From Gemmatimonadota bacterium (GTDB lineage Bacteria; Gemmatimonadota; Gemmatimonadetes; Gemmatimonadales; GWC2-71-9), in the NCBI GenBank assembly GCA_016874005.1, contig VGVQ01000015.1, positions 1 through 64,000 on the forward strand: 64,000 nucleotides of DNA, read 5' to 3'. Of the stretch, positions 1 to 64,000 are shown one piece after another. The notes beneath the pieces were generated by a model that worked only from the letters and a program-made list of their open reading frames with translations, made no database searches and was not told the DNA's origin. The translations under genes and the position numbers were made by a program. Within the stretch, counting starts at the first letter, position 1, and each line of letters opens with the position of its first letter.

Positions 1-206
1 TGAATCAAGTGGAACTCTGGTTCGCGAAGATTGAACGCGATCTCATCCATCGAGGCATCTTCACGTCAACGAAGGATCTGGCCCGTCGGATCATGCGCTA
101 CATCCGTCACTACAACGACGATCCCAGGCCCATCAAGTGGAAGTACCATGACCCCGCGCATCGTATCCGCGTCGCTTAACGTTCAGGTGGTACAGTCAAC
201 TAGTAT
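1..206 (+). mobile_element. Right end of an IS630-family insertion sequence (partial)
   Basis: The window opens inside an IS630-type element whose left end lies upstream. The transposase tail is followed by about 20 bases that lead to a CTAG at 200-203. IS630 elements classically insert at CTAG or TA, so the element probably ends there; the exact boundary is an inference because the left inverted repeat is not in the window. Confidence 0.5.
3..179 (+). CDS. IS630-family transposase, C-terminal fragment
   Basis: This is a 58-codon open frame that enters from the left edge and stops at TAA 177-179. It reads NQVELWFAKIERDLI, then a stretch ending in YIRHYNDDPRPIKWKY. The NQVE(L/R)WF motif and the HYN...PxxWxY ending are the conserved final part of the DDE domain of IS630/Tc1-like transposases, where the last catalytic acidic residue is the E of NQVE. 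The start and the earlier catalytic Asp residues lie outside the window, so it cannot be judged whether the element is intact. Confidence 0.85.
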   Translation, partial: NQVELWFAKIERDLIHRGIFTSTKDLARRIMRYIRHYNDDPRPIKWKYHDPAHRIRVA

Positions 207-277
207 ACCGCCCGACGCGGCCGTCGCAAAGGGCTGTGTTCGGCCTTTCTACGGTGGACCAACCCGGCCCGTGGGGC

Positions 278-283
278 TATTTT
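278..283 (+). promoter_or_regulatory. Putative -10 box TATTTT upstream of the NlpC/P60 gene
   Basis: TATTTT lies 10 bases upstream of the ATG at 294. No convincing -35 box and no strong Shine-Dalgarno sequence is seen, which would fit a very short or absent leader as at other genes in this window. Short AT-rich boxes occur by chance, so confidence is low. Confidence 0.3.
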
Positions 284-293
284 GCCCACCCTC

Positions 294-848
294 ATGGCTC
301 GCGGACGCTCCTTTCGGCTCGCTCTGGCACTCGCGGCAACCACCGCGACGGGGTCGCTCGCGCAAGGCAAGCCGGACCTGGCCGCGCCGGCAAAGCCATT
401 CGAGGCGCTGAGCCGAACGCTGCTCGCCGGGCGCGATTCCTTGGTGCAGCTCACCAAGCAGCAAGTCGGGCTCAAGTATCGCTACGGCGCCTCCGAGCCC
501 GGCAGAGCCTTCGACTGCAGCGCGCTGGTCCAGTGGATCGCGGGATTGTTCGGACGCGAGATGCCTCGGACGGCCGCCCAACAAGCCCTGACGGGGCTCC
601 CCGTGGCGAAAGACACGACCCAGCTCCTTCCGGGCGATCTCCTGTTCTTCGGCAAGGGCAGACGGGTCGATCACATCGGGATCTACGTGGGCGAAGGGAA
701 GTACGTCCACGCGGCCAACAAGCGTAAGGGCGTCATCGAGAGCGACGTGAGCCGGCTCAAGGCCCGCTATTGGAAAGGGGTTCGCCGGATCTTCCTCGAA
801 GCCGACAGCGTCCTGAGCGAAGTGTCGCCGACGGCCCCGGAGAGTTGA
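294..848 (+). CDS. NlpC/P60 family cell-wall hydrolase
   Basis: A 184-residue exported cysteine peptidase, probably a peptidoglycan endopeptidase that cuts stem peptides. An N-terminal hydrophobic signal peptide ends near residue 24 (SLAQ). The NlpC/P60 domain follows: catalytic Cys75 in FDCSALV, His127 in VDHIGIYVG and a third polar position at His139 (KYVHA). ATG 294 is preferred; a TTG at 282 in the same frame would add four residues. It stands alone, convergent with the membrane protease that ends at 885. Its precise substrate cannot be told from the sequence. Confidence 0.85.
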   Translation: MARGRSFRLALALAATTATGSLAQGKPDLAAPAKPFEALSRTLLAGRDSLVQLTKQQVGLKYRYGASEPGRAFDCSALVQWIAGLFGREMPRTAAQQALTGLPVAKDTTQLLPGDLLFFGKGRRVDHIGIYVGEGKYVHAANKRKGVIESDVSRLKARYWKGVRRIFLEADSVLSEVSPTAPES

Positions 849-884
849 TCCTCCCGGGTGTCGCCCCGGCCGCTGCCCCCTTCC

Positions 885-1562
885 CTACCAGTACTGCCAC
901 TGACCGGTCACCAAGACCCACCCCGACAGGCAGGCGTTGGTCACCGCGTGACACCAGATCAGGTCGCCCAGGTTCCTGGTCTTCATCATCCACCAGTTGT
1001 AGATGATCCCGGCCACCAGCCCGACCTCCCAATAGGGCCCATGCTCCATCGCGAACAGGATCGCCACCGCCCAGAATGAAAACCGGCTGAACTGACCGAG
1101 CGGGGTCTTTCGGAAGTCGTCCATGTTGTCGACCCAGCGGCTCAGGAAGCCGCGCCAAAACAACTCCTCGACGATGGGCACGATCAACGCTGCCCGGACG
1201 AACCGCAGGAACACCACCACCGGATCGTTCCGCATCTCCACCGTCATCGACGACTCGACCGTTCCGGTCACGCCATTCTGGAACACCGCGCTTTCGCGAT
1301 AGCCGGAGATCAACTGGTCCGGGGCGATCCAGAGAATGAAGACGCCGATCCCCACCGCGACCGTCTGTAGCGGCCTCACCATCCGGAAAGTGAGGGCCGG
1401 CCGAGCGATCAGCACGATGACGGCGGTGAGCACCCCGACCCGGACGATGGCCTCGGTCCGGGGGTCGAGCGGCAGCGCCGGTCCGATCATCAGGAGCAGG
1501 GCGAACGTCGCGAACGGAACGAGGTACGGTAACGACGGGAACTTCGCTACCAGGTTGTTCAT
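885..1562 (-). CDS. CPBP/CAAX-type intramembrane metalloprotease
   Basis: A 225-residue multi-pass membrane protein of the CAAX-protease and bacteriocin-processing family. It carries the three hallmark motifs: EELFWRG (Glu132-Glu133), a membrane His in FAMEHGPYW (about 174) and a final His in WCHAVTNA (about 205). The EELFWRG...MEHGPYWEVGL...CHAVTNACL pattern resembles the 'CAAX prenyl protease-related' subfamily often linked to exosortase systems, but no exosortase or PEP-CTERM gene is seen here. ATG 1562 has an AGGAGG ribosome site five bases upstream; a GTG at 1568 overlaps that site and is less likely. It lies 84 bases downstream of the TonB receptor on the same strand. Confidence 0.8.
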   Translation of the reverse strand: MNNLVAKFPSLPYLVPFATFALLLMIGPALPLDPRTEAIVRVGVLTAVIVLIARPALTFRMVRPLQTVAVGIGVFILWIAPDQLISGYRESAVFQNGVTGTVESSMTVEMRNDPVVVFLRFVRAALIVPIVEELFWRGFLSRWVDNMDDFRKTPLGQFSRFSFWAVAILFAMEHGPYWEVGLVAGIIYNWWMMKTRNLGDLIWCHAVTNACLSGWVLVTGQWQYW

Positions 1563-1585
1563 GGACACCTCCTGATTGCAAACGA

Positions 1586-1604
1586 GGGCGGGAATGACCC
1601 GCCC
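1586..1604. terminator. Small hairpin between TonB receptor and membrane protease genes
   Basis: GGGCGGG (1586-1592) pairs with CCCGCCC (1598-1604) around the loop AATGA. It sits in the 84-base gap after the receptor gene and just before the ribosome site of the protease. No clear U tract follows on the minus strand, so it could be a weak terminator or an attenuating structure. Confidence 0.3.
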
Positions 1605-1646
1605 CCGATGCCGCCTAATCCGGCGCTGGGAACCCGATCGACGGGG

Positions 1647-4433
1647 TCAGAAGGTGTAGGAGACCTTGGTCATGACCGTCCGGCCCAGTTTGGGGACCCC
1701 GACGAATGTCGCGTAGGCGTGATTGAGCACGTTGTTGATGCTGGCGGTGATCAGCATGCTCCGGGTCCCGACGTTGGGCCGGAAGCTGCCCTGGAGGTCG
1801 AAGATCCCGTAACTGTCGGTCGGCACGAAGCTGCCATCGGAGCGCTGCGGACTGACGTACACGCCGGAGTTGACCGGGAAGCCCTTCACCGCGCGGAATC
1901 GCAGCTCGGTCGCCCATCCCTGCGGATCATTGCGGAGCCGGATCGTCGCCGAGCCACGGTTCTTGGAGCCGTTCAGGGCGATGCCGGTCGGCCCGTTGAC
2001 CTCCTCGGCCGTGAAGAAGTCCTTGTTGACGAAGGAATAGGTCGCGGCAAACGACCAGCGGTCATTGGCGACGTAATCGAATGCCATGTCGGCGCCGAAC
2101 AGATCCACCGAGCCGAAGTTCCGGTACGTCAGGAAGATGTCCGGCCGATTGGTGAGGGCGCCGCCGTCGTTGGGAATCACCACGCCAAGTGGCAAGCCAG
2201 CCAGGAGTCCGACCAGTCCGGGGGTGGCTTGGGCGGCGGTGGCCTGGCCGACTTTTCCGGTCAGATCACCGAGAATGAAGGCGCCGAGCGTGGCCGGATC
2301 GAGGAAGACGTTAGGCGTTTCGACGATCAACGGACCCACGAAGTTCTCGCGACGCTCGAAGTATGCGTCGACGGAGAACCGGGCCTTGCCGCCGAAGTTG
2401 CCCTTGTAGCCGGCTTCGAGGGTATTGCTGATGCTCGGCCTGAGGGCGCCGATGTCCTGAACCTGGGTTGGATTGATCGCGGTGAACTGCCCGGTGGTCG
2501 CGTTGAGCAGCCGTAACACCGTCTGGACCTGGGCTGGCGACGGGGTTCCGAGAAGCCCCAGCAATTGCTTGGCGTTGGCCGGCACCCGCGGATCGGCGAG
2601 CAGAACTCCGACAGCCACCTGCCACAGCAGCGCGGCGTTGGCCGGAAGAAGCGCCGTGGGGGTGCCGGGCACCGGAATGGCTCGCATGCAGAGATTGTCG
2701 AGCCCACCCTGACAGCCGCCATTCAGTCGGAAGCGGAGGCCCGACTTCGGCACCCCGAGCGCACGAACCCCGTATGGTCCGGCCGCCCCGGCTAGCACGT
2801 CGAGAAACAGGTTGTTGTTGCTCGGTGTCGAGAAGGCCCGGTTGTAGGTGAGGCGGACGTTGTTGTCCTCGTTCGGCTTGACCACGAGGGCCACCCGCGG
2901 CGAGAACACCGCGCTCTCCAACTCGTTGTGTTTGTCGACCCGAAGCGCGGTGACCAGATCCAGCTTCGACGTCAACCGCGAGACGCTGTGGACGTAGCCG
3001 CCGATCTCCTTGATGGTGTCGTCGCCTTCGTTGAGCCCGTTGATGGTGCCGCCGGTGCGGGCGTCGGTGTGGATGTAGTCGACGCCGTAGATGAAGGTCT
3101 GCTTCGAGCCCACCGCGAAGCCGTGCTGGAGCTGACCCACCAGCACCCGGGAGTTATCGATGATCGGGTTGCCGTCGCGGAGCAGGAAGGTCTCACCGGC
3201 GTTGCTGAAGTTCCCGAAGAACTGGGCGAAGAAGTCCTTGTAGCGGAACCTGGTCTGGATGTGCTGATAGCGCCAATCGCGGGCCTGGCCGGCGCCAATC
3301 CCGGTCAGCTCGATCAGGCTCACCGCTTGGGTCCGGCCATAACTGGTGATCCACTCGGTGTTCTCGTCCGGCCTGACGTCGAGCCGGGCCTCGCCGCCCC
3401 AGCGTTGGAGGTCGAAGTCCCTGCAGCCGATGACCGTGGTCGTGCAGCGAGCCCGGGTGGTCGGGGTAGCTCCCGGACTCAGGGTGTCGCCTCGGTCGGC
3501 GTAGCGCCAGTCGGTGCCCTTGAGGTATTCGCCCGACACCTTGAAGCCGACCTTCGGGGAGAACCGGGTGGCGTGACGGAACCCGAGCTTGAGAATCCCG
3601 GCGGCCCCGTCGTCGGCGTTGGTGCCCGCGACCGATGGCGAGCTGGAGCGGAACCCGCTCTCCAGGGACACGGTGGTTCCAGGGGAGTTGATCGGTGACT
3701 TGGTGATGATGTGGAGCACGCCGTTGGTGACGTTGGGACCGTACAGGGCGGCACCTGGCCCCAGGACGAATTCGAGCTGCTCGATATCGTCGTTGGTGCT
3801 CGAGAACAAGGCTGGTACGTTGACCCGAAGCGACGGAACCGAGGCGTAGCGGTTGTCGATCAGGGTCAAGAGCGACCCAGAGAAGATGTTGTTGAAGCCG
3901 CGGGACACCACGTTCGATTGCACCAAGCCGCCTTCGGAGAACGAGATGCCTGGCGCGGTTTTGAGGTGATCGAGCACCGACAGGGCCGGGCGTTCCTGGA
4001 TGACGACTGCCGGGATGACGGTGATACTGGCGGGCGCCTCGGTGATCTTCTCGGGAACCCGGGAAACCGTGGTGACCTGGACCTCGGAGAGCTGGTAGAC
4101 CTGGCCGACCAGGACCACGTCGACCGTGGTGGTCCCTCCGGCCTGGACGGTCACTCCATCGAACCGTTTCGGCGCGTAGGGGATCAGGGTGACGAGAACC
4201 GAATATCTCCCGGCCGCCAGGTTATCGACCCGGTAGGCGCCTCCCGTTCCGCTCGCCGCGGAGCCCGCGGTGCGGCCGTTGGCGTCCCGGACCAGGATCT
4301 GGGCACCGCTCAACGGCACCGCCTTGGTGCTATCGGCGACCCTGCCGGCAATGGAGCCGGTCTGCGCCCAGGCAAGCCCAGGGGCGACCAGGCTCAAGAA
4401 GACCGCGAGACGCGGCCACGAGCGGCGGTTCAT
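1647..4433 (-). CDS. TonB-dependent outer-membrane receptor with carboxypeptidase-like N-terminal domain
   Basis: A 928-residue TonB-dependent receptor. The signal peptide (about 1-24) ends at AWAQ. A carboxypeptidase regulatory-like domain follows (about 25-110, GSIAGRVADS...YRVDNLAAGRYSVLV). The plug domain (about 115-250) contains VTTVSRVPEKITEAPASITVI, and a long beta-barrel runs to a C-terminal Phe (TKVSYTF), as expected for BAM-inserted barrels. The start at ATG 4433 is chosen because the signal peptide begins there and GAGGA lies about eight bases upstream; an in-frame ATG 21 codons earlier adds a hydrophilic stretch. The ligand cannot be predicted; neighbours give no clue such as a SusD partner. 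Confidence 0.9.
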   Translation of the reverse strand: MNRRSWPRLAVFLSLVAPGLAWAQTGSIAGRVADSTKAVPLSGAQILVRDANGRTAGSAASGTGGAYRVDNLAAGRYSVLVTLIPYAPKRFDGVTVQAGGTTTVDVVLVGQVYQLSEVQVTTVSRVPEKITEAPASITVIPAVVIQERPALSVLDHLKTAPGISFSEGGLVQSNVVSRGFNNIFSGSLLTLIDNRYASVPSLRVNVPALFSSTNDDIEQLEFVLGPGAALYGPNVTNGVLHIITKSPINSPGTTVSLESGFRSSSPSVAGTNADDGAAGILKLGFRHATRFSPKVGFKVSGEYLKGTDWRYADRGDTLSPGATPTTRARCTTTVIGCRDFDLQRWGGEARLDVRPDENTEWITSYGRTQAVSLIELTGIGAGQARDWRYQHIQTRFRYKDFFAQFFGNFSNAGETFLLRDGNPIIDNSRVLVGQLQHGFAVGSKQTFIYGVDYIHTDARTGGTINGLNEGDDTIKEIGGYVHSVSRLTSKLDLVTALRVDKHNELESAVFSPRVALVVKPNEDNNVRLTYNRAFSTPSNNNLFLDVLAGAAGPYGVRALGVPKSGLRFRLNGGCQGGLDNLCMRAIPVPGTPTALLPANAALLWQVAVGVLLADPRVPANAKQLLGLLGTPSPAQVQTVLRLLNATTGQFTAINPTQVQDIGALRPSISNTLEAGYKGNFGGKARFSVDAYFERRENFVGPLIVETPNVFLDPATLGAFILGDLTGKVGQATAAQATPGLVGLLAGLPLGVVIPNDGGALTNRPDIFLTYRNFGSVDLFGADMAFDYVANDRWSFAATYSFVNKDFFTAEEVNGPTGIALNGSKNRGSATIRLRNDPQGWATELRFRAVKGFPVNSGVYVSPQRSDGSFVPTDSYGIFDLQGSFRPNVGTRSMLITASINNVLNHAYATFVGVPKLGRTVMTKVSYTF

Positions 4434-4666
4434 ATGCAGTTCCTCAACTGGGGACGAGTGGACCGGGTGAAACGGCGCAAACTTGTTATCTGACAATAAT
4501 GTGACCCTCTGATCACGAGCCCGTCAAGCGCTCGGTGATCCGCTCAATGTGCAAGTGCGGCATGCCCAGTCGTCCCTTGGCTTTGTCGTTGGCCAATGCC
4601 ATCTTTCTCGACTTGCAGTGCCCTGGCGGGGATAGGCCCCGTCAACCACAGGAGGCGTGTTCCCCT

Positions 4667-5596
4667 ATGAAGCGTTTACTCGCCGGCGTCGTTGCCCTGA
4701 CGGCCATGGCCTGCAACTCGGCCCCTCGCGGCCAGCTGGTGCAGTCCATCCCGACCGACTCGACCGAGTTCTTCCGGACCCAGGTGCAGCAGCTCACGAC
4801 GGTATCGGCCGCGAAGGACAGTCTGTTCCGCGACCTGGCCGAAACCACCAAGCTCCTGGCCGACATCAACACCGAACTGGCGACCGTCGGGTCCCGCAAA
4901 GCGGCTGTCGAGCCGGTCGTTTCGCCCGAGAGCCAGTTGGCGGCCTCGCCCTCCGAACGGGCCCTCGTCTTGAAGAAGGTCAAGGACCTGACCGCGCGGG
5001 TCAAGAGCAGCGAGTCGCGGCTGGCCGCGAGCCAGCGCCGGATCAAGTCGCTCACCGGCGACAACGACAGCCTGAAGGTCGTGCTGGCGGACTTCCAGAC
5101 CACCATCGACGGCCTCCGCGCCATGGTGGACGGTCAGAAGACCACGATCGCCACCCTGGAGTCGGAGTTGAACACCAGCAAGGCGACGATCACCACCCTG
5201 ACCCAGGAGAAGACGGTGCTCCAAGACACCGTCTCGGCCCTGACCACCCGCGAGAACACGGTGTATTACATCGCCGGCTCGAAGCGGGAGCTACTCGACC
5301 GCGGGATCATCAAGGAAGTGGGCGGGACCCGGTTCCTCCTGGTGACCCGCACCGGTGAGACCCTCAAGCCGGCCGACAACCTCGAACCCTCGGCCTTCAC
5401 CGCGATCGATCGGCGTCAGACCGCCGAGATTCCGTTGCCGCGGGCAGACAAGCAGTACAAGATCGTCACCAACCAGAACATTGCCTTCGCCAACGTCGCG
5501 GCGGAGTCGAAGGGCAAAGTCCGGGGCAGCCTCCAGATAACCAACCCGGAGAGCTTCTGGACCAACTCCAAGTTCCTGATCCTGGTCGAGAACTAG
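4667..5596 (+). CDS. Coiled-coil lipoprotein, function unknown
   Basis: A 309-residue predicted lipoprotein. MKRLLAGVVALTAMAC is a short signal sequence with an imperfect lipobox (AMAC). Residues about 30-200 are Glu/Lys/Ser/Thr-rich with heptad-like leucines and isoleucines (for example KVKDLTARVKSSESRLAASQ and TIATLESELNTSKAT), predicting long coiled coils. A compact C-terminal part includes YIAGSKRELLDRGIIKEVGG and ends in NSKFLILVEN. AGGAGG lies 11 bases before ATG 4667. I do not recognise the family; similar coiled-coil plus small domain lipoproteins are common in Bacteroidota and Gemmatimonadota. It is monocistronic and followed by a strong terminator. Confidence 0.75.
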   Translation: MKRLLAGVVALTAMACNSAPRGQLVQSIPTDSTEFFRTQVQQLTTVSAAKDSLFRDLAETTKLLADINTELATVGSRKAAVEPVVSPESQLAASPSERALVLKKVKDLTARVKSSESRLAASQRRIKSLTGDNDSLKVVLADFQTTIDGLRAMVDGQKTTIATLESELNTSKATITTLTQEKTVLQDTVSALTTRENTVYYIAGSKRELLDRGIIKEVGGTRFLLVTRTGETLKPADNLEPSAFTAIDRRQTAEIPLPRADKQYKIVTNQNIAFANVAAESKGKVRGSLQITNPESFWTNSKFLILVEN

Positions 5597-5617
5597 CTCG
5601 GCCGCTGGTCGAGAAAC

Positions 5618-5659
5618 GAACGGGGGAGCGGCCCAGTGCCGCTCCCCCGTTCTCTTTTT
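5618..5659 (+). terminator. Rho-independent terminator after the coiled-coil lipoprotein gene
   Basis: A perfect 15-bp stem (5618-5632 with 5638-5652) closes the five-base loop CCAGT. It is followed by TCTTTTTC. It may also stop the hpa/gabD operon arriving from the right, although the U tract on the minus strand is weak. Confidence 0.9.
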
Positions 5660-5701
5660 CCGCCAGGACCGCCGGTGGACCTGGTGTCCATCCCCGCCTG
5701 G

Positions 5702-7198
5702 TTACGTCCCCCGCTGGAGCGCCATCGAGATGAACTTGACGTCGAGGTATTCCTCGATGCCCCAGTGGCCGCCTTCCCGGCCCAGCCCCGAGTGCTTCAC
5801 CCCCCCGAAGGGCGTCTGGACCGTCGACGGTACCCCATCGTTCACCCCGACGATACCGTAGTCGAGCGCCTCGCTGACCCGGAACGCTCGGCTCAGGTCT
5901 TTGGTCCACAGATAGGCCGCCAGGCCGAAACGGGTGTCGTTGGCCGCCTGGACCACCTCGGCCTCGTCGCGAAAGGCCCGGACCGGAGCGACCGGCCCGA
6001 AGGTCTCCTCCCGCATGATCCGCATGGCAGGGTCGACGCCGGCCAGCACCGTCGGAGCGAACAGGGTACCACCTAACGGCTTGCCCCCGGTCACCAACCG
6101 GGCACCCTTGTCGACCGCGTCGGCGACGTGGGCGGACACCTTGCCGAACACGTCGCGATCCACCAGCGGGCCGATCTGGGTCGCGGCGTCGAGCGGATCG
6201 CCGACCTTGAGCGCGGCCGTCGCGGCACCGAGGCGCTCCACGAACTCGGCGACGATCCGCTCGTGCACGTAGATCCGATTGGCGCAGACGCAGGTCTGCC
6301 CGGTGTTGCGATACTTCGCGGAAGACACCTCGCGGACCGCCTGGTCCAAGTCGGCGTCGTCGAATACCAGAAACGGCGCATGGCCGCCGAGCTCGAGCGA
6401 GAGCCGCTTGACCGTTTGACTCACCTGACCGTAGAGCTTGATTCCCACCTCGGTGCTGCCGGTAAAGGTCAGCTTGCGAATCCGGTCGTCGTCGATCAGG
6501 ACCCTGGAGACCGGGACCGGATCGCGGCAGGGGAGCACTTGGAGCGCGGCGGCGGGGCCGCCGGCATCGCGCCACAACGCGGCCAGGGCGAGCGCCGTCA
6601 ACGGCGACTGCTCGGCCGGCTTGACGATCATGGTGCAGCCGGCGGCCAGGGCCGGCGCGGCTTTTCTGGTGATCATGGCGGCCGGGAAGTTCCACGGCGT
6701 CACCGCGTAAACGGGCCCGACGGGTTGTTTCGTCGCGAAAAGCCGCTTGTGGGCGAACTGGCTCGGAATCGTCTCGCCGTGCACCCGTTTGGCCTCCTCG
6801 GCGTAGAACTCCACGAAGCCAGCCGCGTAGCGGACCTCACCCCGCGCCTCGGTCACTGGCTTGCCCATCTCGAGCGCCATCAGGCGGGCCAGGACATCCT
6901 GCTTGGCGAGGATCAGATCATACCACTTGCGCAGGACCGCCGAGCGCTCGAATGGGGTGGTCTTCTTCCAGGCCGCGAAGGCCTTGACCGCCTGGTCCGC
7001 GGCATCGCGGGCGTGCTCCGGCTGGCAATCGGTCACCGTGGCGAGGAGCGCCTGATCGAAGGGCGAATGAACCTCGAACATCCGATCGCTAGCTACCCAC
7101 CCCTCGCCGATTGCCGCTTCGGTGGGGGCGCCCTCAACGAGCTTCACGGTCTTCTCCACAGGTCCGGGTTCAACTGCGGGCGGCTTGCTTGACGGCAT
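5702..7198 (-). CDS. gabD: NAD(P)-dependent succinate-semialdehyde dehydrogenase
   Basis: A 498-residue aldehyde dehydrogenase that oxidises succinic semialdehyde to succinate, the last step of the homoprotocatechuate route encoded upstream. Seen are the Asn of TPWNFPA (Asn170), the general base Glu269 in LELGGHAP and catalytic Cys303 in NTGQTCVCANR, plus the nucleotide-binding FTGSTEVG. The segment TGQTCVCANR...PFGGVKHSGLGREGG is typical of the GabD branch. The start at 7198 overlaps the end of the serine hydrolase gene by 29 bases; the true start may be slightly later, since the first 40 residues are Pro/Glu-rich and not conserved. It is the last gene of the operon. Confidence 0.88.
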   Translation of the reverse strand: MPSSKPPAVEPGPVEKTVKLVEGAPTEAAIGEGWVASDRMFEVHSPFDQALLATVTDCQPEHARDAADQAVKAFAAWKKTTPFERSAVLRKWYDLILAKQDVLARLMALEMGKPVTEARGEVRYAAGFVEFYAEEAKRVHGETIPSQFAHKRLFATKQPVGPVYAVTPWNFPAAMITRKAAPALAAGCTMIVKPAEQSPLTALALAALWRDAGGPAAALQVLPCRDPVPVSRVLIDDDRIRKLTFTGSTEVGIKLYGQVSQTVKRLSLELGGHAPFLVFDDADLDQAVREVSSAKYRNTGQTCVCANRIYVHERIVAEFVERLGAATAALKVGDPLDAATQIGPLVDRDVFGKVSAHVADAVDKGARLVTGGKPLGGTLFAPTVLAGVDPAMRIMREETFGPVAPVRAFRDEAEVVQAANDTRFGLAAYLWTKDLSRAFRVSEALDYGIVGVNDGVPSTVQTPFGGVKHSGLGREGGHWGIEEYLDVKFISMALQRGT

Positions 7199-8345
7199 CG
7201 GCCACCCTTCGGATCGCCCCTTGGGTCAAAGCTCGCAAGGCGGCGTTGGCTTCGTTGTTGGTCACGGCCCCCACCACCGTGATGTCGAGCTCGGGACAAT
7301 GACGCGCCAGGGTGCCCCAGAATCCGCCGTGGCCGTAGCAGACCACCCCGTCGGCTTCGCCGCGGCCGATCCCCATACCGTAACCCACCCCCGGTTGGCC
7401 AGCGCTCTGCGGCGTCGGGGCGAGCATCGAGTCGAGCGTCGCCCGCCGTTCGAGCACTTCGCCGCGAACCAAGGCGCGAAAAAACGTCGCCAGGTCCGGG
7501 AGGTCGGAGACCAGGCCGCCTCCGCCGTAGAGGTCGATCGAGGCGTCGAAGTCGTTGGCGTCGACCGCGCCCATGTACTGGTGGACTCGGGGCCCGGCCG
7601 AGGTGGGCACCGGCTCGAGGGTTTCGAAGTAGGTGTTGGACACCCCCAGCCGCTGGTAGCCGACCAGGTCCCGAACCGCCTGTTGCATCGACAGCCCGGT
7701 GACGGTCTCCAGGATCTCGCCCAAGAGGATGTACCCGGTGTCGCTGTAATGATAGACCTCGCCGGGCTGTCCGTACGGCGCCCCGACTTCGATCGCCAGT
7801 TGGAGTTGTTCGGCCCGGGTCCAGCGGTGCTTCGGGTCGGCCATGACTCGCTCCGAATACCCGCCCTGGAGCTGGGATCCGCTCGCCGTGGCCTGGGTGG
7901 CGAAGTCGAACAGGCCGCTGGTGTGCTGCAACAGCATCCGAACGGTGATCCGATTGGCGTCGTAGCCGTCCTTCGCGATGGTGGTGACGGATGCCGGGAG
8001 GATATGGCGGGCGATCGGGGCGTCCAGCTCGAGCTTCCCCTGCTCCACCAGCCTGAGAATCGCGGCGGCGACATAAGTCTTCGTCATGCTCGCGACCCGG
8101 AAGGTCTGATCGGCCCGGAGTGAATCACCGCCCCGTTGGGCCAGACCAGCCGCCTTGGTCCAACTGAACCCGAGCGACGGGGCTTCGACCCGCAGCATGG
8201 CGCCAGGTAGTTCAGCGGTCGAGCGAACGGTCGAGTCGAGCAACGCCGCGAGATCGGCGCTCAGCTCGGCGGTTGGAGATGGCGGTTTGGCACAGGCGGG
8301 CAGACTGACGATGGCGGCGAGCAAGGCGAGGCGGTGCACGGTCAT
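7170..8345 (-). CDS. Serine hydrolase, class C beta-lactamase family lipoprotein
   Basis: A 391-residue exported lipoprotein (LPAC lipobox, Cys18) with a beta-lactamase/D-Ala-D-Ala peptidase fold. The catalytic SxxK is SMTK (Ser86, Lys89), the second motif is YSD (Tyr200) in place of YxN, and an HGG box lies near the C-terminus (YGHGGFWG). Such proteins are esterases or peptidases rather than proven beta-lactamases; the substrate is unknown. ATG 8345 starts the signal peptide, while an in-frame extension upstream is unlikely. The gene lies inside the hpa gene order, 147 bases after the MFS gene and overlapping gabD, so it may be co-transcribed with the catabolic genes, though its role in the pathway is unclear. 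Confidence 0.85.
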   Translation of the reverse strand: MTVHRLALLAAIVSLPACAKPPSPTAELSADLAALLDSTVRSTAELPGAMLRVEAPSLGFSWTKAAGLAQRGGDSLRADQTFRVASMTKTYVAAAILRLVEQGKLELDAPIARHILPASVTTIAKDGYDANRITVRMLLQHTSGLFDFATQATASGSQLQGGYSERVMADPKHRWTRAEQLQLAIEVGAPYGQPGEVYHYSDTGYILLGEILETVTGLSMQQAVRDLVGYQRLGVSNTYFETLEPVPTSAGPRVHQYMGAVDANDFDASIDLYGGGGLVSDLPDLATFFRALVRGEVLERRATLDSMLAPTPQSAGQPGVGYGMGIGRGEADGVVCYGHGGFWGTLARHCPELDITVVGAVTNNEANAALRALTQGAIRRVADAVKQAARS

Positions 8346-8492
8346 GCTCCGAGTTTGGAAGACTCCCACGGAAGACGCGCTGGGCCCGGCGAGACGACCG
8401 GGCCGGAACAACGACGCCCCCCGCAATATTGCCCTCGAAAGACAATGGGCGGCAAGTCGGCCGTGGTCGCTGAGGTGGCGCGGGGCTCGACC

Positions 8493-9710
8493 TCAGGTGG
8501 CCCGAGGCTCGAGATTGCCCATCAGGCGATCGACGGCGAGCCAGGCGACCAAATAGAACGCGGCCATCCCCACGAACAGCGGCTGATAGCCGAAGCGGCC
8601 CACCAGGTAGCCCGGGACCAGCGCCGAGAAGATCACCCCGGCCCCGCCTCCCATCATGCCCCCGAACCCGCCGACCCGCCCGACCTCGTTTCCCGGGAAC
8701 ACATCGGTCGCGGTGGTGAACAGGTTGGTCGCCCACGCCTGGTGGCCGAAAGCGGCGACGCTCACCAACGCGATCGCGGCCAGTGGCTCCTCGACGATCG
8801 CGCCGAAGCCGGCAGCCGGCATCAGCAGGACACACCCGAGCATCACGGTTTTCCGGGCCCGGCCCCGGGGCCACCCGGCCCCCATCAGGCGCCCCGACGC
8901 CCAGCCGCCCGACACCGCGCCGAGCCCGGCCATCAGGTATACCGCGGAGAGTGCCCAACCAACCTGCTCGAGCGGCAGCTGGCGGACGTCCTTGAAGTAG
9001 AGCGGAAGCCAGAACAGCAAGAACCACCAGGCCGGGTCGGTGAAGAATTTGGCGATCCCGTAGCCCCACGCTTCCCGCCGCCGAAGGATCCGCCCGAGCG
9101 GCGGAGCCGCCGGGACCAGGCCGGGCGTCGTTGGCTGGGCAGGAGTCCAGAACCACCGCCACCAGGCCACCAGCCACAGGGCGCCGAGGGCACCCACCAA
9201 CACGAAGCACGCCTGCCAGCCGATCGACTTCTGCAGAGCGATCAACGCCGGGGGACCGAGGACCGAGGCCGCCGTGGTTCCCGCGTTGAACACGCCGATC
9301 GCGAAGGCGCGCTCCTTCGGCGCGAACCACTCGCCGGCCGCCTTGGCGGCTGCCGGAAAATTGCCCGCCTCCGCGAGTCCGAGCACCGCCCGCCAGGCAC
9401 CGAATTGCAGTGGCGCTGTCGCGAAAGCGTGCAAGGCGGCCGCGCCCGACCAGATCGCGACCATCAGCGCCATCCCGATCTTGCTGCCATGGCGGTCGAG
9501 CAACCAGCCACAGCCCAGGGCGCCGATCGTATAAGCGATCTGAAACGAGGCGGTAATCCAGCCATTGGTCTTGGCGTCGATCGGAATGTCCTGGCGGATC
9601 ACCGGCAACAGCACCCCGAGAATGGCTCGGTCGAGGTAGTTGAGGGTGGTCGACGCAAACAGGAGCGCCAGCACCGCCCAGCGCCATCGGCTGGTCCAGG
9701 CCTCACTCAT
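8493..9710 (-). CDS. MFS transporter, ACS family; probable aromatic-acid importer
   Basis: A 405-residue major-facilitator protein with about 12 membrane helices. The N-terminal helix reads STTLNYLDRAILGVLLP, the signature of the anion:cation symporter (ACS) family that includes ExuT and the 4-hydroxyphenylacetate permease HpaX. The intradomain motif GWLLDRHGSKIG follows helix 2. Its place 21 bases after hpaH suggests uptake of 4-hydroxyphenylacetate, homoprotocatechuate or a related acid; substrate is inferred from context only. Confidence 0.85.
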   Translation of the reverse strand: MSEAWTSRWRWAVLALLFASTTLNYLDRAILGVLLPVIRQDIPIDAKTNGWITASFQIAYTIGALGCGWLLDRHGSKIGMALMVAIWSGAAALHAFATAPLQFGAWRAVLGLAEAGNFPAAAKAAGEWFAPKERAFAIGVFNAGTTAASVLGPPALIALQKSIGWQACFVLVGALGALWLVAWWRWFWTPAQPTTPGLVPAAPPLGRILRRREAWGYGIAKFFTDPAWWFLLFWLPLYFKDVRQLPLEQVGWALSAVYLMAGLGAVSGGWASGRLMGAGWPRGRARKTVMLGCVLLMPAAGFGAIVEEPLAAIALVSVAAFGHQAWATNLFTTATDVFPGNEVGRVGGFGGMMGGGAGVIFSALVPGYLVGRFGYQPLFVGMAAFYLVAWLAVDRLMGNLEPRAT

Positions 9711-9731
9711 CGTTGGCTCGAGGCCCAGTGG

Positions 9732-10532
9732 TCAGGCGAAATGGCAGGCAATCGCCCCGTGGGGGCCAAAGTCGATCTGAAAGGTGTCTCCCGATCGGGC
9801 GGTGATCGGACGAACGAAGGAACCGGCCAAGACCACCTCGCCGGCGGCGAGCGTCACGCCGTGGGGGGCGAGTTTGTTGGCGAGCCAGGCCACCCCGTTG
9901 GCTGGATGGTTGAGCACCGCGGCCGCCACCCCTGATTCTTCGATCACTCCGTTGCGGTAGCAGATCGCCGCGACCCAGCGCATGTCTCCTTCGGCGGGCT
10001 TGAACGGCCGGCCGCCCAGAATGAGGCCGGCGTTGGCCGCGTTGTCGGAGATGGTGTCGGTGACCTTCCGGGTGACCTTGGTATCGCGATCGAGTTGCTC
10101 GATCCTCGCGTCGATGATTTCCACCGCGGGGGTGACGTAGGCCGCTGCGTCCAGCACGTCGAAGATGGTGCAGTTCGGACCGGAGAGCGGCTTGCCGAGG
10201 ATGAACGCCAGCTCCACCTCGACTCGCGGCACGATGAACCGATCCGCGGGAATCGTGGCTTCCGACTCGAAGAACATGTCGTCGAGCAACGATCCGTAAT
10301 CCGGCTCGTCGATGTTGGAGCTGTACTGCATCGCTTTCGAGGTCAGCCCGATCTTGTGGCCTTTGATCGTTCGGCCCGCTTTCACCTTGAGGTCCACCCA
10401 GGCCTTCTGAATGGCGTAGGCTTGCTCGATGGTGAGGTCGGGGTACTCGAGCGAGAACTGCCGGATCTGGACCCGGGTCCGCTCGGCCTGGTCGAGCCGC
10501 TGGGCCAGCTCCGCGATTAAGTTAGGGTTCAT
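9732..10532 (-). CDS. hpaH: 2-oxo-hept-4-ene-1,7-dioate hydratase
   Basis: A 266-residue member of the hydratase branch of the fumarylacetoacetase-like fold. It adds water to 2-oxohept-4-ene-1,7-dioate (OHED) to give the 4-hydroxy product cleaved by HpaI. Recognised by the HpaH/MhpD pattern [29 protein letters not shown], the metal-site segment [14 protein letters not shown] and AVEIIDARI, ending with [20 protein letters not shown]. The ATG at 10532 overlaps the end of hpaF by four bases (ATGA-type), so the genes are translationally coupled. Confidence 0.92.
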
Positions 10533-10912
10533 CGGCCCTCGAACCGTTCGTGGATGTTGTTGGCCTTCCAGGTCCCGGCGAACTCGTTCAACTCCAGCGA
10601 CAGGGCCAGATAGCGTTTCGACTGCAGCTCGGCGAAGTGGGCTTTCATGACCGCGAAGATCTCGTCGCCGACGGCCCGCCGAAGCTCGGCGGAACGGCCC
10701 GAGCCAATAGTCAGGACCGCGTGGACGAAGGCATAGTCGGCGGCCCCGTCGGCGATGGCGTACTCGGTCACTCGAACCGCGCGGGAGCGGATCCCCCCGA
10801 TCGGAAACACCTCGGGTCGCTTGGCGATCGCCTCGTTGACGGCGGTCAGCAGCCGACCGATTCGGACCTCGGCGTCGAGGTTCGCGGTATACTCGACCAC
10901 GAAATGCGGCAT
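10529..10912 (-). CDS. hpaF: 5-carboxymethyl-2-hydroxymuconate delta-isomerase
   Basis: A 127-residue tautomerase-superfamily enzyme (CHMI) that isomerises 5-carboxymethyl-2-hydroxymuconate to 5-oxo-pent-3-ene-1,2,5-tricarboxylate in homoprotocatechuate degradation. Pro directly after Met (MPHFVVEYT) is the catalytic base after Met removal; the length matches the family (about 125). The gene abuts hpaG2: its ATG overlaps the hpaG2 stop by one base. Confidence 0.92.
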
Positions 10913-11661
10913 CAGGCTTCTTTCTCGACGTAGTTGATCAACCGGCCGACCCCGACCACCTCCGAGACGACCTCGTCGTCCGGCTTGACATTCGCCAGCC
11001 CGTGGGGTGTCCCGGTGAGAATGACGTCCCCCGAGGACAGGGTCAAGAAGCCGCTGAGGAATTCGATCAGCCAGGCCACCCCGAAGATCATCTCGGAGGT
11101 CCGGCCCCGCTGGGTCTCGGTCCCGTTGACGGTGGTGACGATCTCGAGCGCCTGCGGGTCGGCCACCCGCTCGCGGGGGACCAACCAGGGACCGAGTGGG
11201 GTGGAGCGGTCGCGGCTCTTCACCCGGAGGTTGGGGCGGTAGTAGTTCTCGAGGTAGTCGCGAAAGGCGTAGTCGTTGGCCACGGTATAGCCGGCGACGT
11301 GGTCGAGGGCCCGCTCCCGGGAGATCCCCCGACCTCCGGTTCCGATCACGACCGCCAGTTCCGACTCGTAGTGCATGAAGGTTACGTCGGCGGGGCGTGG
11401 GGTCCGTTGGCGGTGGCCGATGAAGGTGTTGGCGCCTTTGAGGAACACCAGCGGCTCGTCGGGCGGCCTGAAGTCGAGTTCCTTGGCGTGGTCGGCGTAG
11501 TTGAGGCCAATGGCGAAGGTCGTGCGTGGCACCACGGGCGGGAGCCAGTGGACCTCGCCTTCCGCCACGACTCGGCCATCGGGCAGGCGAACCCCGCCCT
11601 CCCCTTCGGTGACCGGCGTCGGTATCCCCGCCAGCAGGATCCTGCCTTGGCGAGCGGTCAC
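10912..11661 (-). CDS. hpaG2: Homoprotocatechuate pathway decarboxylase/isomerase, HpaG2-type subunit
   Basis: A 249-residue fumarylacetoacetate-hydrolase-fold enzyme corresponding to the C-terminal half of E. coli HpaG (OPET decarboxylase/HHDD isomerase). Seen are [11 protein letters not shown], the metal-binding [31 protein letters not shown] and the late [18 protein letters not shown]. It overlaps hpaG1 by four bases and hpaF by one base. In enterobacteria the two halves are fused in one protein; here they are separate neighbouring genes. Confidence 0.9.
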
Positions 11662-12311
11662 GCGACGATCGGGTTGACGAGGTCGCCGACGTCGTCGACG
11701 ATCACTCGCACCGATTGCCCCGGACGGGCAAGCGGCGGGTCGGCAAGCTCACCGAGCAGCACCACGTCGCCTTCCGCCAGTGTCAGGAAGGTGGTCAGAT
11801 CGGCGAGGAGCCGGGCGGCGCTCCGGACGTACCCGGGACCCTCGCGCGCGACGGTCCGGCCGTCGATCTCGACGGTGACCGCGAGCCGATCCGGGTCGGT
11901 CCCCGAGACCAGCGATGCCAGCGAACCGAACGGGCAGAACCCATCCCGGCACCGCTGGGCGATGGCCGGTCGAAAATGCGACGAGTACGGGACGTGAACG
12001 TCGTTGACGACGACCAGGCCGGCCAGATGATCCAGGGCGGCGCTCTCCGCGACTCGGGTCGCCCGGCGCCCGACGACCAACCCGATGCCGCCGCCCAGCG
12101 CCACCGCCTCGGCGCCGGGCGGACAGCGGACCGGCGCACCCGGACGGCTCCAGGTGTTCGCGGGTTTGAGGTGCAAGACCGGCGCTCGGGGCGGCGCCTG
12201 ATAGGGCGGCTGGCGCAAGGCATCGCCGAGCGCCGCCAGGGTCGCCGACCGGTTCAGGGCCGCCGCGTACACGGTATGGCGCCCGGGCACCATCGAGTCG
12301 ATCAGCCCCAT
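11658..12311 (-). CDS. hpaG1: Homoprotocatechuate pathway decarboxylase/isomerase, HpaG1-type subunit
   Basis: A 217-residue fumarylacetoacetate-hydrolase-fold protein matching the N-terminal half of fused HpaG. It contains VLHLKPANTWSRPGAPV, VALGGGIGLVVGR, VVVNDVHVPYSSHFRP and ends with [20 protein letters not shown]. Compared with HpaG2 the metal-binding EXE region is degenerate (EAVALGGGIGLVVG), as is usual in the G1 half. ATG 12311 is used; an ATG six codons later is possible. It starts five bases after hpaD ends. Confidence 0.87.
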   Translation of the reverse strand: MGLIDSMVPGRHTVYAAALNRSATLAALGDALRQPPYQAPPRAPVLHLKPANTWSRPGAPVRCPPGAEAVALGGGIGLVVGRRATRVAESAALDHLAGLVVVNDVHVPYSSHFRPAIAQRCRDGFCPFGSLASLVSGTDPDRLAVTVEIDGRTVAREGPGYVRSAARLLADLTTFLTLAEGDVVLLGELADPPLARPGQSVRVIVDDVGDLVNPIVA

Positions 12312-12316
12312 GGCGA

Positions 12317-13285
12317 TCAGGCGACGTAAGTCGGGATGCCGGAGAGCGTCGACTCACGAACCGGCTCAACCCCACCGCCGAACCCCTCCACCGGGGTACC
12401 CTCGGTGAACCAGCGCTTCGGCGCCGGCCCTCCCCAGAGCTGCTGCCGGCGGGGATCATCGCGGTCCCAGCGAATCGGCTCGAAGTCCGGATCGACCGTG
12501 AGGTAATCCGAGGTGTAGAGTTCGATCCGATGGCCGTCCGGGTCGCGAAGGTACAAATAGAAAGCGTTCGAGATCCCGTGGCGGCCTGGGCCACGTTCGA
12601 TCGCCGACTCGAGACTGGCCCCGGCCAAGATATCGCACAGCTGGAAGATCCGGCCCGGCTCCGGAACCCAGTAGGCGAAATGGTGCATCCTCGGGCCGGT
12701 CCCATTCGTCACCGCCACGTCGTGGACGTTGCCTTTTCGATGCATCCAGGCAGCCCAGGTCACCCCGTCCTTGTCCTCGGTGTACTCGGTCAGCCGAAAG
12801 CCAAGCGACGACTGATACCAGTCCGCCATCTCGCCGACGGTGGGGCAGAACAGGTTGCAGTGGTCGATCCGGGCGATCGCGGGCCCCCGATGGAGATCGT
12901 ACCGCTGCAACAGCCAAGGGTGCTTCACCGACTGGAAGTAGAATGAGAGGGGAAACCCGAACGGATCGGTCATCCGAAGCAAGGCGGGCCGGTCCAATTC
13001 GCTCTCCCGTCGGGCCGGGAGTCCCGCCGCACGGGCGAGGTCGGTGATTTCATCGAGGACGCGGTCCGCGGCGACCTTGAAGCCGAACTGACGGACCCTG
13101 GGTTGGTCGCCTCGTTCCAGTTTCAAGGTCCATTCCCGATCCTCGATCCCTCGCAAGTAGATCGCCTCGGGCCCCTCGTGGAGAACATTGAGGCCGAGCA
13201 GGTCGACGTAGAACCGCCGGGACGCGGCAAGGTCGCGGACCACCACGACCAGGTGACCGATCCGGAGAATCTCGGGCGCCGCCAT
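12317..13285 (-). CDS. hpaD: 3,4-dihydroxyphenylacetate 2,3-dioxygenase
   Basis: A 322-residue type I extradiol dioxygenase (VOC fold, two modules) that cleaves homoprotocatechuate at the 2,3 position. The metal triad is visible: His142 in IDHCNLF, His201/202 in RMHHFAYW and Glu255 in HRIELYTSDY. This matches the Brevibacterium/Arthrobacter-type (HpcB/MndD) family rather than the LigB-type HpaD of E. coli. ATG 13285 begins MAAPEILRIGHLVVVVRDL and is one base from the hpaE stop (GTGACATG), arguing for this start over an upstream in-frame one. Confidence 0.93.
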   Translation of the reverse strand: MAAPEILRIGHLVVVVRDLAASRRFYVDLLGLNVLHEGPEAIYLRGIEDREWTLKLERGDQPRVRQFGFKVAADRVLDEITDLARAAGLPARRESELDRPALLRMTDPFGFPLSFYFQSVKHPWLLQRYDLHRGPAIARIDHCNLFCPTVGEMADWYQSSLGFRLTEYTEDKDGVTWAAWMHRKGNVHDVAVTNGTGPRMHHFAYWVPEPGRIFQLCDILAGASLESAIERGPGRHGISNAFYLYLRDPDGHRIELYTSDYLTVDPDFEPIRWDRDDPRRQQLWGGPAPKRWFTEGTPVEGFGGGVEPVRESTLSGIPTYVA

Positions 13286-13286
13286 G

Positions 13287-14822
13287 TCACCCCTCCTGAC
13301 GCTTGCCGAACTGAGGAATGGCGTGATTGCCGAGCGGGACGGCGATGTGCTTGAGCTCGGTGTAGAACTCGAAGGCGTACTCTCCACCTTCTCGGTGAGT
13401 CCCGCTGTGTTTCATGCCGCCGAACGGGGTGGGAAGATGGCGGACGTTGTGGCTGTTGATCCAGGTCATCCCGGCCTCCATCCCGAGCGCCATCCGATGG
13501 GCCCGACCGACGTCTCCCGTCCAGAGGTAGGCGGCGAGTCCATACCGCACGTCGTTGGCCTGGGCGAGGGCGTCCGCCTCGTCGGTGAACGGAATGGCGA
13601 GCAGGACCGGGCCGAAGATCTCCTCCTGGGCCACCCGCATCCGGTTGGTGCCTGAGAGCAGGGTCGGCGAGACGTAGTTGCCCTCGGTGCCCCAAGCGGT
13701 CCCGCCAGCGATGACCGAGGCGCCCTCCCGCCGGCCGATCTCGAGATACGAGAGCACCCGGTCGCGATGCTCGGGGTGAATCAGCGGCCCCACCTCGGTA
13801 GCGGGCTCGAGCGGATGGCCCACCTCGACGGCCCGGGTCCGCTCCGCCAGCCGAGCGACGAACTCGTCGAAGATCGGCCGCTCGATGAGGACCCGCGAGT
13901 TGGCGGTGCAGCGTTCGCCGTTGAGGCTGAAGATCTGAAACACGGTGCCATCCAGGGCCCGGTCGAGATCGGCGTCGGCGAAGACCACCGAGGGGGATTT
14001 GCCGCCGAGTTCGAGTGAGACTCGCTTGAGTTGGTCGGCGGCCGCTTTGGTGACGATGGAGCCGGTGGAGGTTTCGCCAGTCAGGGTGATGAGGGGTACC
14101 AGCGGATGGGTCACCAGCGCGGCGCCGGCTTCTTCGCCGAATCCCTGCACCACGTTGAACACGCCCGGCGGCAGATCGGCCTCCTGAATGATCTCGGCCA
14201 GCTTCCAGGCCGTCAGGGGTGACCACTCCGCCGGCTTCAAGATGACCGTATTCCCCGCGGCCAAGGCGGGAGCGATCCGCCAGGTTGACAGCATCAGCGG
14301 CGAGTTCCACGGCGTGATGATTCCGCAGGCGCCGACCGGGACCCGAACGGTGTAGTTGAGCCACTCCTCGCCAACCGGGTAGGTGCGGCCATCCATGGCC
14401 TTCTCGACGTATTCGGCATAGAACCGGAAGTTCTCGGCGGCGCGGGCAATCTGGGCCCGAATGACCCGGATCACCTGGCCGGCGTCGAGACACTCGATCG
14501 TCGCCAGCTCATCTCCGTGTTTCTCGATCCCGTCGGCGATCTGGAGGAGGTGGCGCTTTCGGCTTTTCGGCGGCAGGCGGCGCCACGACCCGAAAGCCCG
14601 ATGGGCGGCGATCGCGGCCCGATCGACGTCCTCGACATGACCCCGGAAGACCCGGGCCAGGGGGCGGTTGGTCGAGGGATCGAGGGTCTCGAACGTCTCG
14701 TTCCGGACCCCCGGAGACCACCGGCCATCGATGAAATGGGGGACGGTGACCGCCGCCAACCGTCCCCGGACCTGGTCGATGAACGCTGGGCTGATGGCGG
14801 CACCGGGCGCTGCGTGGGCCAC
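13287..14822 (-). CDS. hpaE: 5-carboxymethyl-2-hydroxymuconate semialdehyde dehydrogenase
   Basis: A 511-residue aldehyde dehydrogenase, first gene of the operon, oxidising the ring-cleavage product of HpaD. Catalytic residues are Asn173 (TPWNSPL), Glu271 (LELGGKSP) and Cys305 (NGERCTANSR); GERCTA is characteristic of HpaE/HpcC. The sequence NSHNVRHLPTPFGGMKHSGTHREGG also fits this family. Translation probably starts at GTG 14822, with GGAG about 11 bases upstream. It is divergent from the ADOP permease gene across 136 bases. Confidence 0.92.
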   Translation of the reverse strand: MAHAAPGAAISPAFIDQVRGRLAAVTVPHFIDGRWSPGVRNETFETLDPSTNRPLARVFRGHVEDVDRAAIAAHRAFGSWRRLPPKSRKRHLLQIADGIEKHGDELATIECLDAGQVIRVIRAQIARAAENFRFYAEYVEKAMDGRTYPVGEEWLNYTVRVPVGACGIITPWNSPLMLSTWRIAPALAAGNTVILKPAEWSPLTAWKLAEIIQEADLPPGVFNVVQGFGEEAGAALVTHPLVPLITLTGETSTGSIVTKAAADQLKRVSLELGGKSPSVVFADADLDRALDGTVFQIFSLNGERCTANSRVLIERPIFDEFVARLAERTRAVEVGHPLEPATEVGPLIHPEHRDRVLSYLEIGRREGASVIAGGTAWGTEGNYVSPTLLSGTNRMRVAQEEIFGPVLLAIPFTDEADALAQANDVRYGLAAYLWTGDVGRAHRMALGMEAGMTWINSHNVRHLPTPFGGMKHSGTHREGGEYAFEFYTELKHIAVPLGNHAIPQFGKRQEG

Positions 14823-14958
14823 GTGGGCTCAACTCCGCGAGGACGGGATGCGGAGAATATCCCAAACCGCGGAGCCGCGGCAGTGGGCCCGCCCCCAAGC
14901 TGGCAACGTTCTTCCTCGGGCCAGTATCAAATCGGGTCCCAGCGCCCAGGACGCCCCC
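14823..14958. promoter_or_regulatory. Divergent promoter region between hpaE and the ADOP permease gene
   Basis: This 136-base gap must drive the hpa operon leftwards and the permease rightwards. Possible -10 boxes are TATTCT on the minus strand (14854-14859) and TATCAA on the plus strand just ahead of the permease. No clear -35 boxes or operator palindrome were found, and no regulator gene of the HpaR or HpaA type lies nearby. Confidence 0.35.
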
Positions 14959-17403
14959 ATGACGGATCAGTTGCGACCCGCCATTCGATCGCTCGTTCGG
15001 CGACCAGGATTCAGTCTGGTCGTGGTGGCAACCATCGCGATCGGGATCGGGGCCAACACCAGCATCTTCAGCCTCGTCAACGCGGTGCTGCTCGAACCCC
15101 TCCCGGTCCAGGAGCCCCACCGGCTGATTCGACCGGACGTTCGGATGATCGGCGGCGGCGAGTTCCTGATCTCGACCTCGATCCCCAACTATCGCGACTG
15201 GCGGGACCGGAACCGCACCTTGACCGGCATCGCGCTCAACGCCAGCCGCTCTTTCACCCTGACCGGCGGAGATCGGCCCGCCGTCGTCGCCGGGCGGTTG
15301 ATCCTGGGGCCGTTCTTCGAGGTCCTTGGGGTCCCGCCGGCCCGGGGCCGGACGCTGACCGCGGCGGAGACCGACCGGGGGGCGCCGGCCGCAATCGTGG
15401 TCAGTCACCGGTTTGCGACTCGCCGGCTCGATCCGGCCGACGACCCGATTGGCCAGACCGTGACCCTCGACGGCGAGGTGTTCACGATCGTCGGCGTGAT
15501 GCCGCCATCGTTCACCTTTCCCACCCCGGAGGCCGAGCTGTTCTTGCCGATGGGGTACTTCGCGAACCGCCTCTGTTGGGACGATCGGGGCTGCTCGCAG
15601 GGGTCGTGGGCCGTCGGCCGGCTCAAAGACGGGGTGACCCTGGCCGCGGCGCAAGCCGATTTCGACCGTGTCCGCCAGGAAATGGTCGAGCTGGCAGGTC
15701 CGAGGGTGGCGAAGCCCGAACTCCACGGGTACGTCGAGCAGAGCGTCGGGCCGACCAGGACTCCCCTGTTGGTGATGATGGGCGCGGTGGGTTTCGTGTT
15801 GTTGATCGCCTGCGCCAACGTGGCCAGCCTGGTGCTGGCGCGCGGCGAGGCGCGCCGGCGGGAGATCGCGGTCCGAGCGGCGTTAGGTGCGAGTCGCGGC
15901 GCCATCGTCCGAAACCTGATGATCGAAAGCGCGATCCTCTCGGTCGCCGGCGGAGCGCTCGGGCTCGGGCTCGCGCGGCTTGGGATCGAGCTCCTCGTGC
16001 CGTTGGTGGCGGCCGAGCTCCCGGCGATCGCGGCGGAACGGATCGGGATCAATCTCCCCGTCGCGCTCTTCGCCATCGCCGCCGCCGTCGCGTCCGGGGT
16101 CGGCTTTGGGCTCGTCCCGGCGTGGCGCAGCGCTCGGACGGCCCAAGACGACCTCCGCCACGGCGCCCGGGCGATCGGCGGGGTCTCGCGGCAACGACTC
16201 CGCTCGGCGCTGGTCGTGGCCGAGGTCGCGATGTCGCTGGTGCTCCTCTGCGGCGCGGGGCTGTTGATCAAGAGCGTCGGCAATCTCCGCCAGGTCGACA
16301 AAGGGTTCGATGGTCGGAACGTCCTGACCGCCCGGGTTCCGTTGCCGGCGGCGCGTTACGGCAACCGCGACCGGGTCCTCGCCTTCCACGACCGGCTCCT
16401 GGAACGCGCCGCGGTCATCCCCGGCGTCGAGCACGCGGCCATCGCCAACACGGTGCCCCTCGCCGGTAGCAGTTGGGAGAACAGTCTCGTCAAGGAGGGC
16501 GACGATCCGGCGGTCCCGGAGAACGCCCTGTCGGTGCAGTTTCACATGGTCACACTGGACTACTTCGCGGCGCTTGGCATCCCGCTCCTGGCCGGGCGGC
16601 TTCTCACCGACCAGGACCGCGACGGCGGGTTGCCGGTGACCGTGGTCGACGAAACCATGGCAAAACGACTGTGGCCCAACGAGGACCCGCTCGGCAAGCG
16701 GGTCACCTGGGAAAAACGGCCGCCCGCGCCGGGCACGACGGAGCCAATTCCGGTGTACCGCACGGTAGTGGGAGTGGTCAAGAACGTCCGCCACTACGAA
16801 TTGGAGAGCCCCGCCCGGATCCAGGCGTACGTGGCGGCGCACCAGAGCGGCCAGAGTTGGTCCCGCGTCATGACCGTGATCCTGGCGACCCGAGCCGACC
16901 CGCGGGCCGCCACCGAGCCGCTCAGGCGCCTCGTCGAGGAGCTCGATCCCGACGTGGCCCTCGACGGCGTCGAAACGATGGAAGGGTATTTCGAGTCGGC
17001 GTTAGGCGGGACGCGGGTCGTGGGCGATATCCTGGCGATTTTCAGCGGGCTGGCCGCCGGATTGGCCGGCCTCGGCCTCTTCGGGCTGCTCGCCTACACG
17101 GTGACCCAACGGGTCCGCGAGATCGGGGTCCGGGTCGCCCTTGGCGCCGGCGTCGGCCAGGTCGTGGGGCTGGTGGCCCGTCAGGGGCTCTCGCTTACCG
17201 CCGTCGGCATCGTGATTGGCCTCGTCGCGGCGCTGGGCCTGACCCGACTACTCCAGGGGCTCCTCTTCGAGGTCCGGCCCTTCGACCCGACCGTGTTCGC
17301 GATCACGGCGGCCGGCTGCCTGGTCGTGGCGCTGGCGGCGAGTTGGGTTCCGGCCCGGCGGGCGGCTCGCACCGATCCCGCGGTCGTCTTGCGCGAGGAG
17401 TGA
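14959..17403 (+). CDS. ADOP-type ABC transporter permease (MacB/FtsX superfamily)
   Basis: An 814-residue permease of the 'acidobacterial duplicated orphan permease' type: two MacB periplasmic-core plus FtsX membrane units in one chain. The first helix is in SLVVVATIAIGIGANTSIFSLVNAVLL (about 20-45). FtsX segments occur near the middle (LLIACANVASLVLARGEARRREIAVRAALGA) and at the end (LARLLAYTVTQ-like GLFGLLAYTVTQRVREIGVR VALGAG). The chain ends at the typical PARRAARTDPAVVLREE. No ATPase gene is adjacent, as usual for orphan members. ATG 14959 starts at conserved sequence; the longer frame upstream overlaps the promoter region. Cargo unknown. Confidence 0.88.
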   Translation: MTDQLRPAIRSLVRRPGFSLVVVATIAIGIGANTSIFSLVNAVLLEPLPVQEPHRLIRPDVRMIGGGEFLISTSIPNYRDWRDRNRTLTGIALNASRSFTLTGGDRPAVVAGRLILGPFFEVLGVPPARGRTLTAAETDRGAPAAIVVSHRFATRRLDPADDPIGQTVTLDGEVFTIVGVMPPSFTFPTPEAELFLPMGYFANRLCWDDRGCSQGSWAVGRLKDGVTLAAAQADFDRVRQEMVELAGPRVAKPELHGYVEQSVGPTRTPLLVMMGAVGFVLLIACANVASLVLARGEARRREIAVRAALGASRGAIVRNLMIESAILSVAGGALGLGLARLGIELLVPLVAAELPAIAAERIGINLPVALFAIAAAVASGVGFGLVPAWRSARTAQDDLRHGARAIGGVSRQRLRSALVVAEVAMSLVLLCGAGLLIKSVGNLRQVDKGFDGRNVLTARVPLPAARYGNRDRVLAFHDRLLERAAVIPGVEHAAIANTVPLAGSSWENSLVKEGDDPAVPENALSVQFHMVTLDYFAALGIPLLAGRLLTDQDRDGGLPVTVVDETMAKRLWPNEDPLGKRVTWEKRPPAPGTTEPIPVYRTVVGVVKNVRHYELESPARIQAYVAAHQSGQSWSRVMTVILATRADPRAATEPLRRLVEELDPDVALDGVETMEGYFESALGGTRVVGDILAIFSGLAAGLAGLGLFGLLAYTVTQRVREIGVRVALGAGVGQVVGLVARQGLSLTAVGIVIGLVAALGLTRLLQGLLFEVRPFDPTVFAITAAGCLVVALAASWVPARRAARTDPAVVLREE

Positions 17404-17414
17404 ACTCGGCAGCC

Positions 17415-17437
17415 ACCGGCGGCGGCCGAGCGCCGGT
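17415..17437. terminator. Hairpin in the convergent gap after the ADOP permease gene
   Basis: ACCGGCG (17415-17421) pairs with CGCCGGT (17431-17437) around a nine-base loop, between two converging genes. It could stop transcription from either side, but there is no T tract. Confidence 0.3.
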
Positions 17438-18318
17438 CACCCGGCCAGCGCGCCGAGCCCCCGCAGAAACTGGATCAGGAGGGGATTGAAGAGGTCCGGG
17501 CGTTCCAGCATCAGGAAGTGGTGGACGCCCTCGAGCTCCTCGTACTCGAGATCGGGGTTGAGGCGGCGGACCCGGGCCTGGTAGTCGGCTGGCCAGTTGG
17601 GGCCCTTGGCGATCACCACCAGCAGCGGAACACCGATCGGCTGATCCCGCCAAATCGCCGGATCGAGCATCCCGCGCATCGCCGAGGCCACCACGTGCTG
17701 GGGTGTGGCCTGGGCGGTGCGGATCAGCTGCTGCCGGATGACGGCGTGGTCGGGACTCGGAAACATCGGTTCGATCATCTGGACGAACAATTCGGCCACC
17801 CCCGGACCCTCGAACAATTTCGCCTGGCGCTCGGCCGCGGCTGGATCGAGGCCTGGCGAGACCAGCCAGCCGTCGACCGCGACGAACCCAGCCGTCATGG
17901 TCGGATAGAGCCGAAGGAACTCCCGAGCGACCGGCACCCCCATGCTATGGCCGACGAGGTAACCTCGTTCGACACCGGCGGCTCGGAGCACGGCCTGCAC
18001 CGCCCGCGCGAAATGCTCCATGGTATAGCTCACCGCTGGCTTGTCGCTGCGCCCGTGGCCAGGCAGGTCCAAGGCAATGATGCGAACTCGCCCCTCGAGC
18101 ACGGGAACCTGGGCCCGCCAGACGTTCATGTCGCAGGCCCAACAATGGATCAGGACCACGGCGGCGCGCCCGGTTCCGAGGCTCTTGTAGTGAACCCGGG
18201 CACCGTCCAGGGTGGTGAAACGGGAGGGACTGCCCGCGAGGGGATCGGGTTGCGCCGGGAGGGGGCTCGTCATCCCGAGGGTCGCCAGCGTGGCCAAGGC
18301 GCCAAAGATCGGCCGCAT
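17437..18318 (-). CDS. Exported alpha/beta hydrolase
   Basis: A 293-residue alpha/beta-hydrolase-fold protein with a signal peptide (about 1-22, ending PLPAQ). Oxyanion and nucleophile motifs are LIHCWACDMNVW and GHSMG (Ser125); ALDLPGHGRSDKP precedes it and the catalytic His is in GVHHF near the end. Substrate not predictable. ATG 18318 begins the signal peptide and lies six bases from a TATCTT box, suggesting a leaderless transcript; the in-frame extension upstream runs over that box and is rejected. Confidence 0.82.
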   Translation of the reverse strand: MRPIFGALATLATLGMTSPLPAQPDPLAGSPSRFTTLDGARVHYKSLGTGRAAVVLIHCWACDMNVWRAQVPVLEGRVRIIALDLPGHGRSDKPAVSYTMEHFARAVQAVLRAAGVERGYLVGHSMGVPVAREFLRLYPTMTAGFVAVDGWLVSPGLDPAAAERQAKLFEGPGVAELFVQMIEPMFPSPDHAVIRQQLIRTAQATPQHVVASAMRGMLDPAIWRDQPIGVPLLVVIAKGPNWPADYQARVRRLNPDLEYEELEGVHHFLMLERPDLFNPLLIQFLRGLGALAG

Positions 18319-18324
18319 GGCCGG

Positions 18325-18330
18325 AAGATA
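18325..18330 (-). promoter_or_regulatory. Putative -10 box TATCTT for the exported hydrolase gene
   Basis: TATCTT on the minus strand ends six bases before ATG 18318. With a normal spacing the transcript would begin at or almost at the A of the start codon. No clear -35 box is seen. Confidence 0.4.
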
Positions 18331-18375
18331 AGGGGATGACCGGCGGGTGCCTTGCCGGGCTTCCCAGCCAAGACC

Positions 18376-18381
18376 TATCTT
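18376..18381 (+). promoter_or_regulatory. Putative -10 box TATCTT for the glycosyltransferase/antiporter operon
   Basis: TATCTT ends seven bases before GTG 18389. The divergent hydrolase gene has the same hexamer at the same distance from its start, which strengthens both calls and the idea of leaderless messages. Confidence 0.42.
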
Positions 18382-18388
18382 CGCCACC

Positions 18389-19426
18389 GTGACCGTCCCG
18401 CATCCAGCGCCCGGATCCGGCCCCGTGGTGGTGCTGACGCCGGTACGCAACGAAGCTTGGATCCTCGACCGATTCCTCGCGGTCACCTCGCGGTTCGCCG
18501 ACCGGATCATCCTCGCCGATCAAGGGTCCACCGACGATACCCGGGCGATCGCGGCCCGCTACCCCAAGGCGCTCGTCATCGACAACGACGATCCCGGTTT
18601 CGACGAGGCCCGGCGCCAGAAACTGCTGCTGGACCGGGCTCGGGCCGAAGTCCCCGGTCGCAAGGTGCTGCTCGCCCTCGACGCCGACGAGATTCTCGCC
18701 GCCAACGCCCTCGAAGGAGCCGGTTGGCGGACACTGCTCGCGACCCCGCCCGGCACCATCCTTTGTTTCGAGTTGGTCGATCTCTATCTCACCACCGACC
18801 GATGCCTTCGGCACGAGCGGTGGCGACCGTTCGGGTACGTCGACGACGGTGCCGAGCACCAGGGACGGCCGATTCACAGCGGTCGAGTGCCGCTCCCAGC
18901 CGGCGCGCCCCGGCTCAAGTTCAACGACATCACCATGCTCCACTATGCCCCGCTCCGAACCTCGGCGATGGCGGCGAAGCTGCGGTGGTACAGCGTGGTG
19001 GAGAACGTCCTGGGTACCTGCCCGCCGGTGTTCAAGCGCCGGCTCCGCTATCTCAACCACATCGACTTCACCGGCGACGGCCGATACGAGCCCAGCCGGG
19101 CGGAGTGGTTCCGGGGCTGGGAAGCGATGGGGATCGACATGCACACGGTGTCGGACCCGGAGTACCACTGGCACGATATCGAGGTGCTCCGGGCGTTTGC
19201 CCGCTACGGGACCCGGAAATTATGGCTCGACGACGTCTGGCGATTCGACTGGGACGCCTGTTGGCGCTGGGCCACGGCCATCGGGGCGCCGGGGATCCCG
19301 AGCGGGCCGATTCGACCGGCGCCCGATTGGCTGGTGTGGACCATGCGGACGTTAGGCTACCTCCACCGTCACCAGGTCTGGCTCCGGCAGCGTCTCTCGG
19401 GACGGCGGAGCCGGCGGCTCCCATGA
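18389..19426 (+). CDS. Glycosyltransferase family 2 protein
   Basis: A 345-residue GT-A fold glycosyltransferase. The nucleotide-sugar site shows VVVLTPVRNEAWIL (about 12-26), ADQGSTDDT (43-51) and the metal-binding DADEIL (98-103). The C-terminal half is rich in Trp, Arg and Tyr and has no clear membrane segment, so it is probably a cytosolic or membrane-associated enzyme acting on a surface glycan; acceptor unknown. GTG 18389 is favoured because a TATCTT box ends seven bases upstream; a GTG at 18347 in frame would place the box inside the gene. Its TGA overlaps the antiporter ATG. Confidence 0.82.
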   Translation: MTVPHPAPGSGPVVVLTPVRNEAWILDRFLAVTSRFADRIILADQGSTDDTRAIAARYPKALVIDNDDPGFDEARRQKLLLDRARAEVPGRKVLLALDADEILAANALEGAGWRTLLATPPGTILCFELVDLYLTTDRCLRHERWRPFGYVDDGAEHQGRPIHSGRVPLPAGAPRLKFNDITMLHYAPLRTSAMAAKLRWYSVVENVLGTCPPVFKRRLRYLNHIDFTGDGRYEPSRAEWFRGWEAMGIDMHTVSDPEYHWHDIEVLRAFARYGTRKLWLDDVWRFDWDACWRWATAIGAPGIPSGPIRPAPDWLVWTMRTLGYLHRHQVWLRQRLSGRRSRRLP

Positions 19427-20862
19427 CCAGTTTCGATCCCGCCACCTTCGCCACGACGCTGGCCACCATCGGCGTCGTCATCCTGGCGGCCAGCCTGCTC
19501 TCGGGCGTGGTGGAGAAGCGGGCCGTGCCCCCGGTCGCGGTCTTCTTGCTCCTCGGCTTGGCGATCGGGCCGATGGGGCTCGGCCTGCTCGATGTGGGCC
19601 TCGCGTCGCCTGCCCTCGCGATCATCGCGACCTTGAGCCTGACCCTGGTGCTCTTCACCGACGCGCTCACGATCGACGGCAAGGAGGTGATCAGGAACCT
19701 CCGGCTCGCGGTGCTGGTGCTCGGTCCCGGGACCCTGCTGACGACCACCCTGGTGGGCTTCGCCGCCTGGTGGCTCCTCGACCTGTCGCCCGCGTTGGCC
19801 GCCATCCTCGGTGCCGCGCTCGCGAGTACCGACCCGGTGATGATGCGGACCCTGTTGCGTCGTCCCGGCATTCCCGGTTCGGCGAGGATCGCGCTCGGCG
19901 TCGAGAGCGGGCTCAACGACGTCGTGGTCCTCCCGATCGTCCTGGTCGCGATCGTGTGGCTCGGCCCGACGCCGCCGACCCTTGCGACGGTCGGGCTGGT
20001 GGGACTCAACGTCTTTTTGCTCGGCCCGGCGGTTGGCGCCCTGATCGGGTTCGTCGCCGTGCGGCTCCTCGTCTCGGTTCGACAGCGCTACGGGGTTCGG
20101 CGGGATTACGAGTCCCTCTACGTCGTCGGAGTGGCCTTCGCGGCCTACGCCGCCGCGGAAGCGCTCCACGCCAGCGGATTCATGGCGGCGTTCGCCGCCG
20201 GGCTCGCGGTGGCGCTGCTCGACGTCGAGCTGTGCGACTGTTTCCACGACTACGGCGAGGCGACCTCGGAGATGTTCCTCCTGTTCGCCTTCGTGGCGGT
20301 GGGCACCTCCCTGATCTGGACCGGGCTCGAGGTCGTCAGCGCACCGGTGCTGGCGTTTGCGGCCGTCGCCCTGTTCGGCCGATCGCTGGTGCTGTGGATC
20401 GCCCTCCGGGGACAAATCGAGCCGGAGGCGAGGCGCTACGTGGTATGGTTCGGCCCCCGAGCCCTGAGCTCGCTCTTGCTCGTGCTCTTGCCATTCTTCG
20501 CCGGGGTCGATCGGGCCGCCGAGCTGTTTCCCGTCGTGGCGCTGGTGGTCTTGCTCTCGGTGGTGGTCCACGGCGCCATGGTCATGGTCTGGCACGGGCG
20601 GCTCGTCCACGCGGTGACCAGCGGCGGCCGGGGCGACCGAGCGTTGGTGACGAGCGGCGAGCTGATCACCATGGAGGAGTACCGCGCCCTGGTGCAACAA
20701 CAGCAACCGATCCGGATTCTCGACGTTCGGTCGGCGGGGAGCTATCGCGGGGCCGACCTCCAGGCGACCGGCGCGGTTCGGATCCCGCCGGACCGCGCCG
20801 TCGAGAGCGCGGCGGAACAGGCGCTGCCGAAGCACGACTGGCTGGTGGCGTACTGTGCCTGA
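19423..20862 (+). CDS. Cation:proton antiporter (CPA1/NhaP type) with rhodanese domain cut by an in-frame TGA
   Basis: A 479-residue frame. Residues about 1-400 form 12 or so membrane helices of a CPA1 Na+/H+ exchanger; typical segments are GLAIGPMGLGLLDVG, ASTDPVMMRTLL and GVESGLNDVVVLP (ion-site Asp residues). From about residue 415 a cytosolic rhodanese domain begins (ITMEEYRALVQQQQPIRILDVRS) and reaches WLVAYCA, where TGA 20860-20862 stops the frame just after the catalytic Cys478. The same frame continues with 48 domain-like codons (separate entry). The product is therefore either a truncated rhodanese, a nonsense mutant, or a recoded selenoprotein. ATG 19423 overlaps the glycosyltransferase stop (ATGA). 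Confidence 0.85.
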   Translation: MTSFDPATFATTLATIGVVILAASLLSGVVEKRAVPPVAVFLLLGLAIGPMGLGLLDVGLASPALAIIATLSLTLVLFTDALTIDGKEVIRNLRLAVLVLGPGTLLTTTLVGFAAWWLLDLSPALAAILGAALASTDPVMMRTLLRRPGIPGSARIALGVESGLNDVVVLPIVLVAIVWLGPTPPTLATVGLVGLNVFLLGPAVGALIGFVAVRLLVSVRQRYGVRRDYESLYVVGVAFAAYAAAEALHASGFMAAFAAGLAVALLDVELCDCFHDYGEATSEMFLLFAFVAVGTSLIWTGLEVVSAPVLAFAAVALFGRSLVLWIALRGQIEPEARRYVVWFGPRALSSLLLVLLPFFAGVDRAAELFPVVALVVLLSVVVHGAMVMVWHGRLVHAVTSGGRGDRALVTSGELITMEEYRALVQQQQPIRILDVRSAGSYRGADLQATGAVRIPPDRAVESAAEQALPKHDWLVAYCA

Positions 20863-21009
20863 ACGAACGAAGCGACAAGCGCCCGGGTGGCGCGAGAGCT
20901 GAGAATCGCGGGCTGGAAACGAGCGAGGGCGCTGGTCGGAGGCTGGGAGCGGTGGGTGGCCGAGGGCCTCCCGACCGAGCCGATTCCGACCGGGAACGAT
21001 CGGGAATAG
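20860..21009 (+). other. Read-through extension completing the rhodanese domain after TGA
   Basis: After TGA 20860-20862 the frame stays open for 48 codons to TAG 21007-21009. It begins TNEATSARVARELRIAGW and later contains ALVGGWERWVAEGLPTEP, the standard end of single-domain rhodaneses (final helix with GGxxxW). Homologous fusion proteins usually read YCxCPNEATSA here, so the TGA occupies the second Cys of CxC and the next codon is Thr instead of Pro. What is seen is the open, domain-like frame; recoding is a hypothesis. Confidence 0.7.
20879..20893 (+). other. SECIS-like hairpin downstream of the in-frame TGA
   Basis: GCGCC (20879-20883) pairs with GGCGC (20889-20893) around the loop CGGGT. 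The loop starts 21 bases after the TGA and has G at its second position. Bacterial SECIS models ask for a short stem, a loop of 3-14 bases with G in the first two positions, and a spacing of about 16-37 bases. Hairpins of this size are common in GC-rich DNA, so this is only consistent with, not proof of, selenocysteine insertion. Confidence 0.3.
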
Positions 21010-21122
21010 CCCGAGCGCCGGTCCGGGGCGCCAGCCCCCGCTCTGGCGCGGTGACACAACTGGACCAGACCGGCCGGTCGGAGTAACCTTGGGCTCCCCT
21101 GCCGCCGACGTGCCCGACTCAG

Positions 21123-22340
21123 GTGCCCGAACACGCCTTCCACAACCCGGACTTTCTCTGGCGGAACCCCGACCCGAAACCGAGCTACGACGTCATCGTC
21201 GTGGGCGGCGGACTGCACGGATTGGCGACCGGGTATTACCTCGCGAAGAACCACGGGATCGCCAACGTCGCGGTGGTCGAACGGGCCTGGCTGGGCAGCG
21301 GAAACGCGGTCCGGAATACCACCATCATCCGCTCCAACTACCTCCGCGACGAAAGCGCCGCGTTGTACGAGCATTCGCTCAAGCTCTGGGAGACGCTCGC
21401 CGAAGCCCTCGACTACGACCTGCTGTTCGATCAGCGCGGCGTGCTGCAGCTCCACCACTCCCAGGCCGACGTCCGGAGCGGAACCCGACTGGTTCATGCC
21501 CTCCGCCTGAACGGCATCGACGCCGAGTGGCTGGATACCGAGAGCGTCAAGGAGTTCTGTCCCCTGATCAACACCTCGCAGGACATTCGGTATCCGGTGG
21601 TCGGTGCCTTCCTCCAGCGGCGTGGCGGCATCGCTCGTCACGACGCGGTGGTGTTCGCCTTGGCCCGAGCCGCCAACCGCTTGGGCGTCGATCTGATCCA
21701 GGATTGCCAGGTCACCGGGTTCGAGAAGGCTGGCGACCGGGTCACCGGGATCGTGACGAGCAAGGGACGAATCGGTGCCGGCCGGATCGGGTTGGTTGGC
21801 GCGGGCCGGACACCGCTGTTGGCGGCGATGGCCGGGTTTCCGGTGCCGATCCAAAGTTCTCCGCTCCAGGCGCTGGTCTCGGAGATCGTCGATCAGGTGC
21901 TCAACTGCGTCGTGATGTCGAGCGGGGTGCATGTCTACCTGAGCCAGGCCCACAAGGGTGAGCTGGTCATGGGGGCGGGCCGGGACGGGTACACCTCCTA
22001 TGCCCAGCGGGGCTCGTTTCACATCATCGAGCAGCAGGTGGCCGACGCCCTCCAACTGTTTCCGCTGTTCGGCCGGATCCACCTGCTTCGGACCTGGGCC
22101 GGAATCGTCGACGTGGCGCCCGACGCCTCGCCGATCATCGGTCCCACCCCGGTGGAGAACCTGTTCCTCAATTGCGGCTGGGGCACCGGCGGATTCAAGG
22201 CGACCCCCGGGTCGGGCTGGGTCTTCGCCGACACTCTCGCGAATGGCCGCCCCCATCCTCTGGTCGTCCCGTTTGGCCTCGACCGATTCGAGCGGGGCGA
22301 CTTGCTCGACGAGCACGGCGCTGCCGCCGTGGCCCACTGA
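21123..22340 (+). CDS. soxB: Sarcosine oxidase beta subunit
   Basis: A 405-residue FAD-dependent oxidoreductase, the catalytic subunit of heterotetrameric sarcosine oxidase, which demethylates sarcosine to glycine. The dinucleotide fold is [38 protein letters not shown] and [17 protein letters not shown] (His that carries covalent FMN in the family) identify Sox[18 protein letters not shown] closes the FAD site. GTG 21123 is the start; no ATG lies near and the Shine-Dalgarno site is weak. Its TGA overlaps the soxD ATG. First gene of soxBDAG. Confidence 0.92.
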
Positions 22341-22612
22341 TGCTCCAGATCCGTTGCCCCTGGTGCGGTCCGCGCGACGAGCCGGAGTTCCGCTACGGCG
22401 GCGAGGCGCACCTTCGCTTCCCGGGGAACGAGGCGGACCCAGCGGCCTGGGCGAGGTTCCTCTACTATCGCGATAACCCAGCCGGGGCCTACCGCGAGCG
22501 GTGGGTGCACACGGCCGGCTGCCGCCAGTGGTTTCACGTCATCCGCGACACCACCAGCCATCGGATTCTCGGTTCCTACCGACTCGATGAACCGCCGGAG
22601 CGGGCGCGGTGA
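22340..22612 (+). CDS. soxD: Sarcosine oxidase delta subunit
   Basis: A 90-residue zinc-binding small subunit. CPWCGPRDEPEFRYGG near the N-terminus and the later HTAGCRQWFHVIRDT supply the Cys/Cys/His/Cys-type zinc ligands of SoxD. Length matches the family (about 90-100). ATG 22340 overlaps the soxB stop (TGATG) and the stop overlaps the soxA GTG (GTGA), so translation is coupled. Confidence 0.92.
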   Translation: MLQIRCPWCGPRDEPEFRYGGEAHLRFPGNEADPAAWARFLYYRDNPAGAYRERWVHTAGCRQWFHVIRDTTSHRILGSYRLDEPPERAR

Positions 22613-25371
22613 GGCGGCTTCGGCCCGGCACCGCGACCGACCCCGCGAAGCCGCTCTCGTTCCGGTGGAACGGCACGGCGTTCGACGCCTTGGCCGGCGA
22701 CACGCTCGCCTCGGGACTGCTGGCCAACGGCGTTAGGGTCGTCGGCTCCAGCGTCTCCTTCGGGCGCCCGCGGGGAGTGATGAGCGCCGGCTTAGAGGAG
22801 GCCCACGCCTTCGCCCAGATCGGCGAGGGCGGTGCCTCGGAACCGCTGATGCGGGCCACGACAGTCGACCTCCACCACGGGCTGGTGGCCCGGGGGCTGT
22901 CGACCAAGGGAACGCTGGTCCAAGGCGACGATCCGGCCCGGTTCGAAAAGCGTCATGGTCATTGCGACGTCCTGGTGGTCGGTGGCGGCCCGGCCGGACT
23001 GGCCGCGGCCTGGGCGGCCTCCGCGGGCGGGGCGCGAGTCATCCTGGTGGAGACCACCGCCCGCTGGGGTGGCGCGCTCGGTCGCGACCTCGAGCTGATC
23101 GACGGCGCTCCCGCGCTGGCCTGGGTCGACCGGATCACCAGGGACCTCGCGGCCCGCCCCGAGGTGACCGCGCTCCGGCGCACCACGGCGGCGGTTTCGC
23201 TCGACCAAAACGGCGTCGTCCTGGTGGAACGCCTCCCCGAGACCACCCCGCCCGATCGGATCAGGCCGATCCGCCGCCTGTGGCAAGTCCGAGCTCGGGC
23301 CGTGGTCGTCGCCACCGGGGCGCTGGAGCGCGGGGTCGTCTTCCAGGACAACGATCGCCCCGGCGTCATGCTGGCCAGCGCGGTGCGGAGCTACTGGCAT
23401 CTTCACGGCATCGCGCCGGCGACGGTGGTGCTGTTCACGACCAATGACGACGGCTATCGCACCGCGTTCGACCTGGTCGAGGCAGGGGTGTTGGTCCGAG
23501 TGCTCGATGCCAGGGAGTCGATCGGTCCGGTCGGCGAACAGGCTCGGGCCCGGGGCATCGAGGTCCTGAGTAACGCCGTCGTCGCCGGCACCCGGGCCGA
23601 CCAAGCCGGGCTCCTCGCGGCGGCGAGGTTCCAAGCGGGCCGCCGCCAAGGAGAGTGGCCCTGCGAGGTACTCGCGGTCGCCGGCGGCTATCAACCGCTG
23701 CTCGATCTCCCGGCCCAGCGACCCGACCAGAGCCACCGAATCGTCGGTGCGGCCGCCGGCCAATGGTCGCTGGCGGAGTGCCTCCTCGATGGGCTCGATG
23801 CGGGAGTGGCCGCGGCCGAGGCGGTCGGCTTCGGCAGCCCGGGTCCGACCCGCCCGGTGGTTGGCCCGGACTGGGACCGGTCGCCGGGGACGACGCTCTG
23901 GCAGGTGCCGGCTCCCGATGGTGACGAGACCCGGTCGTTCGTCGACCTCCATCGCGATGTCACCGTGGCCGGCCTCGATCGAGCCCTCGGAGCCGGAGTC
24001 CGCTCGGTGGAGCACCTCAAGCGCTACACCCTGGCCGGCACCGGTATCGAGCAGGGCAAGAGTGCCAAGGCGGCGGCGGGGGCCATCGCCAGCGACCGGC
24101 TCGGGTCAGAGAAGCCCCTCGGAGTCTCCACCGGACGCCCGCCCACCGAGCCGATCGCCTTCGCCCTCCTGGCCGGCCGGGCCCGCGGCGACCTCTTCGA
24201 GCCGGTTCGCACCACCCCGGCCCACCCGGCCCACGTCGCCGCGGGCGCGGTATTCGAGAACGTGGGACAGTGGAAGCGCCCGAGGTACTTCCCCCGGCCC
24301 GGTGAAACGATGGCTGAGGCGGTGGCCCGCGAAGCCCGGGCGGTCCGGACCGGGGTCGCGATCATGGACGCGAGTACGTTAGGCAAGATCGAGGTCCAGG
24401 GAGCCGACGCGGCGGAGTTCCTCGACCGGCTCTACCTGAACCGGCTCTCCAGCCTCAAGGTGGGCCGAGCCCGATACGCGGCGATGTGCCGGCTCGATGG
24501 GACCGTGTTCGACGACGGCGTGGTGATGCGGCTCGCCCCCGACCGGTTCTTCGTCACCACCTCCACCGGCCACGCCGCCAGCGTGTTCGAGTGGATGGAA
24601 GAATGGCGTCAGACCGAGTGGCCCGACCTCGAGGTCTGGACCACCTCCACCACCGAGCAGTGGGCCACCTACGCGGTCGCCGGGCCCCAGGCCCGAACGG
24701 TCGTCCAATCCGTGGCGCCGACCTGCGACCTGTCGCGGGAGGGTTTTCCGTTCCTGGGGGTACGCCCCGCCACCATTGCCGGCATCGCCGGCCTGCTCGC
24801 CCGAGTGAGCTTCTCCGGCGAGTTGGCTTTCGAAGTGATGGTCCAAAGCCGCCACGGGCTCGCGGTATGGAACGCCCTGCTCGAGGCCGGAACGCCTCTT
24901 GGCATGGCGCGGTACGGTCTCGAGGCCCTCAGCCTGCTCCGGGCCGAGAAGGGCTACCTCATCGTGGGCCAGGACACCGACGCCGACACCTCCCCGATCG
25001 ACGCGGGCCTCGGCTGGATGATCTCGGACAAGGATTTCCTCGGCCGGCGATCGCTGGAGATGGCAACCCATCGCCGGTCGGATCGGAAGCAACTGGTGGG
25101 GTTCTTGCCGAGCGATCCCGCGATCGTCCTCCCGGAAGGCGCCCAGTTCGTCGCCGACCCGACCCAGCCGAAGCCGATGACCATGATCGGCCATGTCACC
25201 ACCAGCCATCCGAGTCCGACGTTAGGCCGCTCGTTCGGCCTGGCCCTCGTTCGGGGTGGCCGCGATCGGATCGGTCACATCGTGCACGCGCCGCTCGAGG
25301 ACCGGACGGTCGCCGTCGAGATCGTCGATCCGGTGTTCTACGACAAGGCGGGGGCCCGCCGCGATGGCTAG
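22609..25371 (+). CDS. soxA: Sarcosine oxidase alpha subunit
   Basis: A 920-residue subunit. An N-terminal ferredoxin-like segment (FDALAGDTLASGLLANGVRVVGSS) precedes an NAD-binding domain with DVLVVGGGPAGLAAAWAAS (about 120-140). The C-terminal half (about 530-920) is a folate-binding aminomethyltransferase (GcvT-like) domain that takes up the released one-carbon unit as methylenetetrahydrofolate; markers are AEFLDRLYLNRLSSLKVGRARYAAM and LEALSLLRAEKGYLIVGQDTD. GTG 22609 is inferred from the overlap with soxD. It overlaps soxG by eight bases. Confidence 0.93.
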   Translation: MRRLRPGTATDPAKPLSFRWNGTAFDALAGDTLASGLLANGVRVVGSSVSFGRPRGVMSAGLEEAHAFAQIGEGGASEPLMRATTVDLHHGLVARGLSTKGTLVQGDDPARFEKRHGHCDVLVVGGGPAGLAAAWAASAGGARVILVETTARWGGALGRDLELIDGAPALAWVDRITRDLAARPEVTALRRTTAAVSLDQNGVVLVERLPETTPPDRIRPIRRLWQVRARAVVVATGALERGVVFQDNDRPGVMLASAVRSYWHLHGIAPATVVLFTTNDDGYRTAFDLVEAGVLVRVLDARESIGPVGEQARARGIEVLSNAVVAGTRADQAGLLAAARFQAGRRQGEWPCEVLAVAGGYQPLLDLPAQRPDQSHRIVGAAAGQWSLAECLLDGLDAGVAAAEAVGFGSPGPTRPVVGPDWDRSPGTTLWQVPAPDGDETRSFVDLHRDVTVAGLDRALGAGVRSVEHLKRYTLAGTGIEQGKSAKAAAGAIASDRLGSEKPLGVSTGRPPTEPIAFALLAGRARGDLFEPVRTTPAHPAHVAAGAVFENVGQWKRPRYFPRPGETMAEAVAREARAVRTGVAIMDASTLGKIEVQGADAAEFLDRLYLNRLSSLKVGRARYAAMCRLDGTVFDDGVVMRLAPDRFFVTTSTGHAASVFEWMEEWRQTEWPDLEVWTTSTTEQWATYAVAGPQARTVVQSVAPTCDLSREGFPFLGVRPATIAGIAGLLARVSFSGELAFEVMVQSRHGLAVWNALLEAGTPLGMARYGLEALSLLRAEKGYLIVGQDTDADTSPIDAGLGWMISDKDFLGRRSLEMATHRRSDRKQLVGFLPSDPAIVLPEGAQFVADPTQPKPMTMIGHVTTSHPSPTLGRSFGLALVRGGRDRIGHIVHAPLEDRTVAVEIVDPVFYDKAGARRDG

Positions 25372-25912
25372 GCTGCGCTTCGAGCCGGTTCGAGACCTCG
25401 GCGCCCTGACCGCGGTGCGCCCGGCAGGCCGCGGTCAGGGGCCGGAGGCGAGCGGGGCGCGAGCGCGGGCCCTGGGCGGCTTGGTTGCGGCGCTCGGTGC
25501 CCTGCCCGGCGAGAACCGGGTCGCCTCGGTCAGCGGACGGGAGGTGCTGTGGCTCGGACCGGACGAGTTCCTGATCGCGAGCAGCCTGGAGAACGGATCT
25601 GATCTCGAGCAGGTCCTCCGGGCCACCGGTGCCGGCGCGGTGATCGACCTCTCATCGAACTGGGTCGGCTTCGACCTCGCCGGCGACGGGGCTCGAGCGG
25701 TCCTGGCGAGCGGGTGTTCGATCGATTTCCATCCCCGGTCCTTCGGGGTGGGGTCGATCGCCCAGACCTCGATGGCCCGGGTGCCGATCACCATCTGGCA
25801 GCGGTCGCCGGAGCCGAGCTACCGAATCCTGGTGCGGCCCTCGTTGGCGAGCTACCTCGCGGCCTGGGTCGCCGATGCCGCCGGGTCGTTGGAAGCCGGG
25901 TCGCTGGAATAG
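25364..25912 (+). CDS. soxG: Sarcosine oxidase gamma subunit
   Basis: A 182-residue protein matching the GcvT-like gamma subunit, the least conserved of the four; it has a structural role in the heterotetramer. Recognised by gene position and by REVLWLGPDEFLIAS, AVIDLSSNWVGFDLAGDGARAVLASGCSIDFHP and SMARVPITIWQ. ATG 25364 lies inside the end of soxA (eight-base overlap). Final residues are Gly/Leu/Glu repeats of no clear meaning. No glyA or purU gene accompanies the cluster here. Confidence 0.87.
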   Translation: MARLRFEPVRDLGALTAVRPAGRGQGPEASGARARALGGLVAALGALPGENRVASVSGREVLWLGPDEFLIASSLENGSDLEQVLRATGAGAVIDLSSNWVGFDLAGDGARAVLASGCSIDFHPRSFGVGSIAQTSMARVPITIWQRSPEPSYRILVRPSLASYLAAWVADAAGSLEAGSLE

Positions 25913-25940
25913 GACGGTTGGGGACTCGGCCAGGCCGTTC

Positions 25941-26762
25941 TCAAACGAAGAAGTCCCTGATCAACTCCTCCTCGGACACGCCTGGGTACCGGTAGATCGA
26001 CAGATCGCTGATCCCGGCCCGGCGAACCACGTCGTCGTCGATCAGAAACTGACCGGTTAGCGTCCGGCTGGGCTGGGTGAGAATCCAGTGGGCCGCGTCG
26101 GCCATGATCGTGGGAAGGCGGCAGCGGCGCCTGGCCTCCTGCCCGGCGATCAGCCGAATGGCTTCGGTATCGATCCCGGTCGCCGGCCACAGCGCGTTGA
26201 CGGCGATCCCGTCGCCCCGGAACTCCTCGTGCATGCCCAGCACGCAGAGGCTCATGCCGAACTTGGCCATGGTGTACGCCACGTGCGGGGCGAACCATTT
26301 GCTCTCGATGTTGAGCGGCGGCGCCAGGTTGAGGATATGAGGGTTCGAGGCCCGCTTGAGGTGGGGGACGCAGAGCCGGGAGCAGAGGAAGGTTCCCCGG
26401 GCATTGACCTGGTGCATCAGGTCGTACCGTTTCATCGGAGTCTCGAGGGTCCCGGTCAGGCTGATCGCCGAGGCGTTGTTGACCAGGATGTCGATCCCGC
26501 CGAAGCGCTCCACCGTCCGGGTCACGGCCTCGGCCACCGCGGTCTCGTCCCGGATGTCGGTGACGCAGGCGAGCGCCTGGCCCCCGGCCTGCTCGATTTC
26601 CGCCGCCGCCGTAAACACCGTACCGGGGAGCTTCGGACTGGGCGCGTCCGTCTTGGCCACGATCGCGACGTTGGCGCCGTCGCGAGCGGCACGAAGGGCG
26701 ATCGCGAGACCAATGCCTCGGCTCGCCCCGGTGACGAACAGGGTCTTGCCTTGGAGGGACAT
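25941..26762 (-). CDS. SDR family oxidoreductase (HSDL2-like) lacking the catalytic Ser
   Basis: A 273-residue short-chain dehydrogenase. The cofactor site is TGASRGIG (11-18), NNAS lies at 95-98, and the catalytic Tyr163 and Lys167 are in AYTMAK. The sequence HILNLAPPLNIESKWFAPHVAYTMAKFGMS closely follows the hydroxysteroid dehydrogenase-like protein 2 pattern, in which the third position of NISPPL is Ser; here it is Ala147. The usual catalytic Ser thus seems missing, which may lower or change activity. Convergent with soxG, divergent from the YHS gene. Substrate unknown. Confidence 0.82.
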   Translation of the reverse strand: MSLQGKTLFVTGASRGIGLAIALRAARDGANVAIVAKTDAPSPKLPGTVFTAAAEIEQAGGQALACVTDIRDETAVAEAVTRTVERFGGIDILVNNASAISLTGTLETPMKRYDLMHQVNARGTFLCSRLCVPHLKRASNPHILNLAPPLNIESKWFAPHVAYTMAKFGMSLCVLGMHEEFRGDGIAVNALWPATGIDTEAIRLIAGQEARRRCRLPTIMADAAHWILTQPSRTLTGQFLIDDDVVRRAGISDLSIYRYPGVSEEELIRDFFV

Positions 26763-26843
26763 CGGCGGACTCCGGGTGGTGGGTTGCGCCGGTAGAGTAC
26801 CACCTCCGGGAACCTGGCGACAGCCGGCGGCGTTCTTTCGGGC
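26763..26843. promoter_or_regulatory. Divergent promoter region between SDR and YHS genes
   Basis: An 81-base gap serves both genes. On the minus strand TACTCT (in GGTGGTACTCTACC) is a plausible -10 box for the SDR gene. For the YHS gene a GTTCTT box lies about eight bases before the ATG. No operator repeat was noticed. Confidence 0.3.
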
Positions 26844-27323
26844 ATGGAACGCCTCCTCTTTCTCATCGGTCTAGCCGCCGTTGGGCCCGGTGCGGCGACC
26901 GCCGCGGCTCAGGACGTCCCCGCCCGAGTGGTCCTCAACAAGTCCAAGCAGGGTCTCGCGCTCGCGGGTTACGACCCGGTCAGTTACTTCATGGCCACCG
27001 GACCGGTTCGAGGCAACCCGACGATCACCGCCACCCACGTTGGGGGAACCTACCGGTTCGCCTCGGCCGAGCACCGTGACCTGTTCGTCGCGAATCCAGC
27101 CAAGTACGCCCCCCAGTTCGGCGGGTATTGCGGCTACGGGGCATCGCGGGGGTATCTCGCACCCGTCGATCCGGAAGCCTATACGATCATGAACGGCCGA
27201 CTGGTGCTCCAGAACAGCAAATCGGTCCTCGCGCTGTGGCAGAAGGACCCGGAAGGTCGGCTCAAGCAGGCCGATGCCAACTGGCCTGCCATCGTTGAAC
27301 GGGAGGGAAAACCGCTGCCCTAG
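26844..27323 (+). CDS. Exported YHS-domain protein
   Basis: A 159-residue protein with a signal peptide (about 1-22, ending AAAQ) and one YHS domain (about 36-110). Diagnostic stretches are LALAGYDPVSYF, TYRFASAEHRDLFVANPAKYAPQFGGYCGYGASRGY and DPEAYTIMNGRLVLQNS. YHS domains bind metals such as copper; in this exported family the role is unknown. Some relatives are selenoproteins, but no in-frame TGA is present here. ATG 26844 begins the signal peptide. Confidence 0.85.
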   Translation: MERLLFLIGLAAVGPGAATAAAQDVPARVVLNKSKQGLALAGYDPVSYFMATGPVRGNPTITATHVGGTYRFASAEHRDLFVANPAKYAPQFGGYCGYGASRGYLAPVDPEAYTIMNGRLVLQNSKSVLALWQKDPEGRLKQADANWPAIVEREGKPLP

Positions 27324-27338
27324 CGGCTCCCCTTCCGT

Positions 27339-27386
27339 GACGCCCGCCCGACGCCATCCCTCCCCTTGGGCGTCGCGGCGGGCGTC
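27339..27386 (+). terminator. Long bulged hairpin after the YHS gene
   Basis: An outer stem (27339-27348 with 27377-27386) continues into an inner stem (27349-27355 with 27369-27375) with one bulged C at 27376, giving 17 base pairs. It starts 15 bases after the YHS stop codon. There is no U tract, so termination may be inefficient or Rho-assisted. Confidence 0.5.
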
Positions 27387-27396
27387 GTCCTGCCGG

Positions 27397-27402
27397 TATA
27401 TT
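27397..27402 (+). promoter_or_regulatory. Putative -10 box TATATT for the M20 peptidase gene
   Basis: TATATT lies 34 bases upstream of ATG 27437, after the hairpin that ends the previous gene. No good -35 box is seen at the usual distance. Confidence 0.35.
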
Positions 27403-27436
27403 GCCCCGCGAGTCACCCTCGTTCGGGAGCATCGGC

Positions 27437-28825
27437 ATGCGGGCGTTGTTTGCGACGACATTGGCAACTTGCTGGGCCGCCGCGGTGTCGGCGCAAGACG
27501 GTCATCGGGCGATCGAGCGGGAGATCCTCGCCGAGCTGATCGAGATCAACACCAGCGACTCGGCCCGCCACTTCGACCTGATCACCGAAAAGATCGCCTC
27601 TCGTCTCCGGGCCGCCGGGTTCGCGGCGGAGGACATCGTCATCGAGGGTCACGCCCCGGGGTACCCGAACCTGGTGGCCCGATACCGAGGCCGGTCCAGC
27701 GGCAAGAAGCCGATCCTCCTGCTGGCCCACATGGATGTGGTCGACGCCCGGCGAGAGGATTGGTCGTTCGAGCCGTACCGATTCCAGGAAATCGACGGCT
27801 TCTACTATGGGCGCGGTACCTCGGACAACAAGGCCGGCGTCGCCACGCTGGTCGCCAATTTCGTCCGGCTCAAGCGCGAGGGCTTCGTTCCGGATCGCGA
27901 CCTGGTCATGGCCCTCACCTCGGACGAGGAGCTGGCGGGCGACGCCATCAAGTGGCTGCTCCGGGAGCGCCGGTCGCTGGTCGACGCGGAATACGCCCTC
28001 AACACCGATGCGGGTGGGGGCGCGTTCCAGAACGGCAAGCCGCTCGCCTTCGGGGTCCAGGCGAGCGAGAAGGTCTACCTCACCTTCACCCTCGAAGTCC
28101 GTAACAAGGGCGGCCACAGCTCCATTCCGGTTCCGGACAACGCCATCTACCGGCTTGCCCGAGGTCTCGACAGACTGGGCCGCTACCAGTTCCCGGTCCG
28201 CTTGAACGAGGTGAGCCGCGGTTTCTTCCGGGAGACGGCCCGGACCGAGAAGGGGCAAACCGCGGCCGACATGAGATCGTTGGCCACCCGGGCGGACCCC
28301 GCGGCGGCTCGACGGCTATCGGCGCTGTCCCCATACTACAACTCGGTGATGCGGACCACCTGCGTAGCCACCCGGCTCTTCGGTGGCCATGCCGACAACG
28401 CCTTGCCGCAGCTGGCCCGAGCGACGGTCAATTGCCGAATGGTCCCGGACGACACCGAGGAAGCGGTGGCGGCGACGATGCGACGGGTCATGGCGGACTC
28501 CGCCATTTCCATCGAGGTGAGCTTCCAACCGACCGCGAGCCCCGCCTCGCCGCTGCGGGCCGACGTGCTCGGACCGATCACCGAGTTGGTTCGAGCCACC
28601 TGGCCCGGGGTCCCGGTGATCCCCGAGATGTCGACCGGCGCGACCGACGGTCTCTACGTCCGGAACGCGGGGATCCCGGTCTACGGCGTCAGCGCGATTT
28701 TCGAGGAGCCTAACGACGTCCGGGCCCATGGTCGAGACGAGCGAGTCGGGGTGAAGGAGTTCCACCAGGCCGTCACCTTCTGGTACCGGATGCTCACGAC
28801 GTTGGCCGGCCCGCCCAAGACATGA
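27437..28825 (+). CDS. Exported M20 family metallopeptidase
   Basis: A 462-residue zinc exopeptidase with a signal peptide (ends VSAQ, about residue 20). Zinc-site motifs are LLAHMDVVDA, GRGTSDNKAG, the catalytic/metal Glu pair in LTSDEELAGD and a late His in VRAHGRDERV. A dimerisation domain is inserted (KVYLTFTLEVRNKGGHSS onward). It probably trims peptides in the periplasm or outside. ATG 27437 begins the signal peptide, with GGGAG upstream; an earlier in-frame start adds 12 unlikely residues. It overlaps the next gene by four bases (ATGA). Confidence 0.88.
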   Translation: MRALFATTLATCWAAAVSAQDGHRAIEREILAELIEINTSDSARHFDLITEKIASRLRAAGFAAEDIVIEGHAPGYPNLVARYRGRSSGKKPILLLAHMDVVDARREDWSFEPYRFQEIDGFYYGRGTSDNKAGVATLVANFVRLKREGFVPDRDLVMALTSDEELAGDAIKWLLRERRSLVDAEYALNTDAGGGAFQNGKPLAFGVQASEKVYLTFTLEVRNKGGHSSIPVPDNAIYRLARGLDRLGRYQFPVRLNEVSRGFFRETARTEKGQTAADMRSLATRADPAAARRLSALSPYYNSVMRTTCVATRLFGGHADNALPQLARATVNCRMVPDDTEEAVAATMRRVMADSAISIEVSFQPTASPASPLRADVLGPITELVRATWPGVPVIPEMSTGATDGLYVRNAGIPVYGVSAIFEEPNDVRAHGRDERVGVKEFHQAVTFWYRMLTTLAGPPKT

Positions 28826-29709
28826 TTCGGCGGATCGGACTCGGGGCCTCGGCGCTGATCGTCGCCGGGTACGGCGGCGCGATCGGATTTCTCAAGCTGA
28901 ACGAGACCAATCTGGTCTTCCAGCCGGCCGCCTACGGCGGGCGGGAGTCGATCCCGCTCGCGGACTCTCTCGGGCTCGCCCTCGAAGAGGTCCGGATCCC
29001 CTCCACCGACGGCATCGAGCTGGCCACCTGGATCGTCCGGGTCGCCGATTCCACCGCACCCTGGATCCTCTCCTGCCACGGCAACGCCGGGAACATCACC
29101 CTGCTCCGGCGCCAGCGGTTCTACGCCGACTTGAACCGGGCCGGGTTCAACGTGCTGGCCTTCGACTATCGGGGATACGGAACCAGCACCGACGCCCAGC
29201 CGACCGAACCAGGCCTCCAGGCCGACGCCCTCGCCGCTTATCGGTTCCTCCGTGACCGCCTGGCCGTGCCGGCCGAACGGATCGTCATCTACGGCCACTC
29301 GCTCGGCGGCGGCGTCGCGACCGCCCTGGCGACCGAAGTGCCCAGCGCCGGGCTGATCGTGGAAGGCACCTTCACCTCGGTGCCCGACGTCGGGAAGGAG
29401 CGATATCCCTGGTTGCCGGTTCGCCAGCTCGCCTCGGTGCGGTTCGACAACAGCGCCAAGATCGCCGGTTTGCAGGTGCCATTGATGGTTATGCACGCTC
29501 GCCACGACGGCACCATTCCGTTCCGTCATGGCGAGCGCCTGTTCCAGATGGCCAGGCACCCCAAGCGCTTCGTCCCGCTCGGCGGCGACCACGACACGGC
29601 CTGGGAACTCGATCGCGATACCTACCTGCCGGCCTTCGCGGACTTCGTGCGGACGGTGACCCCCGCCAGTGCCCGCGGCTACCCGGCGGCCCTCCCGACA
29701 TCCCAGTAG
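28822..29709 (+). CDS. Membrane-anchored alpha/beta hydrolase (ABHD13-like)
   Basis: A 295-residue alpha/beta hydrolase with an N-terminal hydrophobic anchor (about 5-25). Motifs are SCHGNAGNI (oxyanion), FDYRGYGTS, the nucleophile elbow GHSLGGG, the acid in MHARHDGTIPF and His in GGDHDTAW. The pattern is that of the ABHD13/BEM46 family found in many bacteria; activity unknown. Translationally coupled to the M20 peptidase. Confidence 0.82.
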   Translation: MIRRIGLGASALIVAGYGGAIGFLKLNETNLVFQPAAYGGRESIPLADSLGLALEEVRIPSTDGIELATWIVRVADSTAPWILSCHGNAGNITLLRRQRFYADLNRAGFNVLAFDYRGYGTSTDAQPTEPGLQADALAAYRFLRDRLAVPAERIVIYGHSLGGGVATALATEVPSAGLIVEGTFTSVPDVGKERYPWLPVRQLASVRFDNSAKIAGLQVPLMVMHARHDGTIPFRHGERLFQMARHPKRFVPLGGDHDTAWELDRDTYLPAFADFVRTVTPASARGYPAALPTSQ

Positions 29710-29719
29710 CGAGCCCCCA

Positions 29720-31051
29720 ATGAGCCGAGCCACGACCCGCCGGGATTTCCTCACGACGACCGCCGCCGGGGCGGTCGGCGCGACGCTCCTGCCCGCCGGG
29801 ATGCCCGAGCAGCCGGGCACCCTCTTCGCCGCCCCGTCGATGGACCGAGTTCGGGTCGGCTTCGTCGGAGTCGGCGGGATGGGCATGGTACACGTCGAGA
29901 ACCTGCTCGCCATCGAGGGCGTGGAGCTCAAGGCGATCGGCGACATCGTCCCCGAGAAGGTGACCAAGGCCCAGGACCTGATCGTGGCCGCCGGACAGCC
30001 TCGGCCGACCGGTTACAGCCGCGGTCCGCGCGACTTCGAGCGGATGTGCGCCGAAGAGGACCTCGATCTGGTCTACAACGCGACTCCGTGGGAGTGGCAC
30101 GTCCCGATCATGCTCGCGGCGATGAAGCACGGTAAACACGCCGCCACCGAAGTCCCCGCCGCCACCACCGTGGAGGAATGCTGGCAGCTCGTCGAGGCCG
30201 CCGAGAAGTACCGCAAGCACGCCGTGATGATGGAGAATTGCTGCTACGACCGCTTGGAGTTGCTGGCCTTCCACCTCGCCCGGAAGGGCCTCCTCGGCGA
30301 GCTCCTCCACGGCGAATGCGGCTACAACCACGACTTGCGAGCCATCAAATTCGCCGACGAGGGGGAAGGTCTCTGGCGCCGGGCCCACTCGATCGCCCGG
30401 AACGCCAACCTCTATCCCACCCATGGTCTGGGACCGATCGCGCAGGCGATGGACATCAACCGGGGCAACCAGTTCGACTATCTGGTCTCGATGAGCGGTC
30501 CGTCCCGCGGCCTCCAGAACTGGGCCGCCGAGCATCTCCCGGCCGACAGTCCCAAGCGGCGAGAGCGCTATCGTCTCGGCGACGTGAACGTGTCGTTGAT
30601 CAGAACCGTGAAGGGGCAGACGATCTATCTCACCCACGACACCAACCTGCCGCGGCCGTACAGCCGCAAATACCTGCTCCAGGGAACCAAGGGGTTGGTC
30701 GAGGGTTATCCCCGTCGGGTGTATATCGAGGGAGCGAGCGAACGGGAGGACCGGTGGGATGCGGTCGAGCAGTGGTTCGCGAGCCACGACCATCCACTCT
30801 GGGCCAGCGAGGGGGTCAAACAGGCAAGCCGGGGCCACGGCGGGATGGATTTCCTCGAGGACCTTCGGCTGATCCACTGCCTTCGCCGCGGCCTCCCGAC
30901 CGACCAGAACGTCTACGACGCCGCCGCCTGGAGCGTGATCACCTCGATCACCGAGCAGTCCCTCACCGCTCGCAGCAAGCCGGTGTCGATCCCTGATTTC
31001 ACCCGGGGCCGCTGGCGCTCGACTCCGCCGCTCGGCATCATCGAGGCGTGA
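29720..31051 (+). CDS. Gfo/Idh/MocA family protein, GH109-like, with Tat signal
   Basis: A 443-residue NAD-binding oxidoreductase-fold protein. A twin-arginine signal (TTRRDFLTTTAAGAV) is followed by the Rossmann motif GFVGVGGMGMVHVENLL. EVPAATTVEECWQLVEAAEK, MMENCCYDRLELLAF and HGECGYNHDLR match the GH109 group, where NAD-dependent glycosidase activity on alpha-N-acetylgalactosamine is known. Which sugar is cut here cannot be told. ATG 29720 fits the Tat signal; it lies ten bases after the hydrolase gene, probably in one operon with it. Confidence 0.85.
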   Translation: MSRATTRRDFLTTTAAGAVGATLLPAGMPEQPGTLFAAPSMDRVRVGFVGVGGMGMVHVENLLAIEGVELKAIGDIVPEKVTKAQDLIVAAGQPRPTGYSRGPRDFERMCAEEDLDLVYNATPWEWHVPIMLAAMKHGKHAATEVPAATTVEECWQLVEAAEKYRKHAVMMENCCYDRLELLAFHLARKGLLGELLHGECGYNHDLRAIKFADEGEGLWRRAHSIARNANLYPTHGLGPIAQAMDINRGNQFDYLVSMSGPSRGLQNWAAEHLPADSPKRRERYRLGDVNVSLIRTVKGQTIYLTHDTNLPRPYSRKYLLQGTKGLVEGYPRRVYIEGASEREDRWDAVEQWFASHDHPLWASEGVKQASRGHGGMDFLEDLRLIHCLRRGLPTDQNVYDAAAWSVITSITEQSLTARSKPVSIPDFTRGRWRSTPPLGIIEA

Positions 31052-31064
31052 GCAGACCGGCAGA

Positions 31065-33319
31065 TCAGAGCGGGACCTTTCGAAGCCGGAGGGCATTGGC
31101 GATCACCGAGACCGAACTCAACGCCATGGCCGCGCTGGCCACCATCGGTGACAGCAGCCATCCGACCAACGGATAGAGCAGGCCGGCCGCAATCGGGACC
31201 CCGAGGGCGTTGTAGCCGAACGAGAACCAGAGGTTCTGGCGAATGTTCGTCATCGTGGCCCGGGACAGCCGGCGGGCCCGAACCAGGCTACCCAGATCGC
31301 CGTGGAGCAGAGTGATACCGGCACTCTCGATCGCGACGTCGGTGCCGGTGCCCATCGCGATCCCGACGTCGGCCTTGGCGAGGGCCGGGGCATCGTTGAC
31401 CCCGTCGCCGGCCATGGCGACCGGCCGGCCTCGTGCCTGCCACTCCTCCACCACCGCTCGCTTCCGATCCGGGGTCACCTCGGCTTCGACCCGGCTCAGC
31501 CCGAGTCGACCCGCCACCGCGACGGCCGTGGCGCGACTGTCTCCGGTCACCATCACCACGTCCACGCCGTCGGCGACGAGGGCCGCGAGGGCCGGCGGCG
31601 TCGAGGCCCGGATCGGATCCGCCACCGAGAGAAGGCCCGCGGGCGCCCCGTTGACCGCGACCAGGACCAATGTTTCGCCCCGCTCCCGGCGGGCTCGGGC
31701 CCGCTCTTCGAGAGCCCCGACCGCCACTCCCCGAGATTCCAGCAGCCGGGCGTTGCCTAACAGCACCTCCAGACCGGCAACGGTGCCGGCGACGCCCTGA
31801 CCGGTGACCGAGCCGAAGTTGCTGACGGGCAAGAGTTCGATACCGCGCCCATCGGCCCCCTCGACGATGGCCCGGGCCAACGGGTGTTCGCTCGCCCGCT
31901 CGAGCGAGGCCCCGAGCCGGAGCAGGTCCTGCTCGGTCCACCCCGGGACTGGCTCGACCGTCTCCAGTCGCGGCCGGCCCTCAGTCAGCGTGCCGGTCTT
32001 GTCGATCAGGAGGGTGCTGACCCGCGCCAGCTTCTCGAGAGCCGCGGCGTCCTTGAAGAGAACCCCAGCCGTCGCACCCCGGCCGGTGGCAACCATCACC
32101 GAAATCGGGGTGGCAAGCCCGAGGGCACAGGGGCAGGCGATAATCACCACGGCGATCGCGTTGACGACGCCGTAGGTAACCGCCGGATCCGGTCCAATCA
32201 GCCACCAGACCAGAAGGTGAGCAGTGCAATCACGATCACGGCCGGTACGAACCAGGCCGAGACCTGATCCGCGACGCGCTGAATCGGGGCTCGGCTCCGC
32301 TGCGCTTCGCCAACCATTCGGACGATCTGCGCCAACACCGAATCGGCACCCACCCGGGTGGCCGCGACGACCAGCGTCCCGGTTCCGTTAACGGTCCCTC
32401 CGGTGACGGTCGCTCCTGGCGACTTCTCGACCGGAATGGACTCGCCGGTCAGCATCGATTCGTCTACCGCCGAGCCGCCGTCGAGGACGGTGCCGTCGAC
32501 CGGGACCCGCTCGCCAGGGCGGACCCGGAGTCGATCACCGACCACGATTTGTTCGAGCCTCACGTCGATCTCGGCACCGTCAGGCTCGATCCTGCGGGCG
32601 GTCTCGGGCGCGAGACGAAGCAGGGCCCGGATGGCACCGCCGGTCCGGCTCCGGGCGCGAAGCTCCAGCACCTGACCCAGGAGCGCCAGGGTGGTGATGA
32701 CCGCCGCGGCCTCGAAATAGACGCTCGGCGCCCCGGCATGATCCCGGTACTCCGGCGGGATCGCCTCCGGCGCGACCAGACCAACCGCGACCACGGCGAC
32801 GCTGTAGAGCCAGGCCACCCCAATCCCGAGCGCGAGCAACGTGAACATGTTGAGGCTGCGGGCGGTGACTGACGCCCAGCCCCGGGTGAAGAAGGGCCAG
32901 GCGCCCCAAAGCACCACTGGCGTCGCCAGCGCGGCGCTACCCCAGACCAGCGGCCAGCCCGAGATCGAGGTCCCCCGAAACAGCATCTCACCCATCGCCA
33001 ACGCCACCAGCGGCAAGCTCAGTGCGGCCGAAATCCAGAACCGACGGGTCATCTCGTCCAGCTCGGGATTGGCGATTTCCTCGGCGGTGGTGATGATCCG
33101 GGGTTCCAGGGCCATGCCGCAGATCGGGCACTGGCCCGGGCCGGCGCGGACGACCTCCGGATGCATGGGGCAGGTCCAGGTCCCGCTCGGGACGGGGGCT
33201 TGACCCGGGTCCTCGGCGAGGGGCGCCGCGGCCGCCGGGCCCGGGCCGGGGGCGCTGGCGTGGGAATGGACATGGCCGTCGTGGTGACCGTGGTGACTGC
33301 CGTGGCCGTGGGCGCCCAT
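31065..33319 (-). pseudogene. Copper-type heavy-metal P1B-ATPase, disrupted by a one-base frameshift
   Basis: Two adjacent frames make one P1B ATPase. Frame one (33319-32198) has a His-rich N-terminus ([16 protein letters not shown]), a metal-binding [10 protein letters not shown]...CPICGM module, the first helices and the actuator TGES. Frame two (ending 31065) has the CPC motif (IACPCALG), DKTGT, SEHPLA, TGD and GDGVNDAP. They join near 32212: the first reads LLTFWSGG-stop, but one extra C would give [14 protein letters not shown] and continue into frame two. CPC plus the CPMHPE module suggest copper or silver export. Either a true mutation or a sequencing error. GGAGG precedes ATG 33319. 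Confidence 0.85.
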
Positions 33320-33404
33320 TTGACCCTCCTGCAGGGTTGAGTCCGTCCTGCCCTTCGGGTTACCATCCCGAATTACGCAGTCCGCGCCGGAGCATTACAC
33401 CTCG
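33320..33404. promoter_or_regulatory. Divergent promoter region between the metal ATPase and ECF sigma genes
   Basis: This 85-base gap holds the start regions of both genes. A GTAACC/GGTTAC element lies near its middle and could serve as an ECF-type -35 box, but no matching -10 could be assigned with confidence. The ribosome site GGAGGG for the ATPase lies at its left end. Confidence 0.35.
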
Positions 33405-34028
33405 ATGGCCCAAGACGATACCTCCCGATTCGAGCCAGCCGAATCGGCCCGGTCCGACGGCGACGAAAGCCTACCGCCCACCCAGTCGGTCGTCGAGCGC
33501 TTGGTGGCCAACCACCAGGCTTTCCTGAGCTACCTGGAACGTCGGGTCGGGGATCGCGACACCGCCGAGGACCTGCTCCAGGACGCCTTCGTCCGGGGCC
33601 TCGGTCGGGCGCCGCAACGCCAGGATGAGACACTGGTCCCATGGTTTTACCGGGTCCTCCGCAACGCCGTTATCGACCACTATCGGCGGCGGGGCTCGGC
33701 CGGCCGGGCACTGGAGGCGTTCGCCCGAGAGCTCGAGGCTACCGACGAACCGGACCACGACACCGATCGGGCCCTCTGCCGTTGCGTCGCGGTTCTGGCG
33801 GAGACACTCAAGCCGGAGTACGGTGAGGCCCTTCGGCGGGTCGAGCTGGACGGCGTGGCGGTCAAGGACTTCGCCATCGAGACGGGGATCAGCGCGGGCA
33901 ACGCCGCCGTACGGGTATTCCGGGCCCGGGACGCCCTCCGCCGCCAGCTGGTCCGTTCGTGCGGGACCTGTGCCGACCACGGCTGCCTCGATTGCAGTTG
34001 CCGAGGGGGACGCCCAGGGACCAGCTGA
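33405..34028 (+). CDS. ECF-like sigma factor with cysteine-rich C-terminal tail
   Basis: A 207-residue sigma-70 family protein. Region 2 reads NHQAFLSYLERRVGDRDTAEDLLQDAFVRGL...WFYRVLRNAVIDHYRRR; region 4 is ETLKPEYGEALRRVELDGVAVKDFAIETGISAGNAAVRVFRARDAL. The chain ends with CGTCADHGCLDCSCRGG, a compact CxxC-x-H-CxxCxC cluster able to bind a metal. CorE-type sigma factors of the same overall plan sense metals through such a tail without an anti-sigma factor (known for that family). The divergent copper-type ATPase supports a metal-sensing role here (inference). No anti-sigma gene is adjacent. Confidence 0.85.
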   Translation: MAQDDTSRFEPAESARSDGDESLPPTQSVVERLVANHQAFLSYLERRVGDRDTAEDLLQDAFVRGLGRAPQRQDETLVPWFYRVLRNAVIDHYRRRGSAGRALEAFARELEATDEPDHDTDRALCRCVAVLAETLKPEYGEALRRVELDGVAVKDFAIETGISAGNAAVRVFRARDALRRQLVRSCGTCADHGCLDCSCRGGRPGTS

Positions 34029-34110
34029 GTCGTCGGTGGGCACCGTCGAGCAGGGGCCCAGGCCCACGAGGCAGCGATTGGCCGATTTTCGGGGTGGAGT
34101 GATTGGCCCC

Positions 34111-34139
34111 TTGATCGACTCTCGATCGCGCGATAAACT
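34111..34139 (+). promoter_or_regulatory. Putative sigma-70 promoter of the gld operon
   Basis: TTGATC (34111-34116) and TAAACT (34134-34139) are separated by 17 bases and lie 35 bases before ATG 34175. Each matches the consensus at four of six positions. Confidence 0.45.
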
Positions 34140-34174
34140 GATGTTCCCAAACGTACTTAGACCTCCGTAGGCGT

Positions 34175-35125
34175 ATGTCACTCCTGACTCTTGATCGCGT
34201 ATCCAAACGCTTCGGCGGCGTGACGGCCGTCGAAACCGTCTCGTTCTCGATCGGCCGCGGCGAGGTGGTCGGCTTTCTCGGGCCCAACGGCGCCGGCAAG
34301 TCCACCACGATGCGGATGATCACCCAATACCTCGACCCGGACGAAGGGTCGATCACCTTCGACGGGACCCCGCTCGCCGACGCCCGCGAGGGGGCCAAGC
34401 AGCGGATCGGCTACCTGCCCGAGAACAACCCGCTCTACGGCGAGATGCTGGTGAGCGAGTACCTCGAGTTCGTGGCCCGGCTCCGTAAGATGGCCCCCGC
34501 CGACCAACGCCGGGGGACCGACGAGGCCGTCCAGTCCACCGCCACCGAGTCGGTCTACTACCGCCCGATCGGCGAGCTGTCCAAGGGCTACCGGCAGCGG
34601 GTCGGGCTCGCGGCGGCGATCCTCCACCGGCCCGATCTCCTGGTGCTCGACGAACCGACCGAGGGCCTCGATCCCAACCAGCGGGTCGAGATCCGCCGGC
34701 TGATCGGGGATCTCGGCCGGGACCGGACCGTGCTGTTGTCGACCCACGTCCTCACCGAAGTCGAGCATACCTGCTCCCGGTTGCTGATCATCAACCGCGG
34801 CCGGCTCGCGGCCGATGGGCCGGTGACCGAACTCCTCAACCGCGCCAGAGGGGCCACCACGGTCACCTTCGAGGCCTCGGGCGATGGGATCGCGGAGGGG
34901 GTCCGGGCGGTCGCCGGGGTCGCTCGAGTCGACGCGGCGTCGGCGCCGGGCGGTAACACAAGATTGTCCCTGACCGTCGCCGGGGGCGGCGACGTTCGGC
35001 CCGAGCTGTTCCGGCTGGCCGTCGCCAAGGGATGGACGGTCTACGAACTCCATCAGGAGGCCGGGAGCCTGGAGGACCTCTTCCGCGATCTCACCATCAC
35101 CGCCAACTCGGGAGCCGCCCAATGA
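34175..35125 (+). CDS. gldA: ABC transporter ATP-binding protein, gliding-type
   Basis: A 316-residue ATPase. Walker A is GPNGAGKST (about 37-45), the signature is LSKGYRQR instead of LSGGQ, Walker B is LLVLDEP and the switch His is in LSTHVLTEVE. LPENNPLYGEMLVSEYLEF and GELSKGYRQRVGLAAAILHRPDLL are characteristic of GldA and the related ABC-2 group. The C-terminal 90 residues form the usual accessory domain. Overlaps the permease gene by four bases (ATGA). In Gemmatimonadota these exporters occur without proven gliding. Confidence 0.87.
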   Translation: MSLLTLDRVSKRFGGVTAVETVSFSIGRGEVVGFLGPNGAGKSTTMRMITQYLDPDEGSITFDGTPLADAREGAKQRIGYLPENNPLYGEMLVSEYLEFVARLRKMAPADQRRGTDEAVQSTATESVYYRPIGELSKGYRQRVGLAAAILHRPDLLVLDEPTEGLDPNQRVEIRRLIGDLGRDRTVLLSTHVLTEVEHTCSRLLIINRGRLAADGPVTELLNRARGATTVTFEASGDGIAEGVRAVAGVARVDAASAPGGNTRLSLTVAGGGDVRPELFRLAVAKGWTVYELHQEAGSLEDLFRDLTITANSGAAQ

Positions 35126-37323
35126 ATCGGATCTGGACGATCGCCCGACGGGAAGTCAAATCGCTGTTCGATCAGCCCACCGGCTACGTCCTGTTGATCG
35201 TCTTCCTGGCGATCAACGCCTTCATGTTCTTCCGCAACGCCTACTTGTCGAACACCGCATCGCTCCGCCCGATGCTCGATTTCATGCCCTGGGTGTTCCT
35301 GTTCTTCGTCCCGGCGGTGGCGATGCGGGCGCTGGCGGAGGACAACCGCGGCGGGATGCTGGAGATCGTCCTGGCCCAGCCGCTTTCGGAGGCCGAGTTG
35401 GTGATCGGGAAGTACCTCGGGGTGCTACTGGTGCTCCTCGGCGCGCTCGCCACCACGCTGCTGATTCCGATCGGGCTCGACTTCGGCAGTGATCTCCAGT
35501 GGGGACCGGTGATCGCGCAGTACCTCGGCGCCGGGCTGCTCGCCGCCGGGTTCGCGGGGGTCGGGGTCTGGGCCTCGAGTCTTTCCAAGAGCCAGATCAC
35601 CGCCTTCATTCTCGCGGTCGCGGTGATGTTCGTGCTGATCCTGGTCGGCCTCGACCCGCTCCTGGTCGGCCTGCCCCCGATCCTCGCCACCGTCGCCGCT
35701 CGGCTCGGGGTGCTGGCCCACTTCGAGAGTATCGGCCGCGGGGTGCTCGATCTCCGCGACCTGCTCTACTTCCTTTCGCTGGCGGCCGTGTTCCTGGTCT
35801 TGGCCTACGCCGTCTTGATGCGGCGGCGGCTCGCCCCCAAGTCGCAGCCGGCTCAACGGCTCCGGCTCGGCGCGCTCCTCTTGATCGCGGTGCTGGTGGC
35901 GGTCAATCTCGCGGGCGGCCAAATCGGCGGCCGGATCGACCTCACCCCTGGGAACGCCTATACCCTCTCGAAAGCGACCAAGGACATCGCCAAGGGCCTC
36001 GAGGACATCGTCACCATCAAGCTGTTCTCCTCGAAGGAGCTGCCGGCGGAGTTTGCCCTCAACAAACGCGACGTCGACGACCTCCTTTGGGATCTCAAGA
36101 GCGCGGGCGGCGGGAAGATCCGGGTGATCGAGAAAGACCCGGGAACCGACGCGACCGCCGCCGAGGACGCCAGGTCGTTAGGCGTCGTTCCGGTCCAGTT
36201 CAACGTCGTCGGCCAGTCGGAGCTCCAGGTGAAAGAGGGGTTCTTCGGTCTGGTGGTCCAGCACGCCGACAAGAAAGAGACCATTCCCTTCATCCAGCGC
36301 ACCGACGACCTCGAGTATCGGATGGCGACCACGATCCGGAATCTCTCCCGGACCGCGAAGCCCAAGGTGGCGCTCCTCACCGATCCCCAGGCGGGCTCCT
36401 ATGGGGCACTCCGCCAGGAGCTGGAACGATCGTACGCCGTCGAGACCCCGATCGGCGATTCCGCCCTTCCCGCCGACTTGGCCGCGGTGGTGATCGCGGC
36501 CGCCAGCGATAGCGTCCCCACCGGCCAGATCGAACGGGTCAAGGCCTACCTCGACCAAGGCGGCAAGGCGCTGATCCTCGAAAGTGGGATGATGGTCTCG
36601 CCCCAAGGGCCTTTCGCCCAGGGCAGGAACGTGGTCTGGAACGCCCTGTTGTCCGACTACGGGGTCCAGATCAAGCAAGACATGGTCTACGACCTCCGGG
36701 CCAACCAGGTCATCGGGGTCCCGACCAACTTCGGCCGGCTGCTTCGACCGTACCCGTACTTCGTTCGAGGCCAGAGCACCAAGGCGTCCGTGGTCAACGC
36801 CGATCTGGCCGAAGTGAGCCTCGCGTGGACCAGCAGCCTCGACACCGTCAGCAATGCCAAGAGCAGCGTGGTGCCGCTCATCGTCACCTCCGACGACGCC
36901 GGGGTGTCGGCGGGACAGGCCATGATCGACCCGAGTCAGGAATTCCCCTCCGGCAACCTCGCCAAGCGGATTCTCGGCGTTCAGGTCGCGCCGAAGGACG
37001 GTGGCGCGGGCGCTCGGCTGGTGGTGGTGGGCAACGCCATGATGGCGAGCGACGAGTTCGCCCGCCGAAGCCCCGAAGCGATTGCCTTCGCGTTGAACGC
37101 GATCGACTGGCTGGCCCAGGACGAGGCGCTGATCGGGATCCGCGCCAAGGATCGCCGCCCGCCGCCCCTGCTGTTCACCAGCAACGGCCTCCGAAACGGC
37201 GTCAAATATTTCAATGTGGCCGGCCTGCCGATCCTGCTGGCCATCTACGGGTTCGTCCGGCTGCTCAATCGGCGTAAGCTCGCGACCAAGAGCTATCCCC
37301 GGATCGCCACGGAGGCGGCATGA
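35122..37323 (+). CDS. Fused ABC-2 permease (GldF) and GldG-type extracytoplasmic protein
   Basis: A 733-residue fusion. Residues about 1-240 are a six-helix ABC-2 permease (RREVKSLFDQPTGYVLLIVFLAINAFMFF...AMRALAEDNRGGMLEIVLAQPLSEAELVIGKYLG). After a further helix (LGALLLIAVLVAVNLAGG) a GldG-like domain starts: RIDLTPGNAYTLSKATKDIAKGLEDIVTIKLFSSKELP. A closing helix (FNVAGLPILLAIYGFVRLLNRRK) anchors the C-terminus. In Bacteroidota GldF and GldG are separate proteins. Start at ATG 35122 is set by the overlap with gldA. Coupled to the next gene by four bases. Confidence 0.88.
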   Translation: MNRIWTIARREVKSLFDQPTGYVLLIVFLAINAFMFFRNAYLSNTASLRPMLDFMPWVFLFFVPAVAMRALAEDNRGGMLEIVLAQPLSEAELVIGKYLGVLLVLLGALATTLLIPIGLDFGSDLQWGPVIAQYLGAGLLAAGFAGVGVWASSLSKSQITAFILAVAVMFVLILVGLDPLLVGLPPILATVAARLGVLAHFESIGRGVLDLRDLLYFLSLAAVFLVLAYAVLMRRRLAPKSQPAQRLRLGALLLIAVLVAVNLAGGQIGGRIDLTPGNAYTLSKATKDIAKGLEDIVTIKLFSSKELPAEFALNKRDVDDLLWDLKSAGGGKIRVIEKDPGTDATAAEDARSLGVVPVQFNVVGQSELQVKEGFFGLVVQHADKKETIPFIQRTDDLEYRMATTIRNLSRTAKPKVALLTDPQAGSYGALRQELERSYAVETPIGDSALPADLAAVVIAAASDSVPTGQIERVKAYLDQGGKALILESGMMVSPQGPFAQGRNVVWNALLSDYGVQIKQDMVYDLRANQVIGVPTNFGRLLRPYPYFVRGQSTKASVVNADLAEVSLAWTSSLDTVSNAKSSVVPLIVTSDDAGVSAGQAMIDPSQEFPSGNLAKRILGVQVAPKDGGAGARLVVVGNAMMASDEFARRSPEAIAFALNAIDWLAQDEALIGIRAKDRRPPPLLFTSNGLRNGVKYFNVAGLPILLAIYGFVRLLNRRKLATKSYPRIATEAA

Positions 37324-38225
37324 GTACCAACGCCCTCAAGCGCCTGGCGACCGTCCTGGCGGCCCTGTTCGTGGTCTGGTTGGCGCTTTCGATGTTTCGC
37401 CGGGCCGGGCGGGATGCCGCCGGGTCATTCGCGATGCCCAAGGTCGACGCGGGCGCGGTCGACGGGATCTCCATCGTCCGGTCGAGCGACACGATCCGAT
37501 TCGCCAAGAGCGGAACCGGCTGGACCGTCAACGGCCTCGCCGCGGGCGCGACCCTGGTGGCCCAGCTGTTCGAGGCCCTCACCGATACCACGTCGCGGAG
37601 CGAGCTGGTCGCCGAAGCGGCCAGCTCTCATCCAAGGCTGGGAATCGATTCGGCCGGGGCCAAGCGCCTCCAATTTCGCCAGGGTGAGCAACTCCAAGCC
37701 GAGGTGCTGGTCGGGTCGCGAGGCTCGAGCTGGGAGAGCGCCTACCTTCGGCTTCCGGGCCAGAATCAGGTCTACCAGGTCAAAGGCCGGCTCTTCGAGT
37801 TGATCGAGCGCCAAGTGGACGATTGGCGAGACAAGCGGATCGCGGCGGTGGAGCCCGACAGCGTCGTGGGGGTCGAGATCGTGCGACCCAAGGAGACCGT
37901 GACGTTAGCGAAAGCCGGTACCGCCTGGACCGTCGACGGCGCCGCCGCGGATTCCGGCGCCGTGGCCTCGCTCTTGAGCCAGTACCGTGCCCTCGACGCG
38001 GGCGGGTTCCCGACCCAGGGACAGATCGACTCGGCCGATTTCGCCAAGCCCGACCTGGTGATTCGGCTCAAGGGCGCGGGCGAACGGGTCCTCGCCGCGA
38101 TCGCCATCGACTCCGCGGCTGCCGGCTTCTGGACTCGGCGGGAGGGCAACCCGACCACCTTCCGGCTCGACAGCTGGGTGATTTCGCAGCTCGCACCGGG
38201 GAAGTCGACCCTCACCAAGAAGTAA
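37320..38225 (+). CDS. DUF4340 domain protein of the Gld-type ABC operon
   Basis: A 301-residue protein with one N-terminal membrane anchor (VLAALFVVWLALSMF) and a repetitive beta-rich outer part. Two similar units are visible: ISIVRSSDTIRFAKSGTGWTVNG and VEIVRPKETVTLAKAGTAWTVDG, the duplicated DUF4340 motif. This family regularly follows GldG-like genes and probably forms part of the exporter complex; its molecular role is unknown. ATG 37320 overlaps the fusion gene stop. Confidence 0.85.
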   Translation: MSTNALKRLATVLAALFVVWLALSMFRRAGRDAAGSFAMPKVDAGAVDGISIVRSSDTIRFAKSGTGWTVNGLAAGATLVAQLFEALTDTTSRSELVAEAASSHPRLGIDSAGAKRLQFRQGEQLQAEVLVGSRGSSWESAYLRLPGQNQVYQVKGRLFELIERQVDDWRDKRIAAVEPDSVVGVEIVRPKETVTLAKAGTAWTVDGAAADSGAVASLLSQYRALDAGGFPTQGQIDSADFAKPDLVIRLKGAGERVLAAIAIDSAAAGFWTRREGNPTTFRLDSWVISQLAPGKSTLTKK

Positions 38226-38245
38226 CCTGAGTTGGCGACGGGTTC

Positions 38246-38276
38246 GCTCGGGCGCATCTCCTTCATGCGCCCGAGC
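38246..38276. terminator. Perfect 12-bp hairpin after the gld operon
   Basis: GCTCGGGCGCAT (38246-38257) pairs fully with ATGCGCCCGAGC (38265-38276) around the loop CTCCTTC, 20 bases after the operon stop codon. No T run follows, so it would be a non-canonical terminator. Confidence 0.5.
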
Positions 38277-38314
38277 CGAATCGCCGATCGGACCACCCCA
38301 GCGGAGCTGAGCCA

Positions 38315-39133
38315 ATGACGGACCGGGTCGACCGACCGATGTCCCAGCGGACTCTCGCGCTGTTCGTCGCGATCGCCTTCGGCCTCACCTGGGGCCTGTT
38401 CGCCCTGCTGATGGCGGTCCCGGATCGGATCGAGGCGATCTTCGGCCCGATGAGCGGAACCCATCCCCTCTTCGTTCTCGCGGTCTACTCCCCGGCCATC
38501 GCGGCGGTGGCCTTGGTGTGGCACCATCACGGACTCGGGGGACTGGGAGCGTTCCTCCGGAGGCTCACCTTGTGGCGGATGCCGGTCGCGTGGTGGCTCT
38601 TCATCATCGTCGGCATTCCCGCGATCTTCTACGCGGGCGCCGCGATCAAGGGGACCCTGTCGGCGCCCTTTCCGTTTCAGCCCTGGTACCGAGTCATCCC
38701 CGCCACGGCCGCCGCCCTGGTGATCGGTCCGATCGAGGAATTCGGCTGGCGGGGGTTGGCCTTGCCACTCCTGCAGCGGCGGCTGGCACCGATCTGGGCT
38801 GGACTGATCGTGGGGGTGATCTGGGCGCTGTGGCACATCCCGGCGTTCCTGCTGAGCGGCGCCCCGCAGAGCAACTGGTCGTTCCCCGCCTTCTTCGTCG
38901 GCGTGGTCGCGATGAGCGTCATCATGACCGCGATGTTCAACGCCGCCGCCGGGAGCCTGCTCGTGGTGGCCCTGATGCACTTCCAGGCAAACGGGCCCGC
39001 CTGGCCCGACGCCCAGCCCTATGACGCCCCGATCCTCCTCCTCGTCGCGGTCGCGGCGGTGTGGCTCAACCGGCGGGCGATGTTCACGGCCGGATCCGGA
39101 TCGACCGCGGTGCTCTACGGTCGACCCGGCTAG
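38315..39133 (+). CDS. CPBP family intramembrane metalloprotease
   Basis: A 272-residue membrane protein with about eight helices. CPBP motifs are EEFGWRGLALPLLQ (about 141-154), WALWHIPAFLLSG and a late His in VALMHFQANG. Members process or protect against peptides, or modify membrane proteins; the target here is unknown. It differs from the protease at 885-1562, which has EELFWRG. ATG 38315 opens a hydrophilic nine-residue lead before MSQRTLALFVAIAFG, so an ATG eight codons later is also possible. Convergent with the transpeptidase gene. Confidence 0.83.
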   Translation: MTDRVDRPMSQRTLALFVAIAFGLTWGLFALLMAVPDRIEAIFGPMSGTHPLFVLAVYSPAIAAVALVWHHHGLGGLGAFLRRLTLWRMPVAWWLFIIVGIPAIFYAGAAIKGTLSAPFPFQPWYRVIPATAAALVIGPIEEFGWRGLALPLLQRRLAPIWAGLIVGVIWALWHIPAFLLSGAPQSNWSFPAFFVGVVAMSVIMTAMFNAAAGSLLVVALMHFQANGPAWPDAQPYDAPILLLVAVAAVWLNRRAMFTAGSGSTAVLYGRPG

Positions 39134-39136
39134 CCG

Positions 39137-41005
39137 CTACCAGGCGATTCCGTAGTCCTCGCCGTCGGTGCTCGATCCGCCCCAGAAGGTTCCGTGCTTC
39201 CAGTCGAAGAAGACGGCGTTGATCGGCCCTGAGGTGCTCCGCGAGAAATCGAGGCGATAGCCCATTCGCCTGAGCTCGTCGCGCACCCAGGCCGGCATCG
39301 ACTCGTTGAGGGTGAGCCGCCCCGGCTGGGACTCGTGAGCCCCGAACGAGCTTCGCATCTGATAACTCGCGATGTTGGGCGCCTCCGCGGCCTGCTGCAC
39401 GTTCATCCCGAACTCGACGACATTGAGGAAAAACTGGAGGAGGTTCTGGTCCTGGGTGTCGCCCCCTTGCACCGCGAACGACAGGAACGGCCGGCCATCC
39501 TTGAGCGCGATGGTCGGGGTGAGCGTCACTCGGGGCCGCTTGCCCGGCTGCATGACGTTGAAGGGATTCTCGGCCGGGTCGAACACGAAGCTCTGGGCTC
39601 GCTGGCTCAGACCGATACCGGTCTTACCCGCGATCACCGCCGGAATCCAGCCGCCGCTCGGCGTGATCGAGACCACCCATCCCGCTTTGTCCACCGCCTG
39701 AATCGAGGTCGTCCCCGCCCGGAATGCCTCGTCGAACGACATCCCGCCCCCATCGCTCGGTCCGCCGCCGTGACCGGTCGCGGCCGACACCGGCTTCGGA
39801 GCGGGCGGCCAGCTCTTGAGCAGGTCGGCGAAGGGATTGGTCCCGCCCTGATAAGGATAGGGGTCGCCGGGCTTGATGGTGGGGTCGTTCTTGCTCCAGT
39901 CGATCTGCTGGAACCGCTGCTTGGCGTACTCCTTCGACAACAGGCCCTTGATCGGTTCCTCGGGTGGAAACGCCGGATCGCCGTAGTAGAAATCCCGATC
40001 GGCGAAGGCGAGGCTCATCGTTTGATAGACGGCGTGAACGTAGCGGGCGGAGTTGTAGCCCATCGATTTGACGTCGACGTTCTCGAGGATATTGAGGGCC
40101 TGGAGCAGCGCCGGCCCTTGCTGCCACTCCCGCAGCTTGTAGACCTCGATGCCCTTGTAGTCGACCAAGAGCGGCTCCTCGATCTTCACCCCCCAATTGG
40201 CGAGGTCCTGGGTCGTGATCAAGCCGCCCTGCTCCTGAGTGCCGCGGGCGATCTCGGCCGCGATGTCGCCCTTGTAGAACCGGTCGTAAGCCGCCTGGAT
40301 CGCCTCCTTGCGTGACTTGCCCTTCTTGAGCGCGGCCGCCTCGGCCTCGACCAGTTTCCGCAGTGTCGCGGCGAGGTCGGGCTGCCGGAAGATCTCCCCG
40401 CCCACCGGCGCTTCACGGGAACCGCCCAGATGAGGGAGGAACACCGCCTTGGAGTAGGGCCACTCTTTGAGGCGGGCCTTGGCGTTCTCGATGCTGTTGG
40501 CGGCCTGGTCCTCGATCGGATACCCATCCGCCATCTCGATCGCAGGGGCCAGCACCTGCGCCAAGCTCATGGTCCCGTATTCGGCCAGCATGACGAGCAG
40601 CCCACCGGGGGTACCCGGCGTAATCGCGGCGAGCGGCCCGAACTCGGGCGGGTAGTTGTAGCCCTTGGATCGGTAGTACTCGACCGTGGCCCCTGTCGGG
40701 GCGACGCCCAGCGCGTTGATCCCGATCACCTTTTTGAGGCCGGGGTGGTAGATCAGTGCCTGCGTCTCGCCGCCCCAACTCAGCACGTCCCACATGGTCG
40801 CCACCGCACCGAGCATCGCGGCAGCCGCGTCGACCGCGTTGCCGCCCTGCTGGAAGATCCTGGCACCCGCCGTCGCCGCCAGCGGCTTCCCGGTGATCGC
40901 GACCCAGTGCCGGCCATGGAGCACCGGTTTGACGGGACGCTGGGCATCGAGCGTTGAGGGAGCGACCACCGCCCCGGCGAGCAACACGAGCAACGAACGA
41001 TTCAT
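39137..41005 (-). CDS. ggt: Exported gamma-glutamyltransferase family protein
   Basis: A 622-residue Ntn hydrolase with a signal peptide (about 1-22, ending STLDAQ). The large-subunit region has AATAGARIFQQGGNAVDAAAAMLGAV and VPGTPGG-like ITPGTPGGLLVML. The expected autoprocessing nucleophile is the Thr in EAFRAGTTSIQAVDKAGWVVS; the small subunit carries SVTPSGGW-like and VQGGDTQDQNLLQ segments. It transfers or hydrolyses gamma-glutamyl groups, for instance from glutathione, in the periplasm. ATG 41005 starts the signal peptide. Divergent from the S9 peptidase. Confidence 0.85.
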   Translation of the reverse strand: MNRSLLVLLAGAVVAPSTLDAQRPVKPVLHGRHWVAITGKPLAATAGARIFQQGGNAVDAAAAMLGAVATMWDVLSWGGETQALIYHPGLKKVIGINALGVAPTGATVEYYRSKGYNYPPEFGPLAAITPGTPGGLLVMLAEYGTMSLAQVLAPAIEMADGYPIEDQAANSIENAKARLKEWPYSKAVFLPHLGGSREAPVGGEIFRQPDLAATLRKLVEAEAAALKKGKSRKEAIQAAYDRFYKGDIAAEIARGTQEQGGLITTQDLANWGVKIEEPLLVDYKGIEVYKLREWQQGPALLQALNILENVDVKSMGYNSARYVHAVYQTMSLAFADRDFYYGDPAFPPEEPIKGLLSKEYAKQRFQQIDWSKNDPTIKPGDPYPYQGGTNPFADLLKSWPPAPKPVSAATGHGGGPSDGGGMSFDEAFRAGTTSIQAVDKAGWVVSITPSGGWIPAVIAGKTGIGLSQRAQSFVFDPAENPFNVMQPGKRPRVTLTPTIALKDGRPFLSFAVQGGDTQDQNLLQFFLNVVEFGMNVQQAAEAPNIASYQMRSSFGAHESQPGRLTLNESMPAWVRDELRRMGYRLDFSRSTSGPINAVFFDWKHGTFWGGSSTDGEDYGIAW

Positions 41006-41033
41006 GGCAGCCTCGGTGGGAATCCTGCCGTCG

Positions 41034-41039
41034 AAGATA
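41034..41039 (-). promoter_or_regulatory. Putative -10 box TATCTT for the gamma-glutamyltransferase gene
   Basis: TATCTT on the minus strand lies 28 bases upstream of ATG 41005. TTTGGG stands 17 bases further upstream as a weak -35 candidate. Confidence 0.4.
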
Positions 41040-41123
41040 CCTCGGATTGACGGCGACCCAAACCCGAACAGCCGCCGCCGCCAACCAACCGCGCCACCGC
41101 TCGCCGCCGCGGTCCGCGCGCGG

Positions 41124-41129
41124 TATCTT
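41124..41129 (+). promoter_or_regulatory. Putative -10 box TATCTT for the S9 peptidase gene
   Basis: TATCTT (in CGCGGTATCTTGGCG) lies 31 bases upstream of ATG 41161. It is the plus-strand counterpart of the box at 41034-41039 in the same 155-base divergent gap. Confidence 0.4.
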
Positions 41130-41160
41130 GGCGCTACCACATTCGCCAGCGCTACCTCAG

Positions 41161-43542
41161 ATGAACTCAGCATCGCTCGCCCGACGCGGGCCCGCGTTCC
41201 TCCCCCTCGCGCCGGCGCCCGCGGCGCTCCTGCTCGCCACCCTGGTCGGACCGACCCCGATGACGGCCCAGGATTACCAGCGCGCCGAGCAGCTCATGAC
41301 CTGGAACGCCCTCCGACACCTCTATCACGACCAGGTAATACCTACTTGGTTCCGCGACAGCACCCGCTTCCACTATCGGGTTCACACCCGCTCCGGCTTT
41401 CAGTTCGTCTCGGTCAATCCGACCACCGGGGCGAAGTCTCCGTTGTTCGACCATCCCCGATTGGCGGCGGCACTCTCCCTCGCCGCCGATACGGCCTTCG
41501 ACCCCGGCAAGTTGCCCTTCGCGACGGTGGCGTTCGACGACGACGGCCGCGACGAGCGGACCCTCCGGCTCCGAGTTGGCCGGCGGGGCTTCCGCTGCGA
41601 CCTCGGGACCTACCTCTGCGCGAAGGTCGACACCTTGCCGAGTCGCGCTCGCTTCGTCCGGTCGCCGGACGAACGCTGGGACGCCTTCGCCTCGGGCCAC
41701 AACATCTGGATTCGCCCGGCGACCGGAGCCGACTCGATCCAGATCACCACCGACGGCACCGCCGACCGCCCCTACGGAACGACGCCACCCCTGCCGACCC
41801 AGATCCGGATGCGGCTGCAGTTCCCGCCCGACGTTGTGTGGTCGCCCGACTCGAAGCGACTCGCGATTGCCCGCTACGATCTCCGGAACGTGGCGACGGT
41901 GAGCGTCACCAGCATGACGACGGTACGGCCGACGACCTATTCCTACCCCTACGCCCTTCCCGGCGATACCGCGGTGACGCTGGTGGAGGCCTACCTGGCC
42001 GAAGTGGCGAGCCGCGCGGTGACCCGGGTGAAGGTCGAGCCCCAGCCGGCGATGAGCTTCTACGATTTCCGGGGCCCGGGCCGCTACCCGTTCGCCTGGA
42101 ACCCCGAGGGCAGCCGGGTCCACTTCACCCACGTCAATCGAGGGCCGAAACGGGTCCGCTTGATCGGGGCCGAGGCAGCCAATGGCGAGATCAAGGTGCT
42201 CGCCGCCGACAGCGCCCCGACCTACGTGGTCGGTGGGACCGACCTCCTCTCCGCCCCGGGGGGCGGAGCCAACTGGCCCGTGCTCCGGTCCGGCGACGTG
42301 CTGTGGTTTTCGAGCCGGGACGGCTTCGGTCATCTCTACCGACTCGGGCCCAACGGCACCGTGAAGCTGCGGCTCACCCAGGGTCCCTGGAACGTCGCTT
42401 CGGTGGTACGAGTCGACGAGACGTTAGGCAGGGTCTTCTTCACCGCGACCGGCCGGGAGCCGAACCGCCATCCCGACTACCTCCATCTCTATTCGGTGGC
42501 CCTCGACGGCACCGGGCTCACTCTGCTATCACCGGAGAACGCCAACCACCGGATCACGCCGGTGCCGACCGGGCGGGGGTTCCTGGACAGCTACTCGACC
42601 GTCTCCACTCCGCCGGTCACGGTGATCCGGAGCGTCGACGGCCGGGTCATCGCCGAGCTCGAGCGGGCCGACACCAAGGATCTCCTCGCCACCGGCTGGC
42701 GTCCCGGCGAGGTCTTCTCGGCCAAGGCCAGGGATGGCGTGACGGACATCTGGGGCGTGATCTGGAAACCGAGCCATTTCGACTCGACCAAGCGGTACCC
42801 GGTGATCGACCACATCTACCCCGGGCCGCTGATCTCGCCCGCCCCGAAGGACTTCTTCCCGAGCCGCGAGGCGTTCAGCTATGCCGCCGGTGGCCAGGTC
42901 CAGGCCCTCGCGGAACTCGGCTTCGTGGTGGTTTCGATCGATGCCCTCGGCAATACCGGCCGCTCCAAGGCGTTGGCCACCGCGTGGTGGGGCAACATGG
43001 GGGATCACGGCCTCCCCGACCACGTGGCCGCCATCAAGCAGCTCGGCGCCCGGATCCCCGCGCTCGATCTCGACCGGGTGGGGATCTACGGTCTCTCCGG
43101 CGGCGGGTTTGCCTCCACCGCGGCCATCCTCAAGTACCCGGATTTCTATCGGGTGGCGGTCTCGATGGCAGGCAATCACGACAACCGGAGCTACTACCAC
43201 GGCTGGGGCGAGCGCTTCCAGGGACTCTTGGTGGCGGACACGGTGGCCAAAACGGACAACTACGCCGCGGCCGCCAACAAGACTTACGCCTCGCAGCTCA
43301 AGGGCAAGTTGTTCCTGATTCACGGCGACCTGGACGACAACGTCCACCCGGTGCACACCATTGGCCTGGTGGATGCGCTGATCAAGGCCAACAAGACCTT
43401 CGATCTCCTGGTCGTGCCCGACGCCGACCACAACCTCACCCCGAATCCGTACCTTCAGCGACGGACCTGGGACTACTTCGTTCAGCACTTGCTCGGCCGG
43501 ACTCCGCCAGCCGACTACCGGATCTCGCCCCCACCGAGCTGA
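41161..43542 (+). CDS. S9 family peptidase (dipeptidyl peptidase IV-like)
   Basis: A 793-residue exported serine peptidase. A signal peptide covers about 1-35 (ends PMTAQ). A beta-propeller domain runs to about residue 560 (repeats such as DVVWSPDSKRLAIARYD). The catalytic alpha/beta-hydrolase domain follows: nucleophile in GIYGLSGGGFAS, Asp in IHGDLDDNVHP and His in PDADHNLTPNPY. The elbow GLSGGG differs from GWSYGG of classical DPP-IV. It probably digests proline-containing peptides outside the cytoplasm. ATG 41161 begins the signal peptide. Confidence 0.88.
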   Translation: MNSASLARRGPAFLPLAPAPAALLLATLVGPTPMTAQDYQRAEQLMTWNALRHLYHDQVIPTWFRDSTRFHYRVHTRSGFQFVSVNPTTGAKSPLFDHPRLAAALSLAADTAFDPGKLPFATVAFDDDGRDERTLRLRVGRRGFRCDLGTYLCAKVDTLPSRARFVRSPDERWDAFASGHNIWIRPATGADSIQITTDGTADRPYGTTPPLPTQIRMRLQFPPDVVWSPDSKRLAIARYDLRNVATVSVTSMTTVRPTTYSYPYALPGDTAVTLVEAYLAEVASRAVTRVKVEPQPAMSFYDFRGPGRYPFAWNPEGSRVHFTHVNRGPKRVRLIGAEAANGEIKVLAADSAPTYVVGGTDLLSAPGGGANWPVLRSGDVLWFSSRDGFGHLYRLGPNGTVKLRLTQGPWNVASVVRVDETLGRVFFTATGREPNRHPDYLHLYSVALDGTGLTLLSPENANHRITPVPTGRGFLDSYSTVSTPPVTVIRSVDGRVIAELERADTKDLLATGWRPGEVFSAKARDGVTDIWGVIWKPSHFDSTKRYPVIDHIYPGPLISPAPKDFFPSREAFSYAAGGQVQALAELGFVVVSIDALGNTGRSKALATAWWGNMGDHGLPDHVAAIKQLGARIPALDLDRVGIYGLSGGGFASTAAILKYPDFYRVAVSMAGNHDNRSYYHGWGERFQGLLVADTVAKTDNYAAAANKTYASQLKGKLFLIHGDLDDNVHPVHTIGLVDALIKANKTFDLLVVPDADHNLTPNPYLQRRTWDYFVQHLLGRTPPADYRISPPPS

Positions 43543-43548
43543 CGTGCC

Positions 43549-44349
43549 TCACCGCGTTCGGGCGGTGCGCCGCACCGCCCGCACGAAATTGAGCTTCGAG
43601 GTCTGGCCGAAGGAGATCCTGCCAACCGAATCCTCGCGGCCCAGCACCCGATTTCGGATCGGCCGGTCGTCGAGGCCTTGATCGATCAAGTGTTCGATCG
43701 AACCGATGGTATCCTCCATCCAGGCGATCTTTGCCGCGAGCAACCCTTTGGGCTCCCGAATCAAGCCACGATGGGCGTCGAAGATCCGGACCGGCTCGAG
43801 GGCGAGTACCCGACGGACACTGTCGAGGCTCTGGCGGGGATTCTCATCGGCCAGCACCGCCGTCACTCGAACTCCCAGAACCAAGTCGCCGGTGAAGATG
43901 GTTGCCGTCGCGGGGTGCCAAATCGCCCGGTGATCGTCGCTGTGGCCGGGAGTGGGTACCACCTCGAGCTCGTCGGGCAGGCAGTACGGCTCGAACCGCG
44001 GCGGGGCCGGGGCATGCCCCCAGAAGACCCACCGATAAAACGGAAGTCGGGTGGTTTCTGGCAGGCGCGCCGCGGTCGCGTCGGTCAACCCGATCGGGAC
44101 ACCGCGCGCCGCGAGCACCGCCAGATTGCCGGAGTGGTCCTCGTGCCAATGGGTCACGACAGAGCCACGGACTCTGCGCTCGTCCAGCAGGCGCGCGATG
44201 ACCGGCGCGGCCCGGGGAAACCCGGTGTCCACCAGGGTGTCGCCGGTCAGGAAAACGCTTATCTTCACCCCGGCGGCACGACTAAATGGCGTCGAGAGCT
44301 CGATCTCCTGAACGTCCCCGTGATCGACCACCCGCATCATGGAATGCAT
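43549..44349 (-). CDS. MBL fold metallo-hydrolase
   Basis: A 266-residue metallo-beta-lactamase-fold enzyme. Metal ligands are HWHEDHSG (HxHxDH), the later His of PTPGHSDDHRAI, Asp in TIFTGDLVLG and His in FDAHRG. No signal peptide, so cytosolic; substrate unknown. The frame has ATG codons at 44349, 44340 and 44337. The first would leave only two bases to the start codon of the divergent aminotransferase, so a later one (MRVVDHGD) may be the real start. Confidence 0.82.
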   Translation of the reverse strand: MHSMMRVVDHGDVQEIELSTPFSRAAGVKISVFLTGDTLVDTGFPRAAPVIARLLDERRVRGSVVTHWHEDHSGNLAVLAARGVPIGLTDATAARLPETTRLPFYRWVFWGHAPAPPRFEPYCLPDELEVVPTPGHSDDHRAIWHPATATIFTGDLVLGVRVTAVLADENPRQSLDSVRRVLALEPVRIFDAHRGLIREPKGLLAAKIAWMEDTIGSIEHLIDQGLDDRPIRNRVLGREDSVGRISFGQTSKLNFVRAVRRTARTR

Positions 44350-44351
44350 CT

Positions 44352-45491
44352 ATGCCTTTCCGGATCTTCGAATTGGAGCGATGGCAGTCCGACTTCGAGC
44401 ACGCCGTCGAGTTCAACCTCGCGGACAGCTCGGTCAAAGGCGCCCCGCTGGCCGAGGTCCTGCCTCCCGACGAGATCGACCGGTTCCTGACCATCGAATT
44501 GGGCTACCCGATGGTCAACGGCACCGAGGTGCTGCGCCAGCGGATCGCGAGCCTCTACCCCGGGGCCGCCCCCGCGAACGTCCTGGTGACCGTGGGTGGT
44601 GCCGAGGCGAATCAGATCGCCTGCCAGACGCTGCTGGGCCCGGGCGACCGGGTCGCCTTGATGGAGCCGGGGTACCGTCAGGTGTACGGCCTGGCCGAAG
44701 CCCAGGAGGCGACGGTCGACCCGTTCCGCCTCGACCCCGGCAACGGCTGGCGCCCTGATCTCGACCAGTTGGCCGCGATCGTCGGACCGGGCACCAAGAT
44801 GATCGCGTTGGTCAACCCCAACAACCCGACCGGGATGATCCTCACCCCCGAGGAGCGCCACCGAATCGTGGCGATCGCGGCGAGGGTCGGCGCCTGGATC
44901 CTGGCCGACGAGGTCTATCGCGGCGGGGAGCGTTACAGCGACGACGAGACGCCATCGTTCTGGGGCGAGTACGACCGGGTCATCGCGGTGAACAGTCTCT
45001 CCAAGGCCTACGGCTTGAGCGGGCTTCGGATCGGCTGGCTCGTCGCCCCATCTTCTGTCTATGACGACATCTGGCGCCGCCACGAATACACCGTCATCTC
45101 CGCGGCCGCCCCCTCGATGCGCCTGGCCGAGCTGGCGCTGTCCCCGGCCATTCGGCCCAAGCTCATCGCCCGGCAGCGGGCGCTGTCCCGCGCCGGCTGG
45201 GAGCTGATGGACCGCTGGCTGAGCGAGAACTTCGACCTGGTCTCGGTGGCCGCCTCCGAGGCGACCTCGATGGCGTTCGTCCGCTACCACTTGCCGATCG
45301 ACTCGGTCCGGCTCGCCGACGAGATCCGTCGCCGCAGCTCGGTCCTGGTGGCGCCCGGCGTCTACCTCGGCGCCGAGGATCACCTCCGGATCACCCACGG
45401 AGTCGGCCGGTCGATCGTCGAGCCGGCCCTCGATCGGATCGGCTCGGTCCTCCGGGAGCTTCGGACCAGGCGGCCGGTCGCCCATACCTGA
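44352..45491 (+). CDS. Aminotransferase class I/II (PLP-dependent)
   Basis: A 379-residue fold type I aminotransferase. Seen are VTVGGAEANQIACQTLL, NPNNPTGMILTPEE, the PLP-ring Asp in ILADEVYRGGER, the Schiff-base Lys in VNSLSKAYGLSGLRIGW and the C-terminal Arg in HLRITHGVG. YGLSGLRIGW is also typical of the capreomycidine-synthase-like branch, but no related pathway genes are present, so the amino acid substrate is left open. ATG 44352 starts MPFRIFELERWQ. The TGA lies in a perfect palindrome at the end of the gene. Confidence 0.85.
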   Translation: MPFRIFELERWQSDFEHAVEFNLADSSVKGAPLAEVLPPDEIDRFLTIELGYPMVNGTEVLRQRIASLYPGAAPANVLVTVGGAEANQIACQTLLGPGDRVALMEPGYRQVYGLAEAQEATVDPFRLDPGNGWRPDLDQLAAIVGPGTKMIALVNPNNPTGMILTPEERHRIVAIAARVGAWILADEVYRGGERYSDDETPSFWGEYDRVIAVNSLSKAYGLSGLRIGWLVAPSSVYDDIWRRHEYTVISAAAPSMRLAELALSPAIRPKLIARQRALSRAGWELMDRWLSENFDLVSVAASEATSMAFVRYHLPIDSVRLADEIRRRSSVLVAPGVYLGAEDHLRITHGVGRSIVEPALDRIGSVLRELRTRRPVAHT

Positions 45492-45502
45492 CCGGCCGGT
45501 CA
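45489..45502. repeat. Perfect 14-base palindrome at the aminotransferase stop codon
   Basis: TGACCGGCCGGTCA is a gapless palindrome containing the aminotransferase TGA. It lies in a 22-base convergent gap. Without a loop it is a poor terminator; it may be accidental. Confidence 0.3.
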
Positions 45503-45513
45503 CTTCCCGGGGG

Positions 45514-46914
45514 TCAGGCCGCCAGCTTGTTGGCCGCGTTCAGCGCCGCCACCTTGTAGCACTCGGCCAGGGTGGGATAGTTGAAGATCGTTCGGAGGAA
45601 GTAGTCGAGCCCGCCACCGAGCCCGATCACCGTCTGGCCGATGTGCAACAACTCGGTGGCGCCGGTCCCGATGATATGGACGCCGAGCAACCGGCGATCC
45701 TCTCGCCCGAAGAGCAGCTTGAGCATTCCATCACCGTCGCCCAGGATCTGGCCCCGGGCGATCTCCCGATACCGGGCGATTCCCACCTCGTAGGGCTCCT
45801 TCCGCTCGGTGAGCAGGTGCTCCGGATCGCCCACCATCGAGATCTCGGGAATGGCGTAGATCCCAATCGGGAAATGCGCCGCCATCGGCGGGGCGGGAAG
45901 GCCTAACGCGTGGCACGCCGCCAACCGGCCCTGTTCGCTCGAGGTCGCGGCGAGACTGGGATAGCCGATCACGTCGCCGGCGGCGAAGATGTGGGGAACC
46001 GGGGTGCGGTAGTGCTCGTCCACGGTGAGCCGGCCCCGGCCATCGGCCTGGAGACCCGCCGCGGCCACGTTGAGGTCGCCGGTGGCACCGACCCGACCGA
46101 TCGAGAACAGCACCGCGTCGGTGGTGATCCGTTTGCCGGACTCGAGCATCACGAGGGCTTTCCGCGGCGGCCCTTCGACCACCTCGATCCGCTCGACGCC
46201 TTCCCGGGGGCGAAAGGTCACCTTCTTGCGCCGCATCTGGTGAATCAGCTCGTCGACGATCTCCTGGTCGAGGAACTCGAGCGGGCGCTCTCGGCGGTCC
46301 ACCACGGTGACCTCCACCCCGACCGCCGCGAACATCGAGGCGTACTCGATCCCGATGACGCCGGCGCCGACGACCACCATGCTCTTCGGCAACTTGGTGA
46401 GACGGGCGATGTCGTCGCTGGTCAGCACCACCTCGCCGTCGCTGGTAACTCCCGGCGGATCCGCCGGCCGAGTCCCGCAGGCCACCAGAATGCTCTCGGC
46501 GCTGACCTCTCGGCGTCCATCCGGGCTGGTGATGGCCACCGTGTGGGGACCGACGAAGCTCGCCTGACCCCTGAGAATGGTGACGTCGTTGCGGCGGAGC
46601 TGATCCTCGATCACTCCGCACTCGTCGCGAACCACCTGGCCGACCCGGTCGAGCAATTGATCCGCGCTGGGCCGATACTCGAGCTTGGCGAATCGCCGGC
46701 GTTCCGGATGATCCCGCAGGGCCGCGAAGTTGAGGACCGCCTCCCTGAAGGTCTTGGAGGGAATGGTCCCGGTGTCGAGACAGGCCCCGCCCACTACCAG
46801 CCGCCGCTCGACGATTGCCGCCCGGCGCCCGGCCTTGGCGGCCTGCACCGCCGCCCGTTGCCCCGCCGGGCCCGAGCCGATACAGAGCAGATCGAAGTCA
46901 TATTGAGCCGACAT
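45514..46914 (-). CDS. sthA: Si-specific NAD(P)+ transhydrogenase (soluble)
   Basis: A 466-residue flavoprotein that balances NADPH and NADH. FAD motif CIGSGPAGQRAAVQAAKAG lies near the N-terminus; the second dinucleotide motif is VVVGAGVIGIEYASMFAAVG. The active-site helix reads GGACLDTGTIPSKT: only one Cys of the CxxxxC redox pair is kept, as expected for SthA and unlike lipoamide or glutathione reductases. The C-terminal dimer domain ends with FNYPTLAECYKVAALNAANKL. ATG 46914 begins MSAQYDFDLLCIGSG; upstream in-frame residues are Gly/Arg-rich and not conserved. Confidence 0.9.
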   Translation of the reverse strand: MSAQYDFDLLCIGSGPAGQRAAVQAAKAGRRAAIVERRLVVGGACLDTGTIPSKTFREAVLNFAALRDHPERRRFAKLEYRPSADQLLDRVGQVVRDECGVIEDQLRRNDVTILRGQASFVGPHTVAITSPDGRREVSAESILVACGTRPADPPGVTSDGEVVLTSDDIARLTKLPKSMVVVGAGVIGIEYASMFAAVGVEVTVVDRRERPLEFLDQEIVDELIHQMRRKKVTFRPREGVERIEVVEGPPRKALVMLESGKRITTDAVLFSIGRVGATGDLNVAAAGLQADGRGRLTVDEHYRTPVPHIFAAGDVIGYPSLAATSSEQGRLAACHALGLPAPPMAAHFPIGIYAIPEISMVGDPEHLLTERKEPYEVGIARYREIARGQILGDGDGMLKLLFGREDRRLLGVHIIGTGATELLHIGQTVIGLGGGLDYFLRTIFNYPTLAECYKVAALNAANKLAA

Positions 46915-47047
46915 GGTCTTGGGGTATCGACCGCCCGGCTCCCGAGTTGAGAACGGCGTCCGGCTTCCAGTCCCGGAGCCAGGCCCATGGGCGCCGGTGG
47001 CCGGGCCACCCCGCCCCGGACGTCTGGCCATGGCTTTCGGGCTCGGG

Positions 47048-47053
47048 TAGCTT
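47048..47053 (+). promoter_or_regulatory. Putative -10 box TAGCTT for the tannase-like gene
   Basis: TAGCTT lies 26 bases upstream of ATG 47080 in the 165-base gap shared with the divergent sthA gene. It fits the TAnnTT pattern seen at other starts in the window; no -35 box is obvious. Confidence 0.3.
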
Positions 47054-47079
47054 CTCGTTCCCCACCACCGAAGCGAAAC

Positions 47080-48612
47080 ATGACCCGACTGGTCCTGACG
47101 ATTGTCGCCGCAGCGTCGAACGTAGCCCCAGCCGAAGCCGACAGCCGGGACCTCCGCTCGCCGGCGCCGGCATGCGAAACGCTCTCGAGCCTCAGGCTAC
47201 CCGACGTCCGGATCACCGAGGCCGTCGCCGTCGCCGCGCGCCCCGACGCGACCACCGGGATCCGGGTCGCCCACTGTCGGGTACGGGGCGTGGTCGGCCA
47301 GGAGATCAACTTCCTCGGGTACCTGCCCAGCGACTGGAACCGCCGCTTCCTGATGGGCGGTGGGGGCGGGTTCGTCGGCGCCGTCAGCGCGCCGAGCGAG
47401 GAAGTCAACGCGGGCTATGCCACGGTCGGCACCGACACCGGCCATCAGGGATCGCCGATTCAGGCCGGCTGGGCCCTGGGCCATCTCGAGCGGTTCGTCA
47501 ATTACGGTCACCTGGCGGTTCACCGGGTCGCCGAGGCCGCCAAGGCGGTGATCCGGGCCCACTATGGAGCCGATCCGGACTATTCCTACTTCGTCGGCTG
47601 TTCCAACGGCGGCCGTCAGGCGTTGATGGAAGCCCAGCGATACCCCAACGATTTCGACGGGATCGTCTCCGGAGCGCCGGCGTTCAACTTCACCGAGATC
47701 GCCCACTCGTTCGTTCGCAACATCAAAGCGGCCTTCCCGAATCCGGCGAGCCTCCGTCCGATCCTCACGCCCGAGGCGCTGGCGGTGATCGAGGCCAAAA
47801 CGCTCGAGGCCTGCGACGGCGCCGATGGCTTGACCGACGGAGTCATCGACGATCCTCGGTCGTGTCGATTCAGCCTGGAGCGGATCCCGACCTGCGCCGC
47901 CGGCCGGCGGAGGGACTGCCTAACAGCGGCCCAGAAACGCCTCGCGGCGACCATTTACCGGCCGGTGGCGGGCCGGACCGGCCAGGTGGTCTATCCCGGC
48001 CAGCCGGTCGGGGGCGAGGGCCAACCGGGCGGTTGGGCGGACTGGATCACCGGCCGGGGGCAGACCACGGCGAACCCCTCGGTCCCGAGCGCCCAGTGGG
48101 CCTTCGGGACGGAGTTCTTCAAATACCTGGTCTTCCAGGACCCCGAATGGAACTACGCCAGCTACGATCTCACCGGGGCCGAGCGGGATACCCGACTCGC
48201 CAGGACCGTCCTGAACGCCGACAACCCCGACCTATCGGCCTTCGCCGCGCGGGGCGGCCGCTTGCTGCTCTGGCATGGCTGGTCGGATCCGGCCCTGAAC
48301 GCCCTGGCGACGATCGACTACCACGGTCGAGTCCTCGCCAAGACCCCAAACGCGGGCGATCACGTTAGGCTCTTCCTGATGCCGGGCGTCCTCCATTGCG
48401 CCGGCGGCCCCGCCCCCGACCGGGTCGACTGGGCCAAGGCCATCAGCACCTGGGTCGAGACCAAGCAGGCGCCGGAGCGGCTCACGGCCACCAAGCTCGG
48501 CGCCGGCGGCCAACCGACCAAGACCCGGCCGCTGTGTGCCTACCCCGCCCGGGCCGTGTATCGCGGCACCGGGAGCGGTGACGACGAGTCGCACTTCGAG
48601 TGCCGTTCGTGA
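47080..48612 (+). CDS. Tannase/feruloyl esterase family protein
   Basis: A 510-residue esterase with a short signal-like N-terminus (MTRLVLTIVAAASNVAPAEA). The catalytic CS-D-HC arrangement of the tannase family is present: Ser in VGCSNGGRQALMEAQRYP, Asp in LLWHGWSDPALN and His in MPGVLHCAGGPAPD, with the Cys residues next to Ser and His poised to form the family disulfide. The long lid domain (about 190-400) contains further Cys residues. It probably cleaves aromatic esters such as galloyl, feruloyl or phthalate-type substrates. Convergent with xthA. Confidence 0.87.
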   Translation: MTRLVLTIVAAASNVAPAEADSRDLRSPAPACETLSSLRLPDVRITEAVAVAARPDATTGIRVAHCRVRGVVGQEINFLGYLPSDWNRRFLMGGGGGFVGAVSAPSEEVNAGYATVGTDTGHQGSPIQAGWALGHLERFVNYGHLAVHRVAEAAKAVIRAHYGADPDYSYFVGCSNGGRQALMEAQRYPNDFDGIVSGAPAFNFTEIAHSFVRNIKAAFPNPASLRPILTPEALAVIEAKTLEACDGADGLTDGVIDDPRSCRFSLERIPTCAAGRRRDCLTAAQKRLAATIYRPVAGRTGQVVYPGQPVGGEGQPGGWADWITGRGQTTANPSVPSAQWAFGTEFFKYLVFQDPEWNYASYDLTGAERDTRLARTVLNADNPDLSAFAARGGRLLLWHGWSDPALNALATIDYHGRVLAKTPNAGDHVRLFLMPGVLHCAGGPAPDRVDWAKAISTWVETKQAPERLTATKLGAGGQPTKTRPLCAYPARAVYRGTGSGDDESHFECRS

Positions 48613-48613
48613 C

Positions 48614-49381
48614 TCAGCTGAGCTCGATCACCACCGGCGCGTGATCGCTGGGCAGTTTGCCCTTGCGTTCGTTCCGGTCGACCCAGGCGCCGGTGCACCT
48701 GGTCACCAGCGGCTTGGTGATGAAGATGTGATCGATCCGAAGTCCGTTCCCCTTGGGAAAGGCGAGCATCCGGTAGTCCCACCACGAATAGGGACCCGGT
48801 CCCTGGTGGTGGAGGCGGACGGCGTCGACGAAACCCCAGGTCGCGATGGCGGCCAGCCGCTGCCGGGCCTCCGCCTGGCAAAGAACGCTCCCGGCCCACT
48901 CCTCGGGCCGGGCCACGTCCCGATCGTCCGGCGCGACGTTGAAATCGCCGCACAACACGAGGGGGCCGTCCGGGGAGTACCGTGCCCCGAGGAAGCCACC
49001 CAGTCGCTCCATCCATTGGAGCTTGTAGGTCCATTTGTCGCTCCCGACCGTCTGGCCATTGGGGAAGTAGGCCGAGAGGAACCGAATACCCTGGTAGCTC
49101 GCGGCGATGACCCGAGCCTGATCATCGTCAGACGCGTCACCAAGACCGGTTTCGACGTCCGTCAACGGGCCGCGCGCCAGAATCGCCACCCCGTTGTAGG
49201 TGCGCTGCCCGTGCCAAACGCTGCGGTAGCCGGCCGCGCCGATTTCGTCGCCGGGAAACTCCTCGTCGGCGACTTTGAGCTCCTGGAGGCAGACCACATC
49301 GGGAGCCGCCCGGCCGAGCCAGTCGAGCAGCCTGGGCAACCGGGCTCGGATCGAGTTGACGTTCCAGGTGGCGATCTTCAT
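48614..49381 (-). CDS. xthA: Exodeoxyribonuclease III
   Basis: A 255-residue AP endonuclease/3'-exonuclease. Family motifs in order: KIATWNVNSIRAR, VVCLQELKV (Glu metal ligand), GVAILAR, LCGDFNVAPDDRDV, DAVRLHHQGPGPYSWWDYR, LRIDHIFIT and the C-terminal LPSDHAPVVIEL (catalytic Asp-His). It repairs abasic sites and blocked 3' ends. ATG 49381; ends two bases from the converging tannase-like gene. Confidence 0.93.
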   Translation of the reverse strand: MKIATWNVNSIRARLPRLLDWLGRAAPDVVCLQELKVADEEFPGDEIGAAGYRSVWHGQRTYNGVAILARGPLTDVETGLGDASDDDQARVIAASYQGIRFLSAYFPNGQTVGSDKWTYKLQWMERLGGFLGARYSPDGPLVLCGDFNVAPDDRDVARPEEWAGSVLCQAEARQRLAAIATWGFVDAVRLHHQGPGPYSWWDYRMLAFPKGNGLRIDHIFITKPLVTRCTGAWVDRNERKGKLPSDHAPVVIELS

Positions 49382-49515
49382 TCCCGGAGCCTACCGAATC
49401 CGTTCCGCCCGGTCAACGCGCCGCGGCCGCCGAGACTCGCGACGGCCGCCGTTTGGACTTATTGTTCTCGGGCGTGCTATCGCGTTCCATCACCACATCC
49501 TCCGAAGACCCACTC

Positions 49516-52500
49516 ATGCGCCCGACACCCGCATTTCTCGCCGCCGCTGTCATCCTTGGTCTGGTTCCGATCGCCTCGGCACAACGCCGGCGGGAAGCGC
49601 CGCCGGCCGAGGCCAGACCGCTGATCGCTTCGGACCTCATGAAGCAGCTCGGCTTTCGGCAAATCGGCCCGGAAGGAAACCGGGTGGTGACCGTGTCGAG
49701 TCCCGTCGGCGATCCGGCGGTGTACTACGCCGGGGCCGCCTCGGGCGGGATCTGGAAGAGCAGCGACGGGGGGATTCACTGGGCGCCGATCTTCGACGGC
49801 CATCCGGTCTCGTCGATCGGGGCGATCGCGGTGGCCCCATCCGATCCGAACATCGTCTGGGCCGGCACCGGCGAGCCGAACCTGCGCAGCAACATCTCGA
49901 TCGGCTGGGGGATCTACAAGTCGACCGACGCCGGCAAGAGCTGGACCAGGATGGGCCTCGACAGCACCGGCCGGATCGCCCGGATCGCGATTCACCCCAA
50001 GGACCCCAACACCCTGCTGGCCAGCGCGGTGGGCCATGCCTACGGCCCCTCGCAGGCGCGGGGCGTCTTTCGCACCACCGACGGGGGCCGGAGCTGGACT
50101 CGAGTGCTGTTCGTCGACGAGAACACCGGCGCCAACGACGTCGAGTACGACCCGACCAATCCCCACATCGTCTGGGCGACGACCTGGCAAATCGACATCA
50201 AGACCTGGGGCCGAAAGAGCGGCGGGCCGGGCAGCGGGATCTGGAAGAGCACCGATGGCGGCGCCACCTGGACCCGCCTAACGGGCAACGGGCTCCCCAC
50301 CAAGCCGTTCGGCAAGGTGGACCTCTCCGTGGCCCAGAGCAACCCCAACCGGGTCTATGCCCTGGTCGAAACGAGCGACGGGGTCCCGCTTCCGGGGGTG
50401 GAAGCGGAATCCGGCGAGCTGTGGCGGACCGACAACGGCGGGGCGACCTGGCGGGTGGTGAGCCACGACCGCCAGCTGGCCGGTCGGACCCAGTACTACA
50501 ACCGCATGTCGGTCATGCCCGACGACGAGAACGAGGCCTACTTCCTGTCGGCCAGTTGGGCCAAGACGCTGGATGGCGGGATCACTACCATCGACCCCCC
50601 GCCGGCCGAAGTCCCCGGCTGGGACCACCATGACATCTGGATCGACCCGACCAACCCGAGCCGGATGATCGTCGCCCACGATGGGGGAGCATCGGTCTCG
50701 ACCAATCGGGGCCGGACCTGGCACATGGCCCAACTGCCACTCGCCCAGATGTACCATGTCACCGTCGACAATCGGATCCCCTATTACGTCTACGGGAATC
50801 GGCAGGATGGGCCCTCGGCCCGGGGCCCGAGCAACAGCCGGATGGCGAGCTTCTTCGGCGATGCCGGCATCCCGAGGGGTCTCTGGCATTCGGTCGGCGG
50901 CGGCGAGAGCGGCTGGGCCACCCCGGATCCCGAAGACAGCAACCTGGTTTGGTCGACGGCGTCGGGGTTTGGCGCGGTGGGCGGCATCGTGGCCCGTTAC
51001 GACGTCCGCACCAACGTCGCCACCAACGTCGAAGTCTGGCCCGAGATGACCGCCGGTCATTCGGCCGAGATGGTGAAGTACCGCTTCCAATGGACTTTCC
51101 CGCTGGTGATCTCGCCTCACGACCGGAACACGGTGTACGTCAGCAGCCAGCACGTCCATCAGACCACCGATCAGGGCCGAACCTGGCGCGAGGTCAGCCC
51201 CGATCTGACTCGGGGCGACAAGAACCGCCAGCAGCTCTCCGGGGGCCTCACCCCCGACAACATCGGCGTCGAATATGTCGGGGTGATCTTCGCGCTGGCC
51301 GAGTCCAAGCTGACCCGCGGTCTGCTCTGGGCGGGCACCAACGACGGGCTGGTCCACGTGACGACCAACGGTGGCCATACTTGGACCAACGTGACCCCCA
51401 AGGCCCCCGGGATGCACGAATGGGGCACCGTGAGCAACATCCAGCCGTCGCGCTACGACGCCAACACGGCCTACCTGACGATCGACGGGCATCAGGTCAA
51501 CGACCGCAATCCCTGGGTCTTCAAGACGACCGACCTCGGCCGGACCTGGAAGCTGATCAATGCCGGGGTCATGACCTCACCGTTGAGTTATGCCCACTGG
51601 GCCAAGGAAGACCCGGTTCGCCGCGGGCTGCTCTATCTCGGCACCGAGAACGCCCTCTACCTCTCGTTCAACGACGGCGAGCTGTGGCAACCGCTCCAGA
51701 ACAATCTGCCCCACGCGCCGGTCCACGACGTCACGGTGCAGGAGCACTTCAACGACTTGGTGCTGGCGACCTACGGGCGCGGCTTCTGGATTCTCGACGA
51801 CATCACCCCGCTCCAGCAGCTCACCGCCGAGATCGCCGCCAAGGACGCCCACTTCTTCGCGCCCCGGCCCGCCTATCGGTTCCGGGTGGCCGAGAGCATC
51901 ATGGCACCGATCTACGACCCGAACACCGGGACCAATCCGACCTACGGGGCATCGCTCAACTACTGGCTCAAGACCGCGGCCGCCGACAGCGTCTCGATCG
52001 CGATTCTCGACCCGTCCGGACGCCAAGTCCGGACCCTCAAGGGCCCGGCACAGGCCGGCATCAACCGGGTGTACTGGGACCTCCAGTCCGATCGGTCCAA
52101 GGAATTCCGGATGAGGACTCCGCCATTGTACGCCGTCGGTGTCACGGTCCCGACCGAGGGAAGACCATCGCCCGGCGTCCAGCGGGTCAGCGAGTTGATG
52201 CCGCCGGGCCGCTACACCGTGCGACTCACGGCCGGCGGCCAGGAGATGACCCAGCCGCTCGAGGTTCGCAAGGACCCGAATACCGGTGGCTCCCAGACGG
52301 ACATCGAGCAGAAGGCCGCCCTGCACCGCGATTTGACGGGCGAGCTCAACAGCGCGGCCGACATGGTCAACGCGATCGAGTCGGCCCGGGCCCAACTGGC
52401 CACCCTCAAGGCCACCGCCACCCAGGACGACGTCAAAGCGGCCGCCGATAGCTTGGAGCGGAAGCTCATCGCGGTCGAGGAAGACCTGGTGCAGCTGCGG

Positions 52501-52761
52501 ATTACCGGTCGGGGACAGGACCTGATCCGCTACCAGGCCAAGGCCGCCGAGAAGCTGGTCTACCTGATCAACGACGTCGGCAGCTCCGACGAAGCCGTGA
52601 CCCAGCCCCAACGGGACGTCGGCAACGTCCTCAAGGAGCGGGTCCGCGCGGCCCGAAGCGCCCTCGACCGGGTGATCAACACCGACGTCGCCGCGTTCAA
52701 CCGGATGTTGGGTCAGCGGGGCTTGGCCGGGATCATGGCGTCACCGCCTCGGACCAGCTGA
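49516..52761 (+). CDS. Exported VPS10 (sortilin-like) beta-propeller protein
   Basis: A 1081-residue exported protein. Signal peptide about 1-23 (ends IASAQ). A ten-bladed VPS10/sortilin-type propeller occupies about 40-760 with many Asp-box repeats (SSDGGIHW, STDAGKSW, TTDGGRSW, STDGGATW, TTDQGRTW, TTNGGHTW, TTDLGRTW). A beta domain follows, then an alpha-helical C-terminus (about 950-1060, LHRDLTGELNSAADMVNAIES...). Such proteins are annotated as glycosyl hydrolases but lack proven catalytic residues; they are abundant in Gemmatimonadota. Role unknown, perhaps glycan or protein binding. ATG 49516 begins the signal peptide. Confidence 0.87.
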   Translation: MRPTPAFLAAAVILGLVPIASAQRRREAPPAEARPLIASDLMKQLGFRQIGPEGNRVVTVSSPVGDPAVYYAGAASGGIWKSSDGGIHWAPIFDGHPVSSIGAIAVAPSDPNIVWAGTGEPNLRSNISIGWGIYKSTDAGKSWTRMGLDSTGRIARIAIHPKDPNTLLASAVGHAYGPSQARGVFRTTDGGRSWTRVLFVDENTGANDVEYDPTNPHIVWATTWQIDIKTWGRKSGGPGSGIWKSTDGGATWTRLTGNGLPTKPFGKVDLSVAQSNPNRVYALVETSDGVPLPGVEAESGELWRTDNGGATWRVVSHDRQLAGRTQYYNRMSVMPDDENEAYFLSASWAKTLDGGITTIDPPPAEVPGWDHHDIWIDPTNPSRMIVAHDGGASVSTNRGRTWHMAQLPLAQMYHVTVDNRIPYYVYGNRQDGPSARGPSNSRMASFFGDAGIPRGLWHSVGGGESGWATPDPEDSNLVWSTASGFGAVGGIVARYDVRTNVATNVEVWPEMTAGHSAEMVKYRFQWTFPLVISPHDRNTVYVSSQHVHQTTDQGRTWREVSPDLTRGDKNRQQLSGGLTPDNIGVEYVGVIFALAESKLTRGLLWAGTNDGLVHVTTNGGHTWTNVTPKAPGMHEWGTVSNIQPSRYDANTAYLTIDGHQVNDRNPWVFKTTDLGRTWKLINAGVMTSPLSYAHWAKEDPVRRGLLYLGTENALYLSFNDGELWQPLQNNLPHAPVHDVTVQEHFNDLVLATYGRGFWILDDITPLQQLTAEIAAKDAHFFAPRPAYRFRVAESIMAPIYDPNTGTNPTYGASLNYWLKTAAADSVSIAILDPSGRQVRTLKGPAQAGINRVYWDLQSDRSKEFRMRTPPLYAVGVTVPTEGRPSPGVQRVSELMPPGRYTVRLTAGGQEMTQPLEVRKDPNTGGSQTDIEQKAALHRDLTGELNSAADMVNAIESARAQLATLKATATQDDVKAAADSLERKLIAVEEDLVQLRITGRGQDLIRYQAKAAEKLVYLINDVGSSDEAVTQPQRDVGNVLKERVRAARSALDRVINTDVAAFNRMLGQRGLAGIMASPPRTS

Positions 52762-52780
52762 CCTCGGTCGGCCCGGACAG

Positions 52781-52820
52781 GAGTCGCCCCGGCGGGGGTC
52801 CAATCTCGCCGGGGCGACTC
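52781..52820 (+). terminator. Perfect 14-bp hairpin after the VPS10 gene
   Basis: The arms 52781-52794 and 52807-52820 (GAGTCGCCCC... with ...GGGGCGACTC) pair without mismatch around a 12-base loop, 19 bases after the stop codon. GTGTCTGCC follows instead of a U tract. Confidence 0.6.
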
Positions 52821-52857
52821 GTGTCTGCCTAACAGCGCACTGTCCCGCTCAGCCGGC

Positions 52858-52863
52858 TAGATT
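52858..52863 (+). promoter_or_regulatory. Putative -10 box TAGATT for the UbiB-family kinase gene
   Basis: TAGATT ends nine bases before ATG 52873, and no ribosome-binding site lies between them, which suggests a leaderless message. A -35 box was not identified. Confidence 0.35.
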
Positions 52864-52872
52864 GCCGCCGCC

Positions 52873-54345
52873 ATGCGAGTCGTCTCGATTCTCCGCCACG
52901 CGATCCCGCTCATCGTCTCGGTGCTCCGAGATCGAAAGCGTTGGTTGCTCTGGGGCAAGCCGGCCGAGCGCACCGCCGCCTTTCACCAACGCCGGGCCGC
53001 CCGGGTGCTCCGTTCGATCACCACCCTGGGCCCGAGCTTCGTCAAGCTGGGCCAGCTGCTGGCCGGCCGAACGGACCTCCTGCCTGCCGAGTACGCCGAG
53101 GCATTCAACACTCTCACCGATCGGGTCCCCCCGGTTCCCGCCGCCGCGATCCGAGCCACGGTGGAACGGGCGATCGGAGCGCCGATCGAAGACGTCTTCG
53201 ACCGGTTCGACCTCGAGCCGATCGCCGCCGGGTCGCTGGGGCAGGTTCATCGGGCTCGGTGGCGGGGCCGCGAGGTCGCCGTGAAAGTCCTCCGGCCCGG
53301 CGTCCGGGCCCTGGTCGCCACCGACCTCGTCGTGGCACGCCGGCTGACCGGCCGGATCAGTCAACTCATGCCTAACGTCCATACTCGAGCCCTGCTCGCC
53401 ATCGTCGAGGAGTTCGAGCGGCGGATCGGTGACGAAATGGACTTCGCGGTCGAAGCCCGGAATCTCGAGGCGGTCCGCGCCAACTTCGCCCGTAACCCGA
53501 GAATCCGGATCCCCGAAGCCATCCTGGCGCTATCCGGCCCCGACCTGCTGGTCATGGAGTTCGTCTCGGGTACCCGAATCGATGCGCTCGAGCGGGGCAG
53601 ATCGTACGGCGGACTCGGCATCGACGCGATCGTCGAGCGACTCCAAGAGCTGTACATCCAGATGATGTTGATCGACGGACTCTTCCACGCCGACCCCCAT
53701 CCGGGCAACGTCTTGGTCGACGAGACCGGCCGAATCGTGCTGCTCGACTTCGGGGTGGTGATCCAGGTCGACCGAACCCGGCGCCGCCAACTCGTCGACA
53801 CCGTTTTCGCGGCCATTCAGAACCAGGCCCCGGGCGTGGTCGACGGCTTCTACGCCTTGGGACTGGTGGAACCGGGCGCCGATCGCGCCCAGATCGAGCG
53901 GCTGGTGGAGTTGTTGCTCGACCTCGCGGCCCAGCGGACCACCACACGGGAGCGGATCGAGCTGTTGACCCGCGAGATTCTCCAGGAGCTGTACAACTGG
54001 CCGATCCGCTTGCCAAGCGATCTGGTGTACTTCGCCCGGACGTCCACGTTGATCGAAGGAGTCGGAGTTCGCTACGATCCGACCTTCAACCCGATCATGT
54101 CGGCCGGCCCGCTCCTGTGGCGGATGCGGACCGAGCTGATGCGATCCCTCGCCGATACCAAGGCGGTTCAGCAACTCGACTGGCCGACGGCGGTGGGCTA
54201 CCTGCTCGGCCGGGCCGCGGCCAAACTGACCAGCGCCGGCGAGGCCGTCGCGGCGTGGTTCGCCCCGACCACCCCACGGCCGGTCGCCCCGGTACCGCCG
54301 GCTACAGCTCCTGCCGTTCGAAGACCCACGCCGCCGCCGCGGTGA
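52873..54345 (+). CDS. ABC1/AarF/UbiB atypical kinase
   Basis: A 490-residue UbiB-family protein. The KxGQ motif (SFVKLGQLLAGR) sits ahead of the Ala-rich nucleotide loop AAGSLGQVHRA; VAVKVLRPGVR holds the ATP-binding Lys, DGLFHADPHPGNVLVD the catalytic loop and VLLDFGVV the metal-binding DFG. The C-terminus is Pro-rich without a clear transmembrane helix. Members support isoprenoid quinone synthesis or lipid handling, mostly as ATPases. The last 44 bases overlap the end of the converging ABC permease gene. Confidence 0.9.
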   Translation: MRVVSILRHAIPLIVSVLRDRKRWLLWGKPAERTAAFHQRRAARVLRSITTLGPSFVKLGQLLAGRTDLLPAEYAEAFNTLTDRVPPVPAAAIRATVERAIGAPIEDVFDRFDLEPIAAGSLGQVHRARWRGREVAVKVLRPGVRALVATDLVVARRLTGRISQLMPNVHTRALLAIVEEFERRIGDEMDFAVEARNLEAVRANFARNPRIRIPEAILALSGPDLLVMEFVSGTRIDALERGRSYGGLGIDAIVERLQELYIQMMLIDGLFHADPHPGNVLVDETGRIVLLDFGVVIQVDRTRRRQLVDTVFAAIQNQAPGVVDGFYALGLVEPGADRAQIERLVELLLDLAAQRTTTRERIELLTREILQELYNWPIRLPSDLVYFARTSTLIEGVGVRYDPTFNPIMSAGPLLWRMRTELMRSLADTKAVQQLDWPTAVGYLLGRAAAKLTSAGEAVAAWFAPTTPRPVAPVPPATAPAVRRPTPPPR

Positions 54346-55066
54346 TCGCGACCGCGGCGATCGCCGCCGTGGCGAGCGGCCAACCGAGTTCCGCCGGCTT
54401 CGAACCGAGTACCTTGGCGATGCCGTCGCTCAAGCCGACGAAGCTGTACCGCACCGCCGGCGGCCAGATCGACGCCAGCAGGGTCGCGAACAGGTAGCCC
54501 AAACCCGCTCCCGCCGCCGCCCCCCGGGACGGGAATGCCACCGAGCAGAAGGTCATCACCGAGACCAGCAACGCCGCCGAGACGAGCCATACCGCCACCG
54601 CGCCGAGCAGCGGCGCGGCGGCCAGCGGCGGGAAGAGCAACCTGGTCACCGCGAGGCAGACCATCGTCGCGATGGCGGCGAACACCAAGAGGAGCAGCAA
54701 CTCGGCCAACAGCTTGGCGAGAACGAAAGCCGACCGGGATATCGGCTTGGTGAGCACCAGGATCGCCGTTCCCGCCGATCGCTCGGCCGAGACGAGTCCC
54801 GCGCCGGCGATGATCAAGGCCAAGGTCACCAGCTGGGACAGGTTCTTGATGAATTGGCCATAAGCGTCGGCACCAGTCGGGTCGGGGATCGTGATCTCGA
54901 TCCCCGGCTGAGAGCCGGCCAGCGAGGCCAGCATCGTGGGGGTCAGGAGCGCGACGATCGGGCTCGTCACGGCGAAAAAGAGCATCATCCCGGGAATCAC
55001 CCAGATCCGCCAGGTCCGGGCGATCTCTCGCAACTCCTTGACGAAGAACGCGCCGAAGCCGCTCAT
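54302..55066 (-). CDS. ABC-2 type transporter permease
   Basis: A 254-residue membrane protein with six hydrophobic segments, starting MSGFGAFFVKELREIARTWRIWVIPGMMLFFAVTSPIVALL, the usual opening of ABC-2/NatB-like permeases. RSAGTAILVLTKPISRSAFVLAKLLAELLLLL is the conserved cytosolic elbow. ATG 55066 overlaps the ATPase gene stop (ATGA). The substrate is unknown. Confidence 0.85.
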   Translation of the reverse strand: MSGFGAFFVKELREIARTWRIWVIPGMMLFFAVTSPIVALLTPTMLASLAGSQPGIEITIPDPTGADAYGQFIKNLSQLVTLALIIAGAGLVSAERSAGTAILVLTKPISRSAFVLAKLLAELLLLLVFAAIATMVCLAVTRLLFPPLAAAPLLGAVAVWLVSAALLVSVMTFCSVAFPSRGAAAGAGLGYLFATLLASIWPPAVRYSFVGLSDGIAKVLGSKPAELGWPLATAAIAAVAITAAAAWVFERQEL

Positions 55067-55998
55067 CGCCCCTTCTCCCCGACCACTCGAACGAAGACCT
55101 CCTCCAGACTCGCCTCGTCGACCTCGAACCGGCGCAATCCCAGTCGGAGCGAGGCGACCGCCTCGGGCACTTCGCGACAGGCGAGAGCGAGGTCGGCCGC
55201 CACGATCCGAAGCGTTGCGCCATCTCGATCGATGGCCTGCACCCACGGTCGCGATCGGAGCCGCTCGCAGAGCTCGGCCGCGTCGCCGTCGACCACGATG
55301 CTGATCCGTTCGGTGGCGGCCCGGCGCTTGAGATCGGCCACGGTGTCGAACGCCGCCAACCGGCCCCGGTCGAGAATCGCCACGGTGTCGCAAACCCGCT
55401 CGACGTCGGCCAGAATGTGGGTCGAAAAGAACACCGTGGTACGACCGCGGAGCGAGGCGATCATCTCGAGCACCTCCCGCCGCCCGATCGGATCGAGGGC
55501 GCTGGTCGGTTCATCCAGCAGCAGCAGATCGGGCGCCCCAACAAGGGCCTGGGCCACGCCCAAGCGCTGCTTCATCCCCCGAGAATAGCCCCCGATCCGG
55601 GTGCTCACCCCGTTCAGGCCGGCCAAGTCGAGCAGCGCCTCCACCCGGCCCGGCAAGGTCGCGACGTCGACGCCCACCAATCGTCCCGCGAAGCTCACGA
55701 ACTCCGCCGCCGTCATCCACGGATAGAAACCGGGGACATCGGGAAGGAACCCGATCCGCCGGCGGATTTCGGTGCCCCGCTCGCCAAGGTCGACCCCGAA
55801 GACCGAGGCCGTCCCCGAGGTCGGCCGAGCCAAGCCGGTGAGGATGCGCAGCAGGGTGGTCTTCCCGGCCCCGTTCGGCCCCAGAAACCCGAACACCGAC
55901 CCGGCCGGAACGTCGAACTCGACCCGGTCGAGCGCGGTGGCGTTGCCGAACCGCTTGGTGAGTGCCCGGACCGAGACGGCCGGAGTCGGGGTGCTCAT
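55063..55998 (-). CDS. ABC transporter ATP-binding protein
   Basis: A 311-residue ATPase of the NatA/CcmA group. Walker A GPNGAGKTT (about 39-47), signature YSRGMKQRLGVAQAL, Walker B LLLLDEPTSALDP and the switch His in FSTHILADVE are intact. A C-terminal 80-residue extension follows. ATG 55998 overlaps the stop of the preceding small gene; the permease follows with ATGA overlap, so the three genes form one transcription unit that may begin with ligD. Confidence 0.88.
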   Translation of the reverse strand: MSTPTPAVSVRALTKRFGNATALDRVEFDVPAGSVFGFLGPNGAGKTTLLRILTGLARPTSGTASVFGVDLGERGTEIRRRIGFLPDVPGFYPWMTAAEFVSFAGRLVGVDVATLPGRVEALLDLAGLNGVSTRIGGYSRGMKQRLGVAQALVGAPDLLLLDEPTSALDPIGRREVLEMIASLRGRTTVFFSTHILADVERVCDTVAILDRGRLAAFDTVADLKRRAATERISIVVDGDAAELCERLRSRPWVQAIDRDGATLRIVAADLALACREVPEAVASLRLGLRRFEVDEASLEEVFVRVVGEKGR

Positions 55999-56306
55999 GG
56001 CTTCTTGTCGGAGTAGATCCGGTCGAGCGCCCGCTGTCGATCGTCGGCCGAGCGACTCGGGCTCCGATCGCTCACCGCCAGGGGCGCCGATCTTCCCAAG
56101 GCCAGATAGAGGATCGCCCCAACCAGGTTGCCGACGACGATCAGCAGAACCCAACGCCACTTCTTCCCACCGGGGACGCTCAGCCGTCGGCTCAGGTCGT
56201 AGAGGCAGTACAGCTGCAGTGAGAGCTGGGTGGCGAGCAGCGCCAAGAGGGCCACCACCGCCGGAATGGGCAGCCCTCCGAGGGCCGAAGAAATCTTCTC
56301 GAGCAC
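55995..56306 (-). CDS. Small PLDc_N-type membrane protein
   Basis: A 103-residue protein with two membrane helices (PAVVALLALLATQLSLQLYCLYDL and WRWVLLIVVGNLVGAILYLALGR) and a basic link (SRRLSVPGGKKW). The pattern YDLxRR...KxxW...VGxxxYLxxGR matches the phospholipase D-nuclease N-terminal (PLDc_N) domain, often found as a stand-alone protein next to ABC-2 exporters. GTG 56306 is chosen because AGGAGG lies ten bases upstream. It is 23 bases after ligD and overlaps the ATPase gene. Confidence 0.78.
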   Translation of the reverse strand: MLEKISSALGGLPIPAVVALLALLATQLSLQLYCLYDLSRRLSVPGGKKWRWVLLIVVGNLVGAILYLALGRSAPLAVSDRSPSRSADDRQRALDRIYSDKKP

Positions 56307-56329
56307 GGGATTCGATCCTCCTGGTGCGG

Positions 56330-58949
56330 CTACCCCGCGTGGGCCGCGGAGAGCCGGGTCAACACGGCCGCGAGATCGGGCTTCTGGTCGAGCACCGGCC
56401 GGAGCGGGTCGCCCGCCATCGCTTCCATCCGCGCCACGGCGGTCTTGATGGTGTAGTCGTACCGGCGCCGGTCCAGCTCCTCGTCGACTTCGTCCCACTC
56501 GAGCGGCATCGATACCGTGGCGCCCGGTAACGGTCGGACGCTGAACGGCGAAACGATCAGCTGCCCGTGCCGATTCTGGAGGTAGTCGATGTAGACCTTG
56601 TCGCCGCGTTTCTGGATCTGCCTGGTGATCGTGGCGATGTCCCGATGCTCCTTGATCACCAGCCGGGCGATCAACTCACCTAACGTTCGGGACTGCTCGT
56701 AGGTGCATTGCCGCCCGAGCGGGATCATGATGTGCAGTCCGGTCTTGCCGGTGGTCTTGACGTAGTGCGGCAGCGCCACCGAGGCGCAGAGCCGATCCAC
56801 CGTCTTGGCCACCGCCACCACCGCCGAGAACGGGGCGTCCTTCGGGTCCAAGTCGATCACGCACCAATCGGGCAGCTCGAGCGACCCGATCCGGCTCTGC
56901 CAGATGTGAAGCGGGATCGTCCCCGAGTTCGCCAGGTACACCAACGTTTCGACGTCATCGCAGACGAAGTACCGGATGTCACGCTGGGTGTCCTCGCTCC
57001 AGATCGGCACCGTCCGGATCCACTCGGGAGCGAACTCCGGCGCGTCCTTCTGATAGAACGACTTCCCGTCGATCCCGTCGGGGTACCGGGTCAGGACCAC
57101 CGGCCGGTTGATCAGATAGGGCAACAGCCAGGGCGAGATCGCCCGGTAATAGTCGATCAGGTCACCCTTGGTGTATTTCTCGGCGGGCCAGAAGACCTTG
57201 CCCAGGTTCGAGAACGCCACCGTCTTGGCGACCGGGGCCGGCGGCGCCGGCGCCGGAGGATCGTCGGCCGCGGCGGCGGGCGACCCCGACCCCTGGCGAT
57301 CGCAGTCCGAGGGCCGCTTGTCGTCGCGGAGCCTGAGAAACGTCGGATGGCGCAAGACCCCGTCGGGGGTCCATTCGGTATAGCGGACCTCGCACACCAG
57401 TCTGGGCTCGACCCAGGTCGTCGTCTTGGTCTCGGGAATCAGGTCGGCCGGGCGCGGTTCGGCCTCGGCGGCAACCAAGGGACCGTCGCAGGGAGCCGTC
57501 GCCCGAATGTCCTGATCCAGCAGGGCTCGGATGTCCGCCAGCAAGCGATCATCGAAACCGGTCCCCACCCGTCCGGCGTAGACGAACCGCCCCCCCCACC
57601 AAGTCGGCCAGCTGCAAGGCTCCGAACCCCGCCCGGCCGCCTCGCGGCTCGGTGTACCCAACGATCGCGAAGTCCGCCGTTCGCTCCGCCTTGAGCTTGA
57701 GCCACGCCGGCGACCTCCCCGCGCGATAGGGCGCGTCGGCCTTTTTCGCCACGATCCCTTCGAGCCCCATCTTGCCGACCTGCTCGAGGAACGCGGTGCC
57801 CTCGGTCTCGATGTGGTCGAGGTAGCGGATCGGACCGAGCGGGGGGAGGATCCGCTTGAGCAGCCGCTTCCGCTCGACCAGGGGCAATCCCCGGAGATCG
57901 AAATTCTCGAACCCGAGGAAGTCGAAGACGAAAAAAGTGGCCGGCAACTCGATCGCCGCCCGCCGGATCTCGATCGGCTTGGAGAGCCGCCCCCGCCGCT
58001 GCAGCAGCGAGAAGCTCGGCTTCCCCGCGGGGTCGAGCACCACCACTTCACCGTCGAGCACCACGTTCTCGAGCGGCAATGCCTTGACCGCCTTGGCGAT
58101 CTCGGGGAACACGGCGGTGTAGTCGGCCTGGCTCCGGGTGAACAACTGCGATTCGCCCAGGCGATGATTGGCGACCAACCGGTAGCCGTCGAGTTTGAGC
58201 TCGAAGAGCCACCCGTCCCTGGTGAATACCTGATCCGACGGCTCGGCCAGCATCACCTCGACCGTGGCCGCCTCGACCGCTCGGCGGGGCACCCCAAGCC
58301 GGACCAAATCCTCCCGAAGCACGTCGGCGGGAGTGCGGCCCGCTTTCCAATCCTCCACGGTGAGGCCCGAGAGCACCGACTCCTGAGGGAACTCCTCGCC
58401 CGGACTCTTGGCCCAACGGTCGCGCTCCTTGATCAGGAGCCAGTCCTTCTCGCTCTTCTTGATTTTCACCAGGGTCCAGCGGCCATGCAGCTTGTAACCC
58501 TTGAGCTCGAACAACAGCTTGCCCTTCTCGAGCCCGGCCTTGGGATCCTCGAGCGGCACCCACTCTCCCCGATCCCAGACCACCACCGCGCCGGCTCCGT
58601 AGTTGCCCTCCGGGATCATCCCCTCGAAGTCGCCGTATTCGAGTGGATGGTCCTCGACCCGCACCGCGAGGCGCTTGTCGGCCAGGTCGTATGAGGGGCC
58701 CCGCGGCACCGCCCACGACTTGAGGACGCCGTCCATCTCGAACCGGAAGTCGTAGTGGAGCTGGCGGGCGGCGTGTTTGTGAACGACAAACAAGCCGCCG
58801 GGCGCGGCGGCCGGCGCGGCCTCACCGCCGAATGGCTCCGGGGTGCGGTCGGTGGACCGCTTGGCCCGGTACGCAGCCAGCTGGTCGGCGGGTGTCTCGG
58901 CCGGCGCTGAGCCGGGCCCTGGCCCGGATGGCGGTTCGGGGTCGGTCAT
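56330..58949 (-). pseudogene. ligD: ATP-dependent DNA ligase D (PE-LIG-POL), frameshifted at a run of eight C
   Basis: An NHEJ ligase with three domains in Pseudomonas order. The phosphoesterase domain shows VHKHAARQLHYDFRFE; the ligase domain has the adenylation motif FELKLDGYRL and DGEVVVLD; the polymerase/primase domain shows IDLDPKDAPF and TGLHIMIPLGRQ. The first frame (58949-57549) leaves the ligase domain at GALQLADLVGG and runs into unrelated residues. The second frame, ending at 56330, resumes with GGRFVYAGRVGTGFDD. Removing one base from the C run at 57590-57597 joins them into about 870 residues. Real slippage, phase variation or sequencing error are all possible. Confidence 0.88.
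57590..57597. repeat. Homopolymer of eight C inside ligD at the frameshift
   Basis: The plus strand has eight consecutive C. Seven would keep the conserved ligase reading LVGGRFVYAG open. Such runs are prone to slippage in replication and in long-read sequencing. Confidence 0.85.
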
Positions 58950-58964
58950 GGGCGATCCGAGTCA

Positions 58965-58970
58965 ATAATA
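58965..58970 (-). promoter_or_regulatory. Putative -10 box TATTAT for the ligD operon
   Basis: TATTAT on the minus strand lies 15 bases upstream of the ligD ATG (58949). No strong -35 box is visible at 16-18 bases. Confidence 0.35.
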
Positions 58971-59072
58971 CCGCCTCGGCTGCGTTTGTTTGATGTCGTT
59001 TGCGTTCAATTGGTTACCGCGACCCACCGCCGCGCGGCGAGCTTGTGGTCCCTCGACGAACGCGAGGTAAAC

Positions 59073-59102
59073 TTGACGCCGATACCTGTGTCCACATATT
59101 AT
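59073..59102 (+). promoter_or_regulatory. Sigma-70-type promoter of vapBC
   Basis: TTGACG (59073-59078) and TATTAT (59097-59102) are spaced by 18 bases; both match the consensus at five of six positions. The -10 box ends six bases before the vapB ATG, so the transcript would start at or very near the start codon. Confidence 0.65.
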
Positions 59103-59109
59103 GTGGACA
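59089..59109. promoter_or_regulatory. Palindromic operator over the vapBC promoter and start codon
   Basis: TGTCCACAT and ATGTGGACA form perfect nine-base arms around ATT. The palindrome covers the -10 box and the A of the vapB ATG. Ribbon-helix-helix antitoxins typically bind such sites to repress their own operon, so this is the likely autoregulatory operator. Confidence 0.65.
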
Positions 59110-59336
59110 TGAACATCACGCTGTCCGTGGATCAGCGCCTGGTGGAGCGAGCCCGCAAGGCCGCCGAGGCGATGGGCAAGAGCCTGAACCAGGCCATCCG
59201 CGATTATCTGGCCTACCTGGCCGGGGAGGGCGAAATGGAAGCCGAGTTGAAGGAACTCGCCGTCTTGTCGATGGAGGCCAAGGGGCATTCGCGCGGGGTG
59301 CGAATCGACCGAGCGTCGCTCCATGAGCGCACGTAG
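59109..59336 (+). CDS. vapB: VapB-type ribbon-helix-helix antitoxin
   Basis: A 75-residue protein. The N-terminal part MNITLSVDQRLVERARKAAEAMGKSLNQAIRDYL is a ribbon-helix-helix DNA-binding domain; the C-terminal 35 residues (rich in Glu and Lys, ending RGVRIDRASLHERT) would wrap around the toxin. ATG 59109 follows the operator palindrome. It overlaps the toxin gene by 14 bases, so the pair is coupled. Confidence 0.85.
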   Translation: MNITLSVDQRLVERARKAAEAMGKSLNQAIRDYLAYLAGEGEMEAELKELAVLSMEAKGHSRGVRIDRASLHERT

Positions 59337-59739
59337 CTTCTTCGACACCAACATCCTGGTCTACACCGACGACGTGGACTCGCCGGTCAAGCAGGAGCGC
59401 GCCCTGGCGCTCCTCGCCGACCACCGGCGGCGCCGGACCGGGGTCCTGTCGACCCAGGTGCTCCAGGAGTACTTCGTCGCCACCACCACGAAGCTTCGGG
59501 TCGATCCCGCCATCGCGCGGCGGAAGCTCGAGCTGTTCGGCCGTTTGGAACTGGTGGCGATCGGCAGCGACGATATCCTCGGCGCGATCGACCTCCACCG
59601 GCTTCATCGGTTGTCGTTCTGGGAGGCGTTGGTGGTCCGCGCCGCGCTGGCCTCCGGCTGCACCCGGCTCTACTCGGAAGATCTCCAACCCGGGTGGCGA
59701 CTCGACGGCGTCACCGTGGTCAACCCCTTCACCGACTAA
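59323..59739 (+). CDS. vapC: VapC-type PIN-domain toxin
   Basis: A 138-residue PIN-domain ribonuclease. Acidic active-site residues are visible: Asp8 in FFDTNILVY, Glu in STQVLQEYFVA, and Asp in RLYSEDLQPG near the end, followed by VTVVNPF. LSFWEALVVRAALASGC is the usual penultimate helix. It probably cleaves a structured RNA when freed from the antitoxin. Its TAA overlaps the stop of the converging rho gene. Confidence 0.87.
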   Translation: MSARSFFDTNILVYTDDVDSPVKQERALALLADHRRRRTGVLSTQVLQEYFVATTTKLRVDPAIARRKLELFGRLELVAIGSDDILGAIDLHRLHRLSFWEALVVRAALASGCTRLYSEDLQPGWRLDGVTVVNPFTD

Positions 59740-61019
59740 CGCCCCAACGCCCCGATCAGCTCGGCGTTGGTGGGGTAGCGTTTGAGGTCGACCAGCAAGT
59801 CCGTCATCGCGGCGATCGGAGTCTGGCGGTCGATCCGCCGGCGGATGACATGGGCGGCGGCCAGTGCTTCGGCGCCAAGCAACAGTTCCTCTCGCCGGGT
59901 TCCGCTCGCCACGATGTCGATCGACGGGTACACCCGCCGGTCGGCCAGCTCGCGACTGAGCACCAGCTCGCTGTTGCCGGTCCCCTTGAACTCCTCGTAG
60001 ATCAGTTGGTCCATCTTGCTACCGGTATCGATCAGGGCGGTGGCGATGATGGTGAGCGACCCGGTCCCGGCCGACGGGTCGACTTTGCGGGCGCTGCCCA
60101 GAAACCGTTTGGGCCGCTCGAGCGATTGCGCGTCGACGCCGCCCGACAGGGTTCGGCCGGAGCCCTGGACGACCGTGTTGTAGGCCCGGGCCAGCCGGGT
60201 CAGCGAGTCGACGATGAGCACCACGTCGCGACCCAGCTCCACCTGCCGCCGGGCCCGTTCGATCAGCAGCTCGGCCAGCTCGACGTGCCGGCTCGGTGGG
60301 TTGTCGAAGCTCGAGGCGATCACCTCGCCCAACCCGGCCGACTCCATCTCGAAGATCTCCTCGGGCCGCTCGTCGACGAGAAAGGTGTAGAGCACCGCCT
60401 TGGGCTCGTTGGTCATCACGCCTTCCGCGATGGCCTGGAGCACCATGGTCTTGCCGGCCTTGGCCGGGGCCACGATCAGGGCGCGCTGTCCCTTGCCGAA
60501 GGGGCAAAGCAGGTCAATGACTCTGGTGGTGTAGTCGATCTGGCCTTGCCGCACCAAGCGGCACTCCAGCCGGAGCTGCTCATTGGGATGGATCGCTGGG
60601 AGCCGTTCCCATTCCCGTCGCTGATTCGACTCTTCGGGGGCCACCCCGTTGATCGAGAGCACTCGATCCGCTCCATCGGCCTCGCCCGCTCCCCGAGCCG
60701 CATCGATCGGACCCCCGTCCCCGGGGGCCCCACCCCCACGCCCGCCCCCACTCGCGCCGCCAGCCCGGCCCGGCTCGCGACGATCTCGATGTCCGCCGCG
60801 ATGACGGCGACCGCGTCGGCCGCCGCGGGCCCCGGATCCGCCCGCCGGCCGGCCGATCCCGGGTTCGATGACCAGCTCGTCGCCTGGCCTCAGCCGGTAG
60901 TGGCGAATGGTCCGTTCGGGGACTTGGGGATCTCTGGGGTCGGCGGCGTATCCGGCTTCTTTGCGGCGGAGAAAGCCGTGACCGCGGTCGGTCATGTCGA
61001 GCAGGCCGTGAATGGGCAA
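59736..61019 (-). CDS. rho: Transcription termination factor Rho, short form with Arg/Gly-rich insert
   Basis: A Rho factor of about 427 residues. It opens directly in the cold-shock RNA-binding domain (GLLDMTDRGHGFLRRKEAGY...LRPGDELVIEPG); the usual N-terminal helical domain is absent. Inside that domain lies an insert of about 55 residues dominated by Gly and Arg (GGRRGRRHRGGHRDRREPGR). The ATPase domain is complete: APAKAGKTM, LIVDSLTRLARAYN, Q-loop region QGSGRTLSGGVD and the R-loop GSLTIIATALIDTGSKMD. Start uncertain: TTG 61019 keeps the first beta strand; ATG 60995 would cut it; an earlier start cannot be excluded. Confidence 0.82.
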   Translation of the reverse strand: MPIHGLLDMTDRGHGFLRRKEAGYAADPRDPQVPERTIRHYRLRPGDELVIEPGIGRPAGGSGARGGRRGRRHRGGHRDRREPGRAGGASGGGRGGGAPGDGGPIDAARGAGEADGADRVLSINGVAPEESNQRREWERLPAIHPNEQLRLECRLVRQGQIDYTTRVIDLLCPFGKGQRALIVAPAKAGKTMVLQAIAEGVMTNEPKAVLYTFLVDERPEEIFEMESAGLGEVIASSFDNPPSRHVELAELLIERARRQVELGRDVVLIVDSLTRLARAYNTVVQGSGRTLSGGVDAQSLERPKRFLGSARKVDPSAGTGSLTIIATALIDTGSKMDQLIYEEFKGTGNSELVLSRELADRRVYPSIDIVASGTRREELLLGAEALAAAHVIRRRIDRQTPIAAMTDLLVDLKRYPTNAELIGALGR

Positions 61020-61169
61020 GAGACTCGATGGGTGGGGGACGGGGGAGAATCGACAGACCGGGCCGTTGACGCAAGGGAGCGGCGGCCCGGCGGCCTCCTT
61101 GCCATCCGCCGGCCGGGGGAGTAGCCTAACATCGCCGCTGAGGCGGCGTTCCACCGCCACGAGGTTGCC

Positions 61170-61970
61170 ATGCCCGCGCGTTCCATCGGTACCGCCACGA
61201 TCTCCTTCGGCCTGGTCTCCGTTCCGGTCCACGTCTATTCCTCGGCCGAGTCGGCCAGCGCCATCTCCTTCAACATGCTCCACAAGAAATGCGGGACCCG
61301 CCTCAAGCAGCAGTACATCTGCCCCAAGGACGGCGAGATCGTCCCGAACGAAGAACGGGCCAAGGGTTACGAATTCGCCAAGGACCAGTACGTGACGTTC
61401 GGGCCCGAGGAACTGAAGGCGCTCGAAGAGAAAGCCACCAATACCATCGACATCGCGGAATTCGTCCCGCTCGCCACGGTGGACCGGGTCTACCTGGAGA
61501 AGGTCTATTACCTCGGGCCGGACAAGGGCGGCGACCGGGCCTACCGGCTCCTCTCCCAGGCCCTCGCCGATACCGGACGGGCAGCGTTAGGCCAGTACGC
61601 CGCCCGGGGCCAGCAACACCTGGTCCTCCTCCGGCCGATGAACGGCCTGATCGTGATGGAGCAGCTCCACTACCAGGACGAACTCAAGCCGGCCGGCGAG
61701 GTGCCGCTGGGCGAGGGCGAGGTCAGGCCGGCCAAATTGACCTTGGCCAAGCAGTTGATCGAGCAGGCCGCCAGCAACGAGTTTCACCCCGAGCGGTACC
61801 GCGACCAGGTTCGGGAACGGGTCCTCGAAGCCATCAACAAGAAAGTCGAGGGCCAGGAGATCACCTCGGAGCCAGCCCAGGACGGCGGCGGCAAGATCAT
61901 CGATCTGATGGAGGCCTTGAAGCAGAGCCTCGCCCGCGGCGCCGGCGACGGCGATCGCAAGGCCGGATGA
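61170..61970 (+). CDS. ku: Ku DNA-end-binding protein
   Basis: A 266-residue bacterial Ku, the NHEJ partner of LigD. Typical stretches are ARSIGTATISFGLVSVPVHVYSS, ISFNMLHKKCGTRLKQQYICPKDG, KGYEFAKDQYVTF, YYLGPDKGGDRAYRLLSQAL and LAKQLIEQAASNEFHPERYRDQVRERV. The homodimer encircles DNA ends; the C-terminal tail is short. ATG 61170 is preceded by GAGG at five bases. The stop overlaps the ATG of the DUF72 gene. Divergent from rho, about 10 bases short of 2.3 kb from the ligD start. Confidence 0.93.
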   Translation: MPARSIGTATISFGLVSVPVHVYSSAESASAISFNMLHKKCGTRLKQQYICPKDGEIVPNEERAKGYEFAKDQYVTFGPEELKALEEKATNTIDIAEFVPLATVDRVYLEKVYYLGPDKGGDRAYRLLSQALADTGRAALGQYAARGQQHLVLLRPMNGLIVMEQLHYQDELKPAGEVPLGEGEVRPAKLTLAKQLIEQAASNEFHPERYRDQVRERVLEAINKKVEGQEITSEPAQDGGGKIIDLMEALKQSLARGAGDGDRKAG

Positions 61971-62671
61971 CCTACTACGTCGGGACCAGCGGGTACGCGT
62001 TCAAGGAGTGGAAGGGCACCTTCTATCCGGCCAAGCTGCCCGATGCCGAGATGTTGCCCTGGTACGCCTCGAAATTCAACGCGGTCGAGATCAACAACAC
62101 CTTCTACCGGATGCCGCGGGAGAAGAACCTCCTCGACTGGGCGGCCGCGGTGCCCGACCGTTTTCGCTTCGCCATCAAAGCCACGCAGCGGATCACCCAC
62201 CACGCCCAGCTTCGCGACGCCGGTGACTTGGTGGGGTACCTCGCTCAGACCGTGGCGGTGATGGGCCCAAAACTCGGCTCGACGCTGTTCCAGCTGCCCC
62301 CGTTTCTCAAGAAGGACCTCCCTCGTCTCGCGGACTTTCTCGAGACCCTCCCCAAGCGCTGGCGAGTCACCATCGAGTTCCGCCACCCGTCGTGGTTCGA
62401 CGACGATCAGGTCCTCGAGGCCCTGAAGGCGAAAGACGTGGCGCTGTGCATCAGCGACCAGGACGAGCTTGCCGCGCCGGTGATCGCCACCGCCTCCTGG
62501 GGCTACCTCCGACTCCATCGGTTCGATTACCAGGACTCGACCATCGGCGCCTGGTCGGAGCGGATCAAGTCGCTGCCATTCAGCGACGCCTTCGTGTTCT
62601 TCAAGCACGACCATTCGCCCGGGTCCGGGCCGCCGGTCGCGGAGAAGCTGTGGAGCGTCCTGGCCCGTTAG
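61967..62671 (+). CDS. DUF72 family TIM-barrel protein
   Basis: A 234-residue protein of the DUF72/YecE family. Diagnostic parts are YYVGTSGYAFKEWKGTFYP, YASKFNAVEINNTFYRMP, FRFAIKATQRITH, LGSTLFQLPPFLKKD and VTIEFRHPSWFDD, ending FVFFKHDHSPGSGP. Function is unknown; a TIM-barrel fold with possible nuclease or phosphate chemistry has been suggested for the family. It is translationally coupled to ku (ATGA), so a link to DNA repair is possible. The TAG stop lies in the loop of the hairpin that follows. Confidence 0.85.
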   Translation: MTYYVGTSGYAFKEWKGTFYPAKLPDAEMLPWYASKFNAVEINNTFYRMPREKNLLDWAAAVPDRFRFAIKATQRITHHAQLRDAGDLVGYLAQTVAVMGPKLGSTLFQLPPFLKKDLPRLADFLETLPKRWRVTIEFRHPSWFDDDQVLEALKAKDVALCISDQDELAAPVIATASWGYLRLHRFDYQDSTIGAWSERIKSLPFSDAFVFFKHDHSPGSGPPVAEKLWSVLAR

Positions 62672-62682
62672 GCGGGCCAGGA
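62658..62682. terminator. Perfect 10-bp hairpin at the end of the ku operon with loop TTAGG
   Basis: TCCTGGCCCG (62658-62667) pairs with CGGGCCAGGA (62673-62682); the loop is TTAGG and holds the DUF72 stop codon. It lies between converging genes and lacks a T tract. The loop is part of a GTTAGGC word that recurs across the window. Confidence 0.5.
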
Positions 62683-62692
62683 CGCCGGTTGG

Positions 62693-63739
62693 CTAACGAC
62701 GGCGCTTGACGCGCCTGGCCGGCGTTTTTGCCGCCGTCTTCTTCGGCGACCGTGTGGCCGCCTTCTTCCCGACCTTCACCGATTTCTTGGCCACCTTCCG
62801 CCTTGGCTTCGCCGGGGCCTTCTTCGCCGGCTTCTTCGCCGCTTTCCGCCTTGGCTTCGCCGGGGCTTTCTTCGCCGGCTTCTTGACCGCCTTCGTCGTG
62901 GCCGGCTTGGACGCTGCCTTCGGGGCGGCCGGCTTGGGCGCTGCCTTCCGGGCGGCCGGTTTGGGCGGGGCCGCTACCGGAACGGCGCTGGCGTGGACCG
63001 CGAACACCGCGCCCTGCGGGTCCATGAACTGGACGATGGCCCCACCGGGCACCTCCATCGGCCCGGCGATCACCGTGCCGCCGGCCGCGGTGACCGCCGC
63101 GGCCGCGCCCGCGGCGCTCGCCACCTCGGCGTAAGGCAACCAATTGGGCACCGGGATCTCCGGCGGCTTGTTGTACATCGCCCCGACCATGTGGCCGCCC
63201 ACCTCGATCATTTGATACAGACCCATCGCCGGGCCCAGGTCCATTGCCTGGCCCTTCTTCCACCCGAACAATGCCGAGTAGAAGTCGAAGGCGGCCGGCC
63301 AGTTGGTGGTGGCCAGCTCGTTCCAGGCAAACCCGCCGGGAGTAGCCGGGAAGGAGGGCGTCCCCTCCTGAGTCGGCTTGAAGAGGTAGAAGAGGGCGCC
63401 CTGCGGATCCTGGAGCAGCGCCATCCGCCCCACTTCGGGCAGATCCATCGGCGCCATCTCGACCCGAGCGCCGAGTCCGGTGGCTTGGCTGATGGTGGCA
63501 TCGACGTCGTCGGTCCCGATATAGGTCCCCCAGTGCGGCGGGATGCCCTTCGCCTTGAGGTCGGCCGGCATCGCTATCATGCCGCCGCGGGGTGTCTGAC
63601 CGGTCATCCAGACCGAATACGAATCACCCCACGGCGTCGTAGACCACCCGACTACTCCGCCATAGAACCTCCTGGCCCCATCGGGATCGGTGGTGAGGAG
63701 TTCATGCCAGAGGAAGTGTCCGCGGACCGAGGGAGACAT
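62693..63739 (-). CDS. Two-module VOC (glyoxalase-fold) protein with histone H1-like C-terminal tail
   Basis: A 348-residue fusion. Two glyoxalase/VOC modules come first (about 1-125, GHFLWHELLTTDPDGARRFYGGVVGW; and 130-250, FAWNELATTNWPAAFDFYSALFGW). From about residue 255 to the end the chain is nearly all Lys, Ala, Pro and Arg (KKPAKKAPAKPRRKAAKK and similar, ending TPARRVKRRR), as in eukaryotic histone H1 and bacterial H1-like proteins. VOC modules usually bind small molecules or metals; the tail should bind DNA or RNA. ATG 63739 with GGAG upstream is the start; an upstream in-frame start overlaps the helicase gene. Confidence 0.85.
   Translation of the reverse strand: MSPSVRGHFLWHELLTTDPDGARRFYGGVVGWSTTPWGDSYSVWMTGQTPRGGMIAMPADLKAKGIPPHWGTYIGTDDVDATISQATGLGARVEMAPMDLPEVGRMALLQDPQGALFYLFKPTQEGTPSFPATPGGFAWNELATTNWPAAFDFYSALFGWKKGQAMDLGPAMGLYQMIEVGGHMVGAMYNKPPEIPVPNWLPYAEVASAAGAAAAVTAAGGTVIAGPMEVPGGAIVQFMDPQGAVFAVHASAVPVAAPPKPAARKAAPKPAAPKAASKPATTKAVKKPAKKAPAKPRRKAAKKPAKKAPAKPRRKVAKKSVKVGKKAATRSPKKTAAKTPARRVKRRR
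62790..62885. repeat. Tandem duplication of a 48-base unit in the H1-like tail
   Basis: Two nearly identical 48-base units (62790-62837 and 62838-62885) encode two copies of KKPAKKAPAKPRRK followed by (A/V)A. The tail may change length by slippage or recombination between units. Confidence 0.75.
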
Positions 63740-63857
63740 CGGGGAAGCTCCAGGCAGCAGGAAGCGGGATCGAAACCGGTCGGAGAGGTTAGCACCGGGC
63801 AGCGGTGCCATCAAGCCAGCGGTGACGAGTCGCGACCGCGCCGGATTTCCGGTCCGT

Positions 63858-64000
63858 TCAGATCCCAATCTCATCGAGGAACTGCCGCCCCCCGGTCGGC
63901 CGGCCGAGTCGGCGGGTGGCCCTGGTCAGCGTCAACCGATCCTTGGCTCGCGTCATCCCGACGTAGAGGAGTCGCCTGGCCTCCTCGACCTCCTCCTTCC
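63858..64000 (-). CDS. UvrD/PcrA-type DNA helicase, C-terminal fragment
   Basis: The frame enters from the right edge and stops at 63858. It reads KEEVEEARRLLYVGMTRAKDRL and ends GGRQFLDEIGI. EExRRLLYVGMTRAKxRL is motif VI of UvrD/Rep superfamily 1 helicases (the Arg contacts ATP). The remainder, including Walker A, is outside the window. A UvrD-family enzyme close to ku and ligD may be part of an end-joining neighbourhood, but this is inference. Confidence 0.85.
   Translation of the reverse strand, partial: KEEVEEARRLLYVGMTRAKDRLTLTRATRRLGRPTGGRQFLDEIGI

Follow-up and report, generated by a model that had tools for sequence, protein, structure and literature searches.

A CPA1-type antiporter with a predicted selenocysteine-containing rhodanese tail in Gemmatimonadota

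Results

An in-frame TGA in the rhodanese tail of an antiporter gene

In the 64,000-nucleotide stretch of Gemmatimonadota DNA that we analyzed (contig VGVQ01000015.1, referred to here as the window), an in-frame TGA at positions 20860–20862 of the forward strand is almost certainly decoded as selenocysteine (Sec), as judged from sequence comparison. The gene that carries it (19423–21009, same strand) is predicted, from its sequence and from an AlphaFold model, to encode a CPA1-type monovalent cation/proton antiporter with a cytosolic C-terminal rhodanese tail bearing a Cys-x-Sec motif. The assignment draws on the read-through translation, on matches to PF00999 and PF00581, and on orthologues of like architecture. 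To the Sec reading, combined with a role of the CxU domain in redox or sulfur chemistry, we assign a probability of about 0.85. It is the comparative evidence, and not the open frame or the hairpin alone, that gives the TGA its significance.

The gene starts with an ATG at 19423 and ends with a TAG at 21007–21009; its read-through frame (19423–21006) specifies 528 residues, with Sec at position 480 and 48 codons beyond the TGA. Residues 23–387 (19489–20583) make up the antiporter transmembrane domain, which matches PF00999 with 121.7 bits against a gathering score of 26.2, and residues 417–513 (20671–20961) make up a rhodanese domain (PF00581, 34.1 bits). The codons TAC TGT GCC TGA ACG AAC GAA GCG, quoted in a first-pass annotation of the window, are read directly at 20851–20874, and the PF00581 match, which spans the TGA, bears out its statement that the 48 codons past the TGA complete a rhodanese. 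The loop of this domain reads Y-C478-A-U480-T-N-E-A-T-S-A-R, where Cys478 (TGT, 20854–20856) is the active-site-loop cysteine, conserved in all aligned fusions and placed two residues ahead of the Sec. In DNA this rich in GC, 48 codons without a further stop would be expected by chance in about 33% of cases, and for this reason the open frame beyond the TGA is weak evidence by itself. The source genome is a 3.88-Mb draft, 97% complete. Downstream of the antiporter gene and in the same orientation (21123–25371), the translations of several genes resemble, by eye, subunits of sarcosine oxidase; these genes are not conserved beside the fusion in other genomes.

The antiporter part and its relatives

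The antiporter part has a DP motif at residues 137–138 and an E161-S162..N165-D166 motif, located in columns that are invariant or nearly so in the family alignment (A2). Asp137, Glu161, Asn165, and Asp166, which correspond to the N-D type of acidic, ion-binding residues in the core, are invariant across this alignment. In the AlphaFold model, the antiporter part matches PaNhaP, NHE1, SOS1, SLC9C1, and KefC, with Z scores of about 30–38 over about 380 residues; the best-quantified match of the predicted fold is with PaNhaP (Z of 37.6 over 381 residues, r.m.s. deviation of 3.5). The PRK05326 K+/H+ antiporter models (NF003714-NF003716) give at best 114.9 bits, below their equivalog cut-off of 355.

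The protein resembles NhaP and YcgO/CvrA (CPA1) and KefC (CPA2) in having the same transmembrane fold, the E-S-x-x-N-D motif, and a C-terminal tail, but its tail is a rhodanese, unlike theirs, and not an RCK/KTN or CorC domain. The tails of YcgO and KefC are cytosolic and carry an RCK or other regulatory domain: that of Escherichia coli YcgO is cytosolic after residue 383 (PMC11808508), and in KefC exchange is controlled by glutathione adducts bound to the tail (PMC10224563). AlphaFold models the rhodanese part poorly, with a block pLDDT of 30–73; in this low-confidence region, Cys478 ends a strand (E473-478) and Sec480 would lie in the loop between that strand and a helix, an arrangement also found in active sites of rhodaneses.

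Conservation of the TGA among fusion copies

We surveyed 201 related genomes and 395 genomes spread over the phylum Gemmatimonadota, two sets that overlap. Every other long fusion copy with a readable loop (21/21) has TGA at the homologous codon and none has Cys; two partial copies (G017 and G149) likewise have TGA. The long copies are 50–69% identical to the query and come from several genera in three families of the phylum. The 25 aligned sequences used below are those of 22 long and two partial fusions and of a stand-alone rhodanese (G020). The frame past the UGA is open for 41–54 codons in every aligned fusion copy. Right after U, the UGA-bearing sequences vary freely (T, K, M, R, N, Q, H, V, P, or L), so the replacement of Pro by Thr in the query, counted by the first-pass annotation as a doubt, poses no problem. 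That only the Sec form of the fusion is seen in the phylum hints that Cys may serve less well at this position.

A contig scan reaching close relatives only yielded one fusion copy, in a Gemmatimonadales metagenome-assembled genome (L044), the other matches covering the antiporter part only. In G176 (L028), the antiporter is followed by a broken or replaced rhodanese, and the reading runs into unrelated sequence after the linker.

A covarying hairpin and constrained codons past the UGA

The hairpin GCGCC-CGGGT-GGCGC (20879–20893) lies 17–31 nucleotides downstream of the TGA, exactly as first described, with a five-base stem and a CGGGT loop. Its pairing, its covariation, and a covariance model indicate that it is the apical hairpin of a SECIS element; its spacing and loop are in agreement with those of bacterial SECIS elements. 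A hairpin of this kind, taken alone, is unremarkable in GC-rich DNA. Across the 25 sequences, 99.2% of the cells are paired, compared with 19–74% when the pairing is shifted by one to three columns. Two pairs change on both sides, from C-G to U-A in G007 and G020 and from G-C to A-U in G018 and G198. These two-sided changes alter the encoded amino acids, turning TSARVAR into TSVRVTR or TSTRVVR, and the A-U state requires at least two origins on the protein tree, with a G-U intermediate present in the sister of one of them.

A covariance model built on the 54 nucleotides from the TGA gives this site, which is part of the training set, 73.9 bits against 17.7 bits for the next one in the genome. 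The model also matches six stand-alone UGA rhodaneses, L119 only weakly (E = 0.065), while L116 is the same sequence as G020 and is also in the training alignment. None of four further rhodaneses searched, of the Cys type or another, was matched by the model, and an Rfam search around the TGA returned nothing above threshold. An additional stem that would lengthen the hairpin outward (columns 12–14/39–41 and 17–18/36–37) was considered and rejected: it is weaker, with 87.6% of cells paired, and adds no covarying pair.

Codon divergence at positions +1 to +14 past the UGA averages 1.18 bits versus 0.22 elsewhere in the gene (p = 4.7e-7), and these codons also differ from the remainder of the rhodanese (p = 6e-6). 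The synonymous constraint is limited to the codons just past the UGA and is strong at codons +3 to +14 (20869–20904). In 13 of 22 cases the Thr codon is ACA, which is rare in these genes (6% of Thr codons), and Ser is encoded by AGC in 22 of 22.

Selenocysteine machinery

A search for selA, selB, selC, and selD, proposed in the first-pass annotation as a check, finds all four in the same genome: SelA scores 434 bits, SelB 303 bits (cut-off 242), SelD 371 bits, and tRNA-Sec (selC) 68.4 bits (cut-off 47), with the anticodon TCA according to ARAGORN. The selD gene has a UGA of its own at the usual Sec/Cys position (HGAGUACKLGQ), and UGA therefore appears to be read as Sec in SelD as well. A strong hairpin is predicted past the UGA of this gene (G000 contig C14:80596-81510; L064, L076). 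SelA is found in all 18 genomes with a long fusion versus 132 of 183 others (Fisher p = 0.004, shared ancestry not being corrected for); in G017, a 72% complete genome with a UGA-bearing partial fusion, no SelA was detected.

Stand-alone rhodaneses and cysteine homologues

CxU rhodanese selenoproteins are an established predicted family (PMC9312934, PMC13188914), represented by the NCBIfam model NF041203, and like them the query has its Sec two residues past the loop Cys. The query combines a rhodanese domain with the YCxU/YCxC loop of NF041203 (rhodanese_LYCAU), and scores 83.5 bits over the whole protein and 87.1 bits over the domain, short of the equivalog cut-off of 115 bits; it is therefore not filed under NF041203 and is treated as no more than a relative that shares the motif. 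NF041203 has 126 positions, about one rhodanese domain, whereas the domain in the query is the tail of an antiporter.

Several families of the phylum also have stand-alone rhodaneses (L100, L101, L110, L116, L119, and L120) whose YCxU loop contains a UGA and which share the SECIS element. All of them score below the NF041203 cut-off, which is exceeded in none of the 395 phylum genomes, and automatic annotation therefore probably misses them. Since all members found in the phylum fall below the curated cut-off, such genes are probably misannotated, and a gene caller that takes the UGA for a stop would truncate the fusion protein.

Homologues with Cys, encoded by TGT or TGC, are more distant from the query than is the UGA family. 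They include a Burkholderia DedA-GlpE fusion with the loop YCACPNE (L123) and a Cupriavidus plasmid gene with the loop YCVCPNEAT (L124), neither of which matches the SECIS model. At the sequence level, this exchange of UGA and Cys among rhodanese homologues is as expected for a selenoprotein. The comparison at the codon that the first-pass annotation had called for thus gives TGA, not Cys, in close relatives and TGC/TGT in remoter ones. Its claim that related fusions read YCxCPNEATSA holds for DedA-rhodaneses and other Cys homologues and fails for the antiporter fusions, all of which have UGA, which suggests that the comparison derived from Cys homologues of the DedA or plasmid type. The DedA-rhodanese (GlpE) fusions of Pseudomonadota resemble the query in joining a membrane protein to a related C-terminal rhodanese, with the loop YCxCPNE; they differ from it in having Cys for Sec and another membrane domain, and the SECIS model does not match them. 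In the plasmid collection, no antiporter fusion was found, only the DedA type and one unannotated Cys rhodanese, and PHROGs gave no match.

Discussion

Decoding of the UGA

The type of CxU rhodanese selenoprotein is already known, and its fusion to an antiporter appears to be new. A 2026 inventory of 119 prokaryotic selenoprotein families includes several transporters, Cu/Zn efflux SO_0444, E1-E2 ATPase, YeeE/YedE, and SaoP (PMC13188914), which, like the present protein, have Sec in a membrane transporter or its subunit. We found no CPA antiporter or rhodanese-antiporter fusion in that inventory, and no description of a rhodanese-antiporter selenoprotein in the open-access full-text literature. 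The fusion adds a covalently attached Sec redox domain to a major ion-transporter family and offers a concrete case where selenium could affect the pH of the cytosol or the balance of ions.

Selenocysteine had been proposed in the first-pass annotation side by side with a fresh nonsense mutation, and it is the Sec reading that the insertion machinery, the TGA in relatives, the compensatory changes in the hairpin, and the synonymous constraint support. In favor of a nonsense mutation, a pseudogene, or a sequencing error truncating the rhodanese domain, Cys homologues exist at this codon and TGC or TGT becomes TGA by a single change. The recurrence of the same TGA in the 21 other long copies, across several genera and three families, nevertheless excludes a fresh mutation or a sequence error, and the open frame, codon constraint, and covarying hairpin behind the TGA also argue against truncation, to which we give almost no credence. 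Decoding as another amino acid, through a reassigned code or a tRNA suppressor, would account for the open frame only and is extremely improbable: TGA is the final stop of this same gene in 17 of the 25 aligned sequences, hence UGA is not reassigned in these genomes, and the genome contains the full Sec machinery together with a Sec-type SelD. In the Sec reading, the hairpin 17–31 nucleotides downstream would recruit SelB carrying Sec-tRNA-Sec, so that Sec480 would be inserted and the ribosome would read on to the end of the rhodanese domain.

In bacteria, termination competes with the insertion of Sec, which speaks for a selenium-dependent switch in which insertion is partial and the gene has a second functional product, a 479-residue antiporter whose rhodanese is incomplete. 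The stop falls after the whole antiporter, so that the short form would retain all transmembrane helices, and G176 retains an antiporter without an intact rhodanese. Against this, the strong conservation of the domain past the UGA fits a need for the full-length product, and we regard such a switch as rather unlikely.

Possible function of the Cys-Sec couple

By analogy with regulated exchangers, selenium-dependent redox control of the antiporter is the likeliest function, although we propose it only tentatively. Cys478 and Sec480 would most likely form a fast redox- or persulfide-reactive couple, giving a selenenyl-sulfide when oxidized. The couple might either sense thiol, polysulfide, or electrophile stress and adjust ion exchange, or perform membrane-tethered sulfur or redox chemistry. 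A more specific and somewhat more doubtful proposal is that the Cys478-Sec480 pair of the attached rhodanese acts as a redox/persulfide switch that opens or closes the CPA1 antiporter, in the way that glutathione adducts act on KefC. Alternatively, Sec would be inserted and the rhodanese would be an independent enzyme (a sulfurtransferase, or a persulfide or peroxide reductase) that is merely anchored to the membrane and leaves transport unaffected. This tethered enzyme is favored by the stand-alone UGA rhodaneses of the phylum, which share the loop and the SECIS element, and by Cys versions fused to the unrelated membrane protein DedA (PMC10127716); it is almost as likely as redox communication with the exchanger and deserves a similarly tentative place. 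The position of the fused domain, which occupies the place of CPA regulatory domains (PMC11808508, PMC10224563), and the retention of the fusion across three families speak instead for redox communication between the rhodanese tail and the exchanger.

Across the fusion genomes, no conserved gene neighborhood pointing to a pathway was found around the fusion. The sole conserved neighbor is a second CPA antiporter gene, which in one genus adjoins the selenoprotein fusion in divergent orientation (L081, L082, L089, and L090).
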